A stretch of 64,000 bases of DNA from a virus, in IMG/VR virus record IMGVR_UViG_3300045120_000483, positions 40,882 to 104,881 of that record; one strand, 5' to 3'. Positions 1-64,000 of the stretch are shown here, in pieces. The notes below the pieces were generated by a model. The model ran no database searches and had not been told where the DNA came from. It worked only from the letters and a program-made list of their open reading frames with translations. The number at the start of each line of letters is the position of its first letter. Within the stretch, counting starts at the first letter, position 1. The position numbers and the translations under genes are program-made.

Positions 1-1
1 A

Positions 2-202
2 GAATATCTCCCCTATGCCGTTCGAACAATTGATCATATCAACGGCCCCCTGATAGCCCGATTTCATTCAATGTCAGTAGCCGAAGATTTTGCGTTAGAG
101 AGGTCTAGGCGCTATCGAAATCACACATATTTTGTCATCGATACCAACTATAAAGACCCCCATATAACAACGATATTCCGAAATGGAGAAAGCATAACTT
201 AA
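2..202 (+). CDS. C-terminal end of an unidentified protein, cut by the window edge
   Basis: An open frame runs from the first bases to a TAA at 200-202 and gives 66 residues with ordinary amino-acid composition, ending RNGESIT. No start codon is in the window, so this is the 3' part of a longer gene. A promoter-like pair begins 9 bp after its stop. I do not recognise the protein. Confidence 0.55.
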   Translation, partial: EYLPYAVRTIDHINGPLIARFHSMSVAEDFALERSRRYRNHTYFVIDTNYKDPHITTIFRNGESIT

Positions 203-210
203 AATAACAC

Positions 211-239
211 TTGACTTAAGATGCCGAATTTTGTATTCT
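211..239 (+). promoter_or_regulatory. sigma70-like promoter for the 279 gene
   Basis: TTGACT at 211-216 and TATTCT at 234-239 are separated by exactly 17 bp, the spacing seen at most promoters in this window. Confidence 0.6.
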
Positions 240-278
240 CTCATTATCGGAAACGGGATGCAACGGAGGAACAAAATC

Positions 279-614
279 ATGGCAAATCATCTGGTTACCC
301 GCGACACGATGCAGACCCTGGTGAACAACCCGGCTCTTCGGGATCAGGTCATCGGGCGGGCCTTGGTTGTGATCTTCAAAAACCAGACTGCCTCAGAGCG
401 GATGGTCAATACCACTGAGGTAGACAACGGGGTGGGTTTCACCGGAGCGGACGCCAAGTCGGGCTCTATCACCGCCAAGTATTTCATCAAGCATGGAACT
501 TTGTTGGAGTGGCAGGTTGAAAGGTGGATGAAGCCCGGAAAGTCCGGCTTTGCGCGGATCACCAAATACTGGGCCCAATTGGATGAGGCCGCCAAGGCTA
601 AAGCGGCGGCTTAA
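279..614 (+). CDS. small phage protein, 111 aa, unknown function
   Basis: Start chosen at ATG 279 because GGAGG lies 8 bases upstream; an upstream in-frame start at 231 would overlap the promoter. The product is 111 residues, mildly basic, ends in an Ala/Lys-rich tail and has no signal peptide or membrane segment. It is transcribed alone from the promoter at 211 and faces a hairpin terminator. Small proteins of this type are common in phage early regions; function unknown. Confidence 0.75.
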   Translation: MANHLVTRDTMQTLVNNPALRDQVIGRALVVIFKNQTASERMVNTTEVDNGVGFTGADAKSGSITAKYFIKHGTLLEWQVERWMKPGKSGFARITKYWAQLDEAAKAKAAA

Positions 615-619
615 AAAAG

Positions 620-655
620 GAACCGGGTCAGGGAGAACTTACCCCCACCCGGTTC
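620..655. terminator. bidirectional hairpin terminator
   Basis: GAACCGGGT at 620-628 pairs with ACCCGGTTC at 647-655 between the convergent genes ending at 614 and 628. The A-run just before 620 gives a T-run on the minus strand. Confidence 0.6.
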
Positions 656-1128
656 ACTTCTGGCCCTAATATTGTAATCGAAACATTGATATCCTCTTCC
701 TGGATAGGCCAGATGTACTGTTGGAAAACATTACACCAGCGGGTCACTTTCGACCTGTAAATGGCCTGTCCAGGTTCGGCATCCTTCGGAATTGAAAACT
801 TAGTTTGAAAAGATTGTGGAGTGTGCTGCATCGCATAATGATAGGTCGTTGGAGCTTGTTCAAATTGTTGAACGATTGGCAGCATTCCAGGTTTATTCAC
901 ATTAGTAATTAAAAAGCGACGAACGATTCCATCACAATTACGATGTTCTGTGGCCAACCATTTGAAGGTTACTTCTGACCCGGGATAAATCTCCTTGGGA
1001 AAAATATCAACAGAATGAATTGTAATGGCGGGATGTCGATCCGCCAACATGAGAATAGGAGCGGCGATTACACTAATCGAAAATAATGCCGCCAAAATAT
1101 GACACATGATATAACGGGGAATCTTCAT
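628..1128 (-). CDS. membrane-anchored exported protein, 166 aa, unknown
   Basis: Start placed at the ATG ending at 1128 (MKIPRYIM), with a GTAGGA ribosome site just upstream; the longer frame to 1200 lacks one. Residues about 8-30 form one hydrophobic segment (signal anchor or uncleaved signal), followed by an extracytoplasmic-looking domain with two cysteines. Its start overlaps the end of the upstream membrane gene by 4 bases, suggesting coupled translation and perhaps a complex. I do not recognise the family. Confidence 0.7.
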   Translation of the reverse strand: MKIPRYIMCHILAALFSISVIAAPILMLADRHPAITIHSVDIFPKEIYPGSEVTFKWLATEHRNCDGIVRRFLITNVNKPGMLPIVQQFEQAPTTYHYAMQHTPQSFQTKFSIPKDAEPGQAIYRSKVTRWCNVFQQYIWPIQEEDINVSITILGPEVNRVGVSSP

Positions 1129-1376
1129 TTTCCTACCCCCATAAAATGCTGAAGGGCCTCCCATGCTGCATAAAGAGCAACAGGAGCGCCAACAATCCAA
1201 CCAGCCCAGATTCTAACTGAGGCCCATAACCACTCCATTCTTGCATCCGACTCCATAATCTTTCGAAGCTGTTCAACCTCTTTATGGGTAAGTGGCCGGT
1301 GATCATCGGGGTCTCCCTCATATTTGTAGAATGGCCGATGAATTTCCGGATCGATACCCTTCTGTTCCTCAGTCAT
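1125..1376 (-). CDS. small membrane protein, 83 aa
   Basis: Start at the ATG ending at 1376 (MTEEQKGID) lies 9 bases after AAGGGGG; two upstream in-frame ATGs sit too close to that site. The N-terminal half is acidic and charged, and one membrane segment (WAGWIVGAPVALYAAWEAL) lies near the C-terminus. It overlaps the genes on both sides by a few bases, so it belongs to a coupled run. Topology suggests a cytoplasmic N-terminus; function unknown. Confidence 0.65.
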   Translation of the reverse strand: MTEEQKGIDPEIHRPFYKYEGDPDDHRPLTHKEVEQLRKIMESDARMEWLWASVRIWAGWIVGAPVALYAAWEALQHFMGVGK

Positions 1377-1572
1377 CCTGCGCATCCCCCTTAACAAAGG
1401 AAATGCCATTTTGTTCCATAACTTTCTTTCTTTTTAAAAGAAAAGATGAAAACTTTCTACGCTTACCCAAAGCAGGATCATACATAGTCACCGGACCAGA
1501 TGTGGAGGAACTAGCCCCGGCACTACAAGTTGGGGCGTCTTCGTTGATTTCTTTAGATTCGTCTAAGTGCAT
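1369..1572 (-). CDS. small protein, 67 aa, unknown
   Basis: ATG ending at 1572 (MHLDESKEIN) is preceded by AGGGG at good spacing. The product has a Ser/Thr-rich middle and a Lys-rich patch (GKRRKFSSFLLKRKK), with no membrane segment. It overlaps the stop of the upstream gene and the start of the downstream gene. Function unknown; the tight overlaps are the main support for it being real. Confidence 0.5.
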   Translation of the reverse strand: MHLDESKEINEDAPTCSAGASSSTSGPVTMYDPALGKRRKFSSFLLKRKKVMEQNGISFVKGDAQDD

Positions 1573-1945
1573 CAATGATCCCCTGATCCATCCCGATTTC
1601 GTCGGTCCTTATTATTCCCTCTTCCGAAACATTCCTAATAAGCTCCACCATGATCCCCAAATAGACTAAGAAGGGTTTCAGAAGAGACATATGCTGAACC
1701 ATTTTTAGGTAGAGAATTCTACATAATACCTCCGGAGAGAAGACATTATGTAGAACAATCAAATGGTTCAGTATCAGCCTATCTTTCAGTTCTCCTCTTT
1801 CTTGCCACCGGGTTAATAGTTTTTTAATGTACTTTATTCGGTTAACGTCTTCTAAAAATTCCTCCGTTGAGTGACACTGAGGATTGGAGTAGTTCTTGGC
1901 ACAGTATAAAAGAAAATTACGATCATTAAGGACTTCCATAATCAT
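1553..1945 (-). CDS. alpha-helical protein, 130 aa, unknown
   Basis: The start ATG overlaps the TGA of the GIY-YIG gene (ATGA), so the two are translationally coupled; a second ATG six bases on is possible. The product looks fully helical and Leu/Ile-rich, is AT-rich in codon use like the nuclease gene, and has no motif I recognise. The pairing with a homing nuclease suggests it may have arrived with it or been captured behind it (inference). Confidence 0.6.
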   Translation of the reverse strand: MIMEVLNDRNFLLYCAKNYSNPQCHSTEEFLEDVNRIKYIKKLLTRWQERGELKDRLILNHLIVLHNVFSPEVLCRILYLKMVQHMSLLKPFLVYLGIMVELIRNVSEEGIIRTDEIGMDQGIIDALRRI

Positions 1946-2595
1946 GTAACTTTAATATGTAAAAGATCAACTCTATTAGAATATTCAGCTTTTGAGACTC
2001 TCAAAAAATTACCATTAAGGTCATGACAAGGTACTTTACCTTTGTATTTCAAACTATTTCCAGGTTTTAATTTTCCTTTATTACTATTACTAAGCTTAAT
2101 CCGAAGTTCATCAGGACAAGCTTTCCCTTTTAAGGCTTTCGAAAGGTTTAAACAATGTATAATCGACCTCTCTTTTCCTTTCAGTTTATTTGCATATTTG
2201 TTAACCCTTTCGTCTTTTTCTTTTGTCAATCCTTTATTCCAAGGAATTTTTCCTTTATTCACCACCCCTTTGCTTGAAGCACTAATTTTTCTTTTTGTAC
2301 TTTCATCACATTTTGCAAAATTTCCACCACCAGCTAATCGTGTTAAATTATAGTATTTTTTTCCAAGTTCATTCGGATGTATCAGATTAAGCCATTTTTG
2401 TTCAATCTCTCTTATAGTATCTTTTGTTTCAACGTATAATACTATCTTTCTCCTAAAGTCACTGGGTCTTCTTCTATATGAATTTAACATCCATTTTGAA
2501 CTACATACATAACCATCATTTTCCTCCCCCCAATGAGAACCTACATAATACATTCTTCGCTTCTTATCAAACCAAATATACACAAACCCGGACAT
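1942..2595 (-). CDS. GIY-YIG homing endonuclease, 217 aa
   Basis: The N-terminus has the GIY-YIG pattern as FVYIW (residues 4-8) and YYVGSH (16-21), the nuclease fold of I-TevI and SegA. The middle and C-terminal part carry Asn-Lys-Gly repeats (NKGKIPWNKGL and SNSNKGKLKPG) typical of NUMOD3 DNA-binding modules of homing nucleases. The gene is markedly AT-rich compared with its neighbours. It sits between virion-type genes and small early genes and starts directly after the 2596 gene. It is a free-standing selfish element; no intron is evident. Confidence 0.85.
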   Translation of the reverse strand: MSGFVYIWFDKKRRMYYVGSHWGEENDGYVCSSKWMLNSYRRRPSDFRRKIVLYVETKDTIREIEQKWLNLIHPNELGKKYYNLTRLAGGGNFAKCDESTKRKISASSKGVVNKGKIPWNKGLTKEKDERVNKYANKLKGKERSIIHCLNLSKALKGKACPDELRIKLSNSNKGKLKPGNSLKYKGKVPCHDLNGNFLRVSKAEYSNRVDLLHIKVT

Positions 2596-2913
2596 TTAAA
2601 AATCACTTAATGCTACACGCTTAAGAACGTTATTTCCAGTAGCAAAATAAAGATAGGCATCACTGAATAACAAAGTCCCGGCCCCCACATTTAAAGCCGT
2701 GGAATTAGCCGGGTCTGAAATGGTGTTGGTAAAACCTAGATTGGCCGCTCTGATTTGAAGATTAGGGGTATTTGCCAGAAGATTGGCTAAGGTGATAATA
2801 GCCGTCTGAGCGGTAACAGAGTTGGCCGCATTATAGACAAAAAGGATTTTATCGGAAGTGTTTGCCGATGTCTTAACCGGCAACTCACTTGTTTTCTTGG
2901 TTGAGTCGGCCAC
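2596..2913 (-). CDS. putative virion structural protein, 105 aa
   Basis: Begins MADSTKKTSELP and is rich in Ala, Asn, Thr and Leu with beta-strand-like repeats. This composition resembles small fibre or appendage proteins of T4-like phages of marine and soil bacteria, often starting with KTSELPV. It lies 3 bases after the stop of the next upstream structural gene, in the same minus-strand run. The exact virion location is unknown. Confidence 0.6.
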   Translation of the reverse strand: MADSTKKTSELPVKTSANTSDKILFVYNAANSVTAQTAIITLANLLANTPNLQIRAANLGFTNTISDPANSTALNVGAGTLLFSDAYLYFATGNNVLKRVALSDF

Positions 2914-2916
2914 GTA

Positions 2917-3771
2917 TTATGCCTCAGGCAAAATAGAATTTGCCGACGATGCGGTGTTGTTGCTCTGCAATGAAGACATTTCTACTAGGCATTCGTAATG
3001 AACTCTACCCGCACGTCCTCCCAGGACAGAGACGTTTGCAGCCCCGCCAGTGGACGCCTGAAGATTAGCTAGCAAAGTAGCCGATGAACCGTTGGAAGCA
3101 CCACCGTTGGCCGCCAGAACCGCAATAACAACATCCGTATTCGCTTTGGTATTTGCGAAAAGTCCGACGTTGGTCAGAGTAATATCGACATTACCAAAGC
3201 CCCCAATGGAGTTAGTCACCAAGGTGGCAGTGGCATTCACCGTTGCGTTACTTACTCTGATAGTATCGGTATTGTCATAACCCGAACCCCCAGTGACAGT
3301 CAGGTTCTTTAGAAGCTTCTCCCGCTGAAAAGCATAAACCAAACTGGAGTTGTTTGAAAAGATACCGGCCGCTCCGGTATTAACTGCCGCAGAGACAAGA
3401 TTTCCGGTTGCATTGGTTGTTAGAACCACCGTTGCATCAGAAGTGCCGCCACTAATCTTAAGAGTGCTACCATTCGCAAAAAGAGCGCCGTTGGCGACCA
3501 CTACCGTAACAATCGGGCCCTGACCTACCCGCCGAAGGTTCCAGCCCGGAGCGGTCACTTTTGACCCTTCTCCCGTAGTATTTGCCATTTTTGTCGGTGT
3601 TGCCGCCATCACCCCAATTGTCTGGGTATTAACAAAAGCATTAATGGTTGAATTAGCATACAATGCATCGTTATTGGCGCTTTGGTTTGTACGGCCCGAA
3701 CCCTTATTCAGGCTCATTGCGACGAACTTTGGGGCGTTATTAACTAAATCTACACCTTTATAAATTGGCAT
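2917..3771 (-). CDS. putative virion appendage protein, 284 aa
   Basis: A 284-residue protein dominated by Asn, Ala, Thr, Val and Gly with repeated NATVNATATL-like beta stretches and almost no charged residues, as in phage fibre or baseplate-decoration proteins. The C-terminus (HYECLVEMSSL) looks like a conserved anchoring end. A late-promoter-like GATAAATAC on the minus strand (3799-3807) and an AGGAG ribosome site precede it, fitting late expression. Confidence 0.65.
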   Translation of the reverse strand: MPIYKGVDLVNNAPKFVAMSLNKGSGRTNQSANNDALYANSTINAFVNTQTIGVMAATPTKMANTTGEGSKVTAPGWNLRRVGQGPIVTVVVANGALFANGSTLKISGGTSDATVVLTTNATGNLVSAAVNTGAAGIFSNNSSLVYAFQREKLLKNLTVTGGSGYDNTDTIRVSNATVNATATLVTNSIGGFGNVDITLTNVGLFANTKANTDVVIAVLAANGGASNGSSATLLANLQASTGGAANVSVLGGRAGRVHYECLVEMSSLQSNNTASSANSILPEA

Positions 3772-3776
3772 TTTTC

Positions 3777-5522
3777 TTAAACTCCTGATTTCTTTTGTGT
3801 ATTTATCATTTTGGATTCTACATTTAGGGTACTAGCCGACTTCCCCGTCTTATGGACATGGGCAATGGCATCATCCTGATTCTTAAAGACTTTGACCGGT
3901 CCCCCTCCGCCCGGAACGGCATGATACTTACCCTTCCGAAGATGAACATGACCAATCAGAAGACGACCCTTTCGGATACCTAGCTCATTGAGAGTTTCTT
4001 CCTTAGTCAGAAGGGGATGATGAAGACCATAGGTTCCATCGCGGCCTTTGGTAAGCTTTCCCCCTGATACCGGTTTGGGGCGGGCTCTTTTGACAATCGG
4101 CCCATGACCTTTCAACTTATCCCGGGCATCCTTATAGGTCTTGTACTGTTGGGCGTGATCTTTCATCTCCGCTTCAGCATCTCTTTTTTCCTTGGCGGCG
4201 TCCGCATAACGACCCAGATGATAGGCCCTCTGAGCCTGATTATGATGATAATCAGCAACTTTCTTTAGCTTATGATATTCATTTCCAGCCCTTCCGGTTG
4301 CCGCCCGGGCCTTATCACTAGCAGCTTCATACTTGTCTTCATGATGATTTTCGATATCACTTAATCGGCCCTTGCCGGTTAACTCCGAAAGGACATCCTC
4401 CTTCACATACTTCATTGCTTTTTCGTCCCATCTCTTACCCGGGAGTTTAGGCATAGCAAACGGGGGCTTGTCTTCTTTCTTATCATCTAACCGTTGGTTT
4501 TTGAAAGCATTATGAGCGGGCGTTACCTTCAGAAATAATCTCCGACCTTCTTCTAGCTCTTCCTTATTCAACCTCATGACATTCTGAGAATTCTGCTTCT
4601 GATGAGCCATCAACTTCATCAGTTTCTTACTGATAACCGGAGGCTTCTTTGGGGTGATCCAGGAAGGCTTCTTCAGAAGACTTTCATCCACTGCTTCATC
4701 AAAATATCTTTTCTCCAGGTACTTCTTAATCACCGGTAGATGTTCCTTTAGTTTTTTAACTTCATGGTCGGGTGCTTTGTGAATATAATTGGCAAGATGT
4801 TTTTGAGCAAAAGTATGGTGTAAGGATGCAGCTTCCAAAGCCGCCTTATGCTCTGACTCCTTTTTCTGACGGGCCCTATCACTCATTTTTTTAGTATTAA
4901 GTTCATGGTGAATATACTTGGCAAGACCATGCATCTCTTCGGATTGGGTGTTATGTTTCTCAAATTCTTTGACATGTTCATCGGACGTATAGCTACCCAT
5001 CTTCTTGGAGTTTAGAGCGGACTCCGAAAGCCGGTAGTGTTCCATGACCCGCTCAACGACGGTTTTCTTTTTGTCAAGAAGGACTTCCGAATCCTTTGCG
5101 GTCGGGTCAAGGATCACCGGGGTCTTACCTCCCAACTTAACCTTATCATCCTTTTTGGCTTCTTCTTCTTTCATCGTATTCTTTGTCATCTTTCGTAAGG
5201 CTAAGTTCATGGAATTCTTTCGTTTATTTAGCTTTTGGGCGGCATATTCCGGGTTGTCCTTCAGGTTCTTATTCCGCAGACCGGCATGAACGATATAGGG
5301 ACCCAACCGCTGATTTGACATTTCATTGATATTTTCGGCTGTTTTATGAGTTTTCACCAACCATTCAACGGCATCTTTTTTGGATGGATGATCCCTTTTT
5401 AAATTCCAATGAATAGACCGGGCATCCCAACCTTTTTTTCTAGGTTCAAAAATATTTCCTATATGCTTTCCATTGTATCTGACATTATGGACCGACCCGT
5501 CTTGTACTATCTTTACACTCAT
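3777..5522 (-). CDS. large Lys/His-rich phage protein, 581 aa, unknown
   Basis: A highly charged protein: Lys, Glu, His and Asp make up a large share, with long predicted helices and coiled coil over about residues 90-470 and a compact C-terminal domain (KGRLLIGHVHLRKGKYHAV, about 510-530). No enzyme motif is visible. It overlaps the 5519 gene by 4 bases. The position beside appendage genes suggests a virion, scaffold or co-injected role, but this is only inference from context. Confidence 0.7.
   Translation of the reverse strand: MSVKIVQDGSVHNVRYNGKHIGNIFEPRKKGWDARSIHWNLKRDHPSKKDAVEWLVKTHKTAENINEMSNQRLGPYIVHAGLRNKNLKDNPEYAAQKLNKRKNSMNLALRKMTKNTMKEEEAKKDDKVKLGGKTPVILDPTAKDSEVLLDKKKTVVERVMEHYRLSESALNSKKMGSYTSDEHVKEFEKHNTQSEEMHGLAKYIHHELNTKKMSDRARQKKESEHKAALEAASLHHTFAQKHLANYIHKAPDHEVKKLKEHLPVIKKYLEKRYFDEAVDESLLKKPSWITPKKPPVISKKLMKLMAHQKQNSQNVMRLNKEELEEGRRLFLKVTPAHNAFKNQRLDDKKEDKPPFAMPKLPGKRWDEKAMKYVKEDVLSELTGKGRLSDIENHHEDKYEAASDKARAATGRAGNEYHKLKKVADYHHNQAQRAYHLGRYADAAKEKRDAEAEMKDHAQQYKTYKDARDKLKGHGPIVKRARPKPVSGGKLTKGRDGTYGLHHPLLTKEETLNELGIRKGRLLIGHVHLRKGKYHAVPGGGGPVKVFKNQDDAIAHVHKTGKSASTLNVESKMINTQKKSGV
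3799..3807 (-). promoter_or_regulatory. T4-type late promoter element (GATAAATAC)
   Basis: On the minus strand GATAAATAC lies 28 bases before the start at 3771, inside the last codons of the upstream gene. It matches the TATAAATA element used by gp55/gp33 sigma systems; both proteins are encoded in this window. Confidence 0.45.
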
Positions 5523-6058
5523 TGTTTCTTAATCAACTTTCGTATTGTTTTCAAGGTCTTAGAGCCTTGTCCGGGGGTGTCGTTTCGGTAATTCTTTAGA
5601 AGTTCGGGACTACCGGTCATGCGACGGGAGGACATCATTTCCATCTCTGTTAAGTCCCGATCAATATCCGCCCCGGCCAAAAAGCTATTGACCCGGTTGA
5701 ATGCCACATTTTCAGGTGTTAAATGGGAGGGACAATCTTGATTCAGACCCCTATTATAAACTTCCATAATGATTTCAAGAGGATAACCATGCTTATCCGC
5801 CTTGGCTTTTAGATTATCCAGGGCTTCCCGACGCATGTTATCCGCAAGCAAATCAACCCGCAGTCGCGAATACAACTGAGGGTCCTTCAGGACATATTTT
5901 ACAAGAGTTTCAAGGACCTCCGCCGCAAGGTCCCGGGTATAGGAATTGTTAAAAGATGAGCGGGGGTTGGTCAGAACTTGCCGATAATAGGCAATTCGGG
6001 AAATATTTTTTGCAAGTCCAGCCTGAAGTAATGCCGTTATTTTACCGTCTTGTGCCAT
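5519..6058 (-). CDS. phage protein, 179 aa, unknown, likely late or structural
   Basis: A mainly helical 179-residue protein with the segment VAFNRVNSFLAGADIDRDL (about residues 124-142), a pattern I recall in conserved hypothetical proteins of T4-like phages. No catalytic motif is seen. The start ATG at 6058 has only a weak ribosome site. Its stop overlaps the start of the 581-aa gene, so the two are probably co-translated. Confidence 0.65.
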   Translation of the reverse strand: MAQDGKITALLQAGLAKNISRIAYYRQVLTNPRSSFNNSYTRDLAAEVLETLVKYVLKDPQLYSRLRVDLLADNMRREALDNLKAKADKHGYPLEIIMEVYNRGLNQDCPSHLTPENVAFNRVNSFLAGADIDRDLTEMEMMSSRRMTGSPELLKNYRNDTPGQGSKTLKTIRKLIKKQ

Positions 6059-6113
6059 CTCTAGGGTTGCCGTAGCCTTATCTAGGGGGTCAAATTTCCT
6101 ATTATTTATGAAA

Positions 6114-6132
6114 TCTAGCCTTTTCAGCTAGA
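6114..6132 (-). terminator. short hairpin, possible minus-strand terminator
   Basis: TCTAGC at 6114-6119 pairs with GCTAGA at 6127-6132, followed on the minus strand by TTTC. It overlaps the stop of the 31-aa gene at 6128. Weak because the T-run is short. Confidence 0.3.
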
Positions 6133-6223
6133 TACCATGGATAACTAAGAAAATTACGACAACCCAAAGAGCTACTATTGCTAGTTGCAAAGCCCACTGA
6201 GGATCATTTGGACGTGTACTCAT
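6128..6223 (-). CDS. single-span membrane peptide, 31 aa
   Basis: ATG ending at 6223 starts MSTRPNDPQWALQLAIVALW and continues through a hydrophobic stretch to a TAG stop. AGGG-type ribosome sites lie just upstream. The polar N-terminus plus one membrane helix resembles other tiny membrane proteins in this genome (12460, 22834, 32256, 44292). Function unknown. Confidence 0.45.
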   Translation of the reverse strand: MSTRPNDPQWALQLAIVALWVVVIFLVIHGI

Positions 6224-6264
6224 TTCACCCTATCCCTTTTTTAATTATTTATGGCATTTTGCTA

Positions 6265-6293
6265 TTGACAGGGAAATGGCATTTCTGTATAGT
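6265..6293 (+). promoter_or_regulatory. sigma70-like promoter for the 6323 operon
   Basis: TTGACA at 6265-6270, 17-bp spacer, TATAGT at 6288-6293. The spacer core AAATGGCATTTCT is nearly repeated at the 34138 promoter. Confidence 0.75.
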
Positions 6294-6322
6294 CGGGAAA
6301 TCGGAAACAGGAGGAACACCCC

Positions 6323-6598
6323 ATGGCTCTCAAGGTACCGACCATTCACCTCAATGGCACTTCCAAGAAAGACCTGTTGGATGGCTATAAGGCGGCCTAT
6401 CTGGCAGTCGGGGAAGCCCTTGATAAGCTTCAACAAACGGTCCCGCATGGTCGGGATTACTACGTCCAGGGTTCAGCAAGTTCTATCCAAGAGGCAATTG
6501 CTGAACATGTGGTCCGTTGGACCAAGCTGGATGATGTTCGGAAGGAGTTACTGGAGATCGCCATCGCCATTCAAGACCAGGGAAAGGACCGGTCATGA
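6323..6598 (+). CDS. conserved small phage protein, 91 aa
   Basis: Starts MALKVPTIHLNGTSKKDLL, a beginning I recall from conserved hypothetical early proteins of many phages of Gram-negative bacteria. GGAGG lies upstream of ATG 6323. It is helical, with a middle segment (HGRDYYVQGSASSIQEA) preceding a C-terminal helix. It is first in a three-gene plus-strand operon in which each stop overlaps the next start. No enzymatic motif is visible. Confidence 0.8.
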   Translation: MALKVPTIHLNGTSKKDLLDGYKAAYLAVGEALDKLQQTVPHGRDYYVQGSASSIQEAIAEHVVRWTKLDDVRKELLEIAIAIQDQGKDRS

Positions 6599-6861
6599 AC
6601 AAGTTCCCGATGAAGCTCAAGGTCACAGAACTGAAGCTGGGAGATGTTGTTGCCCTGGAATTCAATGGGGGGCCCTGGAACCATGCCATCGTGAGAAACA
6701 TAACCAAAACTGATGTGGTCCTTTGGCGGCCCTACGGGACTACCACCAATTTCTCCTATACGGGAGGGGTCATCTGCCTTATCGGGGTGGAGGATAATAT
6801 CGACTATTCTCTGACAACTGACCAAATCTTTGAAGTTGTCCAGCGGACGGAGTTGAAATAA
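6595..6861 (+). CDS. small beta-rich protein, 88 aa, unknown
   Basis: Starts inside the last codons of the previous gene (ATGA overlap). The sequence alternates hydrophobic and charged residues (LGDVVALEFNGGPWNHAIV), as in small SH3-like or beta-barrel folds. It ends on the TAATG shared with the next gene. Function unknown; co-translation with its neighbours is likely. Confidence 0.65.
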   Translation: MNKFPMKLKVTELKLGDVVALEFNGGPWNHAIVRNITKTDVVLWRPYGTTTNFSYTGGVICLIGVEDNIDYSLTTDQIFEVVQRTELK

Positions 6862-7127
6862 TGATCGTGATTCTCAATAAAGAAAATTTATTGAAAGAAC
6901 TACAAAAGCCCTATCGGGTCTTCGTAGAGGTCAAGAATGTGTGGATGGAAAGTAGATTTACTGGGTTAGGGGCGAAATATCCGCTAGGGTTTCAGGTTCC
7001 GAAAGGAGCAACAATTGAGCTAATTAAAACACACGTCCTTGACGATGCTCTATTCCGGGTCTGCATCGAAAATAATATCTATGTTCGCGTACCCAAAGAT
7101 ACCCTTACGTTCCTGGGACACATCTAG
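6861..7127 (+). CDS. small beta-rich protein, 88 aa, unknown
   Basis: ATG 6861 overlaps the TAA of the gene before it. Like its neighbour it reads as a small beta-rich protein (FVEVKNVWMESRFTG) and has no cysteine motif or membrane span. Its 3' end overlaps by about 20 bases the convergent gene ending at 7105. Confidence 0.6.
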   Translation: MIVILNKENLLKELQKPYRVFVEVKNVWMESRFTGLGAKYPLGFQVPKGATIELIKTHVLDDALFRVCIENNIYVRVPKDTLTFLGHI

Positions 7128-7326
7128 ACACCCGCTTCCGAAATTCAAAAATGGAGTTCCGGAGGGCCCGGAAGGCATCATTAAGACTGTCCCGGTCCCC
7201 ATCATCAAGGTCCAGGACCTCTTCGTGAGTCCGCAGGACAGTATCAAAAACCTTCATCAGGTGTTCGGCATCAATTGCCAGATATTCAGCAAATTCAAGG
7301 GCATAGTCTTTGTTGTCTCTTGACAT
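7105..7326 (-). CDS. small acidic helical protein, 73 aa
   Basis: A helical acidic protein (DLDDGDRDSLNDAFRAL) that starts inside the end of the upstream 72-aa gene and runs convergently into the 6861 gene. Possibly a small regulatory or inhibitor protein, but nothing specific is recognised. Confidence 0.6.
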   Translation of the reverse strand: MSRDNKDYALEFAEYLAIDAEHLMKVFDTVLRTHEEVLDLDDGDRDSLNDAFRALRNSIFEFRKRVSRCVPGT

Positions 7327-7513
7327 AATTTAATTTTTTCCTAATCTCTTTTCGGTCAATTTCCCAGGAGGAAACAGCCTCTTCAACCTCTGAATTATCG
7401 GGGTACTTTTCTCTCAGGTCTATGATTGCTTCATCAATCTCTCTAAGAGTTTGTTCGGCCCGGACAATCCGTTGTTTCCGGGTCAGGACATAATCATCAA
7501 GACAGACCACCAT
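7295..7513 (-). CDS. small coiled-coil-like protein, 72 aa
   Basis: Begins MVVCLDDYVLTRKQRIVRAEQ and forms two charged helices. It follows the 611-aa ligase-like gene with no gap and overlaps the next gene by 32 bases, so all three are probably translated from one message. Function unknown. Confidence 0.6.
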   Translation of the reverse strand: MVVCLDDYVLTRKQRIVRAEQTLREIDEAIIDLREKYPDNSEVEEAVSSWEIDRKEIRKKLNYVKRQQRLCP

Positions 7514-9346
7514 TTACTTCTTTCCTTTGGCCTGTTTCAGAGCAGTTCGCATTGTGACAAACATCCTCTTGGCCTTATTGTCATCTAGGTTAGCCGGGGC
7601 ATTCTTTCGGAAAGCTGGGAAGTCATTAGCCGCTACGGCCCGACGCTGTTTACTGGCGGACACTCCCCCAATTTCCTTGCTAGCCGGGTCTCTGTCCCCT
7701 CCGGAGACAATATTAATCTTTGAAAAATGGAACAATTTACCGGGCTCCGGTCCATTATATTTCGCCACAAGCTTCTTATAGTCCGCAACCCGGTCGGAAC
7801 CCGCCATAATCGTCAAATGTTTAACCCCCGAATGATGCATATGCTTCAACTGGGCGACAAGAGTGGCTTTATCGGGACCTGCGACCGCAACATCAGCCTT
7901 CGGAAACATACTTTTAAGCCATTTCAGTTTATCGGCCGGGGACAAGGGGTTTTTCTTATCTCCCTGAGAGCCTGAGGCGACCACTGATAACTTTCCGCCG
8001 GTTTTGGTAGCTATCCTACCCCCCTGATCAATTAATTGCCTGTGGCCCTCTGTGGGCGGATTAAAACGGCCCCAAACCAGGACGGTCGGGTTATCGGATG
8101 GATTGACCTTCGCATTCCAGTCAAAATTAGCCGCAGAGAAATGATTTCGATCCACCAGCTTGACGGGCTCATGATTTAGAGAAGCAACAAACCCCTCTGG
8201 TTTTGACTTGTTTCCTAGGATAGTCTCATCGTAAGGAGACTTGTGAGATAAAGTATCCACAAGCACGTTTTTAGCATTTTGAAGGTGTTTATGAGCCATA
8301 AACAGAGATTTGAAAGTATCTTCATTCCCCAAAACATTCTTAATCTCCGTATTCAAGTTAGATTTCAAGTTAGATTTACCTGAATCGGTCTTCAGGTCCT
8401 CCATTTTACTATTCATTTGCTTTCGAAGGAAGCTGATATAGCCTGAAACTGTATTTTCTTTCCGATTCTTTACCGCATCATTGATATAGGCCAGAAGGGT
8501 CTTTTCATGGTTCCGAACCGGCTCATGATCCGGAATTTTAGAAAAGACCTTTCGGGCCTTGGTCAGAGCATCACTGAACTTCTTCTGATCCCCGGGCGGA
8601 TAGTAAAAATTCCCCCCCACCTTGGTATTGAACAAATGGACATCTGGAGAATCCTTAAAAGCCCCATGATCAAATTTATATTTGGCTTTTAGAGTTCCAT
8701 CCATTTCGGGTTCATAAGTGGTATGGGGGGCAATCCCGATCTTCGAATCAGCTATTTTCCTGCCCTCCGCTGAGCCCTTCGGAACATGATAGGAAAGGGT
8801 ATTGGGAGAGAATGAATAATGGGAATTGTTAGCAACACCAACATCCTCCGCCGTGTACATCAGATCACCCTGATAAACGCCTTCCTTGGGGGTTATCCCC
8901 TTCAGGTGCTTCAGAGCATTCTTGAGCTTCTTAACCAGACCCGGGCTCTTTCCATGATTGGCCTCAATATCCTTATCCGAAAAGTTGATTTTTGGGCTCT
9001 TGTTGAAAAAAGCCTTGGTGCCTACAAAGAACTTTTTAGTTTCGGGGTGATGTCCCCAGACCAAAGAAGGGCTTCCGTCCATCTTTGTCGTCAAATTAAA
9101 CTTATCGTTCTTCTTGCCGGTCAGAAAATTATGAGTATGGGTCAGAAATTCTGAAGCCTTACTCAGACCATCGGGGTGACGGATTAGCAGGTCTTCAGCA
9201 TGATCTAAGTGCTGGTTTTTGGAAGATTTCTTCTCTTCCCTGGCTCCTTCGGTGAGAAGTTCGGCATCCTCAAAGATAGCCGAAAAATCCGGATCGACTA
9301 GAACGCCCTCCGGGAATAAATGGGTGATTTCATGTAATAATTTCAT
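7514..9346 (-). CDS. ligase-like nucleotidyltransferase fused to an NMNAT-like domain, about 610 aa
   Basis: Numbering counts from the TTG at 9349; ATG 9346 is residue 2. The N-terminal half carries what look like covalent nucleotidyltransferase (polynucleotide ligase) motifs: KMDG with Lys about 89 (motif I), EGFV about 385-388 (motif IV) and VKLV about 396-399 (motif V). The C-terminal part has the cytidylyltransferase/NMNAT signature GRFNPPTEGH (about 427-436) and a late SASKQRRA resembling ISSTxxR. This architecture recalls proteins listed as DUF6267 in T4-like phages. Predicted roles are end-joining or adenylylation plus NAD-type nucleotide synthesis; neither is shown. A GATAAATA element lies 5 bases before the ATG, so the message may be leaderless. 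Confidence 0.8.
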   Translation of the reverse strand: MKLLHEITHLFPEGVLVDPDFSAIFEDAELLTEGAREEKKSSKNQHLDHAEDLLIRHPDGLSKASEFLTHTHNFLTGKKNDKFNLTTKMDGSPSLVWGHHPETKKFFVGTKAFFNKSPKINFSDKDIEANHGKSPGLVKKLKNALKHLKGITPKEGVYQGDLMYTAEDVGVANNSHYSFSPNTLSYHVPKGSAEGRKIADSKIGIAPHTTYEPEMDGTLKAKYKFDHGAFKDSPDVHLFNTKVGGNFYYPPGDQKKFSDALTKARKVFSKIPDHEPVRNHEKTLLAYINDAVKNRKENTVSGYISFLRKQMNSKMEDLKTDSGKSNLKSNLNTEIKNVLGNEDTFKSLFMAHKHLQNAKNVLVDTLSHKSPYDETILGNKSKPEGFVASLNHEPVKLVDRNHFSAANFDWNAKVNPSDNPTVLVWGRFNPPTEGHRQLIDQGGRIATKTGGKLSVVASGSQGDKKNPLSPADKLKWLKSMFPKADVAVAGPDKATLVAQLKHMHHSGVKHLTIMAGSDRVADYKKLVAKYNGPEPGKLFHFSKINIVSGGDRDPASKEIGGVSASKQRRAVAANDFPAFRKNAPANLDDNKAKRMFVTMRTALKQAKGKK

Positions 9347-9350
9347 CAAA

Positions 9351-9358
9351 TATTTATC
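9351..9358 (-). promoter_or_regulatory. late-promoter-like GATAAATA before the ligase/NMNAT gene
   Basis: Minus-strand GATAAATA ends 5 bases before ATG 9346, so transcription would begin at or near the start codon. No ribosome site is visible, fitting a leaderless message. Confidence 0.4.
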
Positions 9359-10720
9359 TCATTTGATCCCGGCAAATAACCCTTTCAGGACTTCCTTCCC
9401 GGCATCCATTACCGGGACACTATCCTTTTCGGGTTTAATGTCGGCAGAAACATCAAAAAGTCGCATCTTATCCAGGTCCAAACCCAGATGAAACCTCAAA
9501 TAGTAGTCCTTACGATTGTAGCGATTCTTAATTTGTTTGATAAAAACCTGTTTCAGAGCATCAAGCTCTTCCGTTCGAACAATTGCCAGAATAATATCAG
9601 CGGCGGCGGCAAGACCAAAGGATTCAGAGATATGATGCATCTCCGGTTCAGAACTCTTAAACCCCTCCCTATTGAACTGAGTGGCAGAAACAATGGGAAC
9701 GTTAAACTCCTTGGCCAACCCCCTGATCTCTTGAGCAATGGCCTGAACATATTCATAGAGACCGACGTTACCAGAAAGTTTAATTCGGGAGGACTTGCAG
9801 ATATTTAGATAGTCGATGTAGATGATATCCGGAACAAACTTCTTCTTCAACTTCAATTCATTGAGAAGATGACGAAAATTATCGGCCCCCGCCGTTGCTT
9901 CATTGTACTCCTGAATAATCAGCTTACCGGGAGTCTTGTCCCACACCTTCTTGATCTTATTATGAAAAGCCGCCTTATCCAGCTTAACAAGATCATTCAG
10001 GGCAACATCCATCAGATTGGCATCGATACGCTCCGCAATAAGCTGTTCGGCCATCTCCATAGTAATGTAGAGGACATTAAATCCCCTGACCAAATTAGCA
10101 GCCGCCATATGACACATGAACAGCGACTTACCGAAACCAACACCCCCCATAAGAATATTAAGGGTCTTTCGAATCAGACCCCCCTTGGTAATCTTGTTCA
10201 TAATCTCTAAATCAAAGGGGATACGAACATGCTTTTCATGAAAAAATGAGTGTCGATCTTCCCAATCTTCAAAATAGTCATGACCAATATGAGAATCAAA
10301 AGAAACAGCTAGAGCATCCGACAAGATTTGGGGGATAGCTCCCCGCCCCAGCGTGTTACCCTTTTTGTTCTCCATAATCGACATGGCCTTGTACAGACCA
10401 TTCTCAATCGCCTTATCCTGACAGAACTTCTCTGAGGCATTGACCAACCAATCCAACTCAAGCTTCTTACCGTCATAGGTGTCAACAATAACCTGACAAC
10501 CCTTGGCGGTTTCTTCCGTCAGGTCCCGTCGATTATCAATTTCAATCTTGACGGCCTGAAGCTCCGGAGACTTATTATACTTATTGACATAATCCCGGAT
10601 GACCTCAAAGGCTATCCGTTCGGAACGATCATGAAAATATTCCGGTTGAATATGAGGAAGAACTTTTCGGGAGAAATCTTCATTCGAAATCAGATTGTGA
10701 AGTATAGTTTGTTCGATCAA
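9359..10720 (-). CDS. 41: replicative DNA helicase, gp41 (DnaB type), 453 aa
   Basis: Hexameric 5'-3' helicase that unwinds the fork and carries the primase. Walker A is GGVGFGKS (about residue 190) within ILMGGVGFGKSLFMCHMAA; the Walker B region reads PDIIYIDYLNI and the H4 region VSATQFNREGF. Length is close to T4 gp41 (475 aa). The start ATG overlaps the TGA of the macro-domain gene. Its loader gp59 and ssDNA-binding gp32 are encoded at 60.6-62.2 kb. Confidence 0.92.
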   Translation of the reverse strand: MIEQTILHNLISNEDFSRKVLPHIQPEYFHDRSERIAFEVIRDYVNKYNKSPELQAVKIEIDNRRDLTEETAKGCQVIVDTYDGKKLELDWLVNASEKFCQDKAIENGLYKAMSIMENKKGNTLGRGAIPQILSDALAVSFDSHIGHDYFEDWEDRHSFFHEKHVRIPFDLEIMNKITKGGLIRKTLNILMGGVGFGKSLFMCHMAAANLVRGFNVLYITMEMAEQLIAERIDANLMDVALNDLVKLDKAAFHNKIKKVWDKTPGKLIIQEYNEATAGADNFRHLLNELKLKKKFVPDIIYIDYLNICKSSRIKLSGNVGLYEYVQAIAQEIRGLAKEFNVPIVSATQFNREGFKSSEPEMHHISESFGLAAAADIILAIVRTEELDALKQVFIKQIKNRYNRKDYYLRFHLGLDLDKMRLFDVSADIKPEKDSVPVMDAGKEVLKGLFAGIK

Positions 10721-11214
10721 TTTTGGGGAATTTCCTCTCTAGAAAGAACATAAACAACCGGTTCGGCATGAAACATCGACTCCTGAATGATCTCTGAAAT
10801 GATCTTCCAATCGCCGCCCCCTAGACCGGCCCCGATCTTTGGCATTGCCACGGCCGTAAAAGCGGGACCTCCAAAGTTTCCATCATAACAGAACGTGTTC
10901 AAACGCCTCATACATTCCCGAATGGCATTGTAATCAACATACTGTTTGTTTTGACGACCATAGAATTCTTGTGTGATGCAGTTCGCAATTGCCTTACCGC
11001 CCGAATAAGCAAAGATGATATCCCCCGGAACGAAAGGAGTTGTATCTTTAAATTCCATTATTTTTTGGGCGTAAGTTCTATAGGCAGATGGAAAAGCTTG
11101 TTTGATAGCTAAGGCGACTCCGGCCCCCATCACACCTTGAGCATTACAGCCATGAGCTATTATCGGCTCCGGAGCTTTTGTCAAATTCCCCACAACATAT
11201 CGAATATTTGTCAT
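10717..11214 (-). CDS. macro-domain ADP-ribose-binding protein, 165 aa
   Basis: ATG 11214 has GGAG six bases upstream; an upstream TTG is less likely. The N-terminus VVGNL..PIIAHGCNAQG followed by VMGAGVALAI is the ADP-ribose-binding core of macro domains, and IGAGLGGGDW is the second phosphate-binding loop. The family binds or hydrolyses ADP-ribose, ADP-ribose 1''-phosphate or ADP-ribosyl groups. In a phage it could reverse defence ADP-ribosylation (as DarG does for DarT) or clear ADP-ribose signals; this is inference. It has its own promoter at 11234-11262. Confidence 0.88.
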   Translation of the reverse strand: MTNIRYVVGNLTKAPEPIIAHGCNAQGVMGAGVALAIKQAFPSAYRTYAQKIMEFKDTTPFVPGDIIFAYSGGKAIANCITQEFYGRQNKQYVDYNAIRECMRRLNTFCYDGNFGGPAFTAVAMPKIGAGLGGGDWKIISEIIQESMFHAEPVVYVLSREEIPQN

Positions 11215-11233
11215 ACACTTCTCCAAAACGACA

Positions 11234-11262
11234 AGTGTAGATCACTCTACTGGGGTTGTCAA
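11234..11262 (-). promoter_or_regulatory. sigma70-like promoter for the macro-domain gene
   Basis: Minus strand: TTGACA (complement of 11257-11262), 17-bp spacer, TACACT (complement of 11234-11239). Confidence 0.7.
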
Positions 11263-12264
11263 GTTTCCCTCCAAACAATATTTCTTCCGAATATGTTCCT
11301 TGAATTTCTCATTTTTGATTAGAACCTCCCAAAAGGAATCATCCTCTTCCAGAGTCTTGCGTTGAGACTTCTTCTCCATTCCTTCACATTGATACCAAGC
11401 CCCCGATTGAGTAATCAGCCCGGACTCTACCCCCTCTTCCAACAAACCCGACCACTTGAAGATGCCAGATTCAAATGAAACTGTAATCGGAATTTTGCTC
11501 TTTTCGCGAACCGTTCGGGATTTATCGATATTAATAATAAACTCATATCCAGACAATTCCTTGCCATCCTTATCCTGTTTACGTCCAATGACCCAAATAT
11601 CATTGCCGTTGTAGTAGCCGCCCCGGCCGCCGCTCACTACTTCTTTGGAATAGGTTTCCTGGGTCTGATAAGTGTGATTGACACAAATCAGAGGAATACC
11701 CTTGAGGGTCAATGACGGCCCAATAATTCGAAACACCGATTTAATTTGTTTTGCCCGGGTCATATCAGCCGCATCATTACCCTTCAGGGCATCGTCAACC
11801 TCTTTCTTTGAGGCGATATTTCCCAGAGAATCCACAAAGATAAAGACCTCATCCCCCTTTTTCATACTCTCAAGCTGAACAGCAATATCATGCTTGAACA
11901 TTTCGATATTAGTAATCGGGGTGTGAATAACCTTATCCATATTGATCTGAAGGGAATTGAAATACCCCTCCGGAGAACCAAACTCCGAATCATAAAACAA
12001 GCAGACCCCTTCGGGATACTTCCGTTGAAACGACTGTAGCATCAAAAGAGCAAAAATCGTTTTGAAATGTTTTGGGGGGCCCGCAATAATGGTCACCCCC
12101 GGTAGCAACCCGCCATCAAGTTCTCCACACAAGGCGACGTTGACCATGGGGACGACCGTTGATATTCGTTCCCGATCAGCAAAGACCGTTGATTCCGATA
12201 GAACGGAGGTCAGTTCGATAGTGGATGCTTTTAAAATACGATCCCGCAGGGTTGTATTAATCAT
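11242..12264 (-). CDS. uvsX: UvsX recombinase (RecA-like), 340 aa
   Basis: Catalyses strand exchange for recombination-dependent replication. Walker A is seen as IIAGPPKHFKT (about residues 55-65) and Walker B as EVFIFVDSLGNI (about 138-149), with the RecA-like L2 region around VSGGRGGYYNGNDI. Length 340 versus 391 in T4. The gene starts within the end of the 68-aa gene and follows the DNA polymerase operon. It would act with UvsW, gp32 and gp46/47, all encoded here. Confidence 0.92.
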   Translation of the reverse strand: MINTTLRDRILKASTIELTSVLSESTVFADRERISTVVPMVNVALCGELDGGLLPGVTIIAGPPKHFKTIFALLMLQSFQRKYPEGVCLFYDSEFGSPEGYFNSLQINMDKVIHTPITNIEMFKHDIAVQLESMKKGDEVFIFVDSLGNIASKKEVDDALKGNDAADMTRAKQIKSVFRIIGPSLTLKGIPLICVNHTYQTQETYSKEVVSGGRGGYYNGNDIWVIGRKQDKDGKELSGYEFIINIDKSRTVREKSKIPITVSFESGIFKWSGLLEEGVESGLITQSGAWYQCEGMEKKSQRKTLEEDDSFWEVLIKNEKFKEHIRKKYCLEGNLTTPVE

Positions 12265-12463
12265 GATTTTTTTCCTTGTATATCTCTATGTCTGTTTGTG
12301 TTTTTTTGAGTTGAATGAAAAGTAAACTTTCTAGCTGTTGAAGGGTCACCTTCAGGGCTTCCGACCCTTTACATTCGGAATATAATGATTGCCAAAGTTG
12401 ACTTTGTAAGTCCAGAGCCGTTTGAAGCCGTTTTTCTTTCTTTACCAAAATATCATATATCAC
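12257..12463 (-). CDS. small helical protein, 68 aa
   Basis: Starts at GTG 12463, whose GTGA overlaps the stop of the tiny upstream gene, and ends overlapping the uvsX start. Two charged amphipathic helices (LQSQLWQSLYSECKG, TLQQLESLLFIQLKK) suggest a dimerising or partner-binding protein. Unknown function; the overlaps at both ends support it. Confidence 0.6.
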   Translation of the reverse strand: MIYDILVKKEKRLQTALDLQSQLWQSLYSECKGSEALKVTLQQLESLLFIQLKKTQTDIEIYKEKNHD

Positions 12464-12540
12464 AGTATGACTACTCCTGTTAGGACTCCTGTTAAAATGA
12501 ATACAACTGCTATCATTAGCAGTAATTTGAGATTATCCAA
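12460..12540 (-). CDS. tiny membrane peptide, 26 aa
   Basis: From TTG 12540, inside the polymerase stop, the frame reads MDNLKLLLMIAVVFILTGVL and ends at TGA 12460. It is almost entirely one membrane helix. The GTGA overlap with the next gene argues that it is translated, but the TTG start lacks a clear ribosome site. Confidence 0.4.
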   Translation of the reverse strand: MDNLKLLLMIAVVFILTGVLTGVVIL

Positions 12541-15052
12541 GAGCCGCGCCCAGTGTTGCTTTCTTCTCCGTATTCCAACCAATAACGCTGGTAATTGACT
12601 GGACCGGGTTTAGAAAAGTCTTCTCCCATTGGGTCACTCTGTCTACATACTTATCGACATTGATTTGCTTGGGAAGAAAGCCCTCATCCGGGAGGGTAAG
12701 AACGTGCGACCGAAAAATGTTGGGCTCTTTCAAATAGACAAACCGTATCTTGTCCCGGGACTTGATCTTGTTGAATTTGTTTTTCAGTTCATACTTATCG
12801 ATTTGTTCGTTATAGACAATTGCCCCTCTGACATGAATGGGGCAATGCGGTTTGAACCGAAACACCGGGTCAAAATAATCCTCAATCCCGTTGACGGTCT
12901 TGGGAAGAGCAATGTCCATAACGGACAATCTCATAAACTCCAGTTTAAACTTCTTCACAAGATCGTGAAGGGCTTTTTCATCCTTGAACATAATGATATT
13001 CAGGGCTTCTTTCATATGGTCCCGACAGGCCTTGGGTTTATCGGAACGGGCAACTTCAATACCCTTATAAAGGAGCTTGGGAGGATCATACCTAACCCCC
13101 TCCTTATCCAGAACGGACATCACATACATCTTCTTGCCGCGCCAAATCGCTTTGGCCGCGATCACTTCCCTCTTCATCTTTACAACATTATTGTAGCTGT
13201 TTAGCATTCGGGCCAAATCAGCACACTGTTTATCGATAAAGGGTTCTAGCTTTTTCTTACAAAGAGCATCAATAAAATCCAATTTCTTTTCCGGAGCAAT
13301 CTCCAGGGCCTTGGTAATAGCTTCGACTTTGATATACAAGCTATCCGTATCCCCCGCGACAATAAAATCCTGTCCCTCTGTCTTCAGAACCTTATTCAGA
13401 TAGATATTGATATTTCGCATTACCCACTTGATATACAACTGACCGGTCAAAGTCACCGACTCAGCCAAATTGATATCAAACCACCGGCAATATTCATTGC
13501 TCAAAGCGCCGTACAAACCATTAGTCAAAATTTTCAATGCATTCTGATAACTATCCAATTGTCCAATTTTGTTCTTGTCGGGATTATCAGACTTTTGCAT
13601 TTCCAGCATTTCTTGTTTAACCACATCTCTATCAGAGATAAACTGATCAACGATGGCCGGGATGAAGCCCCGAATATCTCTCCGATAGACACACTTATTT
13701 GCACATAATGTGAGGTTTTTGTCTTGGAGATATTCGGTAGCTCCATCCCAATTCTCTACGTCGAACTTAGTAAACTCCGGTATTCGATTGAAACCCGCCG
13801 TCAGAAACGTTTCCGGAGAAATGTTATGCTGAGAAATAAGAGAAGGATACAGGGACCTAAAGTCAAAAGAAATCACGTCATGGGAAAGACCAATCTGGGG
13901 GTCCAGAACGAAACCCCCACTAAAGTCCCGAACAGTCTGGGGTTTGTTCTGAGGGATAACAATTCCCCGCTCCAAAAGATAATTGTGAAGGATCACGTCC
14001 CAAGGTTTCACCGTCACAAAGGCATCATTCAAATTGACCTTGGCCTTGTAAGCCATGGCAAAAATCTGTCGAAGAAACCCCAACTTCTCTTCTAATTTTT
14101 GAACCAACACCGCATCATGAATATTGTAGTCATAGTAGCGTTCGGGGTCCTTCTCATACAAGTCATTCAGACTTTCAAACTCTGAATAATCCAGCTTGCG
14201 TTCCCCTAACTCCAGAAAGGCGATGTTGTCTAGTCGATAGGAATCCCGGGAAGAAGACGTGAATTTCTTGTAAAGCTGAATATAGTCAAGCTGACTGATC
14301 CCGGCAATCTCATAGATTTTATCCGTTCGATTCTCAATATTCTTCGAAGAATTAGACGTTGATTTGCCTCTAACCACATCCTTTTCATCTACAATCCGCC
14401 AGGGACTGAGCCGTAACATGGCATCCGTCCCAAGAATTCGTTCAATTCTATTAATAAGATAGGGCATGTCAAAACGGTCGGAATACCAACCGCTTACCAC
14501 ATCACAAACCCATTCATCCGACTCCCAGACATTTAGGAAATCATTCAACATCCTCCTTTCATCCTCATAGAGGACATAGACCACCTTAGGATTCTTCGGG
14601 AGATAATATTTGGTTCCGAAGGTAATAATCTTATCCCCCCGGACTAGAGTGATGGCCGTTACCTCATCCTCCCCTTTCATGGGGTTCGGCATTCCGTTCT
14701 TGGAATCGACCTCAATATCGATAAAATTAATTCGGATCAACCGGGGGTCATAATCCACCTTTCCCGGAAAATGATCGTTGATGAAGGGGTATTTAAAGTT
14801 CGTCATTCCATAGAATGGGATGTTCGAAACCCCTTCGTAATGCTTAATAAAGTCGCGGGCGGCTCCCAGACTATCGAATTCAACCTTTTGAGCGGAGGTC
14901 CCTTCAAGGGTCTTGAATGGCCCGGGGCCCGGTAAGAAGAGGTAGGGCTTATAATCAATTGTCTCTACAATACGCTTGTCCCCAAGGTATCCGATGAGAC
15001 AGATTTTATCACGTTTCTGATAAACGTTGGTATAAAAATACTTACTTGTCAT
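12533..15052 (-). CDS. 43: DNA polymerase, family B (gp43), 839 aa
   Basis: Phage replicase with 3'-5' proofreading. Exonuclease motifs: FIDIEVDS (about 110), WYSDRFDMPY (about 190) and YNIHDAVLV (about 315). Polymerase motifs: DFRSLYPS (about 400), KILTNGLYGALSN (about 510) and GDTDSLY (about 575). The C-terminal region would carry the clamp-binding tail. Length 839 versus 898 in T4. It has its own promoter (15060-15088). The fork partners gp45, gp44/62, gp41, gp59 and gp32 are all in this window. Confidence 0.96.
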   Translation of the reverse strand: MTSKYFYTNVYQKRDKICLIGYLGDKRIVETIDYKPYLFLPGPGPFKTLEGTSAQKVEFDSLGAARDFIKHYEGVSNIPFYGMTNFKYPFINDHFPGKVDYDPRLIRINFIDIEVDSKNGMPNPMKGEDEVTAITLVRGDKIITFGTKYYLPKNPKVVYVLYEDERRMLNDFLNVWESDEWVCDVVSGWYSDRFDMPYLINRIERILGTDAMLRLSPWRIVDEKDVVRGKSTSNSSKNIENRTDKIYEIAGISQLDYIQLYKKFTSSSRDSYRLDNIAFLELGERKLDYSEFESLNDLYEKDPERYYDYNIHDAVLVQKLEEKLGFLRQIFAMAYKAKVNLNDAFVTVKPWDVILHNYLLERGIVIPQNKPQTVRDFSGGFVLDPQIGLSHDVISFDFRSLYPSLISQHNISPETFLTAGFNRIPEFTKFDVENWDGATEYLQDKNLTLCANKCVYRRDIRGFIPAIVDQFISDRDVVKQEMLEMQKSDNPDKNKIGQLDSYQNALKILTNGLYGALSNEYCRWFDINLAESVTLTGQLYIKWVMRNINIYLNKVLKTEGQDFIVAGDTDSLYIKVEAITKALEIAPEKKLDFIDALCKKKLEPFIDKQCADLARMLNSYNNVVKMKREVIAAKAIWRGKKMYVMSVLDKEGVRYDPPKLLYKGIEVARSDKPKACRDHMKEALNIIMFKDEKALHDLVKKFKLEFMRLSVMDIALPKTVNGIEDYFDPVFRFKPHCPIHVRGAIVYNEQIDKYELKNKFNKIKSRDKIRFVYLKEPNIFRSHVLTLPDEGFLPKQINVDKYVDRVTQWEKTFLNPVQSITSVIGWNTEKKATLGAALG

Positions 15053-15059
15053 TCATTCC

Positions 15060-15088
15060 ATGATATCTGAAAACGTCTTCTCTGTCAA
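15060..15088 (-). promoter_or_regulatory. sigma70-like promoter for DNA polymerase
   Basis: Minus strand: TTGACA (complement of 15083-15088), 17-bp spacer, TATCAT (complement of 15060-15065). The -10 ends 8 bases before the start codon, so the leader would be very short. Confidence 0.65.
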
Positions 15089-15091
15089 GAC

Positions 15092-15313
15092 CTAATGTAA
15101 CTTTCTCTCATTAGAAGTTTCGGCGGACGATACCACAAACCGATAACCATCCGGAGAGACCATATAAACCGGTTCCAGACCCGCCTTCTTGAAAATCTCC
15201 CCCCGAATCAGGAGGTTCTTGACATTCAACTCACATGTATAAATGTCCATCTTGGACTTCAACCAATCCTCCGTAACGATATCGTAAGTCGTAAAAACTT
15301 CGTAGGGTATCAT
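15092..15313 (-). CDS. small protein, 73 aa, unknown
   Basis: Start at ATG 15313 (MIPYEVFTTYDIV) with GAGGGAG upstream; the longer frame to 15355 would overlap the divergent spanin start. The product has alternating beta and helix character (AGLEPVYMVSPDGYRFVV) and no membrane span. It is divergent from the spanin gene with only 44 bp between starts. Confidence 0.65.
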   Translation of the reverse strand: MIPYEVFTTYDIVTEDWLKSKMDIYTCELNVKNLLIRGEIFKKAGLEPVYMVSPDGYRFVVSSAETSNERKLH

Positions 15314-15357
15314 TGCTACTCCCTCATTCTCACTTCTGTATTTAGCTAAATACATGT

Positions 15358-15726
15358 ATGTTCGGTCTAAGCATCGGTACCAAGCTCATCATCATCTTAG
15401 GTCTTGTCCTTTCCCTTCTGGGAGCGGCGGGAGGAGGCTATCTGTTCATTCAGCATCAGGCCGCCCAAACTCAACTCTTGAAAGACCAAAAAGCTCAATT
15501 GGAACAAATCGTTGCCCAACAAAACAAAGTCATCGAACAAAATAATGCCATCATGGAACTGGGGGACGCCTCCACCAAGAAATTCTCCGAAGTCATTGAT
15601 ACTCTTAGCTTAAATCATGAAGCCCTGAAGGAATTTCTATCCTCCCCCGAAGCCAACAAAATGGATAGAGGGTCATCCGACCTACTTAAGAAAACCATAG
15701 AAGAATTATCTAAAAAGGGAAAATAA
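15358..15726 (+). CDS. putative i-spanin (Rz-like), 122 aa
   Basis: N-terminal membrane anchor at about residues 8-30 (LIIILGLVLSLLGAAGGGY) followed by a long Gln/Lys-rich periplasmic coiled coil, the layout of an inner-membrane spanin. Spanins fuse the inner and outer membranes in the last step of lysis of Gram-negative hosts. It overlaps the next gene, a lipoprotein, by one base (TAATG), as in separated Rz/Rz1 pairs. No strong ribosome site precedes ATG 15358. Confidence 0.75.
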   Translation: MFGLSIGTKLIIILGLVLSLLGAAGGGYLFIQHQAAQTQLLKDQKAQLEQIVAQQNKVIEQNNAIMELGDASTKKFSEVIDTLSLNHEALKEFLSSPEANKMDRGSSDLLKKTIEELSKKGK

Positions 15727-16031
15727 TGAGAAAAACTATTCTAGCATCTATTTTGGGAACTTCCCTGCTACTTGCCGGTTGTAACGAAAATGACATGGTT
15801 CAACTTCAGACCCAATACAAGGTCGTAATCGCCCCCAACTCCTTGTATAATTGTCCTCAGGTCACTAAATGGCCAAAGGTAAAGACCCTGACAGACTTGC
15901 AGGTCGCCCGGGTCATGGTGCAATTGGCCGAAAGCAATAAGATTTGCGCGGCTAGCCTAAATGCCGTCAAGCAGTTCTATGCTGATGCCAAGGTTCGAAT
16001 TGAGGGTTCCAACCCTACTAAACGAAAGTAG
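15726..16031 (+). CDS. putative o-spanin lipoprotein (Rz1-like), 101 aa
   Basis: Signal peptide with lipobox LLAGC (Cys about 19), so the mature protein should be an outer-membrane lipoprotein. It directly follows the Rz-like gene and its ATG shares the preceding TAA. It is longer and less Pro-rich than lambda Rz1, but context and lipobox together make o-spanin the best call. No endolysin or holin is recognised nearby. Confidence 0.7.
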   Translation: MRKTILASILGTSLLLAGCNENDMVQLQTQYKVVIAPNSLYNCPQVTKWPKVKTLTDLQVARVMVQLAESNKICAASLNAVKQFYADAKVRIEGSNPTKRK

Positions 16032-16176
16032 CCTCTTCGATGAGGGGTTTGTCTGCTAGCTGCATTCCCCGTAGGGACTTCAGAAAGTCGATCACTTCCT
16101 TCATGGAGGTAAAGAGCTTGGACTGATTAATCAGTTGCTTTTGCTCATTTCGATATTGATACGATACCTGAATCAT
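16018..16176 (-). CDS. small protein, 52 aa, unknown
   Basis: ATG 16176 starts MIQVSYQYRNEQKQLINQSK with AGGGG six bases upstream and a promoter at 16212-16240. It ends convergently, overlapping the spanin gene by 14 bases. The frame looks coding (KLFTSMKEVIDFLKSLRGMQ) and non-membrane. Function unknown. Confidence 0.6.
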   Translation of the reverse strand: MIQVSYQYRNEQKQLINQSKLFTSMKEVIDFLKSLRGMQLADKPLIEEATFV

Positions 16177-16211
16177 CCAAATCCCCTATTTCTCTCTCAT
16201 TTAATGCTAAA

Positions 16212-16240
16212 ATTGTACAGCATCTTCAATGAGTTGTCAA
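16212..16240 (-). promoter_or_regulatory. sigma70-like promoter for the 52-aa gene
   Basis: Minus strand: TTGACA (complement of 16235-16240), 17 bp, TACAAT (complement of 16212-16217). Confidence 0.7.
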
Positions 16241-16277
16241 GGGGATTAATTTAACACAAATTCTACCAAAAATGGCA

Positions 16278-16306
16278 TTGACATCCTCCCAGAAATGAAC
16301 TATTAT
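16278..16306 (+). promoter_or_regulatory. sigma70-like promoter for the 16358 gene
   Basis: TTGACA at 16278-16283, 17 bp, TATTAT at 16301-16306; divergent from the promoter at 16212. Confidence 0.75.
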
Positions 16307-16357
16307 TTGCAATACTGAGGGCGACCGCCTTTCAGAGACAACAACCAGGGAGATATC

Positions 16358-16744
16358 ATGACTACATCAAGATTGGCCAAAAAGGCCGGAATTTCCGTGC
16401 AGAACGGAGAGGTTATCAAGCTGAACGTGATCACCACCGGACGCGATAAAGGGGGTGTTCCCATGCAACTTTCCGAAGTGGCGGGAGAAACGACCACTTG
16501 TTTCTACACCTTCACGCATCTTCCCAAGCCAATGAATAAGCTGGATGCCGCGAAGTACCTTCTGACCCTGCGGGAATATCAGGACCCCGCTACCGTTGCG
16601 TACCTACAGGCTGAAATTGCCAAACGGTCCAAGACGGAAATTACGATAAGAGTGGCGACCGACCCGGATACTACTTCTTCCGGTATTGATGCCATCAAGC
16701 AAGCCGTCAAGCAAGTTGTGAGAGAAGCCGCCCGAAAGGATTAA
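16358..16744 (+). CDS. small phage protein, 128 aa, unknown
   Basis: GGGAG precedes ATG 16358, and the gene is monocistronic between its own promoter and a terminator at 16782. The start (MTTSRLAKKAGISVQNGEV) and a Lys/Arg-rich C-terminal helix suggest a small nucleic-acid or protein-binding factor, but no motif is recognised. Its isolated early-promoter arrangement suggests early expression. Confidence 0.75.
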   Translation: MTTSRLAKKAGISVQNGEVIKLNVITTGRDKGGVPMQLSEVAGETTTCFYTFTHLPKPMNKLDAAKYLLTLREYQDPATVAYLQAEIAKRSKTEITIRVATDPDTTSSGIDAIKQAVKQVVREAARKD

Positions 16745-16781
16745 TCCTTATGGCAAATTTGCCCTTCGGGAGCCAAAATGT

Positions 16782-16804
16782 AAGGGGGTCTAATCGGCCC
16801 CCTT
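16782..16804 (+). terminator. hairpin terminator after the 16358 gene
   Basis: AAGGGGG at 16782-16788 pairs with CCCCCTT at 16798-16804. It lies between convergent genes and may act both ways; the T-run is short. Confidence 0.5.
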
Positions 16805-16816
16805 CATCATTCATTT

Positions 16817-17242
16817 TTACTTCTTTCCGCCAATGTTATATTTCGCTACAAGAGTATATTCCGACTTTTGGCTGTAGGGGAGAACCTTAATTTGATTGAG
16901 GGGAAGCTTATCCTTCACAAGCTCCGGATTGATAATCTTCAAAAGCCCCCAATCCTCCAGAAGAGAAACAACCAGATTGCGGCGTAACCGGTCCTCTTCG
17001 GAAAAATTGGTAGGCTTTCCATCAATACCAAACAATTCCTTAAAGTGCAGAATAGCATACTTCCCCTTCTTATGAAGGATATGACAGGACTGACATAGGG
17101 TCTTACTCTGAGTGGAGGGAATACCTACTCTTGTCAATGTTTCTCTGATTTTGAGAAAGGCGTCTCTTAGTTGGTCTTCAGCGGCGGCGTTTTGTGGTAG
17201 GGAAACCGGTACCCCATATCCCCGAAAAGTATCATTTTCCAT
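16817..17242 (-). CDS. regA: RegA translational repressor, 141 aa
   Basis: RNA-binding repressor that blocks translation of many early mRNAs. The core KIRETLTRVGI, then LCQSCHILHKKGKYAILHFK and LLEDWGLL, follows T4 RegA closely (KVKETLTRMGI, YQSCHILQKKG, HFKE). It has about 20 extra N-terminal residues compared with T4 (141 versus 122 aa). It sits next to gp62, gp44 and gp45, the same order as in T4. Confidence 0.92.
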   Translation of the reverse strand: MENDTFRGYGVPVSLPQNAAAEDQLRDAFLKIRETLTRVGIPSTQSKTLCQSCHILHKKGKYAILHFKELFGIDGKPTNFSEEDRLRRNLVVSLLEDWGLLKIINPELVKDKLPLNQIKVLPYSQKSEYTLVAKYNIGGKK

Positions 17243-17264
17243 GATGTATTTCCTTTTATTGTTT

Positions 17265-17654
17265 TTATCCGCCCAACTCCATTGAGGTCTTGATTTGGGC
17301 CAGATCGTTCTTACTCAGTATATTTAGATACTCTTCGGCCTTCTTTCGGTTGACCTGATAATAAGTCATAAGCATTTCAGCCTGTTCAGTTTTTGGCTTC
17401 TTGGGCCATTTGGGATAGCCCCTCTTCATCCTTCGAATGGAATGCCAAAAGTAATCATATTCTTGCTTACCCGGGAGGGGAGCATAGAGGTTCATTTCAT
17501 TGGCGTAGAAGATAGCATCTAGATGCTGGGATAGCCCCCGTCTAGTCAGGAAGGCCATTTTCTCATAATCGGCGGCGTCCTGAGGGGTTTGAACCAGATG
17601 CTCTTTCTTATCGAAAATGGAGTTCAGGAACCGAAAGGGTTTATCATCTGTCAT
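17265..17654 (-). CDS. 62: clamp-loader small subunit gp62, 129 aa
   Basis: Small subunit of the gp44/62 loader that opens gp45. Visible conserved parts are FLTRRGLSQHLDAIFYANEMN (in part), IRRMKRGYPKWPKK and the C-terminal EYLNILSKNDL. Shorter than T4 gp62 (187 aa), as in many non-enteric T4-like phages. Its start overlaps the end of the 95-aa gene. Confidence 0.85.
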   Translation of the reverse strand: MTDDKPFRFLNSIFDKKEHLVQTPQDAADYEKMAFLTRRGLSQHLDAIFYANEMNLYAPLPGKQEYDYFWHSIRRMKRGYPKWPKKPKTEQAEMLMTYYQVNRKKAEEYLNILSKNDLAQIKTSMELGG

Positions 17655-17938
17655 GAGGGGGGGTGCTTGGTCTGAACTATTGCATCATAGACGGCATCTC
17701 TCATTTCATGAGAAAGTCCGAAATCCCATACTTCTTTAGATACTAGAGCAAATCGGTTTATCTCTAGATAATAAAAATCCCTACCATCCAGAGCATCACT
17801 ACCCGGATTGGTGACATCCAGTTTAGTTACACCTATGATATCTGACCAATTTATAGGTCCGGGCCCTCTTCCAACATAATCGTATGGGGCCCTTACAATA
17901 TATCCCGGTACAAGATATTGTGAAACATGATCTGTCAT
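17651..17938 (-). CDS. protein inserted in the clamp-loader operon, 95 aa
   Basis: A beta-rich acidic protein (RAPYDYVGRGPGPINWSD) between gp62 and gp44. It abuts the 17939 gene and overlaps gp62 by 4 bases. No recognised family; non-membrane. Confidence 0.6.
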   Translation of the reverse strand: MTDHVSQYLVPGYIVRAPYDYVGRGPGPINWSDIIGVTKLDVTNPGSDALDGRDFYYLEINRFALVSKEVWDFGLSHEMRDAVYDAIVQTKHPPS

Positions 17939-18127
17939 TTAACCCTCTTTCACAATCTCTCTCTTTTCAAGATCAACAACATGCCACCAGCGTTCTCTCC
18001 GGGAGAATTTCTTTACTATAATAGGATCAAGCATCGCTTCTTCAAGACTATCATAATCTTGATGGAGGTTATCCCATCCTCCCATACTTGATTCATAGAC
18101 ACCCACAAAAAGCAAATATCTCTTCAT
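17939..18127 (-). CDS. small protein, 62 aa
   Basis: Start at ATG 18127 (MKRYLLFVGVYESSMGGWD) with GGAGG upstream inside the end of gp44. It resembles short phage proteins carrying an F-V-G-V-Y-E strand followed by an acidic helix. The WWHVVDLEKREIV tail may be a beta strand. Function unknown. Confidence 0.65.
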   Translation of the reverse strand: MKRYLLFVGVYESSMGGWDNLHQDYDSLEEAMLDPIIVKKFSRRERWWHVVDLEKREIVKEG

Positions 18128-18129
18128 TT

Positions 18130-19065
18130 CTACCTCCATGAGGATTGTATCATTATTTCGACTAGACAAGATGCAAGATTGATCTCTTGATCGACCACAA
18201 AAACCGCCATGTGTTGGTATTTAGCCAGAATTGTCACAAGCTCTGCCACAAAAGACGGGGCGAAATGCTCCGCAGCCGTATCATAGAACTCCCGAAAGAT
18301 TGTTTGAGCATCATTCTGAACATTCTCTCCGACCCATTTCCGGACATTAGTGAAATCCTTATCCTTGAGGAAAGGAATAAGGGCGGTAATACTAGCTCCC
18401 TTCAGATTATTCAGAATGCCGCTGTCAATAGTCCCCGACATAGAATACTTCTGAAGTTCATTCAGGATACGTCGAAAATCAGGAAAGTGTTTATTGATAA
18501 CCCCAATTACCGCTTCCTTTTGGAAGGGAATATTCTCCAGAGTAAGGATTTCACAAACCCGCTTGAAAAAACGGGCGGCGATCTTTGGGCGATCCACTTT
18601 ACGATTGGTAAACTCAACGACAGAACATCGACTCTGAAGGGGAAGAATGATCTTGTTCTGAAAATTAGCTGTTAGGATGAAACCACAATTCTTGGCATAC
18701 CGCTCCATGAAGTTTCGAAGAGCACCTTGAGCCACATACGTAATGGAATCGGCCTCATCCAAGATGACGTATTTTCGTTTTCCTTTAAAAGAAACAGAAG
18801 AGGCAAACTGAGTGATTTGATTTCGGATGGTGTCAATATTGCCATCCAGACCACACGGCACAAAGATGTAATCACAATCCAGTTCCTCCAGAAGGGCTCT
18901 GGCGACTGTGGTCTTCCCCAATCCCGGAGGCCCCACTAAAAGCAGATTGGGGATATTTCCCTGAACAACCATCTGCTTGAAAATCTGGGTAAGGTCTACC
19001 GGTAGAATACACTCTTCAATTGTATGTGGTCTGTATTTTTCCGGCCAGACGAACTGTTCTCTCAT
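18130..19065 (-). CDS. 44: clamp-loader ATPase gp44, 311 aa
   Basis: AAA+ ATPase that with gp62 loads the clamp at primer-template junctions. Walker A is LVGPPGLGKTTVA (about residues 42-54), Walker B is VILDEADSIT (about 100-109), and the SRC arginine-finger region reads LPLQSRCSVVEF. Length matches T4 gp44 (319 aa). Operon with gp45 upstream and gp62, RegA downstream. Confidence 0.95.
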   Translation of the reverse strand: MREQFVWPEKYRPHTIEECILPVDLTQIFKQMVVQGNIPNLLLVGPPGLGKTTVARALLEELDCDYIFVPCGLDGNIDTIRNQITQFASSVSFKGKRKYVILDEADSITYVAQGALRNFMERYAKNCGFILTANFQNKIILPLQSRCSVVEFTNRKVDRPKIAARFFKRVCEILTLENIPFQKEAVIGVINKHFPDFRRILNELQKYSMSGTIDSGILNNLKGASITALIPFLKDKDFTNVRKWVGENVQNDAQTIFREFYDTAAEHFAPSFVAELVTILAKYQHMAVFVVDQEINLASCLVEIMIQSSWR

Positions 19066-19071
19066 AATCTA

Positions 19072-19257
19072 TCACTTTCCTATATCACCAACTTCTAGAT
19101 ATACTCCCGAAGCCTTAACATCAATCGGAAGAATAAAATCTACATGAGGACTAATACCAAAATCAGATACTATATTAGCACAAGGCCCGACCACCCTAAC
19201 ATCAATAATTTGTAGGCTGTGTTTATCGATTGTCAAACTCAAATACTGTTTACTCAT
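19072..19257 (-). CDS. small protein starting MSKQYL, 61 aa
   Basis: Start at ATG 19257 directly after the TGA of the similar gene upstream. Both products begin MSKQYL followed by a threonine-isoleucine beta strand, so the two look like a tandem duplication between clamp and clamp loader. The protein is beta-rich (VDFILPIDVKASGVYLEVGD). Function unknown. Confidence 0.55.
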   Translation of the reverse strand: MSKQYLSLTIDKHSLQIIDVRVVGPCANIVSDFGISPHVDFILPIDVKASGVYLEVGDIGK

Positions 19258-19259
19258 TA

Positions 19260-19445
19260 TCAATCTCCAAGGGTAACAATTCCATTTACCAATTCAACAG
19301 ATTTCAAAATCTTTAAATTTGACGAATATCCCATATTTGGATGGGTATTGGAAACAGGTAAATCAGATAGAAGACGAACAGACGAAAAACCACCACAAGT
19401 ATTACTAATCCTAGGAATCGTAAATTCCAAATATTGTTTACTCAT
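19260..19445 (-). CDS. small protein starting MSKQYL, 61 aa
   Basis: ATG 19445 lies inside the last codons of the clamp gene, so it is translationally coupled. It shares MSKQYLxxTI with the next gene, then diverges. No known motif. Confidence 0.55.
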   Translation of the reverse strand: MSKQYLEFTIPRISNTCGGFSSVRLLSDLPVSNTHPNMGYSSNLKILKSVELVNGIVTLGD

Positions 19446-20124
19446 AGACGCTAGTATCCTCCGTCGCAATGAAATACTTCACATCCTGGGTAGTGAAGAC
19501 CCCAATTCCGACATCCACCCCCTTGATCGGGCCGTAGGTGATATCAATCTGATACTCCCCGGGAATGAGCTTCAGAAACTTATCGGCATTAATAAAGACA
19601 TTAAATTCCTTCTCAGAGGTTCCAACCTGACAAGTATAAGAGTCCCCCGTAGGATTTTCCGGATTGATACCCTCCACATTAACCTTCCCGTCATTAGCTC
19701 TGAGGGAGATTGTTGGAACTTTTAGAAAATTGGCCGCCTTGTTTAAGGCCGTGAAATCCTTTTCAAACAGCTTGAAAGAAGTAATAACCGGGGGTAGCGT
19801 TAGAGTATTTTCCGGATAGGCCGTCACTGCTTCCATATCGGCATAGACAAAGTTCAGCTTACGGGTTTCTTCATAGATCGTCAACATTGTATCAAAGAAC
19901 TCTACCCGGGGGTTCTTAAACAATGATAGCGCCCCCAATAGCCGGGAAAGCTCCCCCACCGCAAATTCCTGCGGAATGGTTTCTACAATAGAGGCTTCCG
20001 CAATAATATCCTGATGATCGGTTATAGTCTTCAGAAGGTTACCCGGCTTAAAGTGTAGAGACGGGTTGATTGCGGAGAAATTCGAAATGATATCCTTGGT
20101 TCTAGAAGAAAATTCAAATGTCAT
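19438..20124 (-). CDS. 45: DNA polymerase sliding clamp gp45, 228 aa
   Basis: Trimeric processivity clamp, also needed for gp55/gp33-dependent late transcription. It is exactly as long as T4 gp45 (228 aa) and has the typical pattern of hydrophobic strands (MTFEFSSRTKDIISNFSAIN at the start, SITYGPIKGV-like strands later). Position upstream of gp44/gp62/RegA confirms it. Confidence 0.92.
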   Translation of the reverse strand: MTFEFSSRTKDIISNFSAINPSLHFKPGNLLKTITDHQDIIAEASIVETIPQEFAVGELSRLLGALSLFKNPRVEFFDTMLTIYEETRKLNFVYADMEAVTAYPENTLTLPPVITSFKLFEKDFTALNKAANFLKVPTISLRANDGKVNVEGINPENPTGDSYTCQVGTSEKEFNVFINADKFLKLIPGEYQIDITYGPIKGVDVGIGVFTTQDVKYFIATEDTSVYE

Positions 20125-20126
20125 AA

Positions 20127-20510
20127 TTATGTCCTCACATGTTCAATGGCTTTATCAATCGGTTGAGTTCGCCAATCCGGCCACTCCCGATTTTCATTCT
20201 TGGTCTGTTTGTATTGTAGCTTTGCTACAATCTCTTCCGGAGAATGTCCGCTTCTCCAGGCAGCATCACAAGCCAGGATGATGACATCAATCCATTCTTC
20301 CAGGTCTTGGCCGTTGACATCCTCAATCTCTTTCAATTCTTTTCGGATATGATCAAGAATTCCCTTGGTTCTATCTCCGGGTCCAAAGGTCTTCTCCGAA
20401 TGAGCTTTCTGACGGTAAAGATGGGCAACCAAATCAAAAACTGGCCTCACAGGATTAAATCCCCCACAATAATAAGTATCTAATACATCAGGGCTTATAG
20501 CAAACGACAT
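20127..20510 (-). CDS. dATP/dGTP pyrophosphohydrolase-like (DUF550, MazG-related), 127 aa
   Basis: Contains HSEKTFGPGDRTKGILDHIR followed by KELKEIE and EEWIDVIILACDAAWRSG, the signature I recall for the DUF550 dATP/dGTP diphosphohydrolase domain of the all-alpha NTP-PPase superfamily. The Glu/Asp residues of KELKEIE and WIDVIILACD would bind magnesium. MazZ, a relative, removes dATP in Z-genome phages, but no PurZ or DatZ is in the window. Start at ATG 20510 with AAAGG upstream. It may shape dNTP pools beside the clamp operon. Confidence 0.8.
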   Translation of the reverse strand: MSFAISPDVLDTYYCGGFNPVRPVFDLVAHLYRQKAHSEKTFGPGDRTKGILDHIRKELKEIEDVNGQDLEEWIDVIILACDAAWRSGHSPEEIVAKLQYKQTKNENREWPDWRTQPIDKAIEHVRT

Positions 20511-20530
20511 AATCAAACCTTTCTTTTCCT

Positions 20531-20746
20531 CTAATACGTATAATTGTTAAATCTCTCAAAGAACGGATCATTCTTTCCTTGAATAGAGACTTCCATTAAG
20601 ACAGTATAATCCTCTCCAAATAGAGTAAAACTCAATTGAGGTTGGCATAATTCATGACAAACCCCTCTCCTAAAGTCCTTAATATCTTCAGGATTTGCAT
20701 CTTTCAATATCTCTTTAAAATGGTCTATCGTTTCAATTTTTGTCAT
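20531..20746 (-). CDS. small acidic protein, 71 aa
   Basis: ATGA overlap with the end of the glycosyltransferase-like gene. A helix-rich acidic N-terminus (DHFKEILKDANPEDIKDFRR) is followed by a beta segment (SFTLFGEDYTVLMEVSI). Function unknown. Confidence 0.6.
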   Translation of the reverse strand: MTKIETIDHFKEILKDANPEDIKDFRRGVCHELCQPQLSFTLFGEDYTVLMEVSIQGKNDPFFERFNNYTY

Positions 20747-21606
20747 TTTTTACTCTTGTTCACTTCTTCGGGATCAGCAGTGGGATTCGCTCCCGCCGCC
20801 GCTAGATCAGCCAAAGACCCACTGAAAATATAGGTCCCGGTGTGTTGAAGCTTCATCCAGGGACAAAGCCATGTCTTCAATCCAATTTCATGGGCTTTCT
20901 GAGAAAACCAATAATCTTCACTCAGATAACGTTCCGTAGCAGGATCAACTTCCGCCTGAAAATACTGCATAATATAACGGGAACCATCGAAAGCCGCCGT
21001 CCGAATATGATCGGGCCGATATTTGTACCGTTCAAAATAAGCATCATGAAACTTATCCATGGTACGGCGGGGCACCATCATAAATCCCGTACCAATCTCC
21101 CGAACCTCCGCAGGCTCATTAATATTGATCGTCTGTTGTCCCGCCGCTGGATTGAATACAAAGTCTCCCACATACTTCTCTAGGTCATTGGGAGTACCTT
21201 TGGGAGGTTCCGCCAACCCCTTATTGACCGCTTGGACGACCTTCTCCCAGGCAATACATTTTTTGGGATAGGCCGCTCCAATAATATCGTAGTTGGGATT
21301 ACGATCAGTCAGGACCATCAAGGCCAAAATATCTCTGGGATTGAAGGTAATGTCCGCATCAATCCACATCAGATGTGTGGCGTCTGACCTCATAAACTCA
21401 TCGGCAATATAATTGCGGGCCCGGGTGATCAACGATTCATTGAACAAAAAATACAATGAAAGGGGGATGCTATATGCCGTACAAATCGCTGTTAGGTCAG
21501 CGGTTGACTTAGTAAATGTCCCGGTACACATACCCCCGAACATCGGGGTTCCAACAAATAACTTGAATTTCTTCAGTTCATCTGCATCAATCTGAATTTG
21601 CGCCAT
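20743..21606 (-). CDS. GT-A type glycosyltransferase-like protein, 287 aa
   Basis: LMWIDADITFNPRDI (about residues 79-93) has the D-x-D metal and sugar-nucleotide motif of GT-A fold glycosyltransferases. An upstream NARNYIADEF-like helix and a downstream GTGFMMVPRR and SEDYWFSQKA (acidic catalytic region) fit the same family. Phage enzymes of this type modify DNA, virion proteins or host surface glycans; the substrate is unknown. It has its own promoter at 21627-21655. Confidence 0.75.
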   Translation of the reverse strand: MAQIQIDADELKKFKLFVGTPMFGGMCTGTFTKSTADLTAICTAYSIPLSLYFLFNESLITRARNYIADEFMRSDATHLMWIDADITFNPRDILALMVLTDRNPNYDIIGAAYPKKCIAWEKVVQAVNKGLAEPPKGTPNDLEKYVGDFVFNPAAGQQTININEPAEVREIGTGFMMVPRRTMDKFHDAYFERYKYRPDHIRTAAFDGSRYIMQYFQAEVDPATERYLSEDYWFSQKAHEIGLKTWLCPWMKLQHTGTYIFSGSLADLAAAGANPTADPEEVNKSKK

Positions 21607-21626
21607 TTGTCTCCATTAAAAGGTAA

Positions 21627-21655
21627 AGAATATCAGAATTAGTTCTTATTGTCAA
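21627..21655 (-). promoter_or_regulatory. sigma70-like promoter for the glycosyltransferase gene
   Basis: Minus strand: TTGACA (complement of 21650-21655), 17 bp, TATTCT (complement of 21627-21632). Confidence 0.7.
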
Positions 21656-21959
21656 GCTCAATTTGTTGTTTTTCGTTAATTTCTTTTTTGTAAAGATAGA
21701 GCAGAAGAAGACCATAATGGAGAACCTTCATGATGTCCCCATACTCTTCGCCCTTTTTCTGCTTCCACCGGGAAGCATATTTCAACATGTTTCCAATTGT
21801 GAAACCTTCCCCATGGCCGGTAGCAAAAATCAGGTCAAGAGTCTGAATATTGTCCTTTCCAACATAATGCTTGCCATAGGTTCCGGCAATGTAATTATGT
21901 AATTCCTTGATGAGGTTTGGCTCATCGTACTTGGCAGGAAAATCCTTGAATTCTGTCAT
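21639..21959 (-). CDS. DUF3310-type phage protein, 106 aa
   Basis: Start at ATG 21959, just after the TAA of the upstream gene. The core YGKHYVGKDNIQTLDLIFAT then GEGFTIGNMLKYASRW and DIMKVLHYGLLLL is the pattern of the phage DUF3310 family (sometimes annotated nucleotide kinase; function unproven). The family is common near phage nucleotide-metabolism genes, as here. Confidence 0.8.
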   Translation of the reverse strand: MTEFKDFPAKYDEPNLIKELHNYIAGTYGKHYVGKDNIQTLDLIFATGHGEGFTIGNMLKYASRWKQKKGEEYGDIMKVLHYGLLLLYLYKKEINEKQQIELDNKN

Positions 21960-21960
21960 T

Positions 21961-22302
21961 TTATCCACCCGCTCCATTGTTGTCGCCATAAGTAATAACC
22001 ACCGGGACTTCTTGTCCAAAAGGTCCGGGATTAGTAATGGTAATGCTAGTAATCCGATTATTCAGAAGTCCAATATAATCGGCCTTATTGGGCTCACAGG
22101 GACACCCAATCTTATCTTCCATTTCCTTGATCTCTTTCAGAAGATCACGATACTCCTTCAACTGTTCCAGGGTCCATTTAGGATGAGGGCCGGGTGTAAC
22201 TGGTTGGGGAATAGTGGGATAAACCGTTGGGTCTACATAAAAGGGGGGATTATGACGGAACGCCCAATCTCCCATACTACAATATGCACAAATAATTTTC
22301 AC
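21961..22302 (-). CDS. Pro-rich protein with coiled segment, 113 aa
   Basis: Overlaps the SLOG gene by 4 bases (ATGA) and abuts the DUF3310 gene. Cysteines at C-x-x-C near the N-terminus (ICAYC) and GCPCEP mid-way could bind zinc; between them lie Pro-rich and charged helical stretches (EYRDLLKEIKEMEDKI). Function unknown. Confidence 0.6.
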   Translation of the reverse strand: MKIICAYCSMGDWAFRHNPPFYVDPTVYPTIPQPVTPGPHPKWTLEQLKEYRDLLKEIKEMEDKIGCPCEPNKADYIGLLNNRITSITITNPGPFGQEVPVVITYGDNNGAGG

Positions 22303-22841
22303 TCCCTATATAAATCAGTTATAGCTTGAATTGCCTCTGGGGATAAATTCTTGGGACGACTGCCAATTCCGGTGTACTTCCCCTGAGGCCTTGTTGGTTT
22401 ATTTATCTCCCAAATCAGCCGATTCTTATCCAAATGAGAAAATTTCTTCCAAACCGTATCGAAGACGTATATTTCGGGCACAGATAGCTGTATAGCCATT
22501 ACAACGGCCCAGGCCGTGCCTCCCTTGGGTCTCCCCTTCTCATCCAACTCAGTGGCGGCATAAACCCGTTCTGTGTCATAGACCTGATAATAATTCCGAC
22601 GAAGTAGGTTATTCACATCAGAGGTCTTGGTCGGAAACGTTCGCTGTAGGAGCTTATTAGCATCCTGAAGGTAGGTATCTGCCACCAACAGGTTTCGAAT
22701 GCTGAGAGGAAAACGATTTTCTATACCTTCATGATGTCCTTCAAAGGAAAAATGAACAACCTTATGACCGGCAGCTTTAGCTAGTTTTCCAAAAAGCTGA
22801 TCGGCCCCCGGGGCTCCTCCTGAAAATAGAATATCAGTCAT
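22299..22841 (-). CDS. SLOG-superfamily nucleotide-binding protein, 180 aa
   Basis: ILFSGGAPGADQLFGKLA at the N-terminus is the glycine-rich GGAxGAD loop of SLOG domains (DprA/LOG-like Rossmann fold), and YTGIGSRPKNLS near the C-terminus is a second SLOG element. SLOG proteins bind nucleotide-derived ligands; Thoeris ThsA uses one to sense a cyclic ADP-ribose. Here it lies in an early metabolic operon with no effector domain, so sensor, sponge or nucleoside-processing roles are all possible. The start could be ATG 22850. Confidence 0.75.
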   Translation of the reverse strand: MTDILFSGGAPGADQLFGKLAKAAGHKVVHFSFEGHHEGIENRFPLSIRNLLVADTYLQDANKLLQRTFPTKTSDVNNLLRRNYYQVYDTERVYAATELDEKGRPKGGTAWAVVMAIQLSVPEIYVFDTVWKKFSHLDKNRLIWEINKPTRPQGKYTGIGSRPKNLSPEAIQAITDLYRE

Positions 22842-22953
22842 CCCAATCATCCTTTTTCCTAAAAACATTCATAATAATAGCCCCCGTAGCTACCAAAATT
22901 GGAAACACCACAAAAATCACCAATATTAGTGCCCCTAAATTAAGCCAGCCCAT
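22834..22953 (-). CDS. single-span membrane peptide, 39 aa
   Basis: ATG 22953 (MGWLNLGALILVIFVVFPIL) has an excellent GGAGAGG ribosome site. One membrane helix is followed by a charged tail (NVFRKKDDWDD). Its stop overlaps the start of the SLOG gene by 8 bases, so the two are coupled and may work together. It is too short for routine gene callers. Confidence 0.6.
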   Translation of the reverse strand: MGWLNLGALILVIFVVFPILVATGAIIMNVFRKKDDWDD

Positions 22954-22965
22954 AATAATCCTCTC

Positions 22966-23373
22966 CTACTGAATAAGATGGGAACCCGAAGACGTGGGTT
23001 CCGGGAGCCTTTCTTCCTCTTCGGGTTTGAAAGGAATTGAAAGATCAAACCCCCCAATAATCTGCTTATCCGCCGCCTGAACAGTCACCATGTTACTCAC
23101 ATTATGAAACAACTTACCATGCAACTGAAGAAAATGAAACGCAATGGCTGGTTTGGCAAACACAGAGCCAAAATCCAGGGGAATGATAATGGCCCTGGGA
23201 GGTTCCTGACTAACAAACAGAACAACCTCTACAATCCAAAACGATACCTTCTTCTCTTCGTCTATAAGTTCCGAAATGTTGTAAACGGCGGACTCATAGA
23301 GAAGCAAATGAAAATTGGGAAGAACAATTTCATTCTTCGGAAGATCATCAATAAGGGGGCTGTGCCATGTCAT
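22966..23373 (-). CDS. protein of unknown function, 135 aa
   Basis: Starts inside the end of the upstream 186-aa gene (MTWHSPLIDDLPKNEIVLPN). Beta-rich with a central hydrophobic strand pair (VSFWIVEVVLFVSQ) and a Pro/Glu-rich C-terminus. I do not recognise it; non-membrane by composition. Confidence 0.6.
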   Translation of the reverse strand: MTWHSPLIDDLPKNEIVLPNFHLLLYESAVYNISELIDEEKKVSFWIVEVVLFVSQEPPRAIIIPLDFGSVFAKPAIAFHFLQLHGKLFHNVSNMVTVQAADKQIIGGFDLSIPFKPEEEERLPEPTSSGSHLIQ

Positions 23374-23908
23374 ATTTTGCTAACACAAGCTCCTTGGAGA
23401 AATAATCAAAGTTAAAGGGGTAAAAACTCTCTCCCCCTTTCAGTCTAGAGTTTTGTTGGGGCTTTATTCGTCTATCAGAAATCACCTTCTCAGCTTCCTT
23501 CCGAAAAACATTAAGATCAAGCAAATGCCATAAAACTAGATGGCCCCCCGCCGCCTTATCTCTCCAATAATACAAAAACTGATCACCATTTCCCTCCATT
23601 ATTTTAGCATACTCCGTAACAATATAAGCATTGGGATAACCCAATCGAATGGTAAATTGACCCAGATAATTCCGATAGGCTTCTTTATAATCCCTACCCC
23701 GGGATGCAATGTTGATTATACATGAAAGATTATCAGCTTCTACGACCCAATCAGTAGCCAATTTCCGGTCTTCATGGCTAGAAGCTTCTCTAATCAACCG
23801 CCCCGGATTTAGCTCCTGTAAAAGTTTTCTAACCCGTAACTTGTAATCTTTTTCAAATGCTTGACGCTGAGTAAACGTATCTTTTTCATAAAGTTTTGTT
23901 GTTATCAT
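23348..23908 (-). CDS. protein of unknown function, 186 aa
   Basis: Mixed alpha/beta protein with DWVVEADNLSCIINIASRGR and DKAAGGHLVLWHLLDLNVFR. The spaced acidic and basic residues recall restriction-type PD-(D/E)xK folds, but no clear D..ExK triad is seen, so this is not claimed. ATGA overlap with the peptide deformylase gene. Confidence 0.6.
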   Translation of the reverse strand: MITTKLYEKDTFTQRQAFEKDYKLRVRKLLQELNPGRLIREASSHEDRKLATDWVVEADNLSCIINIASRGRDYKEAYRNYLGQFTIRLGYPNAYIVTEYAKIMEGNGDQFLYYWRDKAAGGHLVLWHLLDLNVFRKEAEKVISDRRIKPQQNSRLKGGESFYPFNFDYFSKELVLAKYDMAQPPY

Positions 23909-24432
23909 TTGGCGTATTTCATCATCCCTCTGTTGGAGTAATCATACTTACGCTTCTTCGCATCTTTGATAGAGCGGCTAAGTCTCAGCTTAGTAATACC
24001 TTCAAAAAACATCTTACCATCCAAATGACAAAGCTCATGTTGAGCAACCCGGGCGGACATACCCGTTAAGGTCCGGGAAAATGTCTCTCCATTTGGTCCC
24101 TGGAATCGAATACGAACTGAGGTTGAGCGGGGGACCTTGATAATCAGTCCCGGAAAGGATAAACACCCTTCCTCCAGGTTGTCTTTTTCTGGAGCAAAAT
24201 AAACAATCCGGGGGTTGAAGAAAACAAAGTCTTCCTGCGGACCTATCATCGCAAAGCAACGATAGGGAAGACCACACTGATTGGCGGCCAGACCATACCC
24301 ATTTCGGGAGTACATCGTCGCTACTAGATTAGTAGCTAATTCGGCTGGATCAATCGGGGGTTCATTAAAATCAAAATCCGGAACGGGCGTCGTCAGGAAC
24401 TCATCGTTATTCAGAGGGATGTCATATATCAC
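23905..24432 (-). CDS. def: peptide deformylase, 175 aa
   Basis: Removes the N-formyl group from nascent proteins. All three metal-site motifs are intact: GYGLAANQ (residues 45-52), EGCLS (88-92) and QHELCH (131-136). Length is that of bacterial enzymes rather than the shortened cyanophage forms. Together with the initiator-like tRNA and the release-factor-like gene it points to phage control of translation. Overlaps genes on both sides by 4 bases. Confidence 0.93.
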   Translation of the reverse strand: MIYDIPLNNDEFLTTPVPDFDFNEPPIDPAELATNLVATMYSRNGYGLAANQCGLPYRCFAMIGPQEDFVFFNPRIVYFAPEKDNLEEGCLSFPGLIIKVPRSTSVRIRFQGPNGETFSRTLTGMSARVAQHELCHLDGKMFFEGITKLRLSRSIKDAKKRKYDYSNRGMMKYAK

Positions 24433-24689
24433 TTCATCTTCACTTTCGTTGATGGTAGTTTCTTATAATCTTGAGATCGTTCCCTTACGTAATTATACTC
24501 CAAAGGAAACCGGTAAACATCCACAACAGTCCAATTTTCCCAAATCCCCTTCGCATTTCTCATCTCAAGAGGTCTACCAACTTCAGCAAAAACTGCGGGA
24601 ATCCATGAAGTAGTATATATTTGAGGATAAGGACCATCCTTCTCCAAATAACACTGCTTCATCTCATAATTATCCGACAAGGCTACCAA
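24429..24689 (-). CDS. small protein, 77-86 aa, unknown
   Basis: Either TTG 24689 (AAGGA upstream) or ATG 24662 (MKQCYLEKDGPYPQIYTTSW) is the start. The latter gives a natural N-terminus, the former a better ribosome site. Contains aromatic-rich strands (ENWTVVDVYRFPLEYNYV). ATGA overlap with the deformylase gene. Confidence 0.6.
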   Translation of the reverse strand: MVALSDNYEMKQCYLEKDGPYPQIYTTSWIPAVFAEVGRPLEMRNAKGIWENWTVVDVYRFPLEYNYVRERSQDYKKLPSTKVKMK

Positions 24690-24692
24690 AAT

Positions 24693-25067
24693 TCAATTCC
24701 TTCTCTTGATGCTCAAAATACAATATTTGGGGTGAAGAACCGCGGGAGAAAAAGCACAGGGAGCATGTTCAGCAGACGTTATATAAGTAATATTAAATGT
24801 TGCTGTACGTCCCGTGTAGACCTTTTCTCCCCAGTTGTATTCTTGGAGAACCAAGAAATCCCCAATCTTGTAGTCTCTATCCATGACACGAACATCATGG
24901 GTTTTATGACCTGCAAGAGCATCCGGAAACAAGGTTGTCCAAGATTTTACGTAATGAGTATCAGGAGGATACACCTTTTCAAGGTGCTTTTTTCCCCGAC
25001 AACAAGTCCCGGCTATGTTCATTGTATGGGCAAAGACACACCCCGGATCACAACTCAAAATTATCAA
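24693..25067 (-). CDS. DUF3850 (ASCH/PUA-like) protein, about 124 aa
   Basis: HYVKSWTTLFPDALAGHKTH then DVRVMDRDYKIGDFLVLQEY and YTGR..NITYI follow the DUF3850 pattern (H-x-x-K, FE-R-x-NDR-x-F-x-VGD, YTGR), a small PUA/ASCH-fold family thought to bind RNA or modified bases. The start appears to be a TTG overlapping the gp46 stop. Function in phages is unproven. Confidence 0.7.
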   Translation of the reverse strand: MIILSCDPGCVFAHTMNIAGTCCRGKKHLEKVYPPDTHYVKSWTTLFPDALAGHKTHDVRVMDRDYKIGDFLVLQEYNWGEKVYTGRTATFNITYITSAEHAPCAFSPAVLHPKYCILSIKRRN

Positions 25068-26773
25068 CCTCTAATTTGTGAGAAATTTTTGGTTTTTTCG
25101 ACATGAAGAACTCTGGAAAATTTGTCTTCATATGAAGTAACCTTGTGAGAGATCATAACGATATTTTCGCCCATTGTCAAGCTCTGAATCAACTTTAAAA
25201 AGGCTTCCGAACCATCAATGTCCAAACTACCATCAAAAATCTCATCAAAAACTATGAGGTTTACATCTATAGACCCCCGGAGCTTTGCCAGGGCTCTCCA
25301 GGTAAAGAGAATTGCCAAATTCAATCGGGCTTTCTCTCCCTCCGAAAAACTAGCATAAGTGAAGTTATCCCTGAAACGGGATTTGATGGTCTCCTTAAAG
25401 TTCTCATCTAACTGAAACTCCACAAAGAAGTCCAGACAGGCCAGATACTTTTGAATTAGTTGATTGATGATCGGGACATAGGTCTTGATAATCTGAGCCT
25501 TGATGCCGGTATCTTTTAGCATTTGTGAGGCAAACGACATCACATGTTCTTCATCCCTCTTCGCCAAGATGTCCGCCTGAAGCCTGTCCTTCTCAATCAA
25601 CCAATCTACCAATCCGGACGCATCAATCACCTTCTTTTGAGACAGAGTTTCAATTTCCTTTTTGGTATTATCTACCGCCGTCTGATAATACCGAAGACCC
25701 TGTTGTAGCTCAATGATCTTGTTGGATCGAACATTAATCTCATTTTGAATATGAGAAATAGCATTCAGACGTAGTTGAACTTCCTCAAGCAGACCCCGAA
25801 GCTTCTTTAACCCCCCATCGATATCCCCCAGGACCTTACTCTTTTCAAAGGTAGTCTTTTGTTTAAAATCCTCTTCAATTTCTTGATGACAGGTCGGGCA
25901 AGAATCGTTGTTAGTCAAAAATGATACTTCCCTCTTTAGGCTTCCACTCTTTTGCTGCAACTGAGTTTGAATTTTTGTCAATTCGGCTAGCCGGGAATTA
26001 ACCTGTTTCAGGTCCGCCGTATCTTTCGCATATTCCTGAATTTCGTTCTGAAGGGTAGTAATCTGATTTTCCGTCTCCCGAAACTTTATAAAAGTTTCTT
26101 CAATGAACTTCTTCTTGACCTTAATCTGATCCTCATTGTCGATTTTCATTTGTTCGACATGTCGGGTCGTCAGGGTGATTTTCTCTTCCAAAAGCTTCTT
26201 TTCTGCTTCCCATCCCTCAATTAGCTTCTCCGTTTCAGAAACCTGATCCTTAAGGAGGGTATTCATCCGACTGAACACCTTCAGGTCCAAAAGGTCTTCA
26301 ATGATAGCCCGACGCTCCGGGGCCTTTAGAGCCATAAATGGGCTGAAAGTAGCGGACCCCAACATCACAATCTGAGAGAAGGTCTTGTGGTTGACCCGCA
26401 AAATATGCTTCTCAAAGGCATCCTGATAATCCCTAGTATCGGCCGCCTCTGTGATCAGTTCCCCGTCCTTATAGATTTCAAAAAGGGTCGGGCGGATACC
26501 CCTCCGAACCTGAAAATCATGACCATTGATTGAGAAAGCCAACTCCACTAGACACTGATGCTTGTTTAATGATGAAGCAAGTTGGGGCTTGTTGATATCC
26601 CGAAACGGCTTATTGAACAGGGCGAAGGAAATAGCATCAATCAGAGTGCTCTTACCGGCCCCGTTCTTTCCAACTATCAATGTCGTGGCATGTTTATCTA
26701 ACTCTACCTCCGTCCACTGGTTACCAAAGGATAGGAAATTTTGCCACCGGACACTCTTAAGATGTAGTCTCAT
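25064..26773 (-). CDS. 46: recombination endonuclease subunit gp46 (Rad50-like), 569 aa
   Basis: SMC-type ATPase that with gp47 resects DNA ends for recombination and replication. Walker A LIVGKNGAGKST (about residues 32-43), a zinc-hook CPTC flanked by long coiled coils (about 175-400), signature SFSEGEKARL and Walker B NLIVFDEIFDGSLD near the C-terminus. Length close to T4 gp46 (560 aa). gp47 is two genes upstream in the same operon. Confidence 0.94.
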   Translation of the reverse strand: MRLHLKSVRWQNFLSFGNQWTEVELDKHATTLIVGKNGAGKSTLIDAISFALFNKPFRDINKPQLASSLNKHQCLVELAFSINGHDFQVRRGIRPTLFEIYKDGELITEAADTRDYQDAFEKHILRVNHKTFSQIVMLGSATFSPFMALKAPERRAIIEDLLDLKVFSRMNTLLKDQVSETEKLIEGWEAEKKLLEEKITLTTRHVEQMKIDNEDQIKVKKKFIEETFIKFRETENQITTLQNEIQEYAKDTADLKQVNSRLAELTKIQTQLQQKSGSLKREVSFLTNNDSCPTCHQEIEEDFKQKTTFEKSKVLGDIDGGLKKLRGLLEEVQLRLNAISHIQNEINVRSNKIIELQQGLRYYQTAVDNTKKEIETLSQKKVIDASGLVDWLIEKDRLQADILAKRDEEHVMSFASQMLKDTGIKAQIIKTYVPIINQLIQKYLACLDFFVEFQLDENFKETIKSRFRDNFTYASFSEGEKARLNLAILFTWRALAKLRGSIDVNLIVFDEIFDGSLDIDGSEAFLKLIQSLTMGENIVMISHKVTSYEDKFSRVLHVEKTKNFSQIRG

Positions 26774-26990
26774 TCACCCCGCCATATCTAGTTCCAAATG
26801 ATAATGGTGGTACAAAAGATTCCGGTAAATTCTTAAAATGAAGAGGGATGTAAGGACAATAGACAACGACCGCATCAATAATCTGTTTGCCCTTATAATG
26901 CATAATCAGGGGTTGTGCTATACTCTTAAGAGGAGAAGCAACAACCGCTACGGCGGCAAACAGACCCGATAAGAACCCCCGTCTATTCAT
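26757..26990 (-). CDS. small exported protein with twin-arginine signal, 77 aa
   Basis: N-terminus MNRRGFLSGLFAAVAVVASP has the RR-x-F-L pattern and hydrophobic core of a Tat signal peptide; cleavage would leave about 50 residues. It overlaps both neighbours (gp46 start and the DUF3307 gene). The signal closely resembles that of the 32748 gene, suggesting a related origin. Tat export is unusual for phage proteins. Function unknown. Confidence 0.65.
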   Translation of the reverse strand: MNRRGFLSGLFAAVAVVASPLKSIAQPLIMHYKGKQIIDAVVVYCPYIPLHFKNLPESFVPPLSFGTRYGGVNETTS

Positions 26991-27372
26991 ATCCCATTCC
27001 TCTCAACACAAACAAATACAACGTCAGTATCAAGGTAGTTTGATGAATTAACTGATCCAATCCAATCACCACAAAAAAGGAATGGATATCTCCCTTACTA
27101 TAAAAATAAGCTGTTATCCGGCTGGTGATTGCATCTGTTATAAAATGAGCGAACCCATTGAAAAATACAAAACCCAACCACACAAAAGGAAATCCTATAA
27201 AAGCTAGTTCCATGGTCCCTACACCCAGAAGGGCTGTATAGAAAGTCACATGCTCTAATAAAGCATCCCAATTTTTACTCTTATTTTCGGCCTGCCATCG
27301 GGTCTGACAAACAAAATCAGCAAACCAGTGTATGCCTAAAAGACATACAACAATCAATATCACATTTTCCAT
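26983..27372 (-). CDS. DUF3307-type integral membrane protein, 129 aa
   Basis: Start at ATG 27372 with GGAG upstream. Four membrane segments; HWFADFVCQTRWQAENKSKN and NGFAHFITDAITSR are the conserved polar residues of DUF3307 (H..aDF..Q....NK, HxxtD). The family is found in bacteria and phages with no known role. A consensus promoter lies at 27398-27426, within the end of gp47. Confidence 0.75.
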   Translation of the reverse strand: MENVILIVVCLLGIHWFADFVCQTRWQAENKSKNWDALLEHVTFYTALLGVGTMELAFIGFPFVWLGFVFFNGFAHFITDAITSRITAYFYSKGDIHSFFVVIGLDQLIHQTTLILTLYLFVLRGMGYE

Positions 27373-27376
27373 GATC

Positions 27377-28417
27377 TCACTCCATAGCCAAAGCTTGATT
27401 ATACAAATCAACAAACAAGGTGTCAAGCTTGGAATGATCGACTGTGGCGTTTACCGCTTTGGCATAATCCCGCATGATCGTCAGGGTATCTTTAGTATCG
27501 GAAATGATCAGGTCATCAGAGACCTTATCCAGGTTAAGATGATCCTCAACTATCTGAAACTCAATGGGCTTGGCGGCCTCTACTCTAGAAAGGAAATGAT
27601 CATATTTGATTTGATTGTTACGTTCCCTGACAATGACCTTGACGTATTTTCCGGTTATAGCGGCAGGATCGAATTGTCCTCCATCGGCATCGTCATAATG
27701 GACTTTGGCGAAAAGATCATACGGATTACAGATAAACTCAAGTTCTCTAGTGTCAGTATCAAAAATGTGAAAGCCCCTAGCATCACCAAAATCAGTCCAA
27801 GTAAACTGAGAATGACTCCCAAGATAATGGATATTGGCGCGTGAAGACCGGTGATGGAAATGTCCCGTACAGACCATTTCAAATTTTTGATAGATTGCCG
27901 GATCGTCGCCATCATGATTGAACACCCCTCTGAACATCGGAAATCCCGCTAACTCCAAATGACCAAAGACGATTTTGGCGTCTGTGCTATTTAGCAAATC
28001 GACCGTTTTGTCTCTGTTGCCGTCACATATCCAGGGAACGAAAAGAATTTTGGTACCGTTAAAAACAACTTCGGCGGGGTCCTCATAATAGGTCAGATCA
28101 TACTTATCCAGAATTTCAGTAGCAATAGAGATACACATATCTTCTCTGTTGAAGATATCATGGTTCCCCAAGATCAGATGAAAATCATAATCCCGACAAA
28201 GAGGTTCCACAAAATCCTTTCGTAAGCAGGAAAGACTTTTGAAGTTGATGTACTTACGTCGGTCAACGATATCACCCAAATGAACAACGGTCGTTATTCC
28301 CCGCTGTTTCAGGGTCGGAAAGAACACCATATCAAAGAAACGTTTATCGTTCTCTATGAAGACCGGAGCGTCATTCCGGACGCCTGCATGGGTATCAGTT
28401 ATCAAAGCAAGCTTCAT
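27377..28417 (-). CDS. 47: recombination nuclease gp47 (Mre11-like), 346 aa
   Basis: Metallophosphoesterase nuclease partner of gp46. Metal-binding motifs in order: LITDTHAG (about residue 5), HLGDIVDRR (about 46), LGNHDIFN (about 83) and TGHFHHRSS (about 182). Length as in T4 gp47 (339 aa). ATGA overlap with the endonuclease VII gene upstream. Confidence 0.94.
   Translation of the reverse strand: MKLALITDTHAGVRNDAPVFIENDKRFFDMVFFPTLKQRGITTVVHLGDIVDRRKYINFKSLSCLRKDFVEPLCRDYDFHLILGNHDIFNREDMCISIATEILDKYDLTYYEDPAEVVFNGTKILFVPWICDGNRDKTVDLLNSTDAKIVFGHLELAGFPMFRGVFNHDGDDPAIYQKFEMVCTGHFHHRSSRANIHYLGSHSQFTWTDFGDARGFHIFDTDTRELEFICNPYDLFAKVHYDDADGGQFDPAAITGKYVKVIVRERNNQIKYDHFLSRVEAAKPIEFQIVEDHLNLDKVSDDLIISDTKDTLTIMRDYAKAVNATVDHSKLDTLFVDLYNQALAME
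27398..27426 (-). promoter_or_regulatory. consensus sigma70-like promoter for the DUF3307 gene
   Basis: Minus strand: TTGACA (complement of 27421-27426), 17 bp, TATAAT (complement of 27398-27403). Both hexamers are perfect, and it lies inside the gp47 coding end. Confidence 0.75.
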
Positions 28418-29040
28418 GTAAAGGCCGTAGCAAGGCTTGATTTAGGAATAGGCTTATCATCCGGACTGAAATGCGTATAGGTTGGTTCCAATTTAGGATC
28501 AAGAGGTAACATGGGTATGTTTCCATTATTTTCTAAATAATCAGCCATTCTTCGATGTAATTCTGCTTCTTCTCCCAACCTTGTATTACAGCTATGACAC
28601 AACAGACCCCGAATATCTCCTGTATAATGGTCATGATCAGACGCTAATCTTATAATCTTTCCCGATTTTGATCTCATAGACTCAGGCTTATTACAACATT
28701 TACAACGGCCCTCTTGTTCGGCAAATCGCCAAGGATATTCCGCTCTTGCTCTTTTTCGATTTTCAGATGCACACGTCTTGCAAATATTATCCTTCTGATG
28801 ATTGTTGTATCTTATAACTGCGAAACACGCTAATGGTTTGATTTCCTTACATTGTCTACAGGTCAGAGACGCCTTTCCGCCCCTGAATTGTTCATTGTTA
28901 ATCTTGTAAAACCCCTTCCTGATCATTTTATCACAATTCCCATCATTTTGCTGATTTAATTCAAAATTATCATATTGTAACATCATTTCAATGTTAGCTT
29001 CTATCACCTTTTTTACGTCAACTATATTAACATTACTCAC
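28414..29040 (-). CDS. recombination endonuclease VII-type HNH nuclease, 208 aa
   Basis: CRQCKEIKP and CKTC, then CKCCNKPE and LLCHSCNT provide zinc ligands, with ASDHDHYTGDIRGLLCHSCN forming the ββα-metal core of the Endonuclease_7 family, to which T4 gp49 Holliday-junction resolvase belongs. GTG start at 29040 with AAGGAG upstream, overlapping the previous stop (GTGA). Location between gp47 and gp55 suits a recombination or packaging role, but the family also includes homing nucleases and the region is AT-rich. Confidence 0.75.
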   Translation of the reverse strand: MSNVNIVDVKKVIEANIEMMLQYDNFELNQQNDGNCDKMIRKGFYKINNEQFRGGKASLTCRQCKEIKPLACFAVIRYNNHQKDNICKTCASENRKRARAEYPWRFAEQEGRCKCCNKPESMRSKSGKIIRLASDHDHYTGDIRGLLCHSCNTRLGEEAELHRRMADYLENNGNIPMLPLDPKLEPTYTHFSPDDKPIPKSSLATAFT

Positions 29041-29216
29041 TTTCTCCTTGCCTTCTTGGCATACTGTTCCAGGGATGCAATACAGTAATCCCGAATAACC
29101 TCAATCTGTTGAGCATAGGTGTCCCGAACCTCCGGGCGATTGGCCTCAGTAAGTAGCTGAGCTACTCTATCCTGAACAGCGGGGGGAACTAGATGTAAAT
29201 TCTTGATATTCCACAT
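29037..29216 (-). CDS. small helical protein, 59 aa
   Basis: From ATG 29216, one base after the gp55 stop, to TGA 29037 (MWNIKNLHLVPPAVQDRVAQ...). The start Met-Trp-x-x-x-x-L-x-L-VPPAVQ looks like a conserved small T4-type protein. It overlaps the next gene by GTGA. Function unknown; too short for many callers. Confidence 0.6.
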   Translation of the reverse strand: MWNIKNLHLVPPAVQDRVAQLLTEANRPEVRDTYAQQIEVIRDYCIASLEQYAKKARRK

Positions 29217-29217
29217 A

Positions 29218-29739
29218 TTATTTCACTTTCTCTTTTTTCTTACGTAAGTATTCTTCGAACTCCGTTATAACTTTATCGGTGTATTCGTTATCCGTCGAAT
29301 CTCTTGAAAAGTTGCCAGTAACCTCATCAATGGTATGAAGCTCCCGGTAATTCTTGTGTTTTATGTAATTCTGTTTCTTCTCTATATTGATCCTATTTTG
29401 AAAGGCATGGTAGGCAATCATTGTAAAATAATTAAAAATGTTATTGGTCTTGGTAATCTTGGCGGGATCAAACTTCGTAATAGCTCTGCAACAAACCTCA
29501 ATGGCATCATCCACCATTGCCTCTTTCCAATTGTTCGTATAGCGAATGAACTTCGGGTGGTTGGAAAGACCGTTACAAAGGTCAAAAATATACATTCCAA
29601 AAACGTTGGGCTGATTGGGTATGATCTGCCCGTTCTCCCGGCAGAACCGGGCCCTCTCTTGATATTCCAGAACGACTTTTTCTAGGTCTTCTTTTTGAAT
29701 GTAAAATTTGTTGGGATCAGACGGCTTCTTTTTTCTCAT
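29218..29739 (-). CDS. 55: late-transcription sigma factor gp55, 173 aa
   Basis: Minimal sigma subunit that directs RNA polymerase to TATAAATA-type late promoters together with gp33 and the gp45 clamp. The core FIRYTNNWKEAMVDDAIEVC then NIFNYFTMIAYHAFQNRI corresponds to the conserved gp55 sigma region-2-like part. Length 173 versus 185 in T4. Late-type GATAAATA elements are visible in the window. Confidence 0.88.
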   Translation of the reverse strand: MRKKKPSDPNKFYIQKEDLEKVVLEYQERARFCRENGQIIPNQPNVFGMYIFDLCNGLSNHPKFIRYTNNWKEAMVDDAIEVCCRAITKFDPAKITKTNNIFNYFTMIAYHAFQNRINIEKKQNYIKHKNYRELHTIDEVTGNFSRDSTDNEYTDKVITEFEEYLRKKKEKVK

Positions 29740-31189
29740 TAAGTCCTATTTGGTAAAGTTTGTAATCGTATTGTTCTTCATTATAAAGCTTAATTCTCTC
29801 CATGCTATGTTTAATGATAGTATTCGGTCTATCCTTATAAGTCATATCATCAGCAATATCATAAAGTGTACAAGTTTGACCTTTGTATTTCCTCAGACCT
29901 CTTCCGATAGACTGAAGGACCTTGATTTTTGATTTGTAGGGACTACCGAATATGATGTGTTTCAGGGTCGGAGCATCAAACCCCTCCGACACACACCCGT
30001 AACTCCCCAACAAAACAGCATTGGACTGGTTTGCCAGCTTGGCCCTGATAAGCTCCCGCTCATTCAATCCGGTACCTCCATAAATCAAATGAAGGGGACG
30101 ATCCGGGGGAAGGAGCTTCTTCAGGTCCTCATAAAGAATTTTGCCATGTTTATCCACAAGGCGGAAAAGAATTATTGTATTCCCTTTAAGGGATAATGTC
30201 AAGTTGTTTATGTATCTCTTTCGACATTCTTGAGAAAGTATATATTCTAGCTCAGCGGGATAATCCGGATGATATCCCAGACCCTTACAGATAGGGTCCG
30301 GATACCTCAGGGATAGCACTTTTATCTTAAGTTGGGCAACATCTCCCCTGTCCATCAGTTCTTTGGTAGTTACGACCTTATGAATAGGGCCCAGAAGTCC
30401 TTCTATTACCCACTGGTTCATTTCAACATCATCTAGGGTACCGGTGAAGCCATAGCGGTATTCGACGCCCCTACAGGCCTCTAAAACGTTCTTAATAGAT
30501 TGGGACTTCGCTCCATGGACCTCATCGACCATAACCAGTTCAAATTGGTTAAAATATTCCGGGGGTTCCTGATAAATCGACTGCCAAGTGCTGACCACAA
30601 TCGTTTTGTCTGTTTTTTTAGATTGTCCCTCATAGATCGGATGAACTTCCCGGGGGTCCAGGCCATATTCTTTAAAATGCCCAATTAGCTGTTCAACCAA
30701 CCCAATCCGGGGGACGATAATCAGGGTCTTCATTCCCATGAAGTATCGCACCAAAAGATAGATAATCAGGCTTTTACCGGATGCAGTCGGAGAGATATAG
30801 ACCCCCCGCTTCTCCCGGGCGGCCTTGATGAAAGTGTCTAGCTGATAATCTCTAACAGGAAAAGGAAGCTTCAGGGATTTGATGAAATCCTCTGCTTCAA
30901 CAACGGAGAACTCATTCTGAATGATAGGATTGGCAAACTCAACGGAATAACCATTATCCTTCGCGAAATGCTCCAGATGATGACGTAGCCCCGCATAAAG
31001 CCGGGACCTACCCTTCTGGAAAAGATGTAATTTTCCGTCCCAGTTCTTCAGACGGGGCGACCTCTTCCTCATGTGTTCCGCGTTGGGAACATCAAAGGTA
31101 AAGGCGTCGTAAAGCTCCAGGGCTATGTGTTCTTCGCACTCAATTCGATCATAAACTGAATTTACCGAAAATACTTTAATGTCAGACAC
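29717..31189 (-). CDS. uvsW: UvsW DNA/RNA helicase, 490 aa
   Basis: SF2 helicase that resolves R-loops and branched recombination intermediates and helps switch origin modes. Walker A SPTASGKSLIIYL (about residue 130), DEVH box MVDEVHGAKS (about 225), motif III YGFTGTL, and motif VI SIGRGLRKYKG. Length close to T4 UvsW (503 aa). Overlaps gp55 downstream and the ATP-grasp gene upstream. Confidence 0.93.
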   Translation of the reverse strand: MSDIKVFSVNSVYDRIECEEHIALELYDAFTFDVPNAEHMRKRSPRLKNWDGKLHLFQKGRSRLYAGLRHHLEHFAKDNGYSVEFANPIIQNEFSVVEAEDFIKSLKLPFPVRDYQLDTFIKAAREKRGVYISPTASGKSLIIYLLVRYFMGMKTLIIVPRIGLVEQLIGHFKEYGLDPREVHPIYEGQSKKTDKTIVVSTWQSIYQEPPEYFNQFELVMVDEVHGAKSQSIKNVLEACRGVEYRYGFTGTLDDVEMNQWVIEGLLGPIHKVVTTKELMDRGDVAQLKIKVLSLRYPDPICKGLGYHPDYPAELEYILSQECRKRYINNLTLSLKGNTIILFRLVDKHGKILYEDLKKLLPPDRPLHLIYGGTGLNERELIRAKLANQSNAVLLGSYGCVSEGFDAPTLKHIIFGSPYKSKIKVLQSIGRGLRKYKGQTCTLYDIADDMTYKDRPNTIIKHSMERIKLYNEEQYDYKLYQIGLNEKKEAV

Positions 31190-32015
31190 TTACAGTTGTA
31201 TTTACACTCCTATAATTCTCTTCAGCTACTTCACTGACAGCTACAACAATTTTTTCAATATCAGCACAATAATGACCGGCCGAATGAAAGTCACCCATTT
31301 CTATAATTTTCAATTCCCCATCCTCCATCGCTCCAATATCAAGAACCAAAACCAGGGTCGGATTCCACTCTCTTATTCGCTCTTCCGCAAAAGTAATTAC
31401 TTGTGGAGGTACATAAGGACTTTTTCTTAATTGCCCATCTACCCGATAGAGACTTCCGGTAACAACCTTTCCATCCACAATAAACAACCTCCATTCCTGT
31501 TCGATCACCTTAGGTAGGGAAACAGCAATTAAGAGGGACCCATCAAATTCATATCCACCTTTGCAAATTTCTTCAGACCATTTACAAAGGGAATTCACTG
31601 TCATAAGCATCCCATCAAACTGCTTCATATCCCCATTAGGACGAACAAAAACCTTATCATTTTGTCTATATGAAAAAAGTTTTGTTGAAACTACCCCAAG
31701 AGGAAGAATACTGGCATCATGATTGACCATGTACGGACCCCAATGATCTAAATAATTCTTTACCGTAAAAATATTCTCATCAAAAAAAGCCCCCGGGCTC
31801 CATCGGCCGGAATCCACTACATTTTTAATAAAACGGGTAGAACCATAAGCAATAATTGGACCATCATGATTTATAACAAGAAGACCTTCCGGACCCGTGA
31901 ACGGAATTACAACAATACCTTGAAATGATCGACCATGCTTAATACAAGCTGCTTGTATAGCAGCAGAACTATCCTCATTTAGTAAATTAGATTGGACTAC
32001 CCAAAGAGCTTTCAT
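31182..32015 (-). CDS. ATP-grasp domain protein (R2K-type), 277 aa
   Basis: Residues about 120-270 have an ATP-grasp C-terminal layout: KVFVRPNGDMKQFDG, EWRLFIVDGKVVTGSLYR, VLDIGAMEDGELKIIEMG (acidic metal ligands) and FHSAGHY. I recall this as the R2K/DUF4343 ATP-grasp clade found in phages. ATP-grasp enzymes form amide or peptide-like bonds via acyl-phosphates, so a peptide or protein-modifying role is possible; the substrate is unknown. Overlaps the UvsW start by 8 bases. Confidence 0.7.
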   Translation of the reverse strand: MKALWVVQSNLLNEDSSAAIQAACIKHGRSFQGIVVIPFTGPEGLLVINHDGPIIAYGSTRFIKNVVDSGRWSPGAFFDENIFTVKNYLDHWGPYMVNHDASILPLGVVSTKLFSYRQNDKVFVRPNGDMKQFDGMLMTVNSLCKWSEEICKGGYEFDGSLLIAVSLPKVIEQEWRLFIVDGKVVTGSLYRVDGQLRKSPYVPPQVITFAEERIREWNPTLVLVLDIGAMEDGELKIIEMGDFHSAGHYCADIEKIVVAVSEVAEENYRSVNTTVSV

Positions 32016-32016
32016 T

Positions 32017-32259
32017 TCATTTCCCTTCTTTCCAATCCTGCCAAGAAATATATTTTCCTTTCGAAAAAGTCCTTAATTGCTTTCCTCTATCTAAATGATA
32101 GAGGATATCAGTTGGATCATTGAACCACATCTCAAAGAAACACTCCGGATCAGTCGCGTGATTATCCAGACATTCCTGACAAAACCCCAGGCTATAAGGT
32201 GCGGATGTCGCATACACACCAACTATCGGCCGCTCCCTATCACAAATTCCACAGTTCAT
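32017..32259 (-). CDS. small zinc-finger-like protein, 80 aa
   Basis: CGICDRERP and GFCQECLDNHA give two C-x-x-C pairs able to bind one zinc, followed by an acidic/aromatic C-terminus. ATGA overlap with the tiny membrane gene upstream. Probably a nucleic-acid or protein-binding accessory factor; unknown. Confidence 0.65.
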   Translation of the reverse strand: MNCGICDRERPIVGVYATSAPYSLGFCQECLDNHATDPECFFEMWFNDPTDILYHLDRGKQLRTFSKGKYISWQDWKEGK

Positions 32260-32384
32260 TTCTTTCCAAACCTTTTATTCATCCAATCCGATATTAGAAT
32301 AATCAACGAAATTATCATTCTTAAGATAAATTCCACGATTGACCAAAATTTATGTTTTTTATCCCACCGGTACGGCTCACCCAT
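32256..32384 (-). CDS. single-span membrane peptide, 42 aa
   Basis: MGEPYRWDKKHKFWSIVEFI then a hydrophobic Ile-rich helix and a basic tail. It starts inside the end of the release-factor-like gene and overlaps the zinc-finger gene by ATGA, so it sits in a continuous coupled run. Function unknown. Confidence 0.5.
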   Translation of the reverse strand: MGEPYRWDKKHKFWSIVEFILRMIISLIILISDWMNKRFGKK

Positions 32385-32799
32385 TTTTCATCTTCTCTTC
32401 CAGAATCGCATTACGACGGGCCTGAATATGTTCAGAAAAGTCATTATCCAGGTTACTAGCAGAAGTGTGATACCTAGAAAGATGATCCAGGACCCGGTTA
32501 TCGCCAAAATGATAAGTGCGTATGACCTCTTGGTTTTTAACCCTTCCAGGCTGGTCTTTATTGATCTGAGCAACAATCCAGGGCTCCAATAGCTTTCCCA
32601 ACGCCGAAAAGGCCTCAGAGAAGTTCTGCTTCCGGCTGCGTTGCCGCTGTCCGGTGGTTTTCAGACCGGACGGAATGTGAGTGACCCGGCAACAAGCCTG
32701 AGATTTATTCCGGTTTTGGCCGCCGTTCCCTGTTCCGGAAAACCACTCTATCCGGAAGTCTTTTCGGGTGTAACAATATCGTTCGATTCGTTCTGCCAT
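32377..32799 (-). CDS. GGQ-domain release-factor-like peptidyl-tRNA hydrolase, 140 aa
   Basis: Contains GTGNGGQNRNKSQACCRVTH with the universal GGQ (residues 26-28) that drives peptidyl-tRNA hydrolysis, followed by the SGL.....RS..QN and RTYHFGDNRVLDH elements of class I release factors. It has only domain 3, without the stop-codon-reading domain, like rescue factor ArfB/YaeJ and prokaryotic RF-H types. Likely frees stalled ribosomes or aids termination; specificity not shown. Overlaps the Tat-signal gene upstream by 52 bases. Confidence 0.85.
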   Translation of the reverse strand: MAERIERYCYTRKDFRIEWFSGTGNGGQNRNKSQACCRVTHIPSGLKTTGQRQRSRKQNFSEAFSALGKLLEPWIVAQINKDQPGRVKNQEVIRTYHFGDNRVLDHLSRYHTSASNLDNDFSEHIQARRNAILEEKMKNG

Positions 32800-33149
32800 G
32801 GATGCCGTTCCGGGTTAGGTACAACAATGAATTCATGATCACTCACAAAGGAGTATTGAATAATCTGGCTGTCGTCGGGAGGGACAGAATTGTACTTCAC
32901 CCAAGCCACAAATATTCCAATCCCCCGGTCGCGACTAACAACAGAATCATTGATTACTCCTCCCTGTTTAAGTAGGGCCAGAACCAACCAAATCCGACTA
33001 TGAGTGTAAATATCATAGGAATTCTCCACAGCCTCTTTCAAAGCCGTAAAGACCGTAATGCGGGGGTCCTCAGTCGCTAGAGAAAGGCGGGGGAGAAGAC
33101 TTACAAGGGCAGTTGCCGCCACACCCCGAAGCAGATTTCGTCTGTTCAT
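32748..33149 (-). CDS. exported protein with twin-arginine signal, 133 aa
   Basis: MNRRNLLRGVAATALVSLLP is a clear Tat signal (RR plus hydrophobic core, cleavage near LSLA-T). The mature part of about 105 residues is acidic to neutral with no cysteines. AGGAG precedes ATG 33149. The first residues match the 26757 signal (MNRR). The last 52 bases overlap the release-factor-like gene. Function unknown; possibly periplasmic. Confidence 0.7.
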   Translation of the reverse strand: MNRRNLLRGVAATALVSLLPRLSLATEDPRITVFTALKEAVENSYDIYTHSRIWLVLALLKQGGVINDSVVSRDRGIGIFVAWVKYNSVPPDDSQIIQYSFVSDHEFIVVPNPERHPWQNESNDIVTPEKTSG

Positions 33150-33273
33150 TGATCTCTCCTATGACCTGTTCAAGATTATTTCGGGCGTCCTGCACGTCCA
33201 TCACATCACCGAATCGCGTCCTAGCTGTGATTAACTGGTCGATAGCCTCAACTAAATCTCTGGCTACCCTCAT
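33070..33273 (-). CDS. small protein with C-terminal Cys cluster, 67 aa
   Basis: AAGGA seven bases before ATG 33273. An acidic helix precedes SGCGGNCPCKSS, a three-cysteine cluster that may bind metal or iron-sulfur. It overlaps the Tat-signal gene by 80 bases in another frame; both have good ribosome sites, so both are kept. Confidence 0.5.
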   Translation of the reverse strand: MRVARDLVEAIDQLITARTRFGDVMDVQDARNNLEQVIGEINEQTKSASGCGGNCPCKSSPPPFSSD

Positions 33274-33464
33274 TATATATTCCTTTGTGACATAAGGTCA
33301 ATAAGGATTCGAACCGACTGAGCCAGAACTTGAATGCATTCATTCTGAGCTTGAATGACTAAAGCTAGATCGATAATTTTCTGTCCTAGGAATTCTTGTC
33401 GGGCTTTCAAGTCTTCGATTTCTTGGGCCACGCTAAAAATGGTTGGAGATGGTTCGTCTGTCAC
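33273..33464 (-). CDS. small coiled-coil protein, 63 aa
   Basis: A leucine-rich amphipathic helix (EIEDLKARQEFLGQKIIDLA) suggests oligomerisation. Stops on the ATG of the next gene and starts within the preceding one. No similarity recognised. Confidence 0.6.
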   Translation of the reverse strand: MTDEPSPTIFSVAQEIEDLKARQEFLGQKIIDLALVIQAQNECIQVLAQSVRILIDLMSQRNI

Positions 33465-33658
33465 GTAATTTTCCTTCTGTGACTATTGGTATACAACGGT
33501 ACATCCTGGGAAAGGAGGATAAGAGACTTTTCCAAACGATTGTACTTCTCTTCCAACGTTTGATATTGTTCTTTTGTTACAAACCTGTCGTTTAATATCT
33601 CCAGGACAAGTTCGCCTAAACGAATACCCAAAGCCTGAGCTTCTTCTACATGTCCCAT
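33461..33658 (-). CDS. small helical protein, 65 aa
   Basis: ATG 33658 overlaps the stop of the upstream gene (TGATG). Helical N-terminus then coiled coil (QYQTLEEKYNRLEKSLILLS). Related in style to its 33273 neighbour; both may be partner subunits. Unknown function. Confidence 0.6.
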   Translation of the reverse strand: MGHVEEAQALGIRLGELVLEILNDRFVTKEQYQTLEEKYNRLEKSLILLSQDVPLYTNSHRRKIT

Positions 33659-34089
33659 CAATATTGTCCTTCCTTGAATCTCTCATGCTGCATTAGATTG
33701 TTGATGGCTCTGATATGCTCCGCCACCTGTCGAATGACCAGTTTGGCACACTCCACCCTTAATTCCAGGGCTGAGATGTTCTCTACAAGAACCAACACGT
33801 CTTCGTCCGCATCCACATAGGTCGGAACCTCTGTCTTCAGAATCTTTCCGGAGGCTGGCATTTTCCAACCGGGGCGGGCTTTCGCGGGCCCATACATATA
33901 ATGTTCATGCTTTTCCAACCGAAGCTTCTTCATTTGGCCTTCCAGGCCCCGAAGAGAAGCAACCGCTGAAACATATTCTCTTAAATACTTAGCATGAAGC
34001 CGAAGGGCTTCTTCTTGGGATTTTCGATAGTTAGTGGGATCGACAACGGTGTCTTTGTCCCATTGTTCTAATAGATTGGTTAGGTTCAT
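33658..34089 (-). CDS. helical protein, 143 aa, unknown
   Basis: First gene of the minus-strand run, with a promoter at 34097-34125. Two long helices flank a central insert (HYMYGPAKARPGWKMPASGK). No catalytic motif. As the operon's lead gene it is probably early. Confidence 0.65.
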   Translation of the reverse strand: MNLTNLLEQWDKDTVVDPTNYRKSQEEALRLHAKYLREYVSAVASLRGLEGQMKKLRLEKHEHYMYGPAKARPGWKMPASGKILKTEVPTYVDADEDVLVLVENISALELRVECAKLVIRQVAEHIRAINNLMQHERFKEGQY

Positions 34090-34096
34090 GTTATCA

Positions 34097-34125
34097 TTTA
34101 TATCTGAAAATCAACGGCTTGTCAA
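34097..34125 (-). promoter_or_regulatory. sigma70-like promoter for the 34089 operon
   Basis: Minus strand: TTGACA (complement of 34120-34125), 17 bp, TATAAA (complement of 34097-34102). Divergent from the promoter at 34138. Confidence 0.7.
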
Positions 34126-34137
34126 GTGAAAAAAGTC

Positions 34138-34166
34138 TTGACAAGAAATGCCATTTCTACTATTAT
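34138..34166 (+). promoter_or_regulatory. sigma70-like promoter for the 34188 gene
   Basis: TTGACA at 34138-34143, 17 bp, TATTAT at 34161-34166, then GGAGG and ATG 34188. The spacer core AAATGCCATTTCT matches the 6265 promoter. Confidence 0.75.
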
Positions 34167-34187
34167 CCCCAAATCGGAGGAAAACAA

Positions 34188-34652
34188 ATGACCGCCACAA
34201 TCTTCATAATCTCAGTAATGGTCATGAGCTTTCTCCTGGAAAAGGACCATGGCGATAAAGACGTTGCCCTCACCCCGGCTTGGTACCAACATCAGTTTCG
34301 GAGGATTTTCAGAATGAACACCTATACCTACACAACCGTAGATAGCAGGGTCTTTGTCATCCGGAATGGCATTGGTCAAGGCTATATCGATGAGACCCCG
34401 AATTCATATGTGATGGTCATCCATGGCTTTGATTCAACCTTTAATAGCATGAAACCCAAAAGCCTGGATGATGTCAAGAAACTGTTCAATGTCATCCAAT
34501 CCAGCCTGAACCCCCACTTTGGTAGGGACCTTGCCCGGGATGTAGCAAATCTGCCTGTTTCGAAAAATTATAGCAAACTTACCAGTTTCGAAAAAGCATG
34601 TAATGAACGTAGTTCAAGCAGGCCTGAGGCCTGCTTAGGCAAGAGCCTATAA
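34188..34652 (+). CDS. protein with N-terminal membrane/signal segment, 154 aa
   Basis: ATG 34188 has GGAGG upstream; the frame to 34119 crosses the promoter. The first 15 residues (TATIFIISVMVMSFLL) are hydrophobic, so it is anchored or exported. Two cysteines lie near the C-terminus (ACNERSSSRPEACLG). The gene end coincides with a strong hairpin at 34616-34636. Unknown function. Confidence 0.65.
   Translation: MTATIFIISVMVMSFLLEKDHGDKDVALTPAWYQHQFRRIFRMNTYTYTTVDSRVFVIRNGIGQGYIDETPNSYVMVIHGFDSTFNSMKPKSLDDVKKLFNVIQSSLNPHFGRDLARDVANLPVSKNYSKLTSFEKACNERSSSRPEACLGKSL
34616..34636 (+). terminator. hairpin at the end of the 34188 gene
   Basis: AAGCAGGCC at 34616-34624 pairs perfectly with GGCCTGCTT at 34628-34636; a second small stem TAGGC/GCCTA and a T-rich stretch follow. 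Confidence 0.45.
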
Positions 34653-34659
34653 TGTTGTT

Positions 34660-35147
34660 TTTATTACATAATTATTATCTTATTCTTAACAGCAATTGCC
34701 TGTGTTCGGAACGCACTTTTGGCTCCCTGACCAAAAGTGTACTTCCTAGGATAGGTTTTGCCTATGCGTCCCGGAGATAGCACATCGATTTGAACAACTC
34801 TCAAGCGGAGAGGAAAGCGCGGTTGCGCGGCTACTTTTTATGTTCAGGTTTTTCAACCCCAACCTATCATGCCAATCGATCAACAATGATAAGTCCCCGG
34901 GTCGCAAGTGAGACGTTGCCCGGTCGTGCTCCGATAATCAAATCGGAACTTGTCGTAAAGCATCATACCCCAGGCCTTGGGAAGCCTTTTCAAATAGGGA
35001 TAACCGCCGCTTTCGCCCGGGGGAGATTCGATAGATCGTTTTCAAAATACGATCACCACTTCAACATGACACGAAAGTTTCAATTTTTGAATGTATGTTA
35101 CTTATGTACGTATGTGAAATGTTTATATATTTTACTTATGAACGCCT
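34660..35147 (-). ncRNA. gene-poor stretch with promoter and hairpins, possible ncRNA
   Basis: No convincing gene on either strand over about 490 bp. A minus-strand promoter (35148-35176) reads into it. A perfect 9-bp hairpin, CACTTTTGG (34714-34722) with CCAAAAGTG (34731-34739), lies near the far end. The transcript would end at the 34616 hairpins. Proposed as an untranslated RNA; sequence conservation is untested. Confidence 0.3.
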
Positions 35148-35176
35148 ATTAGAACACATCTGGAGGGACGTGTCAA
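35148..35176 (-). promoter_or_regulatory. sigma70-like promoter reading into 34660-35147
   Basis: Minus strand: TTGACA (complement of 35171-35176), 17 bp, TCTAAT (complement of 35148-35153). Confidence 0.55.
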
Positions 35177-35210
35177 GCCTTTATTTATTCTCTATTCAAA
35201 TGTAATACAG

Positions 35211-35741
35211 TTACAGGTCGCTACCTGATTGATAATCCCAATTGATATACGCAAATGTAGCATTACATTTGATGTGCTTGACCCCGGTAGCTGAGCTAGT
35301 GAAGACTATTTTTGACACTGAGATGGGGAAGGCATCGTAGTAGGTTATGTTGAAATTGGCATTCCTAGCCGAATCCAGGACAGAGACAACAATGTCGCTC
35401 TTGACCCCCAGACCGGTCCATTGGGGTTGATCGTCCAGGGCCTTGTATTGCTCAAAGTTATCGGCATGAGAAATGGACCTTATCCAGGAATGAACTTCTA
35501 TCCAGTTTAAAAAATCTTCATCGACCAGAAAGGTGATCGAAAGAGGATCGAAATCCAGATGATCTCCGGGTTCTGGAATGGGGACGAAGGGGGTAGATGC
35601 GGCCGGGGAAGGTAGATTGCAGCCCGGAAGCTCCACGTCTGTACAGAGAAAATTCAGGGTCGGGGTCCTTTTCATCAACACCCTGAAATTGATTTGAGAG
35701 AGCAGATTGGGGTTGATGATGTTATTTTGAAGAGCGGTCAT
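35211..35741 (-). CDS. tail-tube-type protein (gp19-like), 176 aa
   Basis: Contains ELPGCNLPSPAASTPFVPIP then GDHLDFDPLSITFLVDEDFL and SIVVSVLD-type strands, the pattern of gp19 tail-tube monomers of T4-like phages (inner-tube beta barrel). Start at ATG 35741 (MTALQNNIINPN) follows a CTAAATATC late-type element. It is isolated from other structural genes here. It could be a paralogue rather than the main tube. Confidence 0.75.
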   Translation of the reverse strand: MTALQNNIINPNLLSQINFRVLMKRTPTLNFLCTDVELPGCNLPSPAASTPFVPIPEPGDHLDFDPLSITFLVDEDFLNWIEVHSWIRSISHADNFEQYKALDDQPQWTGLGVKSDIVVSVLDSARNANFNITYYDAFPISVSKIVFTSSATGVKHIKCNATFAYINWDYQSGSDL

Positions 35742-35756
35742 AATGATATTTAGCCC

Positions 35757-35784
35757 TTGACAAATCGTATAGATGAGATATTGT
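35757..35784 (+). promoter_or_regulatory. sigma70-like promoter for the 35821 gene
   Basis: TTGACA at 35757-35762, 16 bp, TATTGT at 35779-35784, then GGGAGG and ATG 35821. Confidence 0.55.
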
Positions 35785-35820
35785 GTTATATTCAATTGAT
35801 TTTATGAAAGGGAGGAAATT

Positions 35821-36452
35821 ATGAAATTATACAAGTTGACTGATGAAAATTTTCAGACCAAAAACCAGACTCAATGGGGGGAGAACGTCACCCATGAAAC
35901 TGGTGGGGAAGGTGACCTATGCGGCCCCGGTTGGCTTCATGCCTACCTGAATCCTTATCTGGCGGTCCTTCTCTCCCCTTTACATGTTTTCTTTGAGCAT
36001 CCTGTTCTTTGGGAGGCGGAGGGGGATGGGACATTCAAATACGAACGCCAGCTTAAGGTGGGTTGTACTAAACTAACAACCCTCAAACAGATACCAATGC
36101 CGGTTGTAATGACTGATGATATAGGATCAAATTTGCTATTCTTTGTGCCAAAAAGGTTTGTAATGATGAGAAGTGGAACCTATGGGCCGACAAGTGGTTG
36201 AGCGGGGAAGATAGGAGCAGTGAGGCTACTTATGCTGCCTATGCTGTTAATGCTGCTACTTATGCAGCTAATGCTGCTACTTATGCAGCTAATGCTGCTA
36301 CTTATGCTGCTGCTGCTACTTATGCTGCTGCTGCTGCTAATGCTGCTGCTAATGCTGCTACTTATGCAGCTAATGCCGCTCATTATGCTGTTGGTGCTGG
36401 TGGTGTCCTTTTCGATCTTCTTGAGATTGTCAAGGAAATGTGGTCAGAATAA
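35821..36452 (+). pseudogene. Ala-repeat-tailed phage protein split by a frameshift
   Basis: The first frame (35821-36201) runs MKLYKLTDENFQTKNQTQWG to a premature end; the natural continuation (RIKFAILCAKKVCNDEKWNL...) is in the -1 frame and continues into the Ala/Tyr/Asn/Thr repeat tail ending at 36452. The switch lies at about 36117-36123. I recall intact homologues with this order (WGENVTH.., LKVGCT.., WNKWA.., Ala repeats), listed as DUF7666. The break may be a true mutation, an error or programmed slippage. Confidence 0.6.
36228..36390 (+). repeat. in-frame trinucleotide/hexamer repeat coding Tyr-Ala-Ala-Asn-Ala-Ala-Thr
   Basis: GCTGCT, AATGCTGCT and ACTTATGC units recur about a dozen times and encode the Ala-rich tail of the 35821 gene. 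Such repeats change length easily by slippage. Confidence 0.8.
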
Positions 36453-36472
36453 ATATACGTAGAGGAGTACTC

Positions 36473-37090
36473 ATGACCCGAAAGTTTTCCAGTTTCCTGA
36501 ACGAAGCCGCCCGAAAGTCCCTAAGCCGGGTACAATCTAAATTTGCCAATTCCAACGTGGGAATTATTACGGCCCACCGGGGTAATTACGACGACAAACC
36601 CGCCGAAGAGCACGCAGCCCATAACAATGTTCAGAATGGATACTTAGCTAAAGATATCCGTGCTCATGGTTTTGGGTTCCAACATATTCGGGGTCGTTTT
36701 ATTGAAAAACACGGTACCCCTGCGGCTCATCCGGTCGATGAGCACTCCTTCCTGGTCAGTCATCCCAACGCAAACAAGCTGAAGCACTTCCTAACGAAGC
36801 ACGGGGAGAAGTATGGTCAGGATTCGGTGCTGTTCAAGCACAAGGATTCGGAGCACGCCCACCTGATCGGGACCAAGGAAGGGGCCTTCCCCGGTAAGGG
36901 AGTAGAGCACTCCGTTGGTAAATTCCATGCCAATCGGTTTCCGGAGTTTCATAGTCTATTGCACCGGGGCGGGGATGCCAAGCCGGGGAAGACTGCCTCC
37001 ACCAAAAAAGGCTTTGCCTTTGAGGATTATGAGAACTTTGGGGTCTATATGCCGATTAGTTGGTTTTCCCGCCGGGAAGAACTCTATTAA
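36473..37090 (+). CDS. phage protein, 205 aa, unknown
   Basis: AGAGGAG precedes ATG 36473. Contains VGIITAHRGNYDDKPAEEHA, DIRAHGFGFQHIRGRF, HSFLVSHPNANKLKHFL and YGQDSVLFKHKDSEHAHLIG, an arrangement reminiscent of the DUF3293 family, though this is not certain. His-rich. AATAAATA 17 bases upstream suggests late expression. Function unknown. Confidence 0.65.
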   Translation: MTRKFSSFLNEAARKSLSRVQSKFANSNVGIITAHRGNYDDKPAEEHAAHNNVQNGYLAKDIRAHGFGFQHIRGRFIEKHGTPAAHPVDEHSFLVSHPNANKLKHFLTKHGEKYGQDSVLFKHKDSEHAHLIGTKEGAFPGKGVEHSVGKFHANRFPEFHSLLHRGGDAKPGKTASTKKGFAFEDYENFGVYMPISWFSRREELY

Positions 37091-37107
37091 GAAATAGCAT
37101 TCTCTTC

Positions 37108-37136
37108 TTGACAGAACTGTTTCTTTCTGGTAGTCT
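37108..37136 (+). promoter_or_regulatory. sigma70-like promoter for the 37162 operon
   Basis: TTGACA at 37108-37113, 17 bp, TAGTCT at 37131-37136. Confidence 0.65.
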
Positions 37137-37161
37137 GATTCTCTCTTAAAGGAGGTAAACC

Positions 37162-37368
37162 ATGGTTCAATCAATTCAAGAAAAACGTCAGTATACCGCT
37201 CTATTGGACTGTCCCCACGACGTTCTTCTGCTGAACGTTCGCAACGTCTATTTTTGTCGGGAATGTGGGGGAGAGGTATCGTTTCGGTGTGTGCGTATCG
37301 CGGTGCCGGGACAGGTTCTTCAAGAAGACGATAAGATTACCTTTTGTGAAGGGGAGAAATCCCTTTGA
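37162..37368 (+). CDS. small zinc-ribbon-like protein, 68 aa
   Basis: GGAGG precedes ATG 37162. LDCPHDVLL, YFCRECGGEV and FRCVRI offer Cys/His ligands (C-P-H, C-x-x-C) for one zinc. Probably a small nucleic-acid or protein-binding factor; unknown. Confidence 0.7.
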   Translation: MVQSIQEKRQYTALLDCPHDVLLLNVRNVYFCRECGGEVSFRCVRIAVPGQVLQEDDKITFCEGEKSL

Positions 37369-37391
37369 GCTACTAAAAAGGAGGATATATC

Positions 37392-37634
37392 ATGTTTGGG
37401 AATAGGTCTGACCGGTATGAGGTCGGGGACGTTGTGAAGTTTCGGATATTTGACCCTGATTTTCCGGAACTGGTGGAGTGGGCGGAAGTAGTAGATGCCC
37501 TTCAACAAAATTTGGGGACCAAACCCTACAGGGTAACGAACATAGAGGACACTAAATTCAAAGCTCATCCTCAGTTTCTTACTATCAACGATGCTTTTAC
37601 TTATTCCGGCTGGTGGTTTGAACCGCTTCGATAA
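37392..37634 (+). CDS. small beta-rich protein, 80 aa
   Basis: GGAGG precedes ATG 37392. Begins MFGNRSDRYEVGDVVKFRIF, typical of a small SH3-like barrel. Same operon as the 37162 gene. Unknown function. Confidence 0.65.
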   Translation: MFGNRSDRYEVGDVVKFRIFDPDFPELVEWAEVVDALQQNLGTKPYRVTNIEDTKFKAHPQFLTINDAFTYSGWWFEPLR

Positions 37635-37637
37635 ATA
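37630..37637 (+). promoter_or_regulatory. late-promoter-like GATAAATA before the 37643 gene
   Basis: GATAAATA overlaps the stop of the previous gene and ends 5 bases before ATG 37643; a transcript from it would be leaderless. Confidence 0.4.
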
Positions 37638-37642
37638 GGGAT

Positions 37643-37807
37643 ATGGGAAAGAAAAAAGCAGGACAACATGCCACTACCTGCAAGGCATATAAGGCCGGTA
37701 AGAGACGCGAAAAGAATAAGGTTCTCAAGCTACGGCGGCATTTGAAGCGTTTTGGGGATGATGCGGCGGCCCAGGCTTCTCTTGAAAAATATCAAAAAAT
37801 AGCATAA
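37643..37807 (+). CDS. small strongly basic protein, 54 aa
   Basis: MGKKKAGQHATTCKAYKAGK followed by a Lys/Arg-rich helix; very high net positive charge, so probably nucleic-acid binding or virion-internal. No ribosome site is visible, but GATAAATA just upstream suggests a late leaderless message. Too short for usual ORF cut-offs. Confidence 0.55.
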   Translation: MGKKKAGQHATTCKAYKAGKRREKNKVLKLRRHLKRFGDDAAAQASLEKYQKIA

Positions 37808-37815
37808 AAAGACGC

Positions 37816-37844
37816 TTGACAGGGGGTTCGGTTTAGAGTAGACT
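37816..37844 (+). promoter_or_regulatory. sigma70-like promoter for the structured region 37851-38290
   Basis: TTGACA at 37816-37821, 17 bp, TAGACT at 37839-37844. Confidence 0.6.
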
Positions 37845-37850
37845 CCAAAA

Positions 37851-38290
37851 TATAGAGAGTGATCAAGAGGGGGAGAGATACCCCCGACATCCTAGTCAGG
37901 GGATTAGTCACAACCTGACACAACCCGGAGGCGTGTCATGTAACAAGAATCTCAGCTTTTGGACAGTAGTAATAGATAAAAAGTTGAAGTTTTGTGTTAT
38001 AATTGGTCGGGTGTCAAGTGTATGAGGGGGATGGAGGGCTTTAAGCTTAAGTCCCGACAGAGGCCTGTTGAAGTCCCCCTCTTCTAAAATCAGTATTCTC
38101 AAGCGGGAGGGTGTGGACCTTTACCTCCTTTCAGGTCCACCGGCCCCTAACACCCGGGTAACCACTAGTTAACCACCCTCCTACTTGAGGATATTCTGGA
38201 ATGGAAAGACAGGCCGGTCCTTTCAGCCGGGGCAGACCCTGATGAAATCTTACAATTGAACCGGGGTTCCTGTCTTTCTTTTTGAGGATA
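37851..38290 (+). ncRNA. promoter-driven structured leader or ncRNA
   Basis: No gene over about 440 bp between a promoter and the 38296 start. Nested perfect stems are visible: GGGGG/CCCCC (37869-37885), GAGGGGG/CCCCCTC (about 38023-38082), GTGGACCT/AGGTCCAC (38113-38140) and GAAAGACAGG/CCTGTCTTTC (38204-38278). The last one ends 17 bases before the next start codon, so it may control translation. Confidence 0.4.
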
Positions 38291-38295
38291 TCATC

Positions 38296-38523
38296 ATGAA
38301 ATATGTTAGCATTAATAGCCATACCATCCGGCGAAATAAGAAGCATGGGGAGAATAATCCCCCAATTCGGATAGCCCGAACCCCCTCCGATAAGAAACCG
38401 GTCTATGCCTTTGAAGCGGAGATTGTGGGACCAGCTAAGCTCATTTATAATCCCAAGGCACCAATATTGAAGTGCGGGGCGCGGCTGGTCCTTCAATGTG
38501 AAAAAGTAAATATTCTGAAATAA
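38296..38523 (+). CDS. small protein, 75 aa
   Basis: GAGGAT precedes ATG 38296. Basic N-terminus (SHTIRRNKKHGENNPPIRIA) and beta-rich C-terminus (LKCGARLVLQCEKVNIL). It lies downstream of a long structured leader. Unknown function. Confidence 0.65.
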   Translation: MKYVSINSHTIRRNKKHGENNPPIRIARTPSDKKPVYAFEAEIVGPAKLIYNPKAPILKCGARLVLQCEKVNILK

Positions 38524-38531
38524 GGTACGAA

Positions 38532-38672
38532 ATGCAGCTTCGAAAGAAAAATAAGTTACCACCCCACGTTGTCCCGGTGCATCCAGCATTTGGAGATATT
38601 CGGGCTTGGCAAACTCAGACTCATGAATATTGGATTCACCCTACAAAGGGATTGCGAAAAAGAAGGAAATAA
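38532..38672 (+). CDS. small basic protein, 46 aa
   Basis: AAGG precedes ATG 38532. MQLRKKNKLPPHVVPVHPAF then aromatic and Lys/Arg-rich end (GLRKRRK). Coupled to the 38296 gene at 8 bp distance. Unknown. Confidence 0.5.
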   Translation: MQLRKKNKLPPHVVPVHPAFGDIRAWQTQTHEYWIHPTKGLRKRRK

Positions 38673-39084
38673 GGCATCCAGCCTTAATTGAAAAACTAAA
38701 TAGAGGACTAGGTGAACTAGTTCTTGACATCATGAAATAAAATCTTATATAAGGGTACGATGAAAAACGCCTGTTCCATAAAAGTCAATACGAACCCCGC
38801 CCAAAAGCGGGGAGAGCGGACGTTTTCGAAGTATACTATTTAACTTTTCGGTTGGATCAATCCGGTCCTTCCGCAAAGGAGGGACGAAAGAGATCACAAA
38901 TCTCCCAATCCCTGTTTAAGACGTGGAAATAGGGAAATCCATTACATAAAAGCCCTCACCGGATAGACACAAAAGAATACGAATTGTGTTTATTTTTTCG
39001 GACGTGCCAACCGCAATTTAAATTGCGCTGATAGGGTCATCTCTTGGGGCATACGGATAGAAACGGGTTCGTGTTCAAATTGAA
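38673..39084 (+). ncRNA. gene-poor stretch with promoter and hairpins
   Basis: About 410 bp without a clear gene. After the promoter at 38724 come CCCCGC/GCGGGG (about 38797-38814) and CCTTCC/GGAGGG stems, and later the palindrome CGCAATTTAAATTGCG. A 27-codon frame (MKNACSIKVNTNPAQKRGER) begins near 38760 and might be a peptide. Classified as possible ncRNA. Confidence 0.3.
38724..38751 (+). promoter_or_regulatory. sigma70-like promoter ahead of 38760-39084
   Basis: TTGACA at 38724-38729, 16 bp, TATATA at 38746-38751. Confidence 0.55.
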
Positions 39085-39897
39085 ATGGTAAAGCGCGGCT
39101 CCGACGCTAGTATCGGGCAACAATTACAATTCAGAGGGATTATGCATAAGTTCTGGAAATCGGTTGAAAAGAACTTTAACGTTCAAGACTTGAACAATTT
39201 CAAGAATTGGGAGGATGTCCGCAAGATACCCCTTTACATTGAGCGGGACTGGGTTGACGGCTATTACCCGGACGTAAAGGCGATGATCGAAACCAACCCC
39301 AACAAGGATTGGGAGAAGGTCTATTTAGAACCGGCTCTGGGACATACGCCGGAAAGCCTGCTTCAGGCGGAATTTATTTTTGAAGGAAAAATCAGATCGA
39401 CAGGTTTCCGGTTGAAGTCCATGCATCATGGACTGACCTATGAAACGTTAGCCGGTAAATCGCTCCTCAATTATGATATGATAATTGAGTTTGGGGCGGG
39501 TATCGGAGAGTTAGCAAAAACAATTTTTGAGTTGGGTTATGGGGGTCGCTATGTTGTCGTGGACCTTCCGGTAATATCTCAGATTTCCAGTTTCTATAAT
39601 AACGGGATGACGGAGAGCGTTTCCTCAATTGACCAGATTCTTGGTATCCCGAAGAATACGTTGTTTATCGCAACGTGGTCACTCTCCGAAACTCCCTTTG
39701 GAGTCCGTAAGGTGGTGGCCGAAACTATCAAAGGTATGGACCAGTTGATTCTCTTTCAGAAGAGCTTTTTTGAGATTGAGAATTTTGAATATTTTACGGA
39801 AGAGTGGCCCCTTCTAACTAACACCTTCTTCCGGCTCAAGAAGATTTGGTTTCATGAACATCAGAACGGAAACTATTACTTAGTTTGTAAGTCGTGA
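39085..39897 (+). CDS. SAM-dependent (putative sugar O-) methyltransferase-like protein, 270 aa
   Basis: MIIEFGAGIGELAKTIFELG (about residues 132-151) is a SAM-binding motif I and YVVVDLP the acidic strand end that follows; ATWSLSET lies where motif IV is expected. The arrangement resembles the putative sugar O-methyltransferase family of surface-polysaccharide loci. It may modify glycans; substrate unknown. Weak ribosome site, and ATG at 39142 is an alternative start. Confidence 0.65.
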   Translation: MVKRGSDASIGQQLQFRGIMHKFWKSVEKNFNVQDLNNFKNWEDVRKIPLYIERDWVDGYYPDVKAMIETNPNKDWEKVYLEPALGHTPESLLQAEFIFEGKIRSTGFRLKSMHHGLTYETLAGKSLLNYDMIIEFGAGIGELAKTIFELGYGGRYVVVDLPVISQISSFYNNGMTESVSSIDQILGIPKNTLFIATWSLSETPFGVRKVVAETIKGMDQLILFQKSFFEIENFEYFTEEWPLLTNTFFRLKKIWFHEHQNGNYYLVCKS

Positions 39898-40041
39898 GAG
39901 GGCGTCGTCTTGTCGGTTGGTTTCTTCCATTGTTACCCAATCGGCGGTCATCCGGCAGAGAGAGGATGATAAATGTAAGGGGACAAAAGGTATTTCTCCG
40001 GAGTTGTGTATGTTGAAGTAAACGGAGAGTGTATAGTACAA
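39880..40041 (-). CDS. possible small minus-strand protein, 53 aa
   Basis: A frame from TTG 40041 to TAA 39880 encodes a plausible protein (FNIHNSGEIPFVPLHLSSSL, then MTADWVTMEETNRQDDALSR). AAGGGAG lies immediately upstream but too close. It overlaps the methyltransferase end and sits antisense between it and the tRNA array. Weakly supported. Confidence 0.3.
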   Translation of the reverse strand: MYYTLSVYFNIHNSGEIPFVPLHLSSSLCRMTADWVTMEETNRQDDALSRLTN

Positions 40042-40050
40042 ACTCCCTTA

Positions 40051-40123
40051 TGCTAGTTTAGCTTAAATGGTAGAGCATCTGATTCGTATCCAGATAGGTT
40101 CCTTTTCGATAAGGAAACTAGCA
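40051..40123 (+). tRNA. tRNA-Thr(CGT)
   Basis: 7-bp acceptor TGCTAGT/ACTAGCA, anticodon loop TTCGTAT, encoded CCA (40124-40126). The T-arm has an 8-base loop or 6-bp stem, slightly irregular. Anticodon CGT reads ACG. Confidence 0.8.
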
Positions 40124-40133
40124 CCAATTTAAT

Positions 40134-40206
40134 GCCGATTTATCCTTAGTGGTTAAAGGTCTGCCCTTGTAACGCAGGTACGCGGGTTCGATTCCTGCAA
40201 TCGGCT
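40134..40206 (+). tRNA. tRNA-Thr(TGT)
   Basis: Acceptor GCCGATT/AATCGGC, anticodon loop CTTGTAA, T-arm GCGGG-TTCGATT-CCTGC, discriminator T, encoded CCA. Spaced 7 bp from the previous tRNA. Confidence 0.9.
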
Positions 40207-40217
40207 CCAGTTCAATG

Positions 40218-40289
40218 GGATCATAGTTTAGCGGTCAGAATCCCGCCCTTTCAAGGCGTGAGACCGGGGTTCGAATCCCCGTGGTCCTA
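40218..40289 (+). tRNA. tRNA-Glu(TTC)
   Basis: Acceptor GGGATCA/TGGTCCT, anticodon loop CTTTCAA, T-arm CGGGG-TTCGAAT-CCCCG, encoded CCA. The HNH gene begins 10 bases after the CCA. Confidence 0.9.
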
Positions 40290-40301
40290 CCATTCGAAGA
40301 A

Positions 40302-40688
40302 ATGCATGAAATCATAAATACTTTCATGCGTAATCAAATTAAATTAAAAGAATACAATCGACAACATTATTTGAAAATTCGGGTTTATCGTCGTGATGAA
40401 GTATTGGACCGTCAGCGTTTTATTAGAGGCAGAGTTAGGGAACTTAAAGTTGAACTTGGGTGTTCGCTTTGTGGATACAATAAATGTGCCAGGGCTCTCC
40501 AATTTCATCATTTAAGTGGAAAAGATGAAAATGTAGCAAGAATGGCGGCTCAAGGAAGATCGATGAAGAGAATTCTTGAAGAGATAGATAAGTGTGTTTG
40601 TGTATGTGCTAATTGTCATGCTGAATTACATGATGAAAAAGAGAAAAATAAAGCTCCGAAAGCTAACTTAGTAGAAGCGCCAGTCTGA
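40302..40688 (+). CDS. HNH endonuclease inserted in the tRNA array, 128 aa
   Basis: CSLCGY..ARALQFHHLSG and VCVCANCHAELH form the ββα-metal HNH core with two zinc C-x-x-C pairs; the HH and final H are metal/catalytic residues. ATG 40302 (MHEIINTFMRNQIKL) has only a weak ribosome site. The gene is more AT-rich than its surroundings. Its last 36 bases overlap the tRNA-Phe gene, so it has merged with the array. A free-standing homing nuclease is the likely role. Confidence 0.85.
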   Translation: MHEIINTFMRNQIKLKEYNRQHYLKIRVYRRDEVLDRQRFIRGRVRELKVELGCSLCGYNKCARALQFHHLSGKDENVARMAAQGRSMKRILEEIDKCVCVCANCHAELHDEKEKNKAPKANLVEAPV

Positions 40689-40725
40689 AGAATTGGATGA
40701 GTGGGGGCGGAACCTACACGGGGCA
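40653..40725 (+). tRNA. tRNA-Phe(GAA) with variant T-loop
   Basis: Regular 73-base cloverleaf: acceptor GCTCCGA/ACGGGGC (6 pairs), anticodon arm CCAGT-CTGAAGA-ATTGG, 4-base variable loop, T-stem GTGGG/CCTAC, encoded CCA. The T-loop is GGCGGAA instead of TTCRANY and the D-loop lacks GG. The 5' half lies inside the HNH coding end. Confidence 0.75.
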
Positions 40726-40732
40726 CCATTTT

Positions 40733-40823
40733 TGATCGGTAGCTTAAGCAAAGCGTATCTCACCAAAGGCCATACTGTGGTTTTTGGGGAGGTAAGATGG
40801 AGGTCCAAGCCCTCCCTGATCAG
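40733..40823 (+). ncRNA. tRNA-like RNA with a roughly 15-bp anticodon arm
   Basis: Acceptor TGATCGG/CTGATCA, D-arm, T-arm GGAGG-TCCAAGC-CCTCC, G73 and CCA (40824-40826) are normal. The anticodon arm is not: ATCTC/GAGGT is extended by CCAAAGGCC/GGTTTTTGG with one bulge, closing the 7-base loop ATACTGT. No anticodon identity can be assigned with confidence. Confidence 0.5.
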
Positions 40824-40831
40824 CCAATTTA

Positions 40832-40904
40832 TGTCCGATGTAGCTTAAGCGTAAAGCAGACCTCCAAGGGAGGATCGTTGAGGGTTCAAGCCCCTCCCGG
40901 GCAG
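40832..40904 (+). ncRNA. tRNA-like RNA, degenerate (loop CCAAGGG)
   Basis: Canonical length with T-arm GAGGG-TTCAAGC-CCCTC and acceptor TGTCCGA/CCGGGCA (6 pairs). Four bases separate acceptor and D-stem, base 33 is C, the formal anticodon is AAG, and no CCA is encoded. Probably a decayed or altered tRNA. Confidence 0.4.
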
Positions 40905-40968
40905 AAACAAAACCGTGTAAGCCGGTGGCAAAGAGCGGGTTATCCCGCCGCTAGCTAAATCATTTTAA

Positions 40969-41039
40969 CGCGGGGTAGAGGAGTAGTTCCTTGCCAGCCT
41001 CATAAGCTGGAGACATCGGTGCAAGTCCGGTCCACGCAA
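40969..41039 (+). tRNA. initiator-like tRNA-Met(CAT)
   Basis: CGCGGGG at the 5' end with an unpaired C1 opposite A72, the hallmark of bacterial tRNA-fMet; anticodon arm CCAGC-CTCATAA-GCTGG; T-arm ATCGG-TGCAAGT-CCGGT; A73 and encoded CCA. The three G-C pairs usual in the fMet anticodon stem are not all present, so initiator status is likely but not certain. Confidence 0.8.
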
Positions 41040-41047
41040 CCATTAAT

Positions 41048-41128
41048 GGGCAAGGCGCGGTCTGGGAACCCAGAGAGTCTGTAAAACTCACGCTTATAGC
41101 TAGAGAGGTTCGATTCCTCTTTTGCCCA
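41048..41128 (+). tRNA. tRNA-Tyr(GTA)
   Basis: Class II tRNA: acceptor GGGCAAG/TTTGCCC, anticodon loop CTGTAAA, long variable arm, T-arm AGAGG-TTCGATT-CCTCT, encoded CCA. Confidence 0.9.
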
Positions 41129-41132
41129 CCAT

Positions 41133-41211
41133 TTTCTACTCAGGTTCGAATCCTGACGTTCAAGGACAGTCTATAGGCGAACGAACACTTGCGGAGATCG
41201 GTCAGTAGAAA
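41133..41211 (+). ncRNA. tRNA-like RNA, possibly circularly permuted
   Basis: Closed by TTTCTACT (41133-41140) with AGTAGAAA (41204-41211). A perfect T-arm TCAGG-TTCGAAT-CCTGA comes first, then CGTTC/GAACG as a putative acceptor, then a D-like arm with GG in its loop. Order is T-arm, acceptor, D-arm. No CCA and almost no variable loop. Confidence 0.4.
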
Positions 41212-41220
41212 TTCATTTAT

Positions 41221-41294
41221 GGGACTGTAGCTCAATTGGGAGAGCAACGCTTTTGCAAAGCGAAGGTTGTGGGTTCAAGTCCCACCTGTTTCCA
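41221..41294 (+). tRNA. tRNA-Ala(TGC), copy 1
   Basis: GGGACTG acceptor start, D-arm GCTC/GAGC, anticodon loop TTTGCAA, T-arm GTGGG-TTCAAGT-CCCAC, A73 and encoded CCA. The lower acceptor has mismatches. Confidence 0.85.
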
Positions 41295-41301
41295 CCATTA
41301 T

Positions 41302-41362
41302 GGAGGGGTACCGGCCGCCTCCGGATACGCTGGTCTCAAAGACCGTGAAAAGACCTCCACCA
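41302..41362 (+). ncRNA. two-armed tRNA-like RNA ending in CCA
   Basis: GGAGG (41302) pairs with CCTCC (41354), followed by A and CCA. Inside are only two hairpins (CCGG-CCGCCT-CCGG and GGTC-TCAAA-GACC) and no T-arm. A similar element with the same TTATGGAGGGGT start lies at 51672. The following ORF could in principle begin here, but its better ribosome site is at 41387. Confidence 0.4.
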
Positions 41363-41386
41363 AATTCTTATTATGGGAGAAAAGGA

Positions 41387-41830
41387 ATGAACTGGACGGA
41401 TAATTATCCAGAGTTTACGGATACAGCTAATTGCTTTATACGGGCAACTAGTATAGCCCTAGAGAAATCATATGAAGACTCTTACAAAGAAGTTTCATTT
41501 CTCATTGAAAAGAATAATGATCCGCCAGTGAGCCCCAATCAGGGTGTATATCTAGATGTTATGATTAACTACATGGAATCAGTAGGTTGGAAATGGAATG
41601 GAGTATCCCTCTACAGACCACAACGAAATGATGTTTTAGTGGGGGGTTATCTCAGGGATGTCCCCAAAAAAGGTTGTTTCGTTGTCCTAATTTTTCTTCC
41701 TGATTTGAAACAACCGAAACAACGTTATGATGGTCATGCCCTTGCTGTAATTGATGGCACTATTCATGAACATTCTGTTTTTAAAAAAGTTTTTGATGAG
41801 CACGCCCCTTTGTGGGGATATTTCTCATAG
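41387..41830 (+). CDS. protein with papain-like Cys/His pattern, 147 aa
   Basis: ATG 41387 (MNWTDNYPEFTDTANCFIRA) has GGAG and AAGGA upstream. TANCFIRATSIALEKSYED near the start and YDGHALAVIDGTIHEH near the end give a conserved Cys and His spaced as in papain-like or C39-type thiol hydrolases. I recall phage proteins with DCxIRA..HxxAxxxG. Activity unproven. Confidence 0.65.
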   Translation: MNWTDNYPEFTDTANCFIRATSIALEKSYEDSYKEVSFLIEKNNDPPVSPNQGVYLDVMINYMESVGWKWNGVSLYRPQRNDVLVGGYLRDVPKKGCFVVLIFLPDLKQPKQRYDGHALAVIDGTIHEHSVFKKVFDEHAPLWGYFS

Positions 41831-41848
41831 CAAAGTTTCCACCATTTC

Positions 41849-41920
41849 GCCTCTGTATTTTTAATGGTAGAAGTCATTCTTGGTACGAATGGAGATGGCG
41901 TTCGATTCGCCACTGAGGCA
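41849..41920 (+). tRNA. tRNA-Thr(GGT)
   Basis: Acceptor GCCTCTG/CTGAGGC, anticodon arm CATTC-TTGGTAC-GAATG, T-arm TGGCG-TTCGATT-CGCCA, A73, encoded CCA. Confidence 0.9.
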
Positions 41921-41944
41921 CCATAGAAAAAGGAAAAGTTCAGA

Positions 41945-42024
41945 AGTAGGCAAGGGGGCTAGCCTCCGGTCGGTACTCTAGACCGGTGACCAACACAAAT
42001 CGTTGGTCTGATAAATGGCCCTCA
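41945..42024 (+). ncRNA. structured RNA between tRNAs, two strong hairpins
   Basis: Hairpins CCGGTC/GACCGG and GACCAAC/GTTGGTC lie within a weaker GGGGGC/GCCCTC closure. No T-loop and no CCA; not assignable to a tRNA. Confidence 0.3.
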
Positions 42025-42031
42025 AATTTAA

Positions 42032-42112
42032 GGTGGATGGGGTCCAAGGTGGACACACGGCTTTGAATACCGTCCCTCCGAAAGGATGAGAGTTCGATTC
42101 TTTCATCCACCG
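42032..42112 (+). tRNA. tRNA-Ser(TGA)
   Basis: Class II: acceptor GGTGGAT/ATCCACC, anticodon loop TTTGAAT, variable arm, T-arm GAGAG-TTCGATT-CTTTC, G73, encoded CCA. Confidence 0.88.
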
Positions 42113-42117
42113 CCAGT

Positions 42118-42233
42118 TTCTTCGAAGATCACTGTAGTAGGTGTGGGTTCATGTTCCTTCTAGACTATAAGGAGCTAGCCGTACTAACAGGTGTCTAGAC
42201 CGATGTGGGCGATAATGTTAACCTTTCGAAGAA
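42118..42233 (+). ncRNA. tRNA-like RNA with closing stem, possibly permuted
   Basis: TTCTTCGAA (42118-42126) pairs perfectly with TTCGAAGAA (42225-42233). Inside, a TTCATGT loop on a weak stem is followed by TCTAGAC (42159-42165) pairing with GTCTAGA (42193-42199), the acceptor position in a permuted tRNA. A regular D-arm is not obvious. Confidence 0.35.
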
Positions 42234-42240
42234 TTCAATT

Positions 42241-42319
42241 GCAGATATGGTGAAATGGAAAACACACTACGCTTAGAACGTAGCGCGAAAGCTTGCGGGT
42301 TCAAGTCCTGCTATCTGCA
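42241..42319 (+). tRNA. tRNA-Leu(TAG)
   Basis: Class II: acceptor GCAGATA/TATCTGC, anticodon arm CTACG-CTTAGAA-CGTAG, 11-base variable arm, T-arm GCGGG-TTCAAGT-CCTGC, A73, encoded CCA. Confidence 0.92.
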
Positions 42320-42320
42320 C

Positions 42321-42328
42321 CATAAATA
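42321..42328 (+). promoter_or_regulatory. late-promoter-like CATAAATA before the 42352 gene
   Basis: CATAAATA overlaps the CCA end of tRNA-Leu, 24 bases before ATG 42352. Confidence 0.35.
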
Positions 42329-42351
42329 CTAAAAAAACAGAGGAAAATGAA

Positions 42352-43197
42352 ATGAAAAAATTGAGAGAAATCCTGAATGAAAAATTTATTAAAGATATGT
42401 CCTCTGTGGAACATAAGAGACATCGACAATCTGAAGCTGAAGGGAGCCAGTGGCATCAGGATCACCCCGTAAGTCATGAAAATATAATCAATCATTTTAA
42501 TGCTGCCACTTCGGAGGAGCATCATAATGGGATGAGTTGGTATAAAGATGCTCATCATACGATGAAGGCTTTAGCTCATGACACCAAAACTCCCCATCAT
42601 CAGATGGCGGGTCTAATTTCAAATTATTCGCCCCAGACACATTGGTTTACAAATATCCATACTGCCGCAAAAGTTGCCCGGGAGAAGAAAGCTGTGGGCG
42701 GCCCCGGATCAGGAGTTTTTGCTTCAGGTCAACAAAAACATGCTGCACATAGGATGTTGCAGGGGGAACATTATAATAACGTTCTTGTTGGACATAAGGT
42801 GAGACATTTTGCTCATTTAATTGAGCATGGGGGCAATGAACATCCCGATCACCCCCATGTTGTGTTGGATCGTCATGCACATTCGGTGGCATCAGGAAGC
42901 CGTATTACTGATGCGGCATTTAGTCAAGCCGGACTCAAATCCAAGAAAAAATATGCTGATATGAGTAATGCCTATATAAAAGCGGCTCATCATCTATCGG
43001 AAATTCACAAACAAACAATTCATCCTCATCAAGTTCAGGCTGTAACTTGGCTGGTACGTCAACGGTTGAATGCTCAAGAAGATAAAGGGCAGGCGAAAAA
43101 CAAAAGTAATAAGGCAAAAGATACATGGCACAAATATGCGGAGGAACATCATCCAAGTGTGATTGGTCAAGAGCCCGGAACAGGTTATGGCCATTGA
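42352..43197 (+). CDS. conserved phage protein (DUF7178-like), 281 aa
   Basis: GAGGAAAATGAA precedes ATG 42352. HNGMSWYKDAHHTMKALAHD, AGLISNYSPQTHW, VLVGHKVRHFAHLIEHGG, VVLDRHAHSVASG and HPHQVQAVTWLVRQRLN form a His-rich conserved pattern I recall as DUF7178 in many phages. It may be a DNA glycosylase-like or metal-binding fold, but no activity is established. Late-type element upstream. Sits as cargo between tRNA-Leu genes. Confidence 0.7.
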   Translation: MKKLREILNEKFIKDMSSVEHKRHRQSEAEGSQWHQDHPVSHENIINHFNAATSEEHHNGMSWYKDAHHTMKALAHDTKTPHHQMAGLISNYSPQTHWFTNIHTAAKVAREKKAVGGPGSGVFASGQQKHAAHRMLQGEHYNNVLVGHKVRHFAHLIEHGGNEHPDHPHVVLDRHAHSVASGSRITDAAFSQAGLKSKKKYADMSNAYIKAAHHLSEIHKQTIHPHQVQAVTWLVRQRLNAQEDKGQAKNKSNKAKDTWHKYAEEHHPSVIGQEPGTGYGH

Positions 43198-43206
43198 TTC
43201 AACTAA

Positions 43207-43279
43207 GCTTCACTAGCCCAGCGGTAGAGGCAGCAGATTTAAATCCTGTTAAGGCCGGGTCCGAATCCCGGGTGAAGCA
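43207..43279 (+). tRNA. tRNA-Leu(TAA), class I form
   Basis: Acceptor GCTTCAC/GTGAAGC, anticodon loop TTTAAAT (TAA), T-arm CCGGG-TCCGAAT-CCCGG, A73, encoded CCA. The variable loop is only 5 bases, unlike normal bacterial tRNA-Leu. The upper anticodon stem has one mismatch. Confidence 0.75.
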
Positions 43280-43288
43280 CCATTTAAT

Positions 43289-43361
43289 GGCTCTTTAGAC
43301 AAACCGGCATAGTCGCTTCCCTCAAAAAGAAGAGTTCTGGATTCGAATTCCAGGAGAGCTA
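43289..43361 (+). tRNA. tRNA-Leu(CAA), class I form
   Basis: Acceptor GGCTCTT/GAGAGCT, anticodon loop CTCAAAA, T-arm CTGGA-TTCGAAT-TCCAG, A73, encoded CCA. Short variable loop again. Confidence 0.75.
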
Positions 43362-43373
43362 CCAAAATATCTC

Positions 43374-43402
43374 TTGACATGTTCTGACACTTTGGTTATC
43401 AT
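43374..43402 (+). promoter_or_regulatory. internal promoter of the tRNA array
   Basis: TTGACA at 43374-43379, 17 bp, TATCAT at 43397-43402; it would drive the structured RNAs and tRNAs from 43410 on. Confidence 0.65.
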
Positions 43403-43409
43403 ATTGAAA

Positions 43410-43464
43410 GTGGATGGGAAGCGCGTTGTGTTTTCGTCTTTCAACAAAAGCGGTCCCGTCCATT
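43410..43464 (+). ncRNA. structured RNA directly after the promoter
   Basis: TGGATGGGA near the start pairs with TCCCGTCCA at the end (9 bp). The inner loop has GTTG/CAAC. No tRNA arms are recognised. Confidence 0.35.
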
Positions 43465-43466
43465 CT

Positions 43467-43553
43467 TGTTCTTAATTGTGGAATACCTTGCTGTTCAAGG
43501 GCTTATGCAAGGGATAGACTTTGTAAGAAGGCGGTATTCCACAGTTAAGAACA
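43467..43553 (+). ncRNA. RNA with a 21-bp closing stem
   Basis: TGTTCTTAA-T-TGTGGAATACC (43467-43487) pairs over its full length with GGTATTCCACA-G-TTAAGAACA (43533-43553), with one T.G wobble. The head holds a CCTTGC/GCAAGG hairpin and a second stem. A possible RNase III substrate and processing signal for the adjoining tRNA-like RNA. Confidence 0.45.
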
Positions 43554-43554
43554 T

Positions 43555-43642
43555 GGTGTTCCTGGCTGGCTTAATCTAAGCTTCCCACAAGTCGCTTAGA
43601 ACGTTTTGTGGAACGTAAGGAAGGGTTCGAATCTCTTCGACA
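43555..43642 (+). ncRNA. tRNA-like RNA with Leu(TAG)-type loop on a long anticodon arm
   Basis: Acceptor GGTGTTC/CGACACC, T-arm AAGGG-TTCGAAT-CTCTT and anticodon loop CTTAGAA are regular, but the anticodon arm extends to about 12 positions (CCACAAGTCG with CGTTTTGTGG). No CCA is encoded. The same loop occurs in the normal tRNA-Leu at 42241. Confidence 0.45.
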
Positions 43643-43652
43643 CCATCGTAAT

Positions 43653-43715
43653 AAGAACGGGATGATATCTTAACCCGAATAACGGCGAATCCTTCGGAAA
43701 AGTCGTTTCGTTCTT
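43653..43715 (+). ncRNA. structured RNA with 7-bp closing stem
   Basis: AAGAACG (43653-43659) pairs with CGTTCTT (43709-43715); inside are GGG/CCC and AACGGC/GTCGTT arms. Followed by a T-rich stretch, so it could also act as a terminator. Confidence 0.3.
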
Positions 43716-43725
43716 TCTTTTTAAT

Positions 43726-43798
43726 GCCCCTTTAGCTCAGTGACCAGAGCGGTTGTTTTACATACAACGGGTCGGGAGTTTGATTCTCTCAAGGGGTA
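43726..43798 (+). tRNA. tRNA-Val(TAC)
   Basis: Acceptor GCCCCTT/AAGGGGT, anticodon arm GTTGT-TTTACAT-ACAAC, T-arm GGGAG-TTTGATT-CTCTC, A73, encoded CCA. Confidence 0.92.
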
Positions 43799-43802
43799 CC
43801 AG

Positions 43803-44008
43803 AGATAACGGTGTTGTCGCACCGTAGCCCGGTTTGACGGGCTTAAAGGATAGCAGTAGCGATACTGTCAAAGTAAGGAAGCTTACAGCCTTACACCGGA
43901 GCAATCCGGCCCATTCAAGCAGGTCCGGTTCACCCGAAAGGGCAGTCATACTAGACTGTGGCGGGAAGCAGGACGATGAGGAGACAAGACCCGAAAGGGA
44001 TAAGAATA
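43803..44008 (+). ncRNA. multi-hairpin structured RNA of about 205 nt
   Basis: At least eight successive hairpins, four capped by GNRA loops: CGGTG/CACCG, AGCCCG/CGGGCT, CAGTA-GCGA-TACTG, GTAAGG/GCCTTAC, CCGGA-GCAA-TCCGG, CCC-GAAA-GGG, CAGTC/GACTG and a second CCC-GAAA-GGG. No coding frame of interest. Resembles a compact structured ncRNA rather than tRNA; family unknown. Confidence 0.5.
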
Positions 44009-44009
44009 T

Positions 44010-44080
44010 AGCCTAGTGCCGGAATGGTTACGGGACCGCCTGCAAAGCGGGAGACAGGAGTTCGATCCTCCTCTAGGCTT
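44010..44080 (+). tRNA. tRNA-Cys(GCA)
   Basis: Acceptor AGCCTAG/CTAGGCT, anticodon loop CTGCAAA, T-arm AGGAG-TTCGATC-CTCCT, discriminator T as usual for Cys, encoded CCA. Confidence 0.9.
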
Positions 44081-44083
44081 CCA

Positions 44084-44190
44084 GCACACCGATGAAGATA
44101 TTCGTAGCGTTGTGGACCCGTGGCGAACGAATAAAAATAAGGGAGCAAATTTCAGTACGCGACTGACCCACAAGTTAACGGTTTTCCAAT
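44084..44190 (+). ncRNA. structured spacer RNA
   Basis: Stems ATTCGT/ACGAAT, TTGTGG/CCACAA and TCAGT-ACGCG-ACTGA can form between tRNA-Cys and tRNA-Val. No tRNA identity. Confidence 0.25.
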
Positions 44191-44195
44191 AGAAT

Positions 44196-44267
44196 GCATC
44201 TTTAGCTCAGAGGAAGAGTGTCGCATCGACATTGCGAAGGTCCGGATATCGTAATTCCGAAGATGTA
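44196..44267 (+). tRNA. tRNA-Val(GAC) with variant T-loop
   Basis: Acceptor GCATCTT/AAGATGT, anticodon arm TCGCA-TCGACAT-TGCGA (C33), encoded CCA. T-loop ATCGTAA instead of TTCRANY. Confidence 0.75.
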
Positions 44268-44291
44268 CCACCTTAAACAAAAGGAAACATT

Positions 44292-44441
44292 ATGTTTGAA
44301 GCTCTGTTGATGACAATTTTAATTGCTGTTGTTATTGTGGTTATAGCGGAATGGTTTTCTCCGGATGCCCGTCTTACATGGATTGTTCGTTTGTTGGTTT
44401 TTGTTTGGTTGATTTACAAGCTTCTTCCGTTTTTGAAGTAA
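44292..44441 (+). CDS. two-span membrane peptide, 49 aa
   Basis: AAGGAAACATT precedes ATG 44292. MFEALLMTILIAVVIVVIAE is one membrane helix and LLVFVWLIYKLLPFL a second, joined by a short polar loop. A small membrane protein between tRNA genes, of unknown role. Confidence 0.6.
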   Translation: MFEALLMTILIAVVIVVIAEWFSPDARLTWIVRLLVFVWLIYKLLPFLK

Positions 44442-44448
44442 AGTTAAT

Positions 44449-44524
44449 GTGGGAGTAGGGGAGTCTGGCCGTCCCCTCTTGCCTTGGAAGCAAGAAATCG
44501 TGAGTTCGAATCTCACTTCCCGCA
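44449..44524 (+). tRNA. tRNA-Pro(TGG)
   Basis: Acceptor GTGGGAG/TTCCCGC, anticodon arm CTTGC-CTTGGAA-GCAAG, T-arm GTGAG-TTCGAAT-CTCAC, A73, encoded CCA. Confidence 0.92.
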
Positions 44525-44541
44525 CCATTTAGGAGTTGATA

Positions 44542-44730
44542 ATGTTTTGGAAAAGCCTTACACCCCCTGAAGCCGTTGAGTATTATAATCTTCTACAAAA
44601 GATTAGCATTTGGTCGGGCCACTGTGAGACTTGTCGAAAGGCAAAGTCTCCGGTACAAGAAGACTTGCGACCAACGGACCAAGAGTTTATGCGTTGGAAT
44701 GAACTGTTCTGGAAATTTTGGACAAAATAA
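44542..44730 (+). CDS. small protein, 62 aa
   Basis: AGGAG precedes ATG 44542. Trp-rich and charged with two cysteines (GHCETCRKAKSP, a C-x-x-C). Cargo gene between tRNA-Pro and tRNA-Ile. Unknown function. Confidence 0.6.
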   Translation: MFWKSLTPPEAVEYYNLLQKISIWSGHCETCRKAKSPVQEDLRPTDQEFMRWNELFWKFWTK

Positions 44731-44770
44731 AACATAATTCTAGCTAATCGGAGAAGCGACGTTAGTTTAT

Positions 44771-44844
44771 GGGGGTATAGTTCAAAGGTAGAATAGGCGC
44801 TTGATAGGCGTTTGATCGTTCGGGTTCGATTCCCCGTATCCCTA
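44771..44844 (+). tRNA. tRNA-Ile(GAT)
   Basis: Acceptor GGGGGTA/TATCCCT, anticodon arm GGCGC-TTGATAG-GCGTT, T-loop TTCGATT, A73, encoded CCA. Confidence 0.88.
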
Positions 44845-44866
44845 CCAGTTTTTTAAAAGCAATCGT

Positions 44867-45199
44867 CTATTTAGCGTCGTCTGGCGACGTGGAATAATCG
44901 TCTGGAGACAACTCCACAAGAGGTTGGGGTGGCGCTTCGGGAGTGTGCTCTGTCTGAATCCTAGCCATTGCCAGGGCATCGGAAGTTGATCGTAAAGTAA
45001 AAGCTAGCTTAGCTAGGTCTTTGTTATATTTACTAATACCGGCCTCAATGCCTTTGTCAATTTCTTTCTGGATGTCAACCCTGTCTTCTTGACAGTTTTT
45101 ATAGTATAAATCGTCACACTCCCGGTCCCTTCGGGCTAGTTCTCTATCATGCAGGATAATTGCTTCTAGGGTGGCGACGATCATTTGTCGAAAGTTCAT
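44867..45199 (-). CDS. helical minus-strand protein, 110 aa
   Basis: GAGGG precedes ATG 45199. Charged helices (RELARRDRECDDLYYKNCQE) and a Pro/acidic tail. Antisense to the surrounding tRNA array. A partial duplicate of the segment coding LYYKNCQ lies upstream at about 45200-45250. Confidence 0.6.
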   Translation of the reverse strand: MNFRQMIVATLEAIILHDRELARRDRECDDLYYKNCQEDRVDIQKEIDKGIEAGISKYNKDLAKLAFTLRSTSDALAMARIQTEHTPEAPPQPLVELSPDDYSTSPDDAK

Positions 45200-45231
45200 T
45201 TAATTTCCCTCTCTAAATCAATATTTATCGC

Positions 45232-45260
45232 TTGACATTCCTTATAATATAAAGTATCAT
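45232..45260 (+). promoter_or_regulatory. sigma70-like promoter for the HD-domain gene
   Basis: TTGACA at 45232-45237, 17 bp, TATCAT at 45255-45260. The predicted start site falls on or next to ATG 45268. Confidence 0.7.
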
Positions 45261-45267
45261 TATTGGA

Positions 45268-45825
45268 ATGAATAGAGATTTTACCAGAATCAACGATGCC
45301 TGTATGTACGCCGGTCTGGCCCATGCATCCATTGGGCAGGTACGTAAGTACAGTAAAGAGTCCTATATCGTTCATCCCATGCGGGTTTGCCGCCTTCTTG
45401 ATGAAGTGGGGGAAACCGATGATGTTCTTATTGGCGCTCTTCTTCATGATGTGGTAGAAGATACGCCGATTACGTTGGCGGAAATTCAGGCCAAATTTGG
45501 GATGGAAATTGCCAAATATGTGGAAGGGATGACAGATGTCTCTAAACCTGAGGATGGTAACAGAGCCGTTCGTAAAACGATTGATAGGGAGCATTCTTGG
45601 GAAGCGTGTGGAGAATCCCAGACGATCAAGTGTGCGGACCTTATCGACAACACAGAGGACATTACTTCCCACGATAAAGATTTCTCTCAGGTTTACCTCC
45701 GGGAAAAGAGACTACTTCTTCCGGGTCTGACCAAAGCCAATCCAGCCCTTATTCAAAAGGCCTGGGAGACATTGGAAGCCGCTGAAATCAAAATTTTTGG
45801 AATTATTCAAGGAGAAAGAACATGA
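45268..45825 (+). CDS. (p)ppGpp-hydrolase-like HD protein (MESH1 type), 185 aa
   Basis: Follows the stand-alone alarmone-hydrolase pattern: AGLAHASIGQVRKYSKESYI then HPMRV (H36), ALLHDVVEDT (HD 60-61, ED 64-65) and KCADLIDN (final Asp), all manganese-site residues of the SpoT/MESH1 HD fold. No synthetase domain. It may remove host alarmones or related signal nucleotides. The promoter's -10 is 7 bases before the ATG, so the mRNA is probably leaderless. Confidence 0.85.
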   Translation: MNRDFTRINDACMYAGLAHASIGQVRKYSKESYIVHPMRVCRLLDEVGETDDVLIGALLHDVVEDTPITLAEIQAKFGMEIAKYVEGMTDVSKPEDGNRAVRKTIDREHSWEACGESQTIKCADLIDNTEDITSHDKDFSQVYLREKRLLLPGLTKANPALIQKAWETLEAAEIKIFGIIQGERT

Positions 45826-46052
45826 AGGTTGACGTGAAGGTGACTAGTGCGGGGAACGGCTCCCGGGCATATCCTAAAATTAGAAGGAGTATTGCCTACC
45901 AATACTTGGTTTGGTTCTCCACCCCTACAGTGGGGATAGTTGTATCCCAAGGTACGGGAACACAACTTCCCGGAAAATATTCAAATGATTGGGCCCCGGA
46001 GTGTTTTGAAGAGTGGACGGGAGAGGTCGTTTTAACGCTGACACAGGAGTAA
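45822..46052 (+). CDS. small beta-rich protein, 76 aa
   Basis: ATGA overlap with the HD gene and AAGGAG upstream. A beta-rich protein with no charged helices (YQYLVWFSTPTVGIVVSQ). It may be co-translated with the HD protein. Unknown function. Confidence 0.65.
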   Translation: MKVDVKVTSAGNGSRAYPKIRRSIAYQYLVWFSTPTVGIVVSQGTGTQLPGKYSNDWAPECFEEWTGEVVLTLTQE

Positions 46053-46055
46053 ATC

Positions 46056-46307
46056 ATGACATTGAGAGTCAAAGCTACAGAGGCCGAAGCTAAGAAAGCT
46101 GAGTTAGCGTTTCCCTGCCTGATGAGGTCCAAGAGCGATGGTTGGATTATGTTAGTTACGGGGGTAGAGAATAATATTGTTAGTGGTATGGTTGTTTCCG
46201 ATCCTAATAAGTATTGGTCTTCTCCGATCTTGAGATATTCGAATCGAATGACCGCTATTTCGACTCTTGAACCCTGGGTTGGTAAGGTAGAGTTTATTTC
46301 AGAGTAA
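46056..46307 (+). CDS. small protein, 83 aa
   Basis: Starts 3 bases after the previous stop with CAGGAG upstream. Helix then beta (LMRSKSDGWIMLVTGVENNI). Third gene of the HD operon. Unknown function. Confidence 0.65.
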   Translation: MTLRVKATEAEAKKAELAFPCLMRSKSDGWIMLVTGVENNIVSGMVVSDPNKYWSSPILRYSNRMTAISTLEPWVGKVEFISE

Positions 46308-46317
46308 GCCGGATGGT

Positions 46318-46416
46318 GGACAGTGAGGATGCATTCCCTGAGTGGTCAAAAGGGCCGGTCTTTTAAACCGATGCGAAAGCTACGTGGGTTCGAATCCCCC
46401 TGCATCCTCACTGTCC
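46318..46416 (+). ncRNA. class II tRNA-like RNA with UUU loop and 16-bp acceptor stem
   Basis: Core 46327-46407: acceptor GGATGCA/TGCATCC, Ser/Leu-type D-arm, anticodon arm CGGT-CTTTTAA-ACCG (the exact loop of tRNA-Lys UUU), long variable arm with GCGAAAGC, T-loop TTCGAAT. GGACAGTGA before and TCACTGTCC after extend the acceptor to 16 perfect bp. No CCA is encoded. Confidence 0.55.
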
Positions 46417-47250
46417 ATTATCATATAATTTATAGAGGTCTTTGATTTTAAGACCGGTTTTGTTTTCTACATAACTGAAAACCTCCTGGAGGTCCGGTAG
46501 ATAAAGAATTTGGATGGGTTCTGTTACTCCTGAAAGTTTAAAGTCATCAACGGGAGATTTGAAGCCTTTGATTTCGATTAATTTTCCGTTTACCCGAAAG
46601 TCTGGGTAAAAGTTATGTTCTCTTTGAGTTATAGGATTGAAGTATAGATAAGGGGCCTTGTTTCTAGTAATGGAAATTTGGTGTTCTGTGCAAAAAATAT
46701 AGTAAGCTATTTCGTATGTGGAATTACAAAAAAATCCTTGATAGTATCCCTGTTTTCCTCTCCCCGCCCGGTGTCGAAAGCATCCAGGTTTTCCTTTTTT
46801 AGTTATGCTGATATTCTTCGCAGAAAGCGCCTTATTGCACTTAAGAGAACATGTCTTTAAACGTCGGTGTGTATATGGAAGAGGTACCTTGCATTCTTGA
46901 CATATTGAGGGAGATTGCAAATAAAGCTTTTTTGTGATTAAAGATTTTTGTTGTCCTGATATTCTAGAAATTTCCGAAAGACGTTTTTTAGTTTCTGATG
47001 AATGTTGCCACCCGCTTTCTTCTCTCTTTTTCATATTAGCTTTAGCTCCACAAGATTTAGAACAATACCGATATAAGCGACTTTTGTAGGAAATAGGATT
47101 CTGACAAAATTCACAGATTTTTGGGTTTAAAGCGTATTTTTGTTGACTACGCTCAGAAAGCCTGATACCATGGCAAGTAGGAGAACAAATTTTACTTCGC
47201 GGGTCTTGAGGGGTAAAAGGGGCTGAACAAACAAGACAAGAAATTGTCAT
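46408..47250 (-). CDS. zinc-finger/PD-(D/E)xK putative homing endonuclease, 280 aa
   Basis: N-terminal half holds several C-x2-C...C-x3-C units (CLVCSAPF, CSPTCHG, CEFCQNP, CSKSCGA, CQECKVP, CSLKCNK). The C-terminal half has FYPDFRVNGKLIEIKGF, a PD-(D/E)xK nuclease core (D..ExK). This arrangement fits homing or restriction-type nucleases. AT-rich and antisense within the tRNA array. Its final codons (46408-46416) form one arm of the extended stem of the tRNA-like RNA at 46318. Confidence 0.8.
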   Translation of the reverse strand: MTISCLVCSAPFTPQDPRSKICSPTCHGIRLSERSQQKYALNPKICEFCQNPISYKSRLYRYCSKSCGAKANMKKREESGWQHSSETKKRLSEISRISGQQKSLITKKLYLQSPSICQECKVPLPYTHRRLKTCSLKCNKALSAKNISITKKGKPGCFRHRAGRGKQGYYQGFFCNSTYEIAYYIFCTEHQISITRNKAPYLYFNPITQREHNFYPDFRVNGKLIEIKGFKSPVDDFKLSGVTEPIQILYLPDLQEVFSYVENKTGLKIKDLYKLYDNGQ

Positions 47251-47310
47251 TTCTAGAATTAACTCCGGAGTTGATAGGTTACAACTCTATTTATCTTCCA
47301 AAATATAGAT

Positions 47311-47384
47311 GGATCAATGGCTAGACTGGCAATGCAACGGACTCTTAATCCGTCCCCATGGGGGTTCGATTCCCCCTTGATCCT
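47311..47384 (+). tRNA. tRNA-Lys(CTT)
   Basis: Acceptor GGATCAA/TTGATCC, anticodon arm ACGGA-CTCTTAA-TCCGT, T-arm GGGGG-TTCGATT-CCCCC, discriminator T, encoded CCA. Confidence 0.9.
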
Positions 47385-47393
47385 CCAAAATTA

Positions 47394-47458
47394 TGCGGAG
47401 TTCCGATCTGGAAGTAACAAGAACTAATAGGATTTATCCTGATTAGTCCTCCGCACCA
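47394..47458 (+). ncRNA. two-armed tRNA-like RNA ending in CCA
   Basis: TGCGGAG (47394) pairs perfectly with CTCCGCA before CCA. Inside are only a D-like TTCC-GATCT-GGAA and a 10-bp hairpin (ACTAAT..AGGA-TTTA-TCCT..ATTAGT). No T-arm or anticodon loop. Confidence 0.4.
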
Positions 47459-47463
47459 AGTTT

Positions 47464-47536
47464 ACCCGTAGATGCTGCTAGTTGTGGCAGAATGATTGTC
47501 AATCATTTGAGTGGAGGGCAGAACTCCATACGGGTG
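47464..47536 (+). tRNA. tRNA-Asp(GTC) with variant T-loop
   Basis: Acceptor ACCCGTA/TACGGGT, anticodon arm AATGA-TTGTCAA-TCATT, T-stem TGGAG/CTCCA with loop GGCAGAA, G73 as expected for Asp, encoded CCA. D-loop without GG. Confidence 0.8.
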
Positions 47537-47544
47537 CCATTTAA

Positions 47545-47601
47545 GGGGTCGGGTATATTGGTACCAGATAAGATGCGGTAAAAGTCCGTCTCACCCCACC
47601 A
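47545..47601 (+). ncRNA. tRNA-like RNA without an anticodon arm, CCA end
   Basis: GGGGT..ACCCC acceptor, D-like hairpin GGTA-TATTGG-TACC, an 8-base linker, T-like hairpin GCGG-TAAAAGT-CCGT, A73 and CCA. 57 nt in all. Confidence 0.4.
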
Positions 47602-47606
47602 AGTCA

Positions 47607-47675
47607 GGAAGAAACATCGGTGCAAATCCGGTACAGATAACGGTTTCTGTTCGTCCAGTAGACTAGGACGCTTCC
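47607..47675 (+). ncRNA. circularly permuted tRNA-like gene 1
   Basis: Order along the strand: GGAAG (39-43 position), AAAC, T-arm ATCGG-TGCAAAT-CCGGT, 3' acceptor strand ACAGATA, ACGG, 5' acceptor strand TTTCTGT, TC, D-arm GTCC-AGTAGACTA-GGAC, G, CTTCC (27-31 position). CTTCC pairs with GGAAG, so all four stems form but the chain is opened at the anticodon loop. The T-arm is almost identical to that of the initiator-like tRNA. Confidence 0.6.
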
Positions 47676-47683
47676 GCTCCTAC

Positions 47684-47757
47684 CTGGGTATAGCTTTCCC
47701 CTAAGAGTGGTTTCTGGGGGTAAAGGGTGAGCGTCCCATAAAAAACGGAACCCACTA
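47684..47757 (+). ncRNA. structured RNA between the two permuted genes
   Basis: TGGGT/ACCCA closure, a long CTTTCCCC/GGGG..AAAG arm and GGG-TGAGCGT-CCC. Not assignable to a standard tRNA. Confidence 0.25.
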
Positions 47758-47765
47758 ATTTTGAG

Positions 47766-47846
47766 CTAGGGGGAGATACGGTTCGATTCCGATACTAGTC
47801 GCGCGTGAAAGCTAGTTGGACCTAATGGATATGGTCGCCCCCGTTA
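47766..47846 (+). ncRNA. circularly permuted tRNA-like gene 2
   Basis: Order: GGGGG (47769-47773), AGAT, T-arm with canonical loop TTCGATT, 3' acceptor strand ACTAGTC, 9-base linker, 5' acceptor strand AGCTAGT, TG, D-arm GACC-TAATGGATAT-GGTC with canonical GG, G, CCCCC, GTTA. CCCCC pairs with GGGGG. The next tRNA starts at 47847, so the 5' half ends with GTTA. No CCA. Confidence 0.65.
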
Positions 47847-47934
47847 CCCGTCTAGAACTGGTGTTCAGAGGAGCCTTATAAACTCTTTGCTCCGGACTGG
47901 AGTCTTTGGCGCGGATCGTAACCGTGAGGCGGGA
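47847..47934 (+). tRNA. class II tRNA with anticodon TAT
   Basis: Acceptor CCCGTCT/AGGCGGG, anticodon loop CTTATAA, variable arm CTCC-GGACT-GGAG, T-stem CGCGG/CCGTG with loop ATCGTAA, A73, encoded CCA. TAT reads Ile AUA, but a long variable arm is foreign to tRNA-Ile, so amino-acid identity is uncertain. Confidence 0.65.
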
Positions 47935-47953
47935 CCAATTTAAGGAGTCTGTT

Positions 47954-48121
47954 ATGGAAGATGAAGAGGAAATATTCTACCGGGTTAAGTGTGTTCATTG
48001 CGGTCGTTTCATGTCGTCCAAAGACGCCCGTTATCACTTTATTCCGGATAGTCATTTTGGACCGGAAGAGGGATGGTGGGAGCATCGGGGATACTGTAAT
48101 GAAAATATATCTAAAGTTTGA
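47954..48121 (+). CDS. small zinc-finger-like protein, 55 aa
   Basis: AAGGAG precedes ATG 47954. VKCVHCGRFM and a later HFIPDSHFG and YCNEN give C-x-x-C plus His/Cys ligands. The rusA-like gene starts inside its 3' end. Unknown function. Confidence 0.65.
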   Translation: MEDEEEIFYRVKCVHCGRFMSSKDARYHFIPDSHFGPEEGWWEHRGYCNENISKV

Positions 48122-48491
48122 TGAGAATGTCTTTCCCCCGAAGCTGACGCTTTCTGTCAAAGGTGCTCCCCATTCCCGTCAACACCGGGCAATTTTTAAG
48201 ACTTATCGAAATGCAATCTGGGAAGCTTGGGAGAAGGCAGGTTATAATCATCAGATTGATTATCCCATTGACCTGGACGTAATTTTTTGTGATCCGGCAT
48301 CACCAGATTTAGACCATACCCTAATGGCGCTCTATTCTGCTATTGATGGCAAGTCCACGCTGAAGGGTAATAAGAATGACAAGAGTCCAAGGCACCCGGC
48401 TCTGATGACGGATGATGGATATATTTCAGAAATTCGAATGCGAAACTTCTGGCCTAACGAAGCTACCAGAGCCGACAACCGAATCTATTAA
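48099..48491 (+). CDS. rusA: RusA-like Holliday-junction resolvase, 130 aa
   Basis: ATG 48099 with GGGGAT upstream, overlapping the previous gene. SPDLDHTLMALYSAIDG followed by ALMTDDGYISEIRMR matches the RusA core (PDxDN..k..lDaL and DD..V), whose aspartates bind magnesium. It cuts four-way junctions; a second resolvase besides the endonuclease VII-type gene. N-terminal strand LTLSVKGAPHSRQHR fits the family. Confidence 0.82.
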   Translation: MKIYLKFDENVFPPKLTLSVKGAPHSRQHRAIFKTYRNAIWEAWEKAGYNHQIDYPIDLDVIFCDPASPDLDHTLMALYSAIDGKSTLKGNKNDKSPRHPALMTDDGYISEIRMRNFWPNEATRADNRIY

Positions 48492-48505
48492 CAGGGAGAG
48501 AGATT

Positions 48506-48820
48506 ATGCAAGCAGAGATCAAGACCAAGTGGGCGAACGCTCTTCGTTCCGGAAAGTATGCCCAGGGCACCGGGGGCCTTAAGAAAGATAATGCCTTTTG
48601 TTGTTTGGGAGTCCTTTGTGATATTATTAATCCCGATGGTTGGGAGGATAGTACCATACCATCCCAAAGATTTACTTATGGAGGAGAAAGTTCTTATTGT
48701 TCCTTACCCGAAAGCCTAAAGACAGAGCTTGGGTTTAAAGCTACTCTGAGGTTCATTGAAATGAATGATCAACAAGGACGATCTTTCGACTATATTGCAG
48801 ATTATGTGGAGAACCTATGA
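48506..48820 (+). CDS. CCLGVLC-family phage protein, 104 aa
   Basis: WANALRSGKYAQGTGGLKKD then FCCLGVLCDI and a C-terminal FDYIADYVENL. The same pattern is in the 54016 gene and, more distantly, the 63468 gene, so it is a paralogous family within this genome. I recall such proteins in many phages; function unknown. GGGAG upstream. Confidence 0.7.
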   Translation: MQAEIKTKWANALRSGKYAQGTGGLKKDNAFCCLGVLCDIINPDGWEDSTIPSQRFTYGGESSYCSLPESLKTELGFKATLRFIEMNDQQGRSFDYIADYVENL

Positions 48821-49005
48821 CCGTCCTGGAGCAATTTATAGAAACTTTTGGGGAAGCTTGTGATATGGATTCGCCGGACAGACTGTTTGTCTTCAAATCA
48901 ATTCTTCTTGAGTTTGCCACCTTGGCTATAAATGATAAGGACTTTCAAGAAGAAGTGCTTTCCGAAGCAAAGAAGGTCAATGAAATTTTAGCTAAAATGA
49001 CATAA
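48817..49005 (+). CDS. small helical protein, 62 aa
   Basis: ATGA overlap with the CCLGVLC-type gene. Entirely helical and acidic (EQFIETFGEACDMDSPDRL). The tRNA-Arg begins at the next base after its stop. Unknown function. Confidence 0.6.
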   Translation: MTVLEQFIETFGEACDMDSPDRLFVFKSILLEFATLAINDKDFQEEVLSEAKKVNEILAKMT

Positions 49006-49078
49006 GCCTACGTAATTCAATGGATAGAAATCATGCCTTCGAAGCATGAAGTTGCGGGTCCGAATCCTGCCGTAGGTT
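49006..49078 (+). tRNA. tRNA-Arg(TCG)
   Basis: Acceptor GCCTACG/CGTAGGT, anticodon arm CATGC-CTTCGAA-GCATG, T-arm GCGGG-TCCGAAT-CCTGC, encoded CCA. Begins at the base following the upstream stop codon. Confidence 0.9.
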
Positions 49079-49100
49079 CCACCTTAAAAAAGGATATATT

Positions 49101-49448
49101 ATGAAGCAACATAGTTTTCGTTATATTCTGCTTGAGCTTTTTGATGGAAATAATGTTTATTGGGATTATGGGTCGCCGCTCATTCTGAGAAAAGATGAAA
49201 CTTTTACATTTTTTGCGGCTTATTCTGCCAAAGATTTTCCGGAGTTTGAGGACCGACTAGCCATCAATTCTATGATACTTCCTAAAAAAGTAGTCTGGAA
49301 ATGGGATGATCTAGGTTCTAAAAAAGAGGCGGCCGGTACTTTCTCCTTGAGAGAGAAGCTTCCAGATTTTGCGCGCAGACTATCTGTCAAAGGTGTTAAT
49401 GATCCAACAGCCCTTAAAGCTGAAGGTCGGGTCCTGACCAAAGACTAA
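49101..49448 (+). CDS. protein of unknown function, 115 aa
   Basis: AAGGATATATT precedes ATG 49101. Mixed alpha/beta, aromatic-rich (FRYILLELFDGNNVYWDYG). No motif recognised. Single cargo gene after tRNA-Arg. Confidence 0.65.
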   Translation: MKQHSFRYILLELFDGNNVYWDYGSPLILRKDETFTFFAAYSAKDFPEFEDRLAINSMILPKKVVWKWDDLGSKKEAAGTFSLREKLPDFARRLSVKGVNDPTALKAEGRVLTKD

Positions 49449-49474
49449 ATTCACTTGTAGTCATACAACACTAT

Positions 49475-49939
49475 TTACTTGCATTCGTCAAAAATCTGAA
49501 ATGCCACAATTTGATCTGCCATCATGTAGCTGACTTTAGGCGTCAGGGGTCGTCTAGTGTCGATGAATGCCTGGACGATCTCCGGATAGAATCTTCGAAT
49601 TAGCATATCAGTTAGTTCGGGTTCCGGAACACTCCCTCTAGGGGTCTGGGTAGATGCCAAATGAAAACCAAAGCTGGCCCGGGGAGTCACACAGACTTGT
49701 TCCTTGGGAAGCATCAGAACAAGGGTACAGGCAGAGACACACCAGCCATCGATTTTGACCGGGGCATGAGAGGCCAGAAGGCGTTTATACCATTTGTTAT
49801 ATTCATCGACTTCGCCACCCCAATCATCTGCAATGGTGAAGTAGGTCTGACCGGAAGAGATAGAGGAAGTAGCAGGTTGGGCAAAACAGGTGGAGATTGT
49901 CAGAAAAAGAGCAAAAAAAGTCGAAAGAAATCTTGACAT
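49475..49939 (-). CDS. exported ClpP-like-fold protein (COG3904-like), 154 aa
   Basis: N-terminal signal peptide (FLSTFFALFLTISTCFAQ). WCVSACTLVLMLPKEQVCVT then ASFGFHLA resembles COG3904-type predicted periplasmic proteins with a ClpP/crotonase fold, in which Ser and His may be catalytic and the cysteines form a disulfide. Antisense within the array and host-like in style, so probably acquired from a bacterium. Substrate unknown. Confidence 0.7.
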   Translation of the reverse strand: MSRFLSTFFALFLTISTCFAQPATSSISSGQTYFTIADDWGGEVDEYNKWYKRLLASHAPVKIDGWCVSACTLVLMLPKEQVCVTPRASFGFHLASTQTPRGSVPEPELTDMLIRRFYPEIVQAFIDTRRPLTPKVSYMMADQIVAFQIFDECK

Positions 49940-49961
49940 GGGGCCTCTCTCTTGATAAGAT
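49933..49961 (+). promoter_or_regulatory. sigma70-like promoter for the 50081 operon
   Basis: TTGACA at 49933-49938, 17 bp, TAAGAT at 49956-49961. Confidence 0.6.
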
Positions 49962-50080
49962 ACTAGGCATATTTAGCAAATTAGGAATTAGCCCGGAAGT
50001 AAGGCAATTCCTGATACCGAAGAAGGGGACTAACGTATTCCTCTTTTTCACCCCAATTTTCTGTGAAAAGGAACTTTATT

Positions 50081-50428
50081 ATGTCAGAGGTAGAGAAAGT
50101 CGTTCTGTCCCCCGAACAAATTCTGAATAGGGCAGCCGACCTGATTGATAAGAATGGTTTGGCCAAGGCAAGCTTTTGTACGGCGGACTTAGGAAACGAT
50201 TGGACGGAACAGGATTGTTTCTGTATAGCGGGGGCTATTGCTTTTGCTTCTGGTTATTCTGGTTCGCCCCGGTCTCCAATAAAATTACATAAGGCTTATA
50301 GTATTCCCCTTGAGAAGGAGTTTAGAGACTCTACTGAGGCCTTTGAATGGAATGATGACCCCAAAACCACCAAAAAAATGGTAGTCAATTGTTTGAGAGA
50401 TATGGCAAAGAAGGAGACGAAATCATGA
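50081..50428 (+). CDS. DUF6197-like phage protein, 115 aa
   Basis: ATG 50081 follows AAAGGA. ILNRAADLIDKNGLAKASFC and DCFCIAGAIAFA: an N-terminal helix, then a Cys-rich G-A-I motif, as in the DUF6197 group. Paralogous to the next gene and, in outline, to the 51249 gene. Function unknown. Confidence 0.65.
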   Translation: MSEVEKVVLSPEQILNRAADLIDKNGLAKASFCTADLGNDWTEQDCFCIAGAIAFASGYSGSPRSPIKLHKAYSIPLEKEFRDSTEAFEWNDDPKTTKKMVVNCLRDMAKKETKS

Positions 50429-50748
50429 GCACTCTGAAGGATGTCTATCTAAAAGCGGCGGAATTGATTGAGAAGAATGGCCTCTACACGGCCGGGGGAT
50501 ATGCCAATAAACCTCTTTATTGTTGTAAAGAAAATGATTGTGTTTGTATAGCCGGGGCAGTTGTGATTGCTAAGGGGTTGTTGCTTGGTAAAGATGAATT
50601 CGATAATTATGCTAAAGAAGCAACAAAACCTTTGTTTTGTTATTTTGACCCGGATGGTCAATATGATAAACTGTTTGATTGGAATGACAGTCAAGGTACC
50701 AAGGAAGCAGCTATAGCAATCCTGAAAGAGATTGCCGAAACACTGTGA
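50425..50748 (+). CDS. DUF6197-like phage protein, 107 aa
   Basis: GGAG precedes ATG 50425, which overlaps the previous stop. YLKAAELIEKNGLYTAGGYA and DCVCIAGAVVIAKG repeat the pattern of its neighbour, so the two arose by tandem duplication. Function unknown. Confidence 0.65.
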   Translation: MSTLKDVYLKAAELIEKNGLYTAGGYANKPLYCCKENDCVCIAGAVVIAKGLLLGKDEFDNYAKEATKPLFCYFDPDGQYDKLFDWNDSQGTKEAAIAILKEIAETL

Positions 50749-51026
50749 GTTTTAGTCCACATGAAGCATTTGCCGCATGGTGGAACGCTCATTCCCATGA
50801 GGATCGACAAAGGTTAGTAACTGATAATGTACATATTGCTCTTGGAACGTGGGAGAGGATCGAAGGCCGGGATGTTTATATACGACAAATAGGTCAAAGT
50901 TACAGAGTTTGCCCGATCAGTATATTTTCGGAGCCATTAATTGGTGGTCCCGAATCGGGCACCAGTTCAAGCGGGAGTAGTTCAATGACAGAACATTGCT
51001 TTGCCAAGGCAAATACGGGGGTTTGA
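50745..51026 (+). CDS. small protein running into tRNA-Gly, up to 93 aa
   Basis: GTG start at 50745 overlapping the previous stop. MSFSPHEAFAAWWNAHSHED looks like a genuine N-terminus, but the last 18 codons run through tRNA-Gly, and a CCA-ended hairpin (TGGTG/CACCA, about 50943-50964) also lies inside. The C-terminus is therefore probably not selected as protein. Confidence 0.45.
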   Translation: MSFSPHEAFAAWWNAHSHEDRQRLVTDNVHIALGTWERIEGRDVYIRQIGQSYRVCPISIFSEPLIGGPESGTSSSGSSSMTEHCFAKANTGV

Positions 51027-51041
51027 TTCCCCCTTTCCGCT
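50971..51041 (+). tRNA. tRNA-Gly(GCC)
   Basis: Acceptor GCGGGAG/TTTCCGC, anticodon loop TTGCCAA, T-arm with loop TTTGATT, discriminator T, encoded CCA. Confidence 0.88.
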
Positions 51042-51050
51042 CCAGTTTAT

Positions 51051-51134
51051 GGAAATGTCAACTAGCGGGGAGCTAGCACTGTTTGGAAAACAGTTGAGAC
51101 CGAAAGGTTGAGGGATCGTTTCCCTGAGTTTCCG
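51051..51134 (+). tRNA. tRNA-Ser(GGA) with variant T-loop
   Basis: Class II: acceptor GGAAATG/AGTTTCC, anticodon arm ACTGT-TTGGAAA-ACAGT, variable arm, T-loop ATCGTTT, G73, encoded CCA. Confidence 0.8.
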
Positions 51135-51146
51135 CCATTTTAAGTA

Positions 51147-51219
51147 GGGCCTGTAGTGATAGAAGGTAGCATTCCGCACTTGCAATGCGGGGGACACGGG
51201 GCAGTACCGTGCTGGTCCA
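51147..51219 (+). tRNA. tRNA-Ala(TGC), copy 2, with variant T-loop
   Basis: Acceptor GGGCCTG/CTGGTCC, anticodon arm CCGCA-CTTGCAA-TGCGG, T-stem CACGG/CCGTG with loop GGCAGTA, A73, encoded CCA. The same anticodon as the canonical copy at 41221. Confidence 0.8.
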
Positions 51220-51248
51220 CCATTTAACATAATGAAAGGAAATACATC

Positions 51249-51716
51249 ATGGAAGCGTCAGAGGTTTTGAAGATTGTTGCTAACGGACTGGCCTCTCAGG
51301 GGGGCCCGGCTTATGAAAGTGGAGCGTGTCTTTATCGGGCTTCGGGAGGTCGAAAGTGTGCGGCCGGATGGATCATTACCGATGAAGAGATTATGAGGGG
51401 CGTTCGGAGTATGAATTTATCTAGCTTGAAACATGAAGGAACCCTTCCAAAGAGTTGTGAGGAACATTTTAGTCTATTAGAATTATTGCAAGAAGTTCAT
51501 GATAGTTGTGCTTTGAATTATTCATATGTTTCAGTAACAAAACCCGAACCGGATCAATTGGCTATGTGGAAGAATGTCCATGGACCATGCGGTATTGCAA
51601 CCAAACTGAGAAGGGTTGCCCGGGAAAATGATCTTGATCCGGAGATTGTGACTGAAGCGTTCAAAAATTATGGAGGGGTCACGGCCGATTCCGATGATGC
51701 TAGAAATAGCGAATAA
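51249..51716 (+). CDS. Cys-containing phage protein related in outline to DUF6197, 155 aa
   Basis: AAAGGAAATACATC precedes ATG 51249. Helix (ASEVLKIVANGLASQGGPAY), then CLYRASGGRKCAAGWIITDE, the Cys-G-W pattern of the same broad family as 50081. The last 45 bases also form the 5' part of a tRNA-like RNA (51672-51727). Function unknown. Confidence 0.65.
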   Translation: MEASEVLKIVANGLASQGGPAYESGACLYRASGGRKCAAGWIITDEEIMRGVRSMNLSSLKHEGTLPKSCEEHFSLLELLQEVHDSCALNYSYVSVTKPEPDQLAMWKNVHGPCGIATKLRRVARENDLDPEIVTEAFKNYGGVTADSDDARNSE

Positions 51717-51727
51717 AACCTCCGCCA
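51672..51727 (+). ncRNA. two-armed tRNA-like RNA ending in CCA, copy of the 41302 type
   Basis: GGAGG (51672) pairs with CCTCC (51719), then G and CCA. Two inner hairpins: CGG-CCGATT-CCG and GCTA-GAAA-TAGC. Starts TTATGGAGGGGT exactly as the 41302 element, so the two are related. Overlaps the end of the 51249 gene. Confidence 0.4.
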
Positions 51728-51736
51728 AATTTTAAT

Positions 51737-51808
51737 GACTTGGTAGCTCAGTGACAGAGCGGGAGTCCGTTAAACTCTTGGTCGGGGGTTTGATTCCCTC
51801 CCTTGTCT
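51737..51808 (+). tRNA. tRNA-Asn(GTT), copy 1
   Basis: Acceptor GACTTGG/CCTTGTC (two mismatches), anticodon arm GGAGT-CCGTTAA-ACTCT (C33), T-loop TTTGATT, discriminator T, encoded CCA. Confidence 0.8.
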
Positions 51809-51825
51809 CCAAATTAAAAATTTAT

Positions 51826-51903
51826 TCCCACGAAGGCGAAGCAAGGTGCATTCGCGTCCGCTGTTAACGGAAGATTAGGCAGGTTCGATTCCTGCGGTGG
51901 GAG
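51826..51903 (+). tRNA. tRNA-Asn(GTT), copy 2
   Basis: Acceptor TCCCACG/GGTGGGA, long D-arm (GCGAA/TTCGC), anticodon loop CTGTTAA, T-arm GCAGG-TTCGATT-CCTGC, G73 as usual for Asn, encoded CCA. Confidence 0.85.
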
Positions 51904-51912
51904 CCAATTTTT

Positions 51913-51984
51913 GGGGTATTCGTCTAGCGGTCAGGATGCTGCTTTCTCAATGCAGTGACAGGGATTCAACTTCCCTATACCCTA
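51913..51984 (+). tRNA. tRNA-Glu(CTC)
   Basis: Acceptor GGGGTAT/ATACCCT, anticodon loop TTCTCAA, T-arm AGGGA-TTCAACT-TCCCT, A73, encoded CCA. Confidence 0.88.
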
Positions 51985-51993
51985 CCAGTTCAT

Positions 51994-52067
51994 ACTCTAG
52001 TAGCTCAGTGGAATAGAGCGTCACCCTGCGAAGGTGAGGGTCGGAAGTTCGAATCTTCCTTAGAGTG
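51994..52067 (+). tRNA. tRNA-Arg(GCG)
   Basis: Acceptor ACTCTAG/TTAGAGT, anticodon arm TCACC-CTGCGAA-GGTGA, T-arm GGAAG-TTCGAAT-CTTCC, G73, encoded CCA. Confidence 0.92.
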
Positions 52068-52078
52068 CCATAGAAAAA

Positions 52079-52096
52079 GGGAGCCGTTAAGCTCCC
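52079..52096. terminator. hairpin terminator between the array and a minus gene
   Basis: GGGAGC (52079-52084) pairs with GCTCCC (52091-52096); an A-run precedes and T-rich bases follow, so it can act on both strands. Confidence 0.6.
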
Positions 52097-52122
52097 TTCC
52101 CCAACTCTTATTGAAAAGGTTA

Positions 52123-52314
52123 TTAACCTTTTACAGATACGTCCAAAGCGTCGGCCGCGTCATGAAGCTTGGTTGTCAGTTCGACAACTGCGGCTTTGTC
52201 ACCGCCTGCTGCGGCGATCTGGTCGGCAAGGTCCTTGAACTTTACGACGGCAAGACCGACTTCGGTTACCATACGGTCAACTTCAGTAGATAGGGCATCG
52301 AATTCTACGCTCAT
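52123..52314 (-). CDS. small helical protein, 63 aa
   Basis: AAGGAATATAAAAT precedes ATG 52314. Ala/Val/Asp-rich amphipathic helices (VVKFKDLADQIAAAGGDKAA), typical of small coiled phage proteins. A late-type GATAAATA (52369-52376) lies upstream on the minus strand. Unknown function. Confidence 0.65.
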   Translation of the reverse strand: MSVEFDALSTEVDRMVTEVGLAVVKFKDLADQIAAAGGDKAAVVELTTKLHDAADALDVSVKG

Positions 52315-52368
52315 ATTTTATATTCCTTCTTTTGTTTGTTGTTGCAACAATAATAACGTCATGTGTAC

Positions 52369-52376
52369 TATTTATC
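52369..52376 (-). promoter_or_regulatory. late-promoter-like GATAAATA for the 52314 gene
   Basis: Minus-strand GATAAATA, 54 bases before the start codon. Confidence 0.4.
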
Positions 52377-52389
52377 TTTCAAATTTCTT

Positions 52390-52461
52390 GGGGAATTAGC
52401 ATAACGGCTAGTGCATTCGGCTCTGACCCGAAAGGTGGGGGATCATTCCCCTCATTCCCTT
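52390..52461 (+). tRNA. tRNA-Gln(CTG) with variant T-loop
   Basis: Acceptor GGGGAAT/ATTCCCT, anticodon arm TTCGG-CTCTGAC-CCGAA, T-stem GGGGG/CCCTC with loop ATCATTC, discriminator T, encoded CCA. Confidence 0.8.
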
Positions 52462-52472
52462 CCATTTTCTTC

Positions 52473-52501
52473 TTGACAACCCCTCTTTCATTCAATATAA
52501 T
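52473..52501 (+). promoter_or_regulatory. consensus sigma70-like promoter
   Basis: TTGACA at 52473-52478, 17 bp, TATAAT at 52496-52501; perfect hexamers, driving the 52541 operon. Confidence 0.8.
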
Positions 52502-52540
52502 GTGAAAATTGAACATGACAACAAAAAGGATATTTTCGTC

Positions 52541-52765
52541 ATGAATGACCGTCCGCAACTTAGTATAAAGCCCCGTAATTGGCCCGAAGCGGTATCTATG
52601 GGTAAGGAAAAAAGTTCCAAGTGTACCAAGCCTTATCGGAATACCGATGGGGGCAAGCTGGGACGTAAGCAGGCCAATTTGAGTCGCCGCCGCAACGACC
52701 ATGCCGCGACTATTAAGGCCGCCCGTGATCCTCAGGCATATAAGACACCGGGGAGCATGAAGTAG
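52541..52765 (+). CDS. small basic protein, 74 aa
   Basis: ATG 52541 (MNDRPQLSIKPRNWPEAVSM) with AAGGAT upstream; the frame from 52502 would start before the transcript. Lys/Arg-rich (GGKLGRKQANLSRRRNDHAA), so probably nucleic-acid binding. First gene after a perfect promoter. Unknown function. Confidence 0.65.
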   Translation: MNDRPQLSIKPRNWPEAVSMGKEKSSKCTKPYRNTDGGKLGRKQANLSRRRNDHAATIKAARDPQAYKTPGSMK

Positions 52766-52954
52766 ATGATGTCTCCCTATGAGATGAAACATCTTCATGA
52801 TTTTCGAATTTCCTGGTTCCGGGTTCTTGTGAATGGGACTAATGAAATTCTTCTGAATCATATGAAACTTCGGGAACCTACCGCTGAAATGGCGGAGTTC
52901 AATTTTCGAAGAGAATATCCGAAAGTTGATGATTATGAACTGGTGGAAATATGA
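52766..52954 (+). CDS. small protein, 62 aa
   Basis: Starts directly after the previous TAG. Helical, mildly acidic (EPTAEMAEFNFRREYPKVDD). ATGA overlap with the next gene. Unknown function. Confidence 0.55.
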   Translation: MMSPYEMKHLHDFRISWFRVLVNGTNEILLNHMKLREPTAEMAEFNFRREYPKVDDYELVEI

Positions 52955-53184
52955 GATATGTAGCCCTTACAAAATGGACCTTTTCTAAAAAGGTCATATG
53001 GCGACAATATATTTCCTTTCATGGTGGGTATACGGAGTATACCTGGATATTCTTGGATCGTTATAAGGAATATAGGGGAGAGTCTTTTCATATTAATGCA
53101 GAGGTTTATGTATCGGGAAGTATTACCCCCGATATTGGTCCGTGGTATGATGCGTTGAAGAGACATCCTTTCACCGTGTTTTAA
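52951..53184 (+). CDS. small aromatic-rich protein, 77 aa
   Basis: Overlaps the gene before it by ATGA. Tyr/Trp/Phe-rich strands (RQYISFHGGYTEYTWIFLD). Unknown function. Confidence 0.6.
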   Translation: MRYVALTKWTFSKKVIWRQYISFHGGYTEYTWIFLDRYKEYRGESFHINAEVYVSGSITPDIGPWYDALKRHPFTVF

Positions 53185-53204
53185 TTTAAATGGAGGAACA
53201 ACAA

Positions 53205-53348
53205 ATGGACGTAAAGACCTACTTGTTGCAAGACCGACAATGGCCCCGGGAGTTGCGTATCGCCCATGCTCAATTTCAGTTGAAGAAGGTTACTGTTCCG
53301 GAGGAATTTGATTTCTGGAAGGCCGTTCTGGAGGCAAACGAATCATGA
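53205..53348 (+). CDS. small protein, 47 aa
   Basis: GGAGG precedes ATG 53205 (MDVKTYLLQDRQWPRELRIA). Helical; ends AFWKAVLEANES-like and overlaps the next start (ATGA). Too short for common ORF cut-offs. Unknown function. Confidence 0.6.
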   Translation: MDVKTYLLQDRQWPRELRIAHAQFQLKKVTVPEEFDFWKAVLEANES

Positions 53349-53629
53349 AATCACTTGGTGGAGACAAACGAATCATGAAATCAACATTTGTACAGGCTCA
53401 AGAACCGATTAAACCGGAATACCCTTGCTTCAAAAGGTTTTCTAGATACATGGATGGGGAATCGGAGGTTAGGCCGGGGGACCAATACATCGTTTTTTTT
53501 ACTTCTCCGGGAAATGGGGTAGTAGTTCAGAAGAATGAAGATGTTGTGTTTTATATTGGATATACATCTAATTGTTGGATGGAATCCCGTTTTGATAAGG
53601 TTCACGGTGTTATCACTCTAGAGTTTTAA
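53345..53629 (+). CDS. small protein, 94 aa (or 84 from the second start)
   Basis: ACGAATCATGAAATCA occurs twice (around 53338 and 53368), giving two in-frame starts, MKSLGGDKRI and MKSTFVQAQE. The second may be the original and the first a duplication. Body is beta-rich (DQYIVFFTSPGNGVVVQK). Unknown function. Confidence 0.6.
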   Translation: MKSLGGDKRIMKSTFVQAQEPIKPEYPCFKRFSRYMDGESEVRPGDQYIVFFTSPGNGVVVQKNEDVVFYIGYTSNCWMESRFDKVHGVITLEF

Positions 53630-53705
53630 ACCCTTGTATGCCGCCACACTTCTAATGTGGAGAAAGCTAACTGGAAACATGCGGGTTCGAATCCTGCCAA
53701 GGGTG
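53630..53705 (+). tRNA. tRNA-Arg(TCT) lacking a D-arm in the normal place
   Basis: Acceptor ACCCTTG/CAAGGGT, anticodon arm CCACA-CTTCTAA-TGTGG, T-arm GCGGG-TTCGAAT-CCTGC, G73, encoded CCA. Only 7 bases (TATGCCG) separate acceptor and anticodon arm, while 20 bases containing CTGG lie between anticodon arm and T-arm. Confidence 0.7.
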
Positions 53706-53712
53706 CCACTAA

Positions 53713-53785
53713 ACCCCAGTACCGGTCTTGTTTCCTAAACAAGATACCGTAAGGGACTATAGGGGTCCGACTCCCCTCTGGGGTT
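53713..53785 (+). tRNA. tRNA-Arg(CCT) lacking a D-arm in the normal place
   Basis: Acceptor ACCCCAG/CTGGGGT, anticodon arm CTTGT-TTCCTAA-ACAAG, T-arm AGGGG-TCCGACT-CCCCT, discriminator T, encoded CCA. Six to seven bases precede the anticodon arm and about 17 follow it, the same layout as the adjacent tRNA-Arg(TCT). Confidence 0.7.
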
Positions 53786-53812
53786 CCACTGTTAACAAAG
53801 GAAAGAGATTTT

Positions 53813-54013
53813 ATGAAAAAAGGAATCTGTCTTATCTATTTTTTGGGAGTTGTAGTAGTATTCGGCTATTCCTGGAAATATGATTGTGTTCTTGATAGTA
53901 GTAGTGTCTTTGTCGTCAGGAAGAGTGATCAAATTTTTTGTTCGACAGGAAATGCGTTGGCTTGGCCCATTATACTTCCCCTGAAGGCTTCGATTTGGGT
54001 TTGGAGTAAGTGA
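53813..54013 (+). CDS. signal-anchored small protein, 66 aa
   Basis: AAAGGAAAGAG precedes ATG 53813. Hydrophobic N-terminus (GICLIYFLGVVVVFGYSW) then a short domain with two cysteines (YDCVLD, FCSTG) that could form a disulfide outside the cytoplasm. Unknown function. Confidence 0.6.
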   Translation: MKKGICLIYFLGVVVVFGYSWKYDCVLDSSSVFVVRKSDQIFCSTGNALAWPIILPLKASIWVWSK

Positions 54014-54015
54014 TC

Positions 54016-54333
54016 ATGGATCAAGATATCAAAGACAGGTGGGTTGCCGCCCTCCGTAGTGGAGAATATGCTCAGGGACATACCAGACTCCGGACTGATG
54101 ATGATATTCCAAAATATTGTTGTTTGGGGGTCCTTTGTCGGATCGTTGGGCTTCCAATAAGTGAAGATGGGATGTCTATAGACGGGGAGAAGTTTGGGGG
54201 TTATTGGGCTCTGGGAAGGTTTATGTCGAACGAACAGATGACAGTTCTTTGGAACATGAATGACGGATTAGATACTTGTACTAGGGTCCATAGTTTCGAA
54301 GAGATTGCGGACTACATAGAGAAGAATTTATAA
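54016..54333 (+). CDS. CCLGVLC-family phage protein, 105 aa
   Basis: ATG 54016 with GGAG upstream. DRWVAALRSGEYAQGHTRLR then YCCLGVLCRIVG and a C-terminal FEEIADYIEKNL, clearly paralogous to the 48506 gene. The tRNA-Ser(GCT) begins at the base after its stop. Function unknown. Confidence 0.7.
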   Translation: MDQDIKDRWVAALRSGEYAQGHTRLRTDDDIPKYCCLGVLCRIVGLPISEDGMSIDGEKFGGYWALGRFMSNEQMTVLWNMNDGLDTCTRVHSFEEIADYIEKNL

Positions 54334-54416
54334 AGAAAGCTAACCAGATGGGTTCTGGACACGCCTGCTAAGCGTTGTGTCCCTGAGGGGGTGTGGGTCG
54401 GGACCACAGTTTTCTG
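54334..54416 (+). tRNA. tRNA-Ser(GCT) with variant T-loop
   Basis: Class II: acceptor AGAAAGC/GTTTTCT, anticodon loop CTGCTAA, variable arm, T-stem TGTGG/CCACA with loop GTCGGGA, G73, encoded CCA. Confidence 0.8.
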
Positions 54417-54436
54417 CCAACTTAAAGGATAGATAA

Positions 54437-54625
54437 ATGAAATTCAATTATGAACAGTTTGTTGTCGATATCAAAGCAGTCTGCGATCAACATGGTGTTG
54501 AGATCGCCGGTACATGTGATAGTGAAGGAATCTATGGAGAAATTACCATAGAACGTAAAGGGGATGCTACTTATAAAGGGTGGAATGAACGTAAATTTAA
54601 TTTTTCTGAAGGAACCACTCTATAA
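54437..54625 (+). CDS. small protein, 62 aa
   Basis: AAAGGATAGATAA precedes ATG 54437. Mixed helix and strand (FVVDIKAVCDQHGVEIAGTC). Ends 4 bases before tRNA-Gly. Unknown function. Confidence 0.65.
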   Translation: MKFNYEQFVVDIKAVCDQHGVEIAGTCDSEGIYGEITIERKGDATYKGWNERKFNFSEGTTL

Positions 54626-54629
54626 TAAT

Positions 54630-54700
54630 GCGTGGCTGGTATATTGGCAGTGCCTTAGCCTTCCAAGCTTTTGATAGGGGTTCGATTCCCCTGCTACGCT
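54630..54700 (+). tRNA. tRNA-Gly(TCC)
   Basis: Acceptor GCGTGGC/GCTACGC, anticodon loop CTTCCAA, T-arm AGGGG-TTCGATT-CCCCT, discriminator T as usual for Gly, encoded CCA. Confidence 0.88.
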
Positions 54701-54703
54701 CCA

Positions 54704-54711
54704 GATAAATA
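54704..54711 (+). promoter_or_regulatory. late-promoter-like GATAAATA before the 54738 gene
   Basis: GATAAATA one base after the CCA of tRNA-Gly, 26 bases before ATG 54738. Confidence 0.4.
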
Positions 54712-54737
54712 CTCTTACAAATAGAAGGAAATTAAAT

Positions 54738-54908
54738 ATGACTGCGTTTGTTGCTGTTTTGCTTTTGGCCACCGTTCTGGGACATTCCAATGTCTCTCCC
54801 CGGGTTCATTCTACATCTGCCGTTCATGATGTATATGTCGGCGGTAAGTATGTTGGGTCTGATCCGGACGTGAGGGTCCGTAGGGAACTGGCCAGAGATC
54901 AATATTAA
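54738..54908 (+). CDS. small exported protein, 56 aa
   Basis: GAAGGAAATTAAAT precedes ATG 54738. MTAFVAVLLLATVLGHSNVS is a signal-like hydrophobic start; the rest is charged (DPDVRVRRELARDQY). Too short for usual cut-offs. Unknown function. Confidence 0.55.
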   Translation: MTAFVAVLLLATVLGHSNVSPRVHSTSAVHDVYVGGKYVGSDPDVRVRRELARDQY

Positions 54909-54956
54909 ATAGCCCTGATAGACGGCCCCCTAGGTAATAGTCTATCTCTAATTTAA

Positions 54957-55027
54957 TGTGGTTTCGTCCAGTGACAGGGCCGGGGTCTTTGAAGCCTCAG
55001 ACGTAGGTTTGATTCCTACAACCACTG
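54957..55027 (+). tRNA. tRNA-Gln(TTG)
   Basis: Acceptor TGTGGTT/AACCACT (first pair mismatched), anticodon arm GGGGT-CTTTGAA-GCCTC, T-arm GTAGG-TTTGATT-CCTAC, G73, encoded CCA. Confidence 0.85.
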
Positions 55028-55036
55028 CCATTTTAA

Positions 55037-55105
55037 TGCTCTTGTACCGGCGTACAACTTTCTTTCATACGGAAGGTTTGGCGGGATCGACCCCCGCAAG
55101 AGCTA
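55037..55105 (+). tRNA. tRNA-Met(CAT)-like, irregular
   Basis: Acceptor TGCTCTT/AAGAGCT, short D hairpin GTAC-CGGC-GTAC, 8-bp anticodon stem AACTTTCT/GGAAGGTT with loop TTCATAC, T-stem GCGGG/CCCGC with loop ATCGACC, A73. No CCA: the tRNA-His begins 2 bases later. Confidence 0.6.
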
Positions 55106-55106
55106 C

Positions 55107-55177
55107 GCTACCGTAGCCCAAAAGTAAGGCGTCTGACTGTGAATCAGGATAATTAGGGGCGGTACCTAACGGTAGTA
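55107..55177 (+). tRNA. tRNA-His(GTG) with variant T-loop
   Basis: Acceptor GCTACCG/CGGTAGT, D-stem GCC/GGC without GG in the loop, anticodon arm TCTGA-CTGTGAA-TCAGG, T-stem TTAGG/CCTAA with loop GGCGGTA, A73, encoded CCA. Confidence 0.78.
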
Positions 55178-55186
55178 CCATTTAAT

Positions 55187-55258
55187 GCGTTGGTAGTGTA
55201 ACGGCAACACATCGGCCTCCAAACCCGTAAAATGGGCGTTCGAATCGCTCCCAACGTG
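55187..55258 (+). tRNA. tRNA-Trp(CCA)
   Basis: Acceptor GCGTTGG/CCAACGT, anticodon loop CTCCAAA, T-arm GGGCG-TTCGAAT-CGCTC, G73 as usual for Trp, encoded CCA. Last clear tRNA of the main array. Confidence 0.9.
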
Positions 55259-55301
55259 CCAGCTTTTCTCAATTTGAACACGAATCCGAAAGAAACAGAT
55301 A

Positions 55302-55403
55302 ATGCCCATAATCCTATTACTCTCTTTCCTGCTTGTCGGTTGCGGCGGACCTGGAGCTTGTCCCGCTAGCGATCCCGCCTGTACATATCCCACCCAAAAA
55401 TAA
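55302..55403 (+). CDS. tiny lipoprotein, 33 aa
   Basis: MPIILLLSFLLVGCGGPGAC has a perfect lipobox (LVGC, Cys 14), giving a mature lipopeptide of 20 residues with two further cysteines. Weak ribosome site. Such mini-lipoproteins occur as lysis or superinfection-exclusion factors, but no function is shown. Confidence 0.55.
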   Translation: MPIILLLSFLLVGCGGPGACPASDPACTYPTQK

Positions 55404-55420
55404 TTGGAGTAATCTTGATC

Positions 55421-55639
55421 ATGGCCGATACCATAGATAAAATCTATATCGCGATAGCTCTGGTCCGTCATATTGCTAAACGATATGATATGTATAACGA
55501 CCGGAAAGAACCCGGGGATTTGCATCTCCTGGGAAAGGAAATTGGTGATACCTTGGAACATCTGGAAAGTTTGAAACATTATCAATGCTCCTGTCGGGAA
55601 CCAACTTGGGTTGAGGATCGAAAAGAGAATTTATCATGA
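55421..55639 (+). CDS. small helical protein, 72 aa
   Basis: ATG 55421 with GGAG upstream (MADTIDKIYIAIALVRHIAK). Helical with a C-terminal C-x-C (YQCSCREP). ATGA overlap with the transporter gene, so the two are coupled. Confidence 0.6.
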   Translation: MADTIDKIYIAIALVRHIAKRYDMYNDRKEPGDLHLLGKEIGDTLEHLESLKHYQCSCREPTWVEDRKENLS

Positions 55640-56940
55640 CAATGGCATATGAAAAATTCTTTGCCGCTAATCGCAACGTCGGGTTGTTGGTTGGCGGCCT
55701 TACGGTATGTGCCTCTTGGCTGTGGGGGATTGCTCTTTTAGTATCCTCTCAACAAGCATTTGTGGGAGGTATAGCACAGTTCCTGTGGTTTGCTGTTCCT
55801 AATGCCTTGGCCCTTCTTCTCTTTGCATTTTTGACCATTCGAATCCAGAAGGTTATGCCGAACGGTTACACCGTTATGGATGTGATTGATAATGGAGAAC
55901 GGGTTTCTCCTAAATCCCTAACCCTATCCTTTTGGGGTATTACCCTTCTCACCGAAGTATATTCCTTTACGGTTCAATTGACAGCCGCCACCCTGCTTTT
56001 TAGTTTTCTTTTTTCGACCGTTCCGGCATGGGTAGTAGCTTCGAATTTGGCGGGTCTCATGTATATTACTGTTCGCTGGGGAGGATTAAATGTAATTACC
56101 AAGTATGCCGATCTTTTCAAGATGGGGTTGATCCTGATCCTTTTGGGAGCGATTGGATATTCTTTTTATGATCTAAGTACCATGGCTCTTACGGAAAACC
56201 CGATGGCAAACGCCTTAAACTTTGGGGACCTATTTAACTGGCACCCCGCCATTGATTTTGGTCTTCCCATTTCCATTTCTCTTCTGTCGGGGGTGGTGAT
56301 CGGTAATCAGGTCTGGCAACGAAACACTGCCCTGTCTCCCAAAAATGTACAATCTTCCTTCATTCTAGGAGCTTGTATTTGGTGGGTTGTTGTTTTTGGT
56401 CTGGGAATGTTGGGGTTACTTGCATCTGGTATTTTTCTTGATGTGTGGAATACCCAATTGGTCGGGGTCTTTACCCTCTCCCGTTTTCTCCCAAACCTCA
56501 CCATTGGGCTTGTGTCCGCATTTATCGGGGTTCTGGTGGTGTCCGGGGCTAGTGCCCTCTCATCCTTCGCTTCTTTGATAGCGGCTGATGTCAGTCATGG
56601 AATAGAGACAAAGATAAGTGCTATTCTTCTGGGCCGGATTAGCATTTTTGTGGTGGGTATAGTCGGTTATTTTTTGACCCTTCTACAAATTCCTTTAGTC
56701 ACCATGCTTCAATTCCTGGGGGTTCGCGCCGCCTTCTTTATTCCATTTCTCATAATTCTTTATTCTAAACCTGATACCAAATTCACTTTCGACTTGACAT
56801 TGGCCATTTGGTTCGGTATACTGGTTTACATGATATTATTCTTTGGAACGGACCTGAAGGCCTTTGCTGGTTTGGCGGCCCTTCTCCTTCCCGGATATGT
56901 CTTCCTCAACAAATCGTTAATAGCGGAGAGATCAACATGA
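55636..56940 (+). CDS. sodium:solute symporter-like membrane transporter, 434 aa
   Basis: About 11-12 membrane segments. FFAANRNVGLLVGGLTVCAS then WLWGIALLVSSQQAFVGGIA resembles the first helices of the SSS family (LeuT fold, Dur3-like), and SGASALSSFASLIAADVSHG lies where the sodium site of TM8 is expected. It is somewhat short for the family (450-550 aa). A complete transporter is rare in phages and is probably host-derived. Substrate unknown. Confidence 0.72.
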   Translation: MTMAYEKFFAANRNVGLLVGGLTVCASWLWGIALLVSSQQAFVGGIAQFLWFAVPNALALLLFAFLTIRIQKVMPNGYTVMDVIDNGERVSPKSLTLSFWGITLLTEVYSFTVQLTAATLLFSFLFSTVPAWVVASNLAGLMYITVRWGGLNVITKYADLFKMGLILILLGAIGYSFYDLSTMALTENPMANALNFGDLFNWHPAIDFGLPISISLLSGVVIGNQVWQRNTALSPKNVQSSFILGACIWWVVVFGLGMLGLLASGIFLDVWNTQLVGVFTLSRFLPNLTIGLVSAFIGVLVVSGASALSSFASLIAADVSHGIETKISAILLGRISIFVVGIVGYFLTLLQIPLVTMLQFLGVRAAFFIPFLIILYSKPDTKFTFDLTLAIWFGILVYMILFFGTDLKAFAGLAALLLPGYVFLNKSLIAERST

Positions 56941-56956
56941 ATGTCGGGGTGAAATA

Positions 56957-57226
56957 ATGGGGCCTGAGATTGGAATTATAGCGTTAATAGTTTTGGGGGT
57001 CGCGGGGCTTTCCCTCTACCTTCTTACCCGCCCTCCTAGGAAGACAGAGGACCTTATTGCAAGAGAAGATGCATTAAAGACTCTTTTAATGGAAGACGAT
57101 CAAATAGCAAAATATGCTCAACAGATTAGTAAAGATGTTGCTACAAAGCGTATTTTGAAAGAAAGGAAACAGGAGTTACCCGGTCTTAACACTCAGCCTT
57201 GGTATCCTCCGGAGAACCCCCAATAA
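56957..57226 (+). CDS. membrane-anchored helical protein, 89 aa
   Basis: N-terminal membrane helix (IGIIALIVLGVAGLSLYLLT) followed by a charged cytoplasmic helix. It lies 16 bp after the transporter gene and may be an accessory subunit. Unknown function. Confidence 0.65.
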   Translation: MGPEIGIIALIVLGVAGLSLYLLTRPPRKTEDLIAREDALKTLLMEDDQIAKYAQQISKDVATKRILKERKQELPGLNTQPWYPPENPQ

Positions 57227-57233
57227 GACAAAA

Positions 57234-57572
57234 ATGATGAGAATTCTATTTTGTATAAACTGTGGATGGTGGATTAGTGGGGCTGGGATGGCGATGAAAC
57301 CTGTCTGTCCGGATTGTGAACATGGGCTTAGTTTTGTTAATTATGAACCGGAAGAGCAGGATGAAGTAGATCGCATTTTAGAAGGATACAAAATGACAAA
57401 TGAGACAGTCGAATTTACCAGAGAGCTTACACGCTTATTAAATAGGTACTGTAAAGATCATGAGTGTAAGACACCGGACTATATTCTGGCCGAACACATT
57501 GTCAATTATCTAAAGGTCTATCGGGATACTTTGCAACTGAATGCCGGGTGGCATCAATGGAAGGTCTTGTAA
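57234..57572 (+). CDS. zinc-ribbon protein, 112 aa
   Basis: ILFCINCGWWI and PVCPDCEHGL form a two-pair zinc ribbon (C-x2-C...C-x2-C); the rest is helical and acidic. ATG 57234 or 57237. TAATG shared with the next gene. Probably nucleic-acid or protein binding. Confidence 0.65.
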   Translation: MMRILFCINCGWWISGAGMAMKPVCPDCEHGLSFVNYEPEEQDEVDRILEGYKMTNETVEFTRELTRLLNRYCKDHECKTPDYILAEHIVNYLKVYRDTLQLNAGWHQWKVL

Positions 57573-57784
57573 TGACAACAATCAAAGATTGGACTGTTAA
57601 AGAAGTTGTCGATGAAATGAATTCCGAAACAACTTTGAATAACGTCCGCCGTCTATTTGCTTTTGGGTCAGCGAAGATTGAGAACGCCAACGCCCAAAAA
57701 ACACCACTCAATATCATTGAAATGAGAAAGATGGAATTTGAAATTGCTCAGAAGATTATTAATCTTGTAAGGGCGGCCGTATGA
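57572..57784 (+). CDS. small helical protein, 70 aa
   Basis: ATG 57572 overlaps the previous stop with GGAAGG upstream. Helical (NIIEMRKMEFEIAQKIINLV). Overlaps the next gene by ATGA. Unknown function. Confidence 0.6.
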   Translation: MTTIKDWTVKEVVDEMNSETTLNNVRRLFAFGSAKIENANAQKTPLNIIEMRKMEFEIAQKIINLVRAAV

Positions 57785-57975
57785 AAATTAGCATTCGAAT
57801 CGCCCATGAAACGGGATGGTCTACGTTTATAGGGAATGTTCCGGATGGAAGTGATGAAGAATGTTATAGACTTCCGAAGGTTGAGGGGGAAGCAGCCTCT
57901 AGAGCGGAATTTTGGTCGGCCCAGACGGGTTTAAATATCCCGGAAGGTCGGGGATTAATTTGGGAAGTGGTATAA
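57781..57975 (+). CDS. small protein, 64 aa
   Basis: Last gene of the transporter run. Beta-rich N-terminus (ISIRIAHETGWSTFIGNVPD). Followed by a hairpin at 57982. Unknown function. Confidence 0.6.
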   Translation: MKISIRIAHETGWSTFIGNVPDGSDEECYRLPKVEGEAASRAEFWSAQTGLNIPEGRGLIWEVV

Positions 57976-57981
57976 AATAAA

Positions 57982-58007
57982 ATTCCTCTTTATCTGTCAA
58001 GAGGAAT
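57982..58007 (+). terminator. hairpin after the transporter operon
   Basis: ATTCCTCTT (57982-57990) pairs perfectly with AAGAGGAAT (57999-58007). No clear T-run, so termination efficiency is uncertain. Confidence 0.45.
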
Positions 58008-58011
58008 GTGA

Positions 58012-58019
58012 GATAAATA
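58012..58019 (+). promoter_or_regulatory. late-promoter-like GATAAATA before the 58031 RNAs
   Basis: GATAAATA directly after the 57982 hairpin and 12 bases before the tRNA-like RNA at 58031. Confidence 0.35.
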
Positions 58020-58030
58020 TGATTGTTGCT

Positions 58031-58091
58031 AGATGAAATAGCTACTAGGTAGCAGGATACCCGGGGCGCGACCCCCCGGCATCTCCACCAA
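58031..58091 (+). ncRNA. tRNA-like RNA without an anticodon arm, CCA end
   Basis: AGATG/CATCT acceptor, D-arm-like TA-GCTAC-TAG-GTAGC, T-arm-like CCGGGG/CCCCGG, then A and CCA. 61 nt, same plan as the 47545 RNA. Confidence 0.4.
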
Positions 58092-58172
58092 GGGCTCACT
58101 AGGCTTCCTGTACAAGGTTCTGATCAAACCTCCAGGTAAGAGCTTCGAAATTAGACTACTAGTGAGCCTTTG
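58091..58172 (+). ncRNA. tRNA-like RNA with Ile(GAT)-type loop inside a 13-bp stem
   Basis: AAGGGCTCACTAG (58091-58103) pairs with CTAGTGAGCCTTT (58160-58172), one wobble. Inside is a perfect anticodon-type arm AGGTT-CTGATCA-AACCT. D- and T-arms are not recognisable. No CCA. Confidence 0.45.
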
Positions 58173-58370
58173 GGGGGGATGAGCAGGTTCGATCTTGTAC
58201 TGAAAAGGTTGTGGATAGCGACTCACTGGCCAAGTGGCCGTAAACTAACCGGCAACACTCTTGTAGCCGATAATGACAACTCTTTCGGTGAGCTTGCGCT
58301 TGCTGCCTAAGTTGGCATAATCTGGGGTCTGGAACCGTACCTTATTACCCAAACGGTTCACTTCCCTCTT
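58173..58370 (+). ncRNA. gene-free stretch with further stems
   Basis: GGCC-AAGT-GGCC, CTCAC/GTGAG and a CTTGTAC able to pair back to GTACAAG at 58111 are visible; a TTCGATC loop lies at about 58199. Probably the rest of the same RNA unit. Confidence 0.25.
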
Positions 58371-58388
58371 TTCAAAAGGAAATTATAC

Positions 58389-58580
58389 ATGGTATATACG
58401 CTTGTTATTTTGGCTTGCCTAATAGCTGCTAAGGATAGTTGTGAGGTTGTCTACACGCCCCCTACGACTTATGCGACTTTAGAGGCTTGTGAAACAACGG
58501 TAGAAGTGTTTAAGGATAATTGGGCCCCGCTGCCAGGGTATGTATTTGTGAGTTCTTGTTCCAAAATCACAGGACCATAA
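58389..58580 (+). CDS. small exported Cys-containing protein, 63 aa
   Basis: AAAAGGAAATTATAC precedes ATG 58389. Signal-like start (MVYTLVILACLIAAKDSCEV), then a small domain with conserved cysteines (LEACETT, VSSCSK). Paralogue of the next gene. Unknown periplasmic role. Confidence 0.6.
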   Translation: MVYTLVILACLIAAKDSCEVVYTPPTTYATLEACETTVEVFKDNWAPLPGYVFVSSCSKITGP

Positions 58581-58581
58581 T

Positions 58582-58770
58582 ATGTCATTTACCTTAGTAG
58601 TCTTTATTTGTACCTCCCTGACTTTTGGTTGTCAGGTTCGTCCCATTATGTCTTTTAAGACCGAATCTCAATGTAATCTTGCCGCTTTAACGTATGCAGA
58701 AGGTATTATTAAGGACCTTGACCCAGAAAGAAAAGACGGAACAGAAGTTAGGGCCATTTGTTTTCGATGA
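58582..58770 (+). CDS. small exported Cys-containing protein, 62 aa
   Basis: MSFTLVVFICTSLTFGCQVR then a domain with ESQCNLAALTYAEGI and a final ICF, the same layout as the 58389 product; tandem duplication. The gp33 gene starts at its stop. Confidence 0.6.
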   Translation: MSFTLVVFICTSLTFGCQVRPIMSFKTESQCNLAALTYAEGIIKDLDPERKDGTEVRAICFR

Positions 58771-59009
58771 TCGAATTTGATAATCTAGACATTTCCCACA
58801 CATTTTTTTCCGAAGTTGAAGAACTGGTCAAGGCGACCGACAACTCCTATATAGATGTCATCTGTTCTTGGTGCGACCGCAATTGTATTGAGCTTGAGGT
58901 TGTGGCCAAAATCATTCAGTCCAACCCGGCGTGGTTAGCCAAGCTTCAGATTGAGGGAGAAAAACTCCACATGGTTGCGAAGAGTGGGAAGAAGAGGTTG
59001 CCGTTATGA
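58767..59009 (+). CDS. 33: late-promoter co-activator gp33-like, 80 aa
   Basis: YIDVICSWCDRNCIELEVVA then KIIQSNPAWLAKLQIEGEKL matches the short gp33 of T4-like phages (YxEAIxxYCExNxIExExVAKLI...LKxKIxxEAExL). gp33 bridges RNA polymerase and the gp45 clamp during late transcription; its partner gp55 is at 29218. ATG 58767 overlaps the preceding TGA. Confidence 0.75.
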   Translation: MIEFDNLDISHTFFSEVEELVKATDNSYIDVICSWCDRNCIELEVVAKIIQSNPAWLAKLQIEGEKLHMVAKSGKKRLPL

Positions 59010-59180
59010 CATTTTGGTTTTTATTATGGTATCTAATAGGGTGCGGTAAGTTTTTTCTATTGGTATAACAGAGAACATGATTTTACTACATCAGATATTT
59101 GTCCCATGCTTTGTATAAGCCTCTTAGGCCCGTTTATGTTTATTGCGGGATGGTTTATTTTTGGTAAACCCCCTTCCTAA
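59006..59180 (+). pseudogene. small membrane protein split by a +1 frameshift
   Basis: ATG 59006 overlaps the gp33 stop and reads MTFWFLLWYLIGCGKFF, then hits a stop. The +1 frame after the T6 run at 59051-59056 continues as YWYNREHDFTTSDICPMLCI and a second membrane helix to 59180. Joined, it looks like a normal two-span protein of about 55 aa. Confidence 0.4.
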
Positions 59181-59209
59181 AAAGATATTGATTAAGAAAA
59201 GACAGAAGA

Positions 59210-59272
59210 ATGTTTGAACTAGGAATGTTAATATATTATCTATTCGTCCTCTGGCTTTTGGTAATGCCGTGA
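59210..59272 (+). CDS. tiny membrane peptide, 20 aa
   Basis: MFELGMLIYYLFVLWLLVMP ends at a TGA that overlaps the GTG start of the dCMP deaminase gene (GTGA). The coupling is the main support. Confidence 0.3.
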   Translation: MFELGMLIYYLFVLWLLVMP

Positions 59273-59799
59273 ATCATTGGGACCTGAAATATCTTGATCT
59301 ATGCCGGAAGGTGGCGTCCTGGAGTAAAGACCCCTCCACAAAATGTGGGGCCTGGATTGTCGATGATGAGCACCGCCCCCTTTCTTTTGGTTTCAATGGC
59401 TTCCCCCGGGGCGTAGATGACCGCCCAGAGCTTTATCTGGATAGAGAGGCCAAATACGCCCGGGTCGAACATGCCGAAAAGAATGCCCTTTGGAATTGTA
59501 ATTTAAGACCGGTCGGGGCAACCCTGTATGTTTGGTCTTCCACCGGATGGGCGGTTTGTAATGAATGTGCCAAAGGTATTATTCAGACCGGTATCAGGCG
59601 TGTCGTTATGCCATCTGTTTTTACCTCCCCCAACCGGTCTCAATCTCAAGTTAAAGTTGCATTAGAAATGATGATACAACGGGGGTTGCAAGTGACTGAA
59701 TATTTCCCAGGGCTAAATATTCCGGACTACACCATTTGGGGGCCGGTTACCTATGAGGATTGCTCTTGTAAATGTACCGGAGAAGATAACAAGCACTGA
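59269..59799 (+). CDS. cd: dCMP deaminase, 176 aa
   Basis: Zinc deaminase converting dCMP to dUMP for thymidylate synthesis. Zinc and catalytic motif VEHAEKNAL (His, Glu) and second zinc pair VCNECAKG (C-x-x-C). SWSKDPSTKCGAWIVDD is the conserved N-terminal part. Length near T4 Cd (193 aa). GTG start 59269. Its end overlaps the zincin gene by 47 bases. Confidence 0.9.
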   Translation: MNHWDLKYLDLCRKVASWSKDPSTKCGAWIVDDEHRPLSFGFNGFPRGVDDRPELYLDREAKYARVEHAEKNALWNCNLRPVGATLYVWSSTGWAVCNECAKGIIQTGIRRVVMPSVFTSPNRSQSQVKVALEMMIQRGLQVTEYFPGLNIPDYTIWGPVTYEDCSCKCTGEDNKH

Positions 59800-60259
59800 A
59801 ATCAGGCAAGCCATTGATTTCTTTAATAAATATCTGCTAACCGAACGGCTTGCTCAAGAAATAGCATTAAATATTACATTTGTCCCGGGATTGCGAAAAG
59901 AGCAAAAATGTGTCGCTCAGTGTTATCCGGCAGCAGATGCGACAGCTAAGCGACCCCGGTCCTTTCGGATGGATATCGATCCCAAGATACCCCGGATGAA
60001 AATTATAAAAACTCTAGCCCATGAGTTAATACATGTGCGACAATGGGCAAAGGGTTATCTCTACGACTATGCTAATCATCAGGAGTCCAGGTGGAAAGGA
60101 CAAATTCATCGATACTCCCTGAAAGAGACCTTTGAAGAATACTATATGTTTCCCTGGGAGTGGGAAGCCTACGGGGGGGAACTATGTCTTATGAGACTCT
60201 ATGCCAAAGAGCGAAAACGGATAAAACGGAAAATTCGTAATGGAACAAGCAAACAGTGA
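59753..60259 (+). CDS. HExxH zinc metallopeptidase-like (SprT-type) protein, 168 aa
   Basis: KTLAHELIHVRQWAKG (about residues 86-101) holds the HExxH zinc-peptidase motif; a Glu-rich segment (FEEYYMFPWEWEAYGGE) downstream may give the third ligand. The C-terminus is basic. The family includes SprT-like DNA-protein-crosslink proteases; target unknown. Starts inside the dCMP deaminase gene. Confidence 0.72.
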   Translation: MRIALVNVPEKITSTEIRQAIDFFNKYLLTERLAQEIALNITFVPGLRKEQKCVAQCYPAADATAKRPRSFRMDIDPKIPRMKIIKTLAHELIHVRQWAKGYLYDYANHQESRWKGQIHRYSLKETFEEYYMFPWEWEAYGGELCLMRLYAKERKRIKRKIRNGTSKQ

Positions 60260-60422
60260 GGGGGTCTTTACCCCGGATATCTATTTGAAACCAGACCGAC
60301 CAACGTGTAAATGTGGTAGTGGTAAAGAGATAACATGTTTGGTTTCTATGAAAGAGGGTGGATGGGTTATGCGATGTGAGGAGTGTGCCAATGAAGAATT
60401 TGAAAAACGGAAGTCTGGTTGA
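60240..60422 (+). CDS. small zinc-finger-like protein, 60 aa
   Basis: PTCKCGSGKEITC and MRCEECANEE give four to five Cys ligands for one zinc. Overlaps genes on both sides. Unknown function. Confidence 0.65.
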   Translation: MEQANSEGVFTPDIYLKPDRPTCKCGSGKEITCLVSMKEGGWVMRCEECANEEFEKRKSG

Positions 60423-60600
60423 GGCCTTTCATATTTCCGGAAAGAGGTATGGTAAGATAGTCGGAAGGATGTTAGCAATAGAATGTTGGATGGTGGATTT
60501 TGGAGAGGAATTTTCAACGGATTATCCCTTTTCGGTCGTTCTTTTTGACGATGATAGTGTACGTCCCCTGAAGCTTCAAACAAAACCAGATTGGTCATGA
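60391..60600 (+). CDS. small beta-rich protein, 69 aa
   Basis: ATG 60391 with GAGGAG upstream (MKNLKNGSLVEAFHISGKRY). SH3-like strand pattern. Overlaps gp59 by ATGA. Unknown function. Confidence 0.65.
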   Translation: MKNLKNGSLVEAFHISGKRYGKIVGRMLAIECWMVDFGEEFSTDYPFSVVLFDDDSVRPLKLQTKPDWS

Positions 60601-61163
60601 ACGGCCCCGAAGCCTATGGCCTCTACATGGCCTTACGCCTTCATTTTTCAGTTAAGAGCTATGATGCCAAAAAGTTCAATTTCAAGACAAAACATAGATA
60701 TGAAGGACGGGCCGACAACTATCTGTTTGTTAAGCTAGCAAAGCACCGCGACCCTCAGGGCCTCATGATTGCTAACTTCTCTCATGATCCAGGAATGTGG
60801 TTCGGTCAACTGTTCTCCGCTGAGGCTCAAAAACGATATACCAATTGGGCGGGCTATCGGGAAGCGATGCCCTATTTCTTTTCTCAAGAGCTTAATAAGC
60901 TGGATAGGGATGACTTCCGGGCAGATAGCCAACATCCCCCGGCTCTTCGGAAGTTCTTCCGAAAAGAAATAACCCTTGATACCCTGACGATCTGTAATGA
61001 TTTCATTCGGTTTTCAGAGGTCTGGAAAAGGGGGCTAGGAAATGATCCGACATGGAAGGAGGTTCACCACTTAATTCAAAAAAACAAAACCTTTCTGGAC
61101 TATGATAAAGAAAAGTTCAAAACTATTTTAGCTAAATGGCTAGAAAACTGCTTGACATCATGA
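60597..61163 (+). CDS. 59: helicase loader gp59, 188 aa
   Basis: Loads gp41 onto gp32-coated forks. MNGPEAYGLYMALRLHF, SYDAKKFNFKTKHRY and FVKLAKHRDPQGLMIANFSH follow the conserved gp59 N-terminal domain. Length 188 versus 217 in T4. Immediately upstream of gp32, with a promoter between them. Confidence 0.9.
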   Translation: MNGPEAYGLYMALRLHFSVKSYDAKKFNFKTKHRYEGRADNYLFVKLAKHRDPQGLMIANFSHDPGMWFGQLFSAEAQKRYTNWAGYREAMPYFFSQELNKLDRDDFRADSQHPPALRKFFRKEITLDTLTICNDFIRFSEVWKRGLGNDPTWKEVHHLIQKNKTFLDYDKEKFKTILAKWLENCLTS

Positions 61164-61180
61164 TAAATATCAGTTACAAT
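61152..61180 (+). promoter_or_regulatory. sigma70-like promoter for gp32
   Basis: TTGACA at 61152-61157, 17 bp, TACAAT at 61175-61180; a GATAAATA (61162-61169) lies within the spacer, so early and late use are both possible. Confidence 0.65.
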
Positions 61181-61242
61181 CTGTTTTTTATGATCGCAAG
61201 TGGATAAACAACATACATTAACATAAGGAAATAAGTACATAC

Positions 61243-62220
61243 ATGTCTACATTTCTAGAACTTAAGAAAAATCGCGAACTAGCTTCCAAGCAAAGAATGG
61301 CTGCAATGGCCAAGACGGCGGCAGGAAAATCCAAGGGAGACGATGACACCTATTGGGCTCCCACAATCGATACGGAAGGAAATGGCGAAGCTCTTATTCG
61401 CTATCTTACCGCTCCGGAGGGAGAAGACCTTGCCCTAATTCCCTATTGGGACCATGTTTTTAATGGTCCGGGAGGCTGGTTTTTCGAAAAATCCCTAACA
61501 ACTCTTGGACAGACTGGCGAACCTTTCGATTCTCTTCGGGAAATTTTCGGGTCTGATGATCCCGTTACGGAATACAATTCCATGCTCTGGAACAGAAATG
61601 GTCCGGGAGATCGGGAGAGAGTGTCGGGACAACCCCTTAAGAAAATTCCGGGAACAAAGCGTAAGCTTCATTATGTCTCCAATGTCTACATTATCAATGA
61701 TCCCGCCAAACCTCAGATGAATGGTACGGTCAAGCGATATAAGTACGGAGCCAAACTTTTTGGGATTTTAAATAACGCAGCAAACCCAAAGTTTGCAAGT
61801 CAAAGGCCGTGTGATCCCTTTAATATGTGGGATGGAGCAAATCTCCGAATCCGCGTCATGAAGGACGCGGGATGGCCCAGCTATTCTTCAAGCGTTCTGG
61901 AAACACCGGGTCCCCTGGTTGTCGGGAGCGATGGTCAGGCCGATGATGCCGCTATTGAGGCTATCTGGAAACAATGCCATTCTTTGCTGGCTGTTGTTGC
62001 CCGTTCGGAATTTAAAAGTTACGCGGTTCTGAAAGCCCGAATGAATAAGGTCCTAGGATTGACAGGAGATGTTGGAACACCGACTCCTGCTACGGCTCCA
62101 GTAACTATTCCGGGTACTGTTGCTCTTGATCCACAGGCTGCAACAGCATCAGAAGCTCCTTGGGATGAAGACACTAAAGTAGATGATGATTTGGACGGCT
62201 TTCGGGCCCTGGCGAACTAA
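61243..62220 (+). CDS. 32: single-stranded DNA-binding protein gp32, 325 aa
   Basis: Coats ssDNA in replication and recombination. Begins MSTFLELKKNRE (the LAST-type N-terminus used for cooperative binding), then YWAPTIDTEGNGEALIRYLT and the OB-fold core (YNSMLWNRNG, RKLHYVSNVYIINDPAKP), with an acidic C-terminal tail (DEDTKVDDDLDGF). The cysteines of the T4 zinc module are absent around residues 75-110. Length near T4 (301 aa). Confidence 0.93.
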   Translation: MSTFLELKKNRELASKQRMAAMAKTAAGKSKGDDDTYWAPTIDTEGNGEALIRYLTAPEGEDLALIPYWDHVFNGPGGWFFEKSLTTLGQTGEPFDSLREIFGSDDPVTEYNSMLWNRNGPGDRERVSGQPLKKIPGTKRKLHYVSNVYIINDPAKPQMNGTVKRYKYGAKLFGILNNAANPKFASQRPCDPFNMWDGANLRIRVMKDAGWPSYSSSVLETPGPLVVGSDGQADDAAIEAIWKQCHSLLAVVARSEFKSYAVLKARMNKVLGLTGDVGTPTPATAPVTIPGTVALDPQAATASEAPWDEDTKVDDDLDGFRALAN

Positions 62221-62231
62221 GGAGATAGATC

Positions 62232-63272
62232 ATGAAGCAGTACATCGGTTTGGTCCGTGACAAGAGTATCTCTATGCGCGGACATGCTAAGAAGGCCTTG
62301 GAAGACTACAATTCCAACATCGATATCATTAAGCGAAACGCCGCAACATTTGATATTGATACCATAGTCTCTGTGGTTGATTGTGGGGGCCCGGGAGTCA
62401 AGGATGCCGTCATTAACTCAAGCGTCAATAGCCTGAAGGTATTGACAACATATGATACTCCGGGAGGTTCTACTCCACTCTATGATTCTATCGGGCGGGT
62501 TATTGATATTCTTAAATCTGTTCCCGATAAAGATGACAAAAATGTTTCTTTTCTGGTCATGGTCATTACAGATGGGGAAGAAAATGCTTCCATAAAGTGG
62601 AATAATTATAGCTTAGGGGGGGCCATCCAGGGTCTTCAGAACTCTGATCGTTGGACTTTTACGTTCAGAGTACCTAGGGGTTATGGCCAAAACATTGTTA
62701 ATAATTTGAATATTCCGATTGGTAATGTGGTTGAATGGGAACAGACGGAAAAGGGTTGGAGAGAAGCAACGACCGTTAATCAAGACTCTGTTGCAGCTTA
62801 TTATCATACCCGTTCTACCGGACAAACCGCCACCCGAAACTTCTTTACCAATATCGATACCGGTAAGATGAAGACGGATATCAAGAAGCTCCAGGATTTT
62901 TCGGACGAAATCAAGAGCTATACGGTAACAATCCGGGATGCCATTAAAAAGTCTGCAAAGGGGGTGGCTTGTATTGATATCCTTCCCTTTGTGGAGAAGA
63001 AGACTAAGAAGCCTTACGTTCAAGGAACGGCCTTTTATCAACTCCTGAAGAAGGAAGAGGTCCAGGTCGGAAAGCGGATTTTGATCCGAAATAAGAATGG
63101 TAAGGTTTTTGGAGGTACTCAGGCCAGAGACGTACTGGGTCTTCCCAAGAAGGAAAGTATCAAGCTGTTTCCCGGTTATCATGGGGATTATGATATATTT
63201 GTTCAGTCAACGTCTGTGAACAGATTACTTCCGGTCGGGACAGAATTGTTGTATTGGCCGACATCTGTCTAA
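62232..63272 (+). CDS. von Willebrand A-domain protein, 346 aa
   Basis: The metal-ion site is visible as DKSISM (about residues 10-15), a Thr/Ser-Pro-Leu-Tyr-Asp loop (GGSTPLYDSI, about 79-88) and ITDGEEN (about 115-121). vWA domains bind proteins through a metal ion. A C-terminal domain of about 150 aa has no recognised motif. Follows gp32 by 11 bp, so is co-expressed with it. Known in other large phages with unknown role. Confidence 0.78.
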   Translation: MKQYIGLVRDKSISMRGHAKKALEDYNSNIDIIKRNAATFDIDTIVSVVDCGGPGVKDAVINSSVNSLKVLTTYDTPGGSTPLYDSIGRVIDILKSVPDKDDKNVSFLVMVITDGEENASIKWNNYSLGGAIQGLQNSDRWTFTFRVPRGYGQNIVNNLNIPIGNVVEWEQTEKGWREATTVNQDSVAAYYHTRSTGQTATRNFFTNIDTGKMKTDIKKLQDFSDEIKSYTVTIRDAIKKSAKGVACIDILPFVEKKTKKPYVQGTAFYQLLKKEEVQVGKRILIRNKNGKVFGGTQARDVLGLPKKESIKLFPGYHGDYDIFVQSTSVNRLLPVGTELLYWPTSV

Positions 63273-63302
63273 AGCGAAATGATCGGGAGAGTACCAACAG
63301 GG

Positions 63303-63359
63303 CCATCGGACGATCAGAAGGGTTAGGACTGTCCGATGGAGTCTCCTAAGCCTAACCTT
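63303..63359 (+). promoter_or_regulatory. H-type pseudoknot in the leader of the 63468 gene
   Basis: Stem 1 CCATCGGAC (63303-63311) with GTCCGATGG (63331-63339). The loop segment AAGGGTTAGG (63318-63327) pairs with CCTAACCTT (63351-63359) with one bulged G. A second hairpin CTCAAAAC/GTTTTGAG follows at 63404-63437. Confidence 0.5.
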
Positions 63360-63467
63360 CAACTCAAGAAGAAATGACCGGAATATTGGTTTAAGGTCTA
63401 TGGCTCAAAACCGACCATTCAACTTCCAAGTTTTGAGATTTTAAACAAATCAACAGGAGAAGAAATT

Positions 63468-63875
63468 ATGAAGAGATCATGGGCAAGAAAATGGGCATCG
63501 TATTTGGAAAAGCCCTATGTACGTCAGGCTCAAGAGTGTCTGATGAGTGGAAAAGACACACGTTGTTGTCTGGGTCATGCGGAGGTCGTGGCCGGGAAGA
63601 AGTTCTACCGTTCCAAGAACGTTTTTAACGGCAAAGCATCATATGTAGTTAGGGATGAGGATCGGGACATAGAAAAGGAAGACCTTTTGACAGATGATAC
63701 CAAGCATTTGTTTGAAATGGCAACCAATAATGGTCAGTTTGAAGGATATGTTAGGGTAGAAGGATTTACCCCTGATGATGAACGGGGATATGGTAGTCTT
63801 GCAGAAATGAACGACGCGGGCGTCCCTCTCAAAACTATCGCCAAGATCATCCGAAAGAAGTACAAGGAACTCTAG
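63468..63875 (+). CDS. divergent CCLG-family phage protein, 135 aa
   Basis: AGGAG precedes ATG 63468. RCCLGHAEVVAG near residue 37 and a C-terminal GSLAEMNDAGVPLKTIAKII echo the CCLGVLC proteins at 48506 and 54016, as third paralogue. Leader contains a pseudoknot, suggesting post-transcriptional control. Function unknown. Confidence 0.65.
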   Translation: MKRSWARKWASYLEKPYVRQAQECLMSGKDTRCCLGHAEVVAGKKFYRSKNVFNGKASYVVRDEDRDIEKEDLLTDDTKHLFEMATNNGQFEGYVRVEGFTPDDERGYGSLAEMNDAGVPLKTIAKIIRKKYKEL

Positions 63876-63926
63876 GCTTGAATGGAGTCGGATAGGCTAG
63901 AAGAATATAAGTGCTTGATCCGATAT

Positions 63927-63952
63927 GGATAAAGGAGGGGAGGGCCTTTATC
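63927..63952. terminator. hairpin terminator, bidirectional
   Basis: GGATAAAGG (about 63927) pairs with CCTTTATCC (about 63944-63952) between convergent genes. Confidence 0.5.
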
Positions 63953-64000
63953 CGTTCAGTTTGCCATAGGCGTGAATTCCAAGAATAGCTCCAAACGCAA
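63948..64000 (-). CDS. C-terminal end of an unidentified minus-strand protein
   Basis: The minus-strand frame entering at the window edge reads AFGAILGIHAYGKLNG and stops at TAA 63948, inside the terminator hairpin. Too short to identify; the hydrophobic character suggests a membrane protein. Confidence 0.35.
   Translation of the reverse strand, partial: AFGAILGIHAYGKLNG

What the first reader, a model, noticed from the sequence alone, without database searches (positions are those of the whole stretch)
47766..47846. Circularly permuted tRNA gene in a phage (gene 2)
Seen in sequence: a T-arm with canonical loop TTCGATT and the 3' acceptor strand ACTAGTC come first. A 9-base linker, the 5' acceptor strand AGCTAGT, TG and a perfect D-arm GACC-TAATGGATAT-GGTC follow. 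The first and last elements, GGGGG and CCCCC, sit where the anticodon stem should be and pair with each other. D-loop GG and T-loop TTC, which make the tRNA elbow, are both intact. Permuted tRNAs are known from some algae and archaea, where a circular precursor is spliced; I know of no phage case. No CCA is encoded and the anticodon junction cannot be read.
Basis: partly seen in the sequence, partly recalled or inferred. Interest (0 to 1): 0.9.

Follow-up and report, generated by a model that had tools for sequence, protein, structure and literature searches.

The report
Permuted tRNA mimics in a phage
A phage's tRNA gene cluster holds two neighbouring RNA genes that fold like a tRNA with its halves swapped; this is the layout of the bacterial 'Y RNA' tRNA mimics, which turn out to be common in phages, so a tRNA look-alike is more likely than a tRNA needing exotic circular splicing.

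Summary
Gene 2 is at 47769-47842: a cloverleaf in permuted order. A second permuted cloverleaf ('gene 1') lies just upstream at 47607-47675. They rank first and second of all permuted-tRNA matches on both strands of the 64 kb, and 0 of 400 shuffles reach either score.

The interpretation needs changing. The same order (closing stem, T-arm, acceptor hairpin, D-arm) is the consensus structure of bacterial Y RNAs (YrlA, RF02553), known tRNA mimics that need no splicing. I found about 25 such elements in phage contigs; Rfam matches 8 of them to YrlA below threshold in the five loci scanned. 7 of 16 IMG/VR records carrying one encode the Y RNA partner Ro60/TROVE, against 2 of 31 other records.

Genes 1 and 2 share that fold but not the Ro60-binding stem, the family match or a Ro60 gene in the held 105 kb, so I do not file them as YrlA. 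They lack the CCA that 25 of 27 ordinary tRNAs of this phage encode, have no readable anticodon, and no RtcB was found. Best reading: non-decoding tRNA mimics of Y-RNA layout (0.45). Rivals: tRNA relics, true permuted tRNA genes, chance.

The parts
47769..47773 (+). gene 2: 5' strand of closing (anticodon-position) stem, GGGGG
47779..47791 (+). gene 2: T-arm CGG-TTCGATT-CCG (3 pairs; canonical loop)
47794..47800 (+). gene 2: 3' acceptor strand ACTAGTC, no CCA after it
47801..47809 (+). gene 2: linker GCGCGTGAA (loop of the acceptor hairpin)
47810..47816 (+). gene 2: 5' acceptor strand AGCTAGT (6 of 7 pairs with 47794-47800, one G.U)
47819..47836 (+). gene 2: D-arm GACC-TAATGGATAT-GGTC
47838..47842 (+). 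gene 2: 3' strand of closing stem, CCCCC
47607..47675 (+). gene 1: second permuted cloverleaf, ggaag AAAC [ATCGG TGCAAAT CCGGT] ACAGATA (ACGG) TTTCTGT TC <GTCC AGTAGACTA GGAC> G cttcc
   Evidence: T-arm 18/19 identical to the phage's tRNA-Met at 41013-41031
47545..47605 (+). neighbouring tRNA-like element with acceptor, D-arm, T-arm and CCA but no anticodon arm, directly upstream of gene 1
   Evidence: MFE fold; read by eye
47851..47935 (+). neighbouring ordinary-order tRNA-like element starting 8 bases after gene 2 (14-base anticodon loop if read as GGAGC/GCTCC)
   Evidence: read by eye, its MFE does not show the cloverleaf
58027..58310 (+). permuted two-piece tmRNA of the same phage (RF04321), with encoded CCA

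Best explanation
Genes 1 and 2 encode two small tRNA-mimic RNAs. Each folds, as an ordinary linear transcript, into a tRNA body whose chain ends lie at the anticodon position: closing stem, T-arm, acceptor hairpin closed by a short loop, D-arm. This is the layout of the tRNA-like module of bacterial Y RNAs (YrlA). They are most likely not matured into decoding tRNAs. They would present a tRNA elbow and acceptor-like helix to proteins that recognise tRNA bodies, as the YrlA module does to PNPase and to the tRNA-modifying enzymes DusA and TruB. Shown: the fold, its duplication, the lack of CCA and of a readable anticodon, and the same layout in phage YrlA-like RNAs elsewhere. Inferred: expression, protein partner and mimic function.
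For: Two adjacent copies are ranks 1 and 2 of the window, 0 of 400 shuffles. Gene 1's MFE is the permuted cloverleaf. Rfam's YrlA consensus has exactly this element order; a review describes YrlA as a basal stem plus a tRNA-like domain bound by PNPase and modified by DusA and TruB (PMC8394870). About 25 phage elements with this order were found, with covariation in every helix, including the closing stem that was not used to select them, and next to Ro60/TROVE in six loci. Where a full array could be read (L191), ordinary tRNA-Asn and tRNA-Cys are already present, so the permuted copies there are not needed for decoding. Genes 1 and 2 lack CCA while 25 of 27 ordinary tRNAs of this phage have it. 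No RtcB. Little similarity of gene 2 to any ordinary tRNA of the window, yet stems intact.
Against: No Rfam YrlA match at genes 1 and 2 even at E 10. My phage YrlA-like core model gives gene 2 only 11.5 bits (E 0.04) and does not find gene 1. No Ro60-binding-type outer helix or its motifs flank them. No TROVE in the held 105 kb, though the record is a fragment. Gene 2's MFE is not the cloverleaf. No homologue of genes 1 or 2 themselves was found, so covariation could not be tested for them directly.
Confidence: 0.45

Rival explanations
1. Relics of tRNA-array decay: tandem duplication of a tRNA followed by loss of the outer halves leaves 3' half then 5' half; no function.
For: The patch 47390-47940 holds other odd tRNA-like elements (no anticodon arm at 47545-47605, a possible 14-base anticodon loop at 47851-47935). 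Gene 1's T-arm is nearly that of the phage's tRNA-Met. No conserved flanks.
Against: Two different permuted elements side by side need two independent events. Gene 2 has diverged from every tRNA of the window yet keeps 18 of 21 pairs, gene 1 20 of 21.
Confidence: 0.25
2. True permuted tRNA genes: the ends are cut in the anticodon loop and joined, RNase P and a 3' nuclease remove the linker, CCA is added, and a decoding tRNA results (algal/archaeal route). In a variant the acceptor end is processed but the nick is never sealed, as in the permuted two-piece tmRNA of the same phage.
For: 5/5 closing pairs in both genes. Anticodon-loop junctions are the commonest type in known permuted tRNAs and linkers of 1-74 bp are known (PMC3978253). 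Elsewhere in phages, joining the halves at 28/29 gives canonical anticodon arms, e.g. tRNA-Asn and tRNA-Lys.
Against: No CCA; no junction gives U33 in gene 1, or U33 with a purine 37 in gene 2 (and reading of the flanks); no bulge-helix-bulge seen; no RtcB in the held genome or in the 13 permuted-bearing records searched. The T4 Rnl1 search was uninformative.
Confidence: 0.15
3. Chance assembly of tRNA-like pieces in a tRNA-rich region.
For: tRNA arrays are rich in T- and D-arms; chimeric hits of neighbouring tRNAs reach 30.5 bits with the same model, above gene 2's 20.3. Gene 2's MFE differs.
Against: 0 of 400 shuffles reach either score. Neither gene overlaps an ordinary tRNA found by ARAGORN or Rfam. 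Joint stem complementarity occurs in 1 of 342 tRNA pairs, and it is met twice within 240 bases.
Confidence: 0.1
4. Full members of the YrlA Y RNA family with a Ro60-binding stem and a Ro60 protein encoded in the missing part of the genome or by the host.
For: Same module order as YrlA; the genome record may be incomplete.
Against: Ro60-binding stem and motifs not found; CM search negative; no TROVE in the held part.
Confidence: 0.05

Closest known systems
YrlA, bacterial Y RNA (Rfam RF02553)
   Same: Order closing stem, variable stretch, T-arm, acceptor hairpin, two bases, D-arm, closing stem; acceptor capped by a short loop; linear RNA.
   Different: No Ro60-binding basal stem, no family-level score, no TROVE gene in the held part; closing stem 5 bp against 4 in the Rfam model.
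Circularly permuted tRNA genes of algae and Thermofilum (PMC3978253)
   Same: 3' half before 5' half; anticodon-loop junction is the commonest type there.
   Different: Those have U33 and readable anticodons and BHB motifs for the splicing endonuclease; none of these was seen here.
Permuted two-piece tmRNA (RF04321), present in the same phage at 58027-58310
   Same: Circularly permuted gene with a linker at the acceptor end.
   Different: The tmRNA here encodes CCA; genes 1 and 2 have a 4-bp D-stem and no tag region or CCA.

Membership tests
YrlA Y RNA (RF02553) | tRNA-like module in permuted order | tested here: met
   same element order
YrlA Y RNA (RF02553) | covariance-model score of the family | tested here: not met
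   no YrlA match at E<=10; own phage-YrlA-like model, gene 2 11.5 bits, gene 1 none
YrlA Y RNA (RF02553) | basal 5'/3' stem for Ro60/Rsr | tested here: not met
   no outer helix beyond chance, no CAGCAA/TACTTC-type motif
YrlA Y RNA (RF02553) | Ro60/TROVE protein encoded with it or by the host | tested here: inconclusive
   none in the held 105 kb; genome possibly incomplete, host unknown
circularly permuted tRNA gene | 3' half precedes 5' half with complementary acceptor and anticodon stems | tested here: met
circularly permuted tRNA gene | joined anticodon loop of 7 with U33 and a readable anticodon | tested here: not met
   and reading of the flanks: gene 1 has no U33 at any junction; gene 2 junctions with U33 lack purine 37
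circularly permuted tRNA gene | splicing machinery or BHB at the junction | tested here: inconclusive
   no RtcB in the held part; no BHB seen by inspection; T4 Rnl1 search uninformative
circularly permuted tRNA gene | circular or ligated transcript | not testable with these tools
   needs RNA-seq
functional tRNA of this phage | encoded CCA | tested here: not met
   25 of 27 ordinary tRNAs have CCA directly after position 73; after the acceptor strand gene 1 reads ACGG and gene 2 GCGC
permuted tmRNA (RF04321) | tmRNA-type D-loop without a stem, tag coding region | tested here: not met
   4-bp D-stems in both genes; the real permuted tmRNA is at 58027-58310

The most novel reading that the evidence does not exclude
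Genes 1 and 2, and the phage elements whose halves join at 28/29 into canonical tRNA-Asn, -Lys and -Ile arms (6 of 26 elements with encoded NCCA), are genuine permuted tRNA genes of bacterial viruses, matured by cutting and joining or used as nicked two-piece tRNAs, possibly handled by the Ro60 partner.
Probability: 0.12. Interest if true: 0.9.

Novelty: new variant of a known kind. Interest (0 to 1): 0.5.

Why it matters
Permuted tRNA-like RNAs appear to be a hidden and common part of phage tRNA arrays that standard tRNA finders miss. Several sit beside a phage-encoded Ro60 and keep a whole anticodon arm, so phages may carry their own Ro60-Y RNA machinery for RNA decay, tRNA repair or decoy of tRNA-cutting defences. 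That is testable in an isolated phage (Bacillus phage G). The window's pair suggests that the same fold can occur without the Ro60 stem. If any of these were really joined into tRNAs, they would be the first permuted tRNA genes in bacteria or their viruses that I know of.

Tried and rejected
Homologues of genes 1 and 2 by blastn in named phages: none. Relatives through the SSB, polymerase, RusA-like and 62232-63272 proteins: none close; permuted-model hits in those relatives were chimeras of tandem ordinary tRNAs. R2's best window hit, 41133-41248, joins an orphan T-arm to the D-arm of the ordinary tRNA-Ala at 41221 and is rejected as a chimera. Splicing-ligase idea: RtcB in 0 of 13 permuted-bearing records and 2 of 31 others. 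T4 Rnl1 search uninformative because its control also failed. Group-I-intron-flanked permutation was considered for the phage elements and dropped: flanks too short, and Ro60/YrlA fits. The first MAFFT alignment of permuted tRNAs was misaligned and was replaced by a gapless one.

Full report
What is there. The window is part of a 104,881-base virus record. Its replication genes (DnaB-like helicase, UvsX, sliding clamp, SSB, gp59) are of T4 type, and for one protein the nearest named relative is Caulobacter phage Cr30 (43% identity). A tRNA array runs from 40.0 to 55.3 kb, with a permuted tmRNA at 58027-58310. Gene 2 of the finding is confirmed at 47769-47842, a few bases from the stated coordinates; its T-stem has only three pairs. 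Gene 1 is at 47607-47675.

More than chance. A descriptor that demands a T-arm, then a complementary acceptor hairpin, then a D-arm, then a closing stem ranks gene 1 (38.3) and gene 2 (36.0) first and second on both strands of 64 kb. The following hits are chimeras with adjacent ordinary tRNAs or background. None of 400 dinucleotide shuffles reaches 36.0. A covariance model made from the phage's own tRNAs, rewritten in permuted order, scores gene 1 at 34.8 bits and gene 2 at 20.3 bits. That model also rewards tandem ordinary tRNAs (up to 30.5 bits), so gene 2's score alone is not decisive; the argument rests on both elements lying outside any ordinary tRNA and having matching closing and acceptor stems. 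Among 342 ordered pairs of this phage's tRNAs, one would by accident show both a 5/5 closing stem and at least 6/7 acceptor pairs. Gene 1's MFE is the permuted cloverleaf; gene 2's cloverleaf (-20.1) is slightly above its MFE (-22.7).

Looking wider. A pattern for a T-arm followed by a D-arm brought 120 phage contigs. After removing ordinary tRNAs, about 25 elements remained with T-arm, complementary acceptor hairpin and D-arm in permuted order. The acceptor stems were part of the selection, so their covariation is partly circular. The two closing pairs were not selected for, and they still pair in 78% of cells with changes on both sides. Many elements have an outer helix joining leader and trailer, with CAGCAA, TACTTC or CCTTC next to it.

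What the wider class is. Rfam below threshold matches 8 of the elements in the five loci scanned to YrlA, the bacterial Y RNA (46 to 27 bits). Rfam's YrlA structure line has the same order: basal stem, closing stem, T-arm, acceptor hairpin, D-arm. Ro60/TROVE, the protein partner of Y RNAs, is encoded in 7 of 16 IMG/VR records with such an element and in 2 of 31 other array-bearing records. In L132, L165, L191, L204 and L145 the element lies directly upstream of the TROVE ORF on the same strand, and in L139 about 0.6 kb upstream. Bacillus phage G has a 65.8-bit element at 405234-405317, about 2.1 kb upstream of its annotated TROVE gene gp540. The review in PMC8394870 describes YrlA as a basal stem for Rsr plus a tRNA-like domain that binds PNPase and is modified by DusA and TruB. 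PMC7824862 notes TROVE proteins, which elsewhere work with a tRNA-like partner, in some jumbo phages. I read no primary YrlA paper; none was held.

A twist in the wider class. Several elements carry a complete anticodon arm across the gap. Joining the halves at 28/29 gives canonical arms with anticodons GTT, TTT and TAT (for example L191 tRNA-Asn, L165 tRNA-Lys, L110 tRNA-Ile). Six of 26 have NCCA after the acceptor strand (one search lists five; phage G's ACCA is read). Yet ordinary tRNA-Asn and -Cys genes are already present in L191 and tRNA-Phe in L130, and RtcB is absent from all 13 records searched. I therefore read them as Y RNAs that mimic a whole tRNA, while not excluding real permuted tRNAs.

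Back to genes 1 and 2. They share the module order but not the YrlA sequence family, the outer Ro60 stem or a TROVE gene in the held part. They also fail as tRNA genes: no CCA (25 of 27 ordinary tRNAs have it), no acceptable anticodon loop at any junction (and reading of the flanks), no RtcB. Relics are possible, because the neighbourhood contains other odd tRNA-like elements, but two different permuted relics side by side, diverged yet still paired, are hard to explain. The best-supported reading is a pair of non-decoding tRNA mimics with Y-RNA layout.

Limits. No homologue of genes 1 and 2 was found, so selection on their pairs is inferred from divergence with intact stems. Expression and partners are untested. 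The host is unknown and the genome may be incomplete. The literature search covered only open-licence PMC papers.

Noticed in passing
L235:1479-1600 (Bacillus phage G JN638751, about 405234-405317): Unannotated YrlA-like RNA (65.8 bits with model R2) about 2.1 kb upstream of gp540 TROVE; encodes ACCA after its acceptor strand and can join at 28/29 into a complete tRNA body.
   Followed up: partly
L132, L139, L145, L165, L191, L204: YrlA-like elements upstream of phage Ro60/TROVE ORFs on the same strand, mostly directly adjacent.
   Followed up: partly
L191:4912, L165:4716, L110:6582, L192:9887: Phage Y-RNA-like elements that keep a full anticodon arm with canonical anticodons; junction repeatedly between positions 28 and 29. 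Could be decoys for anticodon nucleases.
   Followed up: partly
L130:8971-9618 and 9652-9724: A ROOL RNA is followed within 35 bases by a permuted tRNA-like element.
   Followed up: no
window 58027-58310: Permuted two-piece tmRNA (RF04321) with a long helix in its linker and encoded CCA.
   Followed up: no
window 41126-41220: Orphan canonical T-arm (TCAGG TTCGAAT CCTGA) with an 8-bp closing stem TTTCTACT/AGTAGAAA and CGTTC/GAACG, but a poor D-arm; possible third element.
   Followed up: partly
window 47397-47459, 47545-47605, 47851-47935, 41310-41364, 41945-42026: tRNA-like elements lacking arms or with enlarged loops inside the array (41945-42026 folds with z -3.4).
   Followed up: partly
window 43800-44005 and 43467-43552: Strongly structured non-coding stretches (z -3.9 for 43800-44005; z -4.5 for 43428-43560, which contains a long hairpin); no Rfam match.
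   Followed up: no
window 10717-11226, 23905-24432, 36440-37090: Macro-domain protein, peptide deformylase and S-adenosylmethionine-lyase-like protein.
   Followed up: no
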